Shown piece after piece: positions 1-11,924 of a DNA stretch of 11,924 nt. The DNA comes from Candidatus Schekmanbacteria bacterium (lineage in GTDB: Bacteria; CSSED10-310; JACPHN01): the NCBI GenBank assembly GCA_016188575.1, contig JACPHN010000226.1, positions 1 through 11,924 of the forward strand, read 5' to 3'. The first letter of the stretch is position 1. Every line of letters starts with the position of its first letter. The translations under genes were made by a program, and so were the position numbers. The notes under the pieces were generated by a model that was not told the DNA's origin, ran no database searches, and saw only the letters and a list, made by a program, of their open reading frames with translations.

Positions 1-114
1 AAACTCCCGGTTGTCCATCGAGACAACACTGTTGTCGGCGACCCGGCGCAAGCAGACGGTTACGAAAGCCTTGTGCACATCGATTCCGGCGCAAATTGGG
101 TGTACGACCTGCAT
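1..114 (-). CDS. IS110-family transposase, N-terminal fragment (cut by window edge)
   Basis: Read on the minus strand from the ATG at 114, the frame is open to the window edge and gives 38 residues beginning MQVVHPICAGIDVHKAFVTV. The AGIDVHK segment is the hallmark N-terminus of IS110-family transposases. Its Asp12 corresponds to the first acidic residue of the RuvC-like DEDD catalytic site. In this family the enzyme recombines donor and target DNA guided by an element-encoded bridge RNA. The remaining catalytic residues and the C-terminal serine-containing Tnp domain lie outside the window, so completeness cannot be judged. The start is chosen because homology begins a few codons after this ATG. 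The non-coding stretch upstream (115-~305) fits the family's left end. Confidence 0.85.
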   Translation of the reverse strand, partial: MQVVHPICAGIDVHKAFVTVCLRRVADNSVVSMDNREF

Positions 115-148
115 GGGCGTTGCCTCCAAGCTCGCATTGGGGTAAGAA

Positions 149-297
149 GAGAAGCGCGGCGACGAGTCCCGGCGGTGAGCTCTGGTTCTTCCCACTCGTG
201 TGCATGAACGACTCGGCGGGGCGCCCAGGACGGGGCAGACCAATTTATTGACGGGCTTCGATGCCCAAAAACGTCCTCGATTCGTCGCCAGCTTCTC
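149..297 (-). ncRNA. Candidate IS110 bridge RNA region
   Basis: This segment lies directly upstream of the IS110 transposase start, where IS110-group elements encode their bridge RNA. The sequence shows a long inverted repeat. GAGAAGC (149-155) pairs with GCTTCTC (291-297), and GGCGACGA (158-165) pairs with TCGTCGCC (282-289), giving 15 base pairs interrupted only by a GC/A internal loop. Inside it is a short hairpin, GGGC-N6-GCCC (253-266). On the transcribed strand CGAGTC could also pair with GACTCG further 3'. A -10-like TATCAT (298-303) lies just outside the outer arm. It would place the transcript start inside that arm, so the true 5' end may be near 290. Target- and donor-binding loops could not be assigned because the right end and the insertion target are not visible. 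Confidence 0.45.
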
Positions 298-345
298 ATG
301 ATACGCACTGTTGTACACGAACCGCTCTACCGGATAAGCGTTTTC

Positions 346-1266
346 ATGCGGCGGGGCGTCTGCCCAGCAGTCATGGGTGATTTATTGGTATCTCTAGCCG
401 ACCAAAACGTGCCTGCGCTGCATCCAAAGTATTCGATTCTTCGCCTCGAGCGGCACAAGCGTGCCTGCCTGACCTGGGGCCGCCGACTGGCCAAGGTGAT
501 GCCCTTTGCGCCGTGGATTGCGCGCTATTTGCCACTGTCGTTTGAGACCAAGGTGCAGCTCGACGCGCTTCCGCGACCCCAACTCGCCTACGGGATGTTC
601 GCGGCGGCGATGCAGGCCAGAGCACTGGGGCTGGAGGCAATTACTGCGGCCGAGCTGGGCGTCTTTGCCGGGGCGGGGTTGCGCTGCATGGAACGGTATG
701 CAGCACGCATCGAGGCGATCCCGGATCTCCACGGGGTGCGCATCGAGGTCGTCGGTTTCGACCGCGGCGAGGGGCTGCCGGCGTCCGACGATCCCCGGGA
801 TGCCCCCTATTGGTTCGAAGCGGGTCTGTTTCGCGTCGACATCGAGGTGGTCCGCCGCTCGCTGCGGCGTGCGCGGTTCCTCGTCGGTGATGTCGCCGAC
901 ACGGTGTCCGACTTCCTCGCGCTGGGACTGCCGCCCTTGGGGTTTGTCTCGTTTGATCTGGACTACTACCGATCGACGGTAGATGCGCTGCGCATCTTGG
1001 CGATTCCTGATCAGCGGCTGCTGCCCCGGGTGCTGTGCTACTTCGATGACATCTTTGGAGTTTCCGACCTGACGATCTTGGGACCCTGTGTGGGCGAGGA
1101 GGCGGCGATTGGTGAGTGGAATGCAAGCAACCCGCGCCGCCCGCTTGCCCCGGTTACGGGTCTACGCCACAAGAGGCCGTTTGCGGCCCCCTGGAACGAC
1201 CAGTACTGGGCGCTGCACCTGTGGGACCATCCCTTGTACAACGTGGGGATCAATCCACTAACCTGA
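346..1266 (+). CDS. SAM-dependent methyltransferase-like protein
   Basis: With the start at 346 this is a 306-residue soluble protein with a Rossmann methyltransferase pattern. The glycine-rich SAM motif is ELGVFAGAG (residues 103-111). The second strand is VVGFD ending in an acidic residue (135-139). LVGDVADTV (179-187) follows, then an acidic strand GFVSFDLDYY (199-208) and CYFDDIFG (231-238) near the presumed active site. The acceptor is unknown; sugar or polyketide O-methylation is only a loose analogy. The ATG at 346 has a modest GGATAAG seven bases upstream. ATG 298 has no ribosome-binding site and would begin inside the IS110 end. ATG 373 is a good alternative, since the conserved part begins after it. 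The gene is convergent with the kinase, leaving 41 bases between the two stops. The adjoining IS may have removed its original upstream context. Confidence 0.75.
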   Translation: MRRGVCPAVMGDLLVSLADQNVPALHPKYSILRLERHKRACLTWGRRLAKVMPFAPWIARYLPLSFETKVQLDALPRPQLAYGMFAAAMQARALGLEAITAAELGVFAGAGLRCMERYAARIEAIPDLHGVRIEVVGFDRGEGLPASDDPRDAPYWFEAGLFRVDIEVVRRSLRRARFLVGDVADTVSDFLALGLPPLGFVSFDLDYYRSTVDALRILAIPDQRLLPRVLCYFDDIFGVSDLTILGPCVGEEAAIGEWNASNPRRPLAPVTGLRHKRPFAAPWNDQYWALHLWDHPLYNVGINPLT

Positions 1267-1307
1267 GCGCTGCCGAAGAGCGGGCAGAGGGCGAGCGGAC
1301 CGATGTG

Positions 1308-2660
1308 CTATGACGTTGCCGTCCTGACGCTCCGGTGGGCGGCCTCGGCGCGCTGCAGGAGGTCGCGGGCCTCGGCGTCGTCCAGGTTGAAAAGGAGGTA
1401 TTTCCGCAGCGACACGATGGCCGCCAGGTATCGCTTGCGCCGCAGGTACTCCATGGCTTGCTGCTTGTGGTGAAGCGCCGCAGCGGCCATCTCCGCCGCC
1501 GCGGTGGGCTCCGGGCGCGAGGGACGGGAGGCTTGCCGAGGAGGAGGCTCCGTCGCGGGATCCGATAGCGCAGGAGCTCGCGATGCCCCCGACTGCGGCG
1601 GCGTGGCGCGCGTCCTGTCATCTGCGCCGGCACGTCCGGGAGGCGCGGCGTAGCCCCCGGAAGCGTTTTCCCGAATGGTCAGGTCATCGTCGTCACCGCG
1701 GTCCTCGGCTACCGGAGCAAGTGGCGTGTGCTGATCGGTGCCCACGTCGTTGGCGGGCGTGGGTGCGGGTATCCACTGAGTGCGCGACTTTCCCATCGTG
1801 CGCAGCAGCGTAGCGAGGGCATCGGCCATCTCGTCGGCGGTTGCAAAGCGGTCCGCCGGCTGCTTGCTCAGAGCGCGCAGGACGATCGGATCCAGCTCGG
1901 GCGGGAGCGCAGCATTGATCTCGGAAGGCGGTCGCGGATCCCGGCTGACCGTGGCATTGAGCATCATCGCAACGGTCTCGCCATCAAACGGCTTGAATCC
2001 CGTCAACATCTCGAATAACACGCATCCGACACTGAAAATGTCCGATCGGTGGTCAACGCGCTCGGCCATGATTTGCTCGGGCGACATGTAGCACGGAGTT
2101 CCAACCATGTCACCGGTCTGGAAGTAATGCGTGGAGGTTGCCTCCGAGAGGATCTTGGCGATGCCAAAGTCGGTAATCTTTACTTGCCGTTCCTGATTGA
2201 TGATCAGGTTGGACGGCTTGATATCGCGGTGTACAATCCGCTTGCTGTGTGCATAGCACAACCCACGAAGAACCTGAATAGCGATGAAGCAGGCTGCTCT
2301 CGCCGATGGAAACCCGCGCGTGCGCAGCAGGTGGAGCAGCGTCGAGCCCCTGACGAACTCCATGGCGAAGTAGCAAAGATCGCCGCAGGCACCCGCTTCG
2401 TAGAAATACACGATATTGGGATGCTTCAGGCTCTGAATCACCCGAGCTTCACGCATGAGTTGGCTGTGCAACTGCTCGGCGCCGCCGGCTACGCTCGCCA
2501 GGTCGCCTTGCTGCGTAGTCTTCAGCGCGACGACCTTGTAGGTCTGGCGGTCCAGTGCCTTGTAGACCACACCCATCGATCCACGGCCAATCGGCCGGAT
2601 GAGCAGAAACTTCCCCACGCTGCGCTTGATGCGGGCTTTTCCGCTCGCGCCCGCCGTCAT
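1308..2660 (-). CDS. Hanks-type serine/threonine protein kinase
   Basis: This is a 450-residue cytosolic Ser/Thr kinase. All key elements are present: glycine loop GRGSMG (25-30), ATP-binding Lys47 in VALK, Glu71 of helix C, catalytic HRDIKPSN (144-151), DFG (164-166), activation-segment end GTPCYMSPEQ (188-197, with SPE for APE) and Asp207 in RSDIFS. The kinase domain ends near residue 290. A proline/alanine-rich, probably disordered linker (about 295-395) follows, then a TPR-like helical segment, KQQAMEYLRRKRYLAAIVSL and onward (about 397-440). No transmembrane helix is seen, unlike PknB-type receptor kinases. ATG 2660 is preferred because GGGGAGAAG lies immediately upstream; a GTG at 2672 would use part of that site as codons. 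The gene lies about 90 bases downstream of the acyltransferase on the same strand, so co-transcription is possible. Its substrates cannot be inferred. Confidence 0.92.
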   Translation of the reverse strand: MTAGASGKARIKRSVGKFLLIRPIGRGSMGVVYKALDRQTYKVVALKTTQQGDLASVAGGAEQLHSQLMREARVIQSLKHPNIVYFYEAGACGDLCYFAMEFVRGSTLLHLLRTRGFPSARAACFIAIQVLRGLCYAHSKRIVHRDIKPSNLIINQERQVKITDFGIAKILSEATSTHYFQTGDMVGTPCYMSPEQIMAERVDHRSDIFSVGCVLFEMLTGFKPFDGETVAMMLNATVSRDPRPPSEINAALPPELDPIVLRALSKQPADRFATADEMADALATLLRTMGKSRTQWIPAPTPANDVGTDQHTPLAPVAEDRGDDDDLTIRENASGGYAAPPGRAGADDRTRATPPQSGASRAPALSDPATEPPPRQASRPSRPEPTAAAEMAAAALHHKQQAMEYLRRKRYLAAIVSLRKYLLFNLDDAEARDLLQRAEAAHRSVRTATS

Positions 2661-2666
2661 GCTTCT

Positions 2667-2700
2667 CCCCACCCTGACCCTCCCCCCGCTTGCCGGGGGA
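2667..2700 (+). repeat. GC-rich palindromic intergenic repeat, copy A
   Basis: CCCCACCCTGACCCTCC (2667-2683) runs into a C-rich/G-rich hairpin, TCCCCC (2681-2686) against GGGGGA (2695-2700), with CGCTTGCC in the loop. The same 17-base core recurs in inverted orientation at 10627-10643, again next to a palindrome with a CTTG centre. Repeats of this kind are dispersed between genes in many GC-rich genomes. Here it fills the gap between the acyltransferase stop and the kinase start, overlapping the kinase's ribosome-binding site. It could also act as a processing or termination hairpin between the two genes. Confidence 0.6.
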
Positions 2701-2748
2701 AAGGAGACGGCGCGTCTGCCGCCGGCCTTGCCCTTGGCGGTGAGTGGG

Positions 2749-3798
2749 TCACGATGGGGGACCTGGCGACTGCGTGGGTTCGGCCCTGGGCTGGGTCTTC
2801 CAGCGGTTGTGTACCCAGAACCACTGCTCGGGATCTTCCCGGACCCAGCCTTCCAGAATGTCGCTCCACTGCTGCGTTAGCGCCAGGAGCATGGCGCTCT
2901 TTTCACCGCCGGCGCTGTTGCTCGGCAGGGCGATTGGGCCGATGATCTCCAGTCGGTGGCGACCGTCCCGCTGTCGGGTCATGCGTGAGGCGAACAGCGG
3001 GGCGCCGGTGCTCAGCGCGAGGTACGCCGGGCCGACGTTGGTGGAGGCAGGTCGCCCGAAAAAGCGAACGAAAATGCCTCTGCCGCCCGCGTCCTGGTCG
3101 GCGACGAGGGCAATCGCCTTGCCGCTGCCGATGAGCTCGGGGAGCAGTTGCCGGCTTTCGTGGCGATAGAGCGTCGGCGCGGAGAAGCGCACGCGGCGTT
3201 CGCGCACCCACGCGTCGACCAGAGGATTGCTGTGTCGCTTCGCCACGGCGATCAGAGGGACGCCAAGGCGGCTGAGAACGGCCCCCTGAAGCTCCCAGTT
3301 CCCGAGGTGACTGGCCACCAGGAGCACCCCCTGGCCGCGGCCACAGGCGTCCATGAGCGCATCTAACCCGATGACCTCGAAGTGGGTGTCGAAGTACTCC
3401 TGAGTCATGCGCGGGATCCAGAGGAACTCCATGGCGATCGTTCCAAGGTGCGCGTACAACCGGCGCACGACGCGGCGCATCCATGCGGGCGACTGGTCAG
3501 GGAAGGCCTGCCGCAAGTTGTGATGCGCAAGCCTGCGGTGCCGGGCATCGGCCAACCAGCCGGCGAAACCGAGGCATCTGCCGGCGAGGAGAGCCACACG
3601 CAGCGGCACGCTGCGCACAACTCCCGCAATCGCCTGCAGGACAATCAGCTCGGCGCGATACCGGAGGGCGACCTTGGCGGCCTTTTGGCCCTCGGGGCTT
3701 GCCGGTTCTGGCGCTACAGGATCGCCCCAGGCTCGATGGTGTTGCTGATCATGCTCAGCAGGCGGCGATAAGATTCGAAATCGGGATGATCCGGACAT
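2749..3798 (-). CDS. LpxL/HtrB-family lipid A (lysophospholipid) acyltransferase
   Basis: This 349-residue protein belongs to the LpxL/HtrB acyltransferase family, inner-membrane-associated enzymes that transfer an acyl chain to a lipid A precursor or related glycolipid. It has the catalytic HX4E motif HLGNWE (164-169). It also has VADQDAGGRGIFVRFFGRPA (232-251), containing the family's DQD, and the conserved C-terminal PEQWFWVHNRWKT (323-335). A hydrophobic N-terminal segment (about 51-83) probably anchors it. The only in-frame start before the conserved part is ATG 3798, which overlaps the upstream gene by 85 bases. Residues 1-45 are therefore dictated by an overlapping frame and look unconserved. 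A proline-rich tail (337-349) ends the protein. It is the last gene of the thiC-led operon. The acceptor lipid cannot be told from sequence, so no lpxL or lpxM symbol is given. Confidence 0.88.
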   Translation of the reverse strand: MSGSSRFRILSPPAEHDQQHHRAWGDPVAPEPASPEGQKAAKVALRYRAELIVLQAIAGVVRSVPLRVALLAGRCLGFAGWLADARHRRLAHHNLRQAFPDQSPAWMRRVVRRLYAHLGTIAMEFLWIPRMTQEYFDTHFEVIGLDALMDACGRGQGVLLVASHLGNWELQGAVLSRLGVPLIAVAKRHSNPLVDAWVRERRVRFSAPTLYRHESRQLLPELIGSGKAIALVADQDAGGRGIFVRFFGRPASTNVGPAYLALSTGAPLFASRMTRQRDGRHRLEIIGPIALPSNSAGGEKSAMLLALTQQWSDILEGWVREDPEQWFWVHNRWKTQPRAEPTQSPGPPS

Positions 3799-4313
3799 AT
3801 GTACACTGAATGCACCGCGGTCTGGGTGCGTTTTCCAGGTTCGGCGAAGACGACAAGGTAGAGTGTGCCGACTTCGCTCTGCAGGGACATGTTTACGGGG
3901 AGTTGCGCAGTTTCGTGGCGCCCATCGTGGAAGAGCAGGTCAAAGTGGTCCGCGGGGATCTGCCAGAGCCGGTATTCGGTTTCTGGATGCTCGCATGAAG
4001 TAGAGTATAGTACGGTTGCGGCGTGCGCCTTGCCATCCCACGTGAGCATGTGGGAGTGGCAGGACCGCCATCCCCGCTGATAGGCGAGGAGCCACACCTG
4101 GTAAATGCCGCCCTCTTGCGCGACGCGCTCGGCCTGACGTTCGATCGCCAGGCTTTGTGGTAGGCGGGAACGCGCGGCCTCGAGGTCGCCGGAGGGCGGA
4201 AAGCGGCGCGAGCACGGGTCCGCGGATTCGCGGAGGTACAGCAATCCGGCGAGGCAAAGAAAGACCGCCAGCGCGACGTACGCCGGCGCCGAGTTGGCGG
4301 CCGGGCGCTTCAT
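3714..4313 (-). CDS. Membrane-anchored protein of unknown function
   Basis: This is a 199-residue protein I do not recognise. It has a short positive N-terminus, one hydrophobic segment (AYVALAVFLCLAGLLYL, 11-27) and then a soluble, probably periplasmic part. That part contains an Ala/Arg/Glu-rich helix (about 43-67), a WLLAYQRGWRSCHSHML stretch (74-90), five cysteines (34, 85, 107, 173 and Cys20 within the membrane segment) and a beta-rich C-terminal half (about 97-172). Cys20 does not sit in a convincing lipobox, so I read the segment as an uncleaved anchor. The start ATG overlaps the stop of the upstream ADC-like gene (ATGA), and the 3' end runs 85 bases into the acyltransferase gene. This tight packing argues that it is real and co-translated. 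An envelope role is inferred only from the membrane segment and the acyltransferase neighbour. Confidence 0.75.
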   Translation of the reverse strand: MKRPAANSAPAYVALAVFLCLAGLLYLRESADPCSRRFPPSGDLEAARSRLPQSLAIERQAERVAQEGGIYQVWLLAYQRGWRSCHSHMLTWDGKAHAATVLYSTSCEHPETEYRLWQIPADHFDLLFHDGRHETAQLPVNMSLQSEVGTLYLVVFAEPGKRTQTAVHSVYICPDHPDFESYRRLLSMISNTIEPGAIL

Positions 4314-5256
4314 GGAGCCAGGCTCGGTCGTGAGGGGTGGCCGCGTCGGACTGCCGGTTTTCCCGCCCGCGGCACGGCCCAGGCGGTGTCGGTGCGGAGG
4401 TCTTGGAGCCGCTCCGGGAAGGGCTCGGCGAAGAGGCCGCTCAGGCTCGTGTAGTAACGCGCTTCGAGGACGCGCGCGGGCGCGGCGAGGGCCGCGGCGA
4501 GCGCTCCTGGTGCAGCCGTTGCATTTGCGGTGCTGCTCAGGTGGGCGCAGCCCTTGCCGCGTGAAACAGTGCTCAGCAGCGCGGTGCGATGACACCCCGT
4601 GAGCAGGTCGCCGCCGTGCACCGACAACGTTCGCAGCCCCTGTCGCTGCCATTTCGGCTTGCCCCGCTGTTTGTCCACGGTAACCTCGGCGACCCGTTCG
4701 CGACCGATCTCCAGGGCGGCGACGCAGCGCTCGGCATGATCCTCGAAGATGACAGGCGCGAGAAACGTCGGCAGGTCCCAAATTTGATGAGCCGCCGCGC
4801 AAGCCTCGGGGCTGGTCACCGCCATGCTGTCGAAGCAGACGCCGACAGCGGGAAGCAGCCGGTAAAAGATCGCGGGGATCAGCGGCATGGCGAGCCAGGG
4901 CGAGCGCGAGCACAAGAAGCCGAAGCCGAACTCGCGAAATGGGCCAATAGTGGACTGCTCAAACTCGCAGGCAAACAAACAAGCGATACCGGTGCCGCTC
5001 AGCCATCGCAACGGCTCCAGGCGCGCGCTCGGCATCGCGCTGATCGCCAGGTCGATCGGCGTCGTGAATAGTGCGCTGATGGCGCGCGCACGCTCATAGC
5101 GGAGCGGTGTGTCGCGACCTCCCACATGCTCCGCGTGATTCCTGATTTCGAATCCACCACCCATGTCTGCTCGACGCACTCGTGCCAGCGGTGCCGCGTT
5201 CGGTCTGGCCGGCAAGCCCTGGCCACCAGCGGCCCGGCTAACCGCCGGGAAGTGCA

Positions 5257-5257
<1 letters not shown>
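4310..5257 (-). CDS. Acetoacetate-decarboxylase-like (ADC-superfamily) protein
   Basis: This 315-residue protein resembles the acetoacetate decarboxylase superfamily by eye: a hydrophobic AISAMPSARLEPLRW stretch (71-85), the GPFREFGFGF segment (105-114, compare the family's GPY-E motif), then WDLPTFLAPVIFED (160-173), where classical enzymes have a PKK lysine pair. Here the lysines are replaced by Thr-Phe, so Schiff-base decarboxylation is unlikely; other superfamily branches have different chemistry. The TAATG junction with the thiC stop favours ATG 5257 through translational coupling. ATG 5164 (residue 32) is an alternative, since homology starts only after it. The stop overlaps the next gene's ATG by 4 bases. 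The C-terminal 30 residues are basic and proline-rich and look disordered. The family assignment is moderately sure; the reaction is unknown. Confidence 0.7.
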
Positions 5258-6615
<1,358 letters not shown>

Positions 6616-6625
6616 TTATTCACAA

Positions 6626-6690
6626 CCTCCTGGGCAGGTCTGGCTTGATGATGTGTAGCAAATCATACTACAGTCGAGCCTGTCAGGAAA
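6626..6690 (-). promoter_or_regulatory. thiC upstream region: ribosome-binding site and possible promoter
   Basis: A strong AGGAGG (complement of 6626-6631) lies ten bases before the thiC ATG. Further upstream, TATGAT (complement of 6662-6667) matches the -10 consensus at five of six positions. The -35 is poor: TTTCCT (6685-6690) at 17 bases, or CTGACA at a too-short 13. If this promoter is right, the leader is about 40 bases, too short for a TPP riboswitch. No CTGAGA or other recognisable riboswitch core is present between thiC and the divergent gene. A 10-bp palindrome, GCCTGCAGGC (6691-6700), lies just upstream and could be an operator. Confidence 0.4.
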
Positions 6691-6784
6691 GCCTGCAGGC
6701 CTGCCGCGGGGCGTGATCGCCGCCGGGGGCCGGGAGCGCGCGTCCACGCGCAAGGTGAAGCAAGTTGGTCCTGGGCCAAGCACA

Positions 6785-7378
6785 ATGAAAGACAAGTCCG
6801 AGGTGGCGAAACGCACCGCGGCGCAGACGCGCCAGCGATCGCTGTTTGCGGACTGGCTTCCGAGCACCCGCGTGGACGGGCTGCTGTTGTTGGGCTGCGA
6901 CACCATGCTGAGGGCAGAGGCGCAGCGGATCGCGTGGCGCCTGGGCTGGCCGGGGGAGGTAGAGGCGCGATGGAACCGGCGCATGCGCTCGAATGCCGGG
7001 CGAACGACCTGGTTCGACAGCGGCAAGGCGCGGTTGGAGCTGAATCATCGTTTGCTGGTCAAGCATCCGGGGCGCGTGTGGGAGACCCTGGCCCACGAGG
7101 TGTGCCATCTGGTGGCGGGGCCGGTGGAGCGCCACGGCGTGCGCTGGCAAGACCTGATGGCGGCGCTAGGCCTGCCGCCGGCGCGCTGCCACACTCTGGA
7201 CACGACGCTGCTCAAGGTCAGACGGCGTTGTTGGCGCTGGATATGCCGCGCCTGTGGGCGCTCGATGATCAGGCAGCACCGTCGCCCCGAGCGCTATCGT
7301 TGCTTGTGCGGCGGCAAGCTCGCCGTCGTGGCACAGTGCGCGCAGCCCTTCCCCCCTGCGGCCGCGGCCGCGCCGTGA
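6785..7378 (+). CDS. SprT-like zinc metallopeptidase-family protein
   Basis: This 197-residue protein has the SprT-domain signature. The zinc motif HEVCH is at 104-108 with catalytic-type Glu105, and a downstream HGVRW (117-121) offers the third histidine ligand. A C-terminal zinc-ribbon-like part follows: CRAC (154-157) and CLCGG (173-177). The second cysteine pair is CXC rather than the usual CX2C. The eukaryotic relative Spartan cleaves DNA-protein crosslinks, but the role of bacterial SprT is poorly defined. ATG 6785 is chosen because the upstream GTG at 6713 would add only unconserved sequence; neither has a clear Shine-Dalgarno. The stop lies 13 bases before boxC on the same strand, so it probably shares a transcript with the box genes, although no functional link is known. 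Confidence 0.8.
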   Translation: MKDKSEVAKRTAAQTRQRSLFADWLPSTRVDGLLLLGCDTMLRAEAQRIAWRLGWPGEVEARWNRRMRSNAGRTTWFDSGKARLELNHRLLVKHPGRVWETLAHEVCHLVAGPVERHGVRWQDLMAALGLPPARCHTLDTTLLKVRRRCWRWICRACGRSMIRQHRRPERYRCLCGGKLAVVAQCAQPFPPAAAAAP

Positions 7379-7391
7379 GCGCAAGACCGTG

Positions 7392-9020
7392 ATGTCGGCT
7401 GCCATCCAATTCGACACGGCTCCATCGCGGTATCGTCACCTCAGCCTCGTCGCCGACGGTGACATCGCCTGGATTCACCTGCACGTCGCCGAGGACGGAG
7501 GCATCTTCCCCGGCTACGCGCTCAAGCTCAATTCCTACGACCTCGGCGTCGACATCGAGCTCGCCGATGTGGTGAACCGGTTGCGCTTCGAGCACCCCGA
7601 GGTAGGGGCCGTCATCCTGACTAGCGATCTGCCGGGAGTCTTTTGTGCCGGAGCAAATATCTTCATGCTCTCGGGCGCAGAGCACGGATTCAAAGTCAAT
7701 TTCTGCAAGCTGACGAACGAGACGCGCCTGGCGATCGAGGACGCTACGGAATGCTCCGGACAAGTGTATGTTGCGGCGATCAACGGCATTGCATCCGGGG
7801 GCGGCTACGAGCTCGCGCTCGCGTGTAGTGAAATCTACCTGGTGGACGATCGCAAGTCGGCGGTGGCGTTTCCTGAGATCCCTTACCTCGGTGTGTTGCC
7901 CGGAACGGGAGGATTGACCCGGCTGGTGGACAAGCGCCACGTGCGCCGGGACCTCGCGGATCGGTTTTGCACGCTGGCAGAGGGCGTAAAAGGCCGCCGG
8001 GCCAAGGAGTGGGGGCTGGTCGACGAAGTCGTGGAGCCTACGCGGTTCAGGGAGCTCGTGGAGACGCGAGCGCGCGCACTGGCAGCGGGGCCGGCGCGAG
8101 CGAACCGCACGGGCGTCGTGCTCGACCCGGTGAAACCGCGCGTATCAGCGGACGGCCTGGAATACGAGCACGTCAGTCTGCGACTGGGCCCGGAGCCGCG
8201 CACCGCGCATCTGGTGGTGCGCGGACCTGCCACCGCCGCAGCGGCGGTCACCAGCCCCGCGGCGCTCGACGCGACCTGGTATCCGCTGCGGGCATTCCGG
8301 GAGCTGGATGATGTGCTCCTGCGGCTGCGGTTTAGCTATCCGGAAGCCGGCCTGGTCACCATCGAGACCGCCGGCGACCTCGCTGCCGTGCTCGCCGTCG
8401 ACGACTTTATGGCGCGGCACCGCGAGCACTGGCTCGTCAACGAGGTCGTGCTGCTGATGAAGCGCGTGCTCAAGCGCCTGGACAACACGGCCCGGACCTT
8501 CTTCGCGCTGGTGTCCTCCGGATCATGCTTCGCGGGCAGCTTGCTCGAGCTCGCACTGGCGGCGGACCGCTCATATATGCTCGATGATGGCGGCGTGGCG
8601 GTGGCGGTTTCGCCGCTGAGCTTCGGCGCTCTGCCGATGGGGAACGGGCTTTATCGGCTTGCCGCTCGTTGCTATCCAGATACCGCGCCCATCCTGCGCT
8701 TGCGGAGCATGATTGCGCCGCTTGACGCGCAGGCCGCTGCACGCGAAGGCCTCGTGACCGAGGTCCTCGATGCCCTGGATTGGGACGACGAGCTACGCCT
8801 GGCAGCCGAGGAGCGCGCGAGCTTGTCGCCGGATGCGCTCACGGCGATGGAAAGCAATCTCCGTTTTGCGGGCCCGGAGACCCTGGAAACGAAGATCTTC
8901 GGGCGGCTGTCAGCGTGGCAAAACTGGATCTTTCAGCGACCGAACGCCACCGGAACGCAGGGTGCGCTGACGCTCTATGGGCGACCGGAGTCAGCGACGT
9001 TCGACTGGCGCCGAACCTGA
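7392..9020 (+). CDS. boxC: 2,3-epoxybenzoyl-CoA dihydrolase (BoxC)
   Basis: BoxC hydrolytically opens and cleaves 2,3-epoxybenzoyl-CoA to 3,4-dehydroadipyl-CoA semialdehyde and formate in aerobic benzoyl-CoA degradation. The 542-residue length fits the family (about 550). It has a fused double crotonase architecture. The first domain holds the oxyanion-hole segment FCAGANIFML (84-93), the INGIASGGGYELALA loop-helix (130-144) and AFPEIPYLGVLPGTGG (159-174) with Glu162. The second, degenerate domain (about 290-460) contains SSGSCFAGSLLELALAADRS and PLSFGALPMGNG. ATG 7392 is preferred over the GTG at 7389 directly before it; the ribosome-binding site is weak, so coupling to the sprT-like gene 13 bases upstream is plausible. 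The adjacent downstream BoxB, its pathway partner, makes the call firm. Confidence 0.95.
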   Translation: MSAAIQFDTAPSRYRHLSLVADGDIAWIHLHVAEDGGIFPGYALKLNSYDLGVDIELADVVNRLRFEHPEVGAVILTSDLPGVFCAGANIFMLSGAEHGFKVNFCKLTNETRLAIEDATECSGQVYVAAINGIASGGGYELALACSEIYLVDDRKSAVAFPEIPYLGVLPGTGGLTRLVDKRHVRRDLADRFCTLAEGVKGRRAKEWGLVDEVVEPTRFRELVETRARALAAGPARANRTGVVLDPVKPRVSADGLEYEHVSLRLGPEPRTAHLVVRGPATAAAAVTSPAALDATWYPLRAFRELDDVLLRLRFSYPEAGLVTIETAGDLAAVLAVDDFMARHREHWLVNEVVLLMKRVLKRLDNTARTFFALVSSGSCFAGSLLELALAADRSYMLDDGGVAVAVSPLSFGALPMGNGLYRLAARCYPDTAPILRLRSMIAPLDAQAAAREGLVTEVLDALDWDDELRLAAEERASLSPDALTAMESNLRFAGPETLETKIFGRLSAWQNWIFQRPNATGTQGALTLYGRPESATFDWRRT

Positions 9021-9024
9021 TTCG

Positions 9025-9062
9025 GTGCCCGGTTGACAGCGGCAGGTGTGGCCGGGCACAAT
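9025..9062 (+). promoter_or_regulatory. Dyad-flanked promoter candidate between boxC and boxB
   Basis: Five bases after the boxC stop begins a perfect 8-bp inverted repeat, GTGCCCGG (9025-9032) and CCGGGCAC (9052-9059), separated by 19 bases. Enclosed is a consensus -35 TTGACA (9033-9038), followed at 18 bases by CACAAT (9057-9062), a four-of-six -10 match that overlaps the right arm. It may be a boxB promoter with an operator dyad, or a stem-loop in the boxC-boxB message acting in processing or attenuation. There is no U-tract, so a classical terminator is unlikely. The remaining spacer to boxB (9063-9154) shows nothing else beyond the boxB ribosome-binding site. Confidence 0.5.
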
Positions 9063-9154
9063 GGAGACCAGGAACAGCGCCGAGCGGCTGCTCGCGACCA
9101 GCGTTCCGGCATGCCGCCACGGCCACCCTCTGAAAAGACGAGGAGACCACCGCC

Positions 9155-10585
9155 ATGGCATCCTTTTCTCTTGACCGCATCCCGAATAACGTCGACTTGT
9201 CGAGCGATCCACGGCTGCAGAAGGCGCTCGAGTTGTGGCAGCCCAACTTCGCGCGCTGGTGGCAGGAGATGGGGCCCTCAGGCTTTCAGCAGGATCACAT
9301 CTATCTGCGCACGGCGGTCGACGTCGCGCCCGGCGGCTGGGCGCATTTCGACTTCGTCCGCATGCCCGAGTACCGCTGGGGCATATTTCTGGCCCCTTCG
9401 CAGCGCGACCGCGTGATCGGGTTTGGTGACAACCTGGGGCGACCCGTCTGGAATGAAGTCCCCGGCGAGCTCAGGAAGGAGCTTCGCCGCATCATCGTCA
9501 CCCAGGGAGATACCGAACCGGCATCGGTCGAGCAGCAGCGGCAGCTCGGCCAGACCGCGCCAAGTCTCTACGACTTGCGCAACCTCTTTCAGGTCAACGT
9601 CGAAGAGGGCCGACACCTGTGGGCAATGGTATACCTGCTGCACCGCTACTTCGGCCGCGATGGACGCGAAGAAGCTGAGGAGATGTTGGTCAGACACAGT
9701 GGCGATGCTGACACCCCACGCCTGCTCGAGGCGTTCAACAAGCCGATTGCAAGCTGGTTGGATTTCTTCTGCTTCGCGATGTTCGCGGACCGGGACGGCA
9801 AGTACCAGCTCGCGGCGCTCGCGGAGAGCGGCTTTGACCCGCTGGCGCGGTCGACCCAGTTCATGCTCACAGAGGAAGCTCACCACCTCTTCGTCGGGGA
9901 GACTGGGATCGGTCGGATCGTGGAGCGGACGGCGGAGCTCATGGTGCAAGACCCGAGCGAGGACGTCACCCGGTGCGGCGGCATTCCGCTCGACATGATC
10001 CAGCGCTACGTCAACGAGTGGTTCAGCACGTCGTTGGACTTGTTCGGCGGCGAGGATTCATCCAATGCCGCTCGGTACTTTGCCGCGGGCTTGAAAGGCC
10101 GGTACCGGGAATGCAGCGATGCGCGGTATGATGACCACGTAGCGCTGGAGAGCGCCTACCGGCTGTGCGCGCCGGGCGCCGACGGCGCGCTGCACGAGAT
10201 GCAAATCCCGATGCGCAGGGCGATGAACGCGATCCTCAGAGATAGCTACGCGGACGAGTGCCGGCGCGCCGTGGAGCGGTGGAACGTACATTTGCGCGGC
10301 CGGGGGATCGGCTTTACGTTGCGCTTGCCGTCGCTCGCATTCAATCGCAGACAGGGAGTGTTCGCGGGCATGTTGGCCACTCCCGCCGGGCAGCCGCTGG
10401 TGGCTGCGGAGTTTGATCGCGCGCGGGACGAGTTTCTGCCCTCGAGCAGGGACCGAGCGTACGTCGCATCGCTCATGGTGCCGGTGTATGAGCCGGGCAA
10501 GATCGCGGGCTGGATTGCGCCACCGCGAAAAGGAATCAACGGCAAGCCGCCCGAGCTCGAGTACGTCCGGCGCGCGAGCGCCTGA
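9155..10585 (+). CDS. boxB: Benzoyl-CoA 2,3-epoxidase, diiron subunit (BoxB)
   Basis: BoxB is the class I diiron oxygenase that uses O2 and electrons from the BoxA reductase to form 2,3-epoxybenzoyl-CoA in the cytoplasm. The 476-residue length is typical. The diiron ligands known for the Azoarcus enzyme (E120, E150, H153, D211, E240, H243, from memory) reappear here shifted by exactly one: Glu121, Glu151 and His154 in VNVEEGRH, Asp212 in FADRDG, Glu241 and His244 in TEEAHH. The oxygenase core therefore looks intact. GAGGAG about ten bases before ATG 9155 supports the start. It follows boxC after 134 bases containing a possible promoter of its own. No boxA or benzoate-CoA ligase is in the window, so the electron-transfer partner must be encoded elsewhere. 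Confidence 0.96.
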   Translation: MASFSLDRIPNNVDLSSDPRLQKALELWQPNFARWWQEMGPSGFQQDHIYLRTAVDVAPGGWAHFDFVRMPEYRWGIFLAPSQRDRVIGFGDNLGRPVWNEVPGELRKELRRIIVTQGDTEPASVEQQRQLGQTAPSLYDLRNLFQVNVEEGRHLWAMVYLLHRYFGRDGREEAEEMLVRHSGDADTPRLLEAFNKPIASWLDFFCFAMFADRDGKYQLAALAESGFDPLARSTQFMLTEEAHHLFVGETGIGRIVERTAELMVQDPSEDVTRCGGIPLDMIQRYVNEWFSTSLDLFGGEDSSNAARYFAAGLKGRYRECSDARYDDHVALESAYRLCAPGADGALHEMQIPMRRAMNAILRDSYADECRRAVERWNVHLRGRGIGFTLRLPSLAFNRRQGVFAGMLATPAGQPLVAAEFDRARDEFLPSSRDRAYVASLMVPVYEPGKIAGWIAPPRKGINGKPPELEYVRRASA

Positions 10586-10597
10586 GGAATAGGCCGG

Positions 10598-11419
10598 CTA
10601 ACCGCTCACTGCCTCCCTCCGCTTGCGGAGGGTCAGGGTGGGGGGGAGTGGACTGTTTGACGCGACCTCTATCGTCAGGACGGTCTGGGCCATGGTTGCG
10701 GCGATCAGGGCCCAGGCGGGGATGTAGGTGATCCAGATCGCATTGCCGAGAAGCGGCACATTTCGATGCAGGGCCGGGTGGAAAAAGCCGAGTCCCACAC
10801 CCATGTCGGACAGCAGCATCAAGCACCCCGCCACGGCGAAGCGGCGGGCGATCTCGGGGCGGAAATACCCGCGCCGACTGGTCATCATTCCGTGGTAGGC
10901 CAGCGCGCCGACCAACGCTGCGAAAGGCAGCGACAGCGCCACCATGCCGCCCCTCCCGTACCACAGACAGACGATTGCAATCGGGGTCTCGATGGCAAGA
11001 ACAGCCAGAAGCGCAGGGACGGACAGGCCGCTGGCGCGAGCGCCCCGGCGAAATGCCGCGATGAGATGCGCGTAGGCGACTCCGAAGCCGAGCATGCCGC
11101 CGATTTTGGCGCTGTAGTCCTCCGGGGAAAAGCCGGGAAGACCGCCCAGAAAGATCAGAAAGAAGTCCCCTACCGCCAAGAAGACCAGCGCGCGGGAAAG
11201 CAGAACATGCTCGCGCGTAGGTTTCGGAAGCAGAGCTCCCGCCGCCGCCAGACCGAGGACTACCGGATACTTCGCCAGGGCCAGGGCCGCGTACCGCTGG
11301 GCGAGCAGGTGCTGCAGAACGAGCACGGCGCCGAGCTGAATCAGGGCGACAACCGCGATCAACCGGGCGGTAGGCTCAACCGGAAGGAGGCGTGACCAGC
11401 GTATCGAAGTAGCGCGCAT
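10598..11419 (-). CDS. YhhN/TMEM86-family membrane protein (putative lysoplasmalogenase)
   Basis: This 273-residue polytopic protein has about eight hydrophobic helices (roughly 17-37, 50-66, 73-92, 105-124, 132-153, 159-178, 193-212 and 225-250). Family-type features are GDFFLIFL (84-91), a Gly-rich GGMLGFGVAYAHLI helix (107-120), a CLMLLSD motif (199-205) and a final aromatic helix. YhhN/TMEM86 proteins include lysoplasmalogenases that hydrolyse the vinyl-ether bond of lysoplasmalogens; bacterial members often have unproven substrates. ATG 11419 is the natural start but has only a weak ribosome-binding site. The last ~19 residues (SPLPPTLTLRKRREAVSG) are encoded by a palindromic intergenic repeat and are unlikely to be ancestral. 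The gene is convergent with boxB, leaving 12 bases between stops. Confidence 0.75.
   Translation of the reverse strand: MRATSIRWSRLLPVEPTARLIAVVALIQLGAVLVLQHLLAQRYAALALAKYPVVLGLAAAGALLPKPTREHVLLSRALVFLAVGDFFLIFLGGLPGFSPEDYSAKIGGMLGFGVAYAHLIAAFRRGARASGLSVPALLAVLAIETPIAIVCLWYGRGGMVALSLPFAALVGALAYHGMMTSRRGYFRPEIARRFAVAGCLMLLSDMGVGLGFFHPALHRNVPLLGNAIWITYIPAWALIAATMAQTVLTIEVASNSPLPPTLTLRKRREAVSG
10611..10650 (-). repeat. GC-rich palindromic repeat, copy B (inside the YhhN 3' end)
   Basis: A near-perfect palindrome, CCCTCCGC (10615-10622) against GCGGAGGG (10625-10632), is followed by GGGTCAGGGTGGGG. The 17-base core at 10627-10643 is the exact reverse complement of copy A (2667-2683). It lies at the convergent junction of boxB and the YhhN gene, and its translation forms the end of the latter. 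As a stable hairpin just past the boxB stop it could also help end transcription or protect the boxB message, though no U-run follows. Confidence 0.65.
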
Positions 11420-11642
11420 TGCTAACCGTGGAGCTGTGCCGTGGGGATCGCGTACGGTAGACCCGGATAGGGGAGCAATCGCTGTCGTCCTCTAACACCA
11501 AGCTACGCGAAAGTGAAGCGGCACCGTCGGCAGCCGCCGTCAGTTGTGCCACGGCGCGCGCTCCGGGCGCGATCCGTTCCACGGCGCCAGAATCCGCCGG
11601 CGGCAGCGACAGCAGTGGCGGTGCGGGCGCGGGCAAGGCATC
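11376..11642 (-). pseudogene. Possible 3' remnant of a disrupted gene
   Basis: The minus-strand frame ending at 11376 is open, with GC-ending codons common in its upstream half, and reads like a protein C-terminus: an Ala/Pro-rich stretch, then SLVLEDDSDCSPIRVYRT and NARYFDTLV. It overlaps the YhhN start by 44 bases. Upstream of about 11640 the same frame lies opposite a plus-strand transposase fragment, so any genuine gene would be cut there. I recognise no family. The coding nature is uncertain, and this may be only a chance open frame in GC-rich DNA. Confidence 0.25.
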
Positions 11643-11882
11643 GTCCCCTCCCCGAGTGCCGCCTTCCGCTTCCTGGCGGGCTTTCACAATGCCCCGGAAG
11701 AAGCCAGGCGGCAGCCCGGGGTGGCCTTCATCCCAGCTCCGAACGAGAACCTCTTTGGATTGACCCAGGTCATCGCCGACCTCGTCGCCCGCGTTGCCGA
11801 GAGGCGCGGACAGCGACAGGCCACCCTGGACGCTGACGCCACTCTGATTGAAACCCACAAGAAAGAGGCGCTCTTCTGCTAG
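11640..11882 (+). pseudogene. IS1380-like transposase fragment
   Basis: From about 11646 the plus strand encodes PSPSAAFRFLAGFHN, EEARRQPGVAFIPAPNENL and ATLDADATLIETHKKEALFC. These fit the part of IS1380-type (IS4-superfamily DDE) transposases that leads up to and includes the first catalytic Asp (DADAT). The frame then hits two stop codons in a row (TAG TAG, 11880-11885), where intact relatives as I recall them continue with a Tyr-Lys-Gly-rich segment. None of the three frames in the last 40 bases restores that segment. The upstream sequence in this frame (11544-11640) does not look like the family's N-terminus. Both ends are therefore missing and the fragment is a dead remnant. Family naming is from memory of the motif pattern. 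Confidence 0.6.
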
Positions 11883-11924
11883 TAGATCCAGTGGCACGCA
11901 CCCACTACGCTGCGCTACCATGGA

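What the first reader, a model, noticed from the sequence alone, without database searches (positions are those of the whole stretch)
115..305. Structured non-coding segment ahead of an IS110 transposase: candidate bridge RNA
A 15-bp interrupted inverted repeat (149-165 with 282-297) encloses an inner GGGC-N6-GCCC hairpin, exactly in the non-coding left end of an IS110 element. A -10-like TATCAT sits at the outer edge, as expected if the -35 is supplied by the right end in a circular intermediate. Published IS110 bridge RNAs have separate target- and donor-binding loops; a long stem joining the RNA's two ends may indicate a variant fold.
Basis: partly seen in the sequence, partly recalled or inferred. 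Interest (0 to 1): 0.7.

Follow-up and report, generated by a model that had tools for sequence, protein, structure and literature searches.

The report
IS110 bridge RNA with swapped guides
The segment is the gene for a bridge RNA, the guide that tells an IS110-family jumping gene where to insert, and it belongs to a large branch whose guide pieces sit in the opposite order to the best-studied bridge RNA and whose two ends are clamped together by a stem.

Summary
Window 380-115 (minus strand) is the non-coding left end (LE) of an IS110 element whose transposase starts at 114 and runs off the contig. Seventy-nine ncRNA matches in 84 loci of relatives (transposases 37-49% identical) show a conserved RNA: a closing stem P1 around two hairpin-bearing loops, with two-sided changes at all 29 pairs. 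The first loop reads the target; the second reads the element's right end.

In this clade the stretches identical to the left target and left donor lie 3' of each loop's hairpin, and the right-target guide lies 5'. That is the reverse of IS621. It is the order published for IS1111, but with the ncRNA upstream of the transposase, as in IS110. The window obeys the code: CAATA-AA recurs at the LE junction and GTGGG-AA at the right end.

The window match to a model of the relatives is weak (13.8 bits), and all copies in this genome are broken or cut by contig ends. No expression data exist.

The parts
1..114 (-). N-terminal 38 codons of the IS110 (DEDD) transposase; start codon at 114-112; runs off the contig
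   Evidence: Frame open to the contig end. The overlapping copy on contig C139 gives PF01548 at 8e-18. NCBIfam NF033542 'IS110 family RNA-guided transposase', E 6.6e-27 (94.5 bits, below that model's cut-off of 140 for the whole protein; 125-aa fragment).
115..380 (-). Non-coding left end (LE) of the element
   Evidence: Other copies in the genome stop near here. Boundary set by the register core - nnnCCCATG - ATGAAAA shared with relatives.
381..382 (.). Core dinucleotide at the left junction (AA on the transposase strand; AG in most relatives)
   Evidence: Register against relatives.
383..389 (-). Left target flank ACCAATA; its CAATA plus core equals the left-target guide. The same ACCAATA-AA stands at four copies with different outer flanks
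   Evidence: guide match.
341..347 (-). Conserved leader motif ATGAAAA, +33 from the core
   Evidence: Present at +28 to +39 in 29 of 35 elements.
298..303 (-). TATCAT, possible -10 inside the leader (function not shown)
   Evidence: -10-like hexamers stand at the same place, just before P1, in several relatives.
149..297 (-). Predicted bridge RNA (ends uncertain)
   Evidence: Best window hit of model R1 at 296-149.
282..297 (-). P1 closing stem, 5' strand
149..165 (-). P1 closing stem, 3' strand
273..276 (-). P2 (stem of the target loop) 5' strand GGAC; pairs with GUCU at 240-237. Relatives have GGUC/GACC, so the middle pair is changed on both sides
   Evidence: P2 99.4% paired in relatives; sequence.
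237..240 (-). P2 3' strand
   Evidence: As above.
268..272 (-). Right-target guide GUU plus core complement UU (5' side of the target loop)
   Evidence: By homology with the tested position; compatible, with wobbles, with most right flanks of copies C61, C122, C141 and C227 (and loci).
253..266 (-). Hairpin of the target loop, GGGC-AUCGAA-GCCC
244..250 (-). Left-target guide CAAUA plus core AA (3' side of the target loop), identical to the top strand of the left junction
   Evidence: 8-nt match to the LE end (D7; the repeat is CAATAAAT). In relatives 22/30 have 7 nt or more against 1.2% when swapped.
242..243 (-). Handshake-guide position (UU; donor here starts TC)
   Evidence: In relatives 43/54 matches against 27.7 by shuffling.
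225..231 (-). P3 (stem of the donor loop) 5' strand GUCCUGG
   Evidence: Pairs with CCGGGAC 172-166. In relatives P3 is 84.6% paired; own -16.2 against swapped -9.7 kcal/mol.
166..172 (-). P3 3' strand CCGGGAC
   Evidence: As above.
187..195 (-). Left-donor guide GUGGG plus core AA, GA (3' side of the donor loop); identical to the element's right end GTGGG-AA-GA on contig C141
   Evidence: Sequence. In relatives 29/32 have 7 nt or more against 2.5% when swapped.

Best explanation
Window 149-297 (minus strand) encodes the bridge RNA of an IS110-family insertion sequence of the branch with long transposases (about 400-410 aa). The RNA is closed by a stem P1 and holds two similar loops. [quoted passage not shown] In the second, the 3' side (GUGGG-AA) is identical to the element's right end plus core. 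The transposase would use the two loops to hold circular element and target together and exchange strands at the A(G/A) core. Shown: structure conservation, the left-target, right-target and left-donor matches, and the handshake match. Inferred: transcription, binding by the transposase, and recombination. Not resolved: the right-donor guide.
For: Window copy: DEDD transposase N-terminus just downstream; model R1 built without the window hits 296-149 minus; P1 15 bp; left-target guide equals the LE junction over 8 nt; left-donor guide equals the right end of copy C141 over 9 nt. Clade: all 29 pairs have two-sided changes, 85.4% of cells paired, covariation score 0.572 against 0.187 shuffled and 0.170 or less when slid (alignment fitted to the model). 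On the unfitted MAFFT alignment: 0.338 against 0.178, slid up to 0.285. P1 and P3 tested without an alignment: 0/5000 permutations each. Of 16 combinations of loop side, end and strand, only loop-1 3' side with LE (27/39 own matches of 8 nt or more against 1.2% swapped) and loop-2 3' side with RE (28/39 against 14%) stand out. Right-target guide: 78/165 against 42.9, 0/5000, on 33 non-redundant elements, with the clear signal at one offset only. Elements L063 and L047, 82% alike, differ in left flank (TCAGT, TGAAT) and in guide (TCAGT, TGAAT) together.
Against: The window match to the model is only 13.8 bits, and a chance hit at 11705-11801 reaches 13.3. The 5' side of the window's donor loop lacks the conserved UUGU. 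The right-target guide explains the right flanks of the copies only in part and with wobbles. Every copy in this genome is internally deleted, frameshifted or cut by a contig end, so activity today is doubtful. The four copies share AC before CAATA, which the guide allows only as G-U wobbles, so those bases could also reflect common descent. No small-RNA data.
Confidence: 0.88

Rival explanations
1. It is an ordinary bridge RNA with the IS621 architecture (left guides 5', right guides 3' of each hairpin, no closing stem), and the swapped order is an artefact of how ends were placed.
For: IS110-type position of the ncRNA upstream of the transposase. IS621 and ISEc21 have the other order (PMC11208158; PMC11187229).
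Against: The assignment-free scan of all loop sides, ends and strands gives signal only for the 3' sides by identity. The right-target signal falls on the 5' side directly before the hairpin. In real IS621 copies the right-end sequence ACAGTAT-C lies 5' of its hairpin, and model R1 does not hit IS621.
Confidence: 0.05
2. The segment is a decayed remnant that still looks like a bridge RNA but no longer works.
For: Weak model score, missing UUGU, frameshift and deletions in the genome's copies.
Against: The longer copies are 94-97% identical to the window, P1 is intact in the copy on C61 that spans it, and the guides still match both ends, so the family moved fairly recently.
Confidence: 0.4
3. 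The stem is a transcription or translation control element of the transposase (attenuator or ribosome-site sequestering), not a guide RNA.
For: It lies directly upstream of the gene; P1 ends about 20 nt before the ribosome site.
Against: It does not explain matches of loop segments to the element's two ends or to the target flanks.
Confidence: 0.05

Closest known systems
IS621 bridge RNA (IS110 family; Durrant et al. 2024, Hiraizumi et al. 2024)
   Same: ncRNA in the left end upstream of a DEDD transposase; first loop reads target, second reads donor; dinucleotide core included in the guides; two handshake bases after the core guide. DEDD motif and the conserved serine of IS621 align with this transposase.
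   Different: Guide order within loops is reversed relative to the transposase strand; the core reads AG (CT on the other strand); both loops are enclosed by closing stem P1 instead of following a 5' stem-loop; transposase about 409 aa against about 326 aa.
ISEc21 seekRNA (IS110 family; Siddiquee et al. 2024)
   Same: NCR upstream of the transposase; short segments match both target strands.
   Different: In ISEc21 the top-strand match lies 3' of the bottom-strand match; here it lies 5'.
IS1111-group seekRNA (ISEc11, ISPa11, ISKpn4; Siddiquee et al. 2024)
   Same: Same guide order: top-strand match 5' of bottom-strand match.
   Different: IS1111 elements carry the NCR downstream of the transposase and have subterminal inverted repeats of 7-17 bp; here the NCR is upstream.
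IS110 long-transposase subgroup (395-455 aa; ISArsp3 is an annotated example, L050)
   Same: Same transposase length class and upstream NCR; L050 matches the model (41.3 bits).
   Different: No published account of its guide order was found in the text I could read; figures were not readable.

Membership tests
IS110 family | DEDD RuvC-like N-terminal domain (PF01548) | tested here: met
   65.1 bits against cut-off 29, on the overlapping copy; D12, E63, D99, D102 present.
IS110 family | C-terminal domain PF02371 with conserved serine | tested here: met
   Same-family copy on contig C141; serine 299 aligned. The window itself holds only the N-terminus.
IS110 family | Structured ncRNA in a long non-coding end | tested here: met
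   266-nt LE.
IS110 family | Circular intermediate, scarless insertion at a core dinucleotide | not testable with these tools
   Core inferred from junctions only.
Bridge RNA (function) | Separate loops matching target and donor, core included | tested here: met
   the right-donor guide was not found.
Bridge RNA (function) | RNA expressed and bound by the transposase | not testable with these tools
   No expression data.
IS621-type bridge RNA | Left guides 5' and right guides 3' of each hairpin | tested here: not met
   control IS621.
IS621-type bridge RNA | Fold of 5' stem-loop, target loop, donor loop, not enclosed | tested here: not met
   Closing stem P1 conserved; R1 does not match IS621.
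IS1111 group | NCR downstream of the transposase | tested here: not met
   NCR is upstream in the window and in the matched relatives.
IS1111 group | Top-strand match 5' of bottom-strand match | tested here: met
IS1111 group | Subterminal inverted repeats of 7-17 bp | not tested
IS1111 group | Transposase of 330-350 aa in the IS1111 clade of a tree | tested here: inconclusive
   Length of about 409 aa does not fit; no tree with IS1111 members was built.

The most novel reading that the evidence does not exclude
A large, widespread IS110 branch uses bridge RNAs whose loops read DNA in the frame opposite to the transposase gene: IS621 geometry with a CT core and handshake bases, but with the transposase-RNA cassette turned round relative to the element ends, and with a closing stem. 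Guide order and ncRNA position would then be independent traits, giving a third arrangement beside IS621/ISEc21 and IS1111, and a separate set of programmable recombinases.
Probability: 0.5. Interest if true: 0.62.

Novelty: new variant of a known kind. Interest (0 to 1): 0.48.

Why it matters
Bridge RNAs are being developed as programmable DNA-insertion tools, and their design rules rest on IS621 and a few others. If a whole branch has its guides in the other order and a clamped RNA, guides designed by the IS621 rule would fail for it, while the rule given here (5-6 nt plus AG after each hairpin for left target and right end; reverse complement of core plus right target before the first hairpin) would let its members be reprogrammed. 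It also questions the published generalisation that guide order separates IS1111 from IS110.

Tried and rejected
Rfam: no match on window 1-1500 at E up to 5. DNA search of 98 related genomes and of the plasmid collection with the left end: nothing outside the own genome. First genome-contig scan with the single protein found no relative; the alignment query worked. Placing the element end at 389 by comparing copies was rejected: copies with the same guide share target bases, and the register with relatives puts it at 380/381. An empty site was sought for C122: an IS5-like paralogue (L023) gives the right flank and a left target GGCACAAGA-AG, but C122's left flank is unrelated, so the pair is not a clean empty site. 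Right-donor guide on the 5' side of loop 2: no offset stood out (best 47/136 against 38.3). P1 on the MAFFT alignment is blurred by register shifts (53.5% paired, 58.0% when slid by +1), so the alignment-free test was used. The donor-loop handshake is only suggestive (27/66 against 20.8). No structure prediction was run; it would not decide between the explanations.

Full report
What was checked. The window is the whole of contig C82 (11,924 bases) of a 9.2-Mb assembly. Its first 114 bases on the minus strand encode the N-terminus of an IS110 transposase. Parts of the same family lie on contigs C61 (both ends present, middle deleted), C122 (99 nt of left end joined to the right end, no transposase and no RNA loops), C160 (shortened left end), and C139 plus C141, whose ends overlap by 141 bases and together give a 409-aa transposase with one frameshift.

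Folding energy alone is a weak argument (z -1.84), so the case rests on relatives.

Relatives. The single protein found none in the genome collection. A profile of six transposases found 80 loci, and 14 more came from viral contigs. Their transposases are mostly 37-49% identical to this one and come from many phyla. Upstream of the transposase nearly all carry one and the same RNA pattern: stem - GAGGTCG - variable - TTGGTGC..GAGCCCG - variable+AG - GACC - stem - GAGCACC..TTGT - hairpin - GAGCACG - variable+AG - stem - stem. A covariance model from 31 of them (window excluded) gives 79 matches in 84 sources. On the model's alignment all 29 pairs show two-sided changes and 85.4% of cells pair; covariation 0.572 against 0.187 for shuffles and at most 0.170 for slid pairings. 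That alignment is fitted to the structure; on the unfitted one the score is 0.338 against 0.178, with a slid version at 0.285. Tested without any alignment of the strands, those of the closing stem fit their own partner better than partners from other elements (-24.5 against -15.5 kcal/mol), as do those of the donor-loop stem (-16.2 against -9.7), 0 of 5000 permutations each. In the window, the target-loop stem GGUC/GACC of the relatives has become GGAC/GUCU, still paired.

The code. Ends were first mapped by comparing copies, then generally. With all four loop sides tested against both ends, on both strands, in 39 non-redundant elements, only two combinations stand out: the 3' side of loop 1 is identical to the left junction (27/39 with 8 nt or more, 1.2% when swapped) and the 3' side of loop 2 is identical to the right end (28/39, 14% when swapped). 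Anchored on the core the figures are 22/30 and 29/32 with 7 nt or more, against 1.2% and 2.5%. Right flanks, which were not used to place anything, match the reverse complement of the 5' side of loop 1 directly before the hairpin, with a clear signal at that offset only (94/200 against 51.1; 78/165 against 42.9 on non-redundant elements, 0/5000). Two bases after the core guide of loop 1 match the first two donor bases (43/54 against 27.7), as the handshake bases do in IS621 (PMC11208158). Shuffles do not remove all effects of kinship; the 82%-identical pair L063 and L047, where flank and guide differ together, does so for one case.

The window obeys the code. The left junction reads ACCAATA-AA-TCACCCATG and the RNA reads (G)UCAAUA-AA; the right end on C141 reads TTTACGTGGG-AA-GAG and the RNA reads GAGUGGG-AA-GAA. 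The left-end register core - nnnCCCATG - ATGAAAA (+33; relatives +28 to +39) fixes the boundary at 380/381. ACCAATA-AA stands at four copies with different outer flanks. The right flanks of the copies fit the short right-target guide (GUU) only partly and with wobbles.

Comparison with what is known. In IS621 the left guides lie 5' of each hairpin and pair with bottom strands, the right guides lie 3' (PMC11208160, PMC11208158). IS621 copies read here agree: ACAGTATC of the right end stands 5' of the donor hairpin. Siddiquee et al. (PMC11187229) report that four IS1111 elements have the top-strand match 5' of the bottom-strand match and that the IS110 member ISEc21 has the reverse. The present clade has the IS1111 order with the IS110 position of the ncRNA. 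Seen from the other DNA strand it is IS621 geometry with a CT core, that is, the transposase-RNA cassette is turned round relative to the ends; this is an interpretation. The closing stem is a second departure from IS621. Durrant et al. describe diverse bridge-RNA structures in figures that could not be read here, so the arrangement may have been drawn before; no text stating it was found.

Limits. The window match to the model is weak (13.8 bits; a chance hit in the same window scores 13.3), and its donor loop has lost the conserved UUGU. All own-genome copies are broken or cut off. The right-donor guide is unresolved. Nothing here shows transcription.

TATCAT (303-298) lies about 77 nt inside the element and just before P1, where several relatives also have -10-like hexamers. 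A -35 from across the junction is too far away; a promoter within the left-end leader is possible and untested.

Noticed in passing
G000 contig C122 4988-5206 (L018): Tiny non-autonomous derivative: 99 nt of left end (with leader and one P1 strand) joined to about 110 nt of right end, without transposase and without RNA loops; its right flank lies in an IS5-like transposase gene.
   Followed up: partly
G000 contig C160 1-238 (L003): Copy in which the left junction CCAATAAA is joined straight to the guide's own CAATAAATTGG inside the RNA gene; a left-target guide is by nature a copy of its target, so self-recombination or slippage at it is possible.
   Followed up: partly
window 298-1266: The long + strand ORF starts inside the insertion sequence; even its next ATG (374) is element DNA, so the gene's true start is unclear and the insertion hit its 5' end. 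No Pfam match.
   Followed up: no
window 7389-10585: Enoyl-CoA-hydratase-like and PaaA/PaaC-like genes in a row resemble boxC and boxB of aerobic benzoyl-CoA breakdown (names from memory; Pfam only), near thiC and a SprT-like gene.
   Followed up: no
G000 contig C227 138-165 (L019): Isolated relic of about 25 bp of the element's right end with a target flank, in unrelated DNA.
   Followed up: no
left ends of relatives, +1 to +40 from the core: A short hairpin followed by CACC..ATGAAAA stands at a fixed place just inside the left end of nearly all elements of the clade; role unknown, possibly recombinase binding.
   Followed up: partly
L063 transposase: Weak profile match to the TIGR-Tas endonuclease family (E 9.7e-5, below cut-off), in line with a distant link between IS110 and TIGR-Tas.
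   Followed up: no
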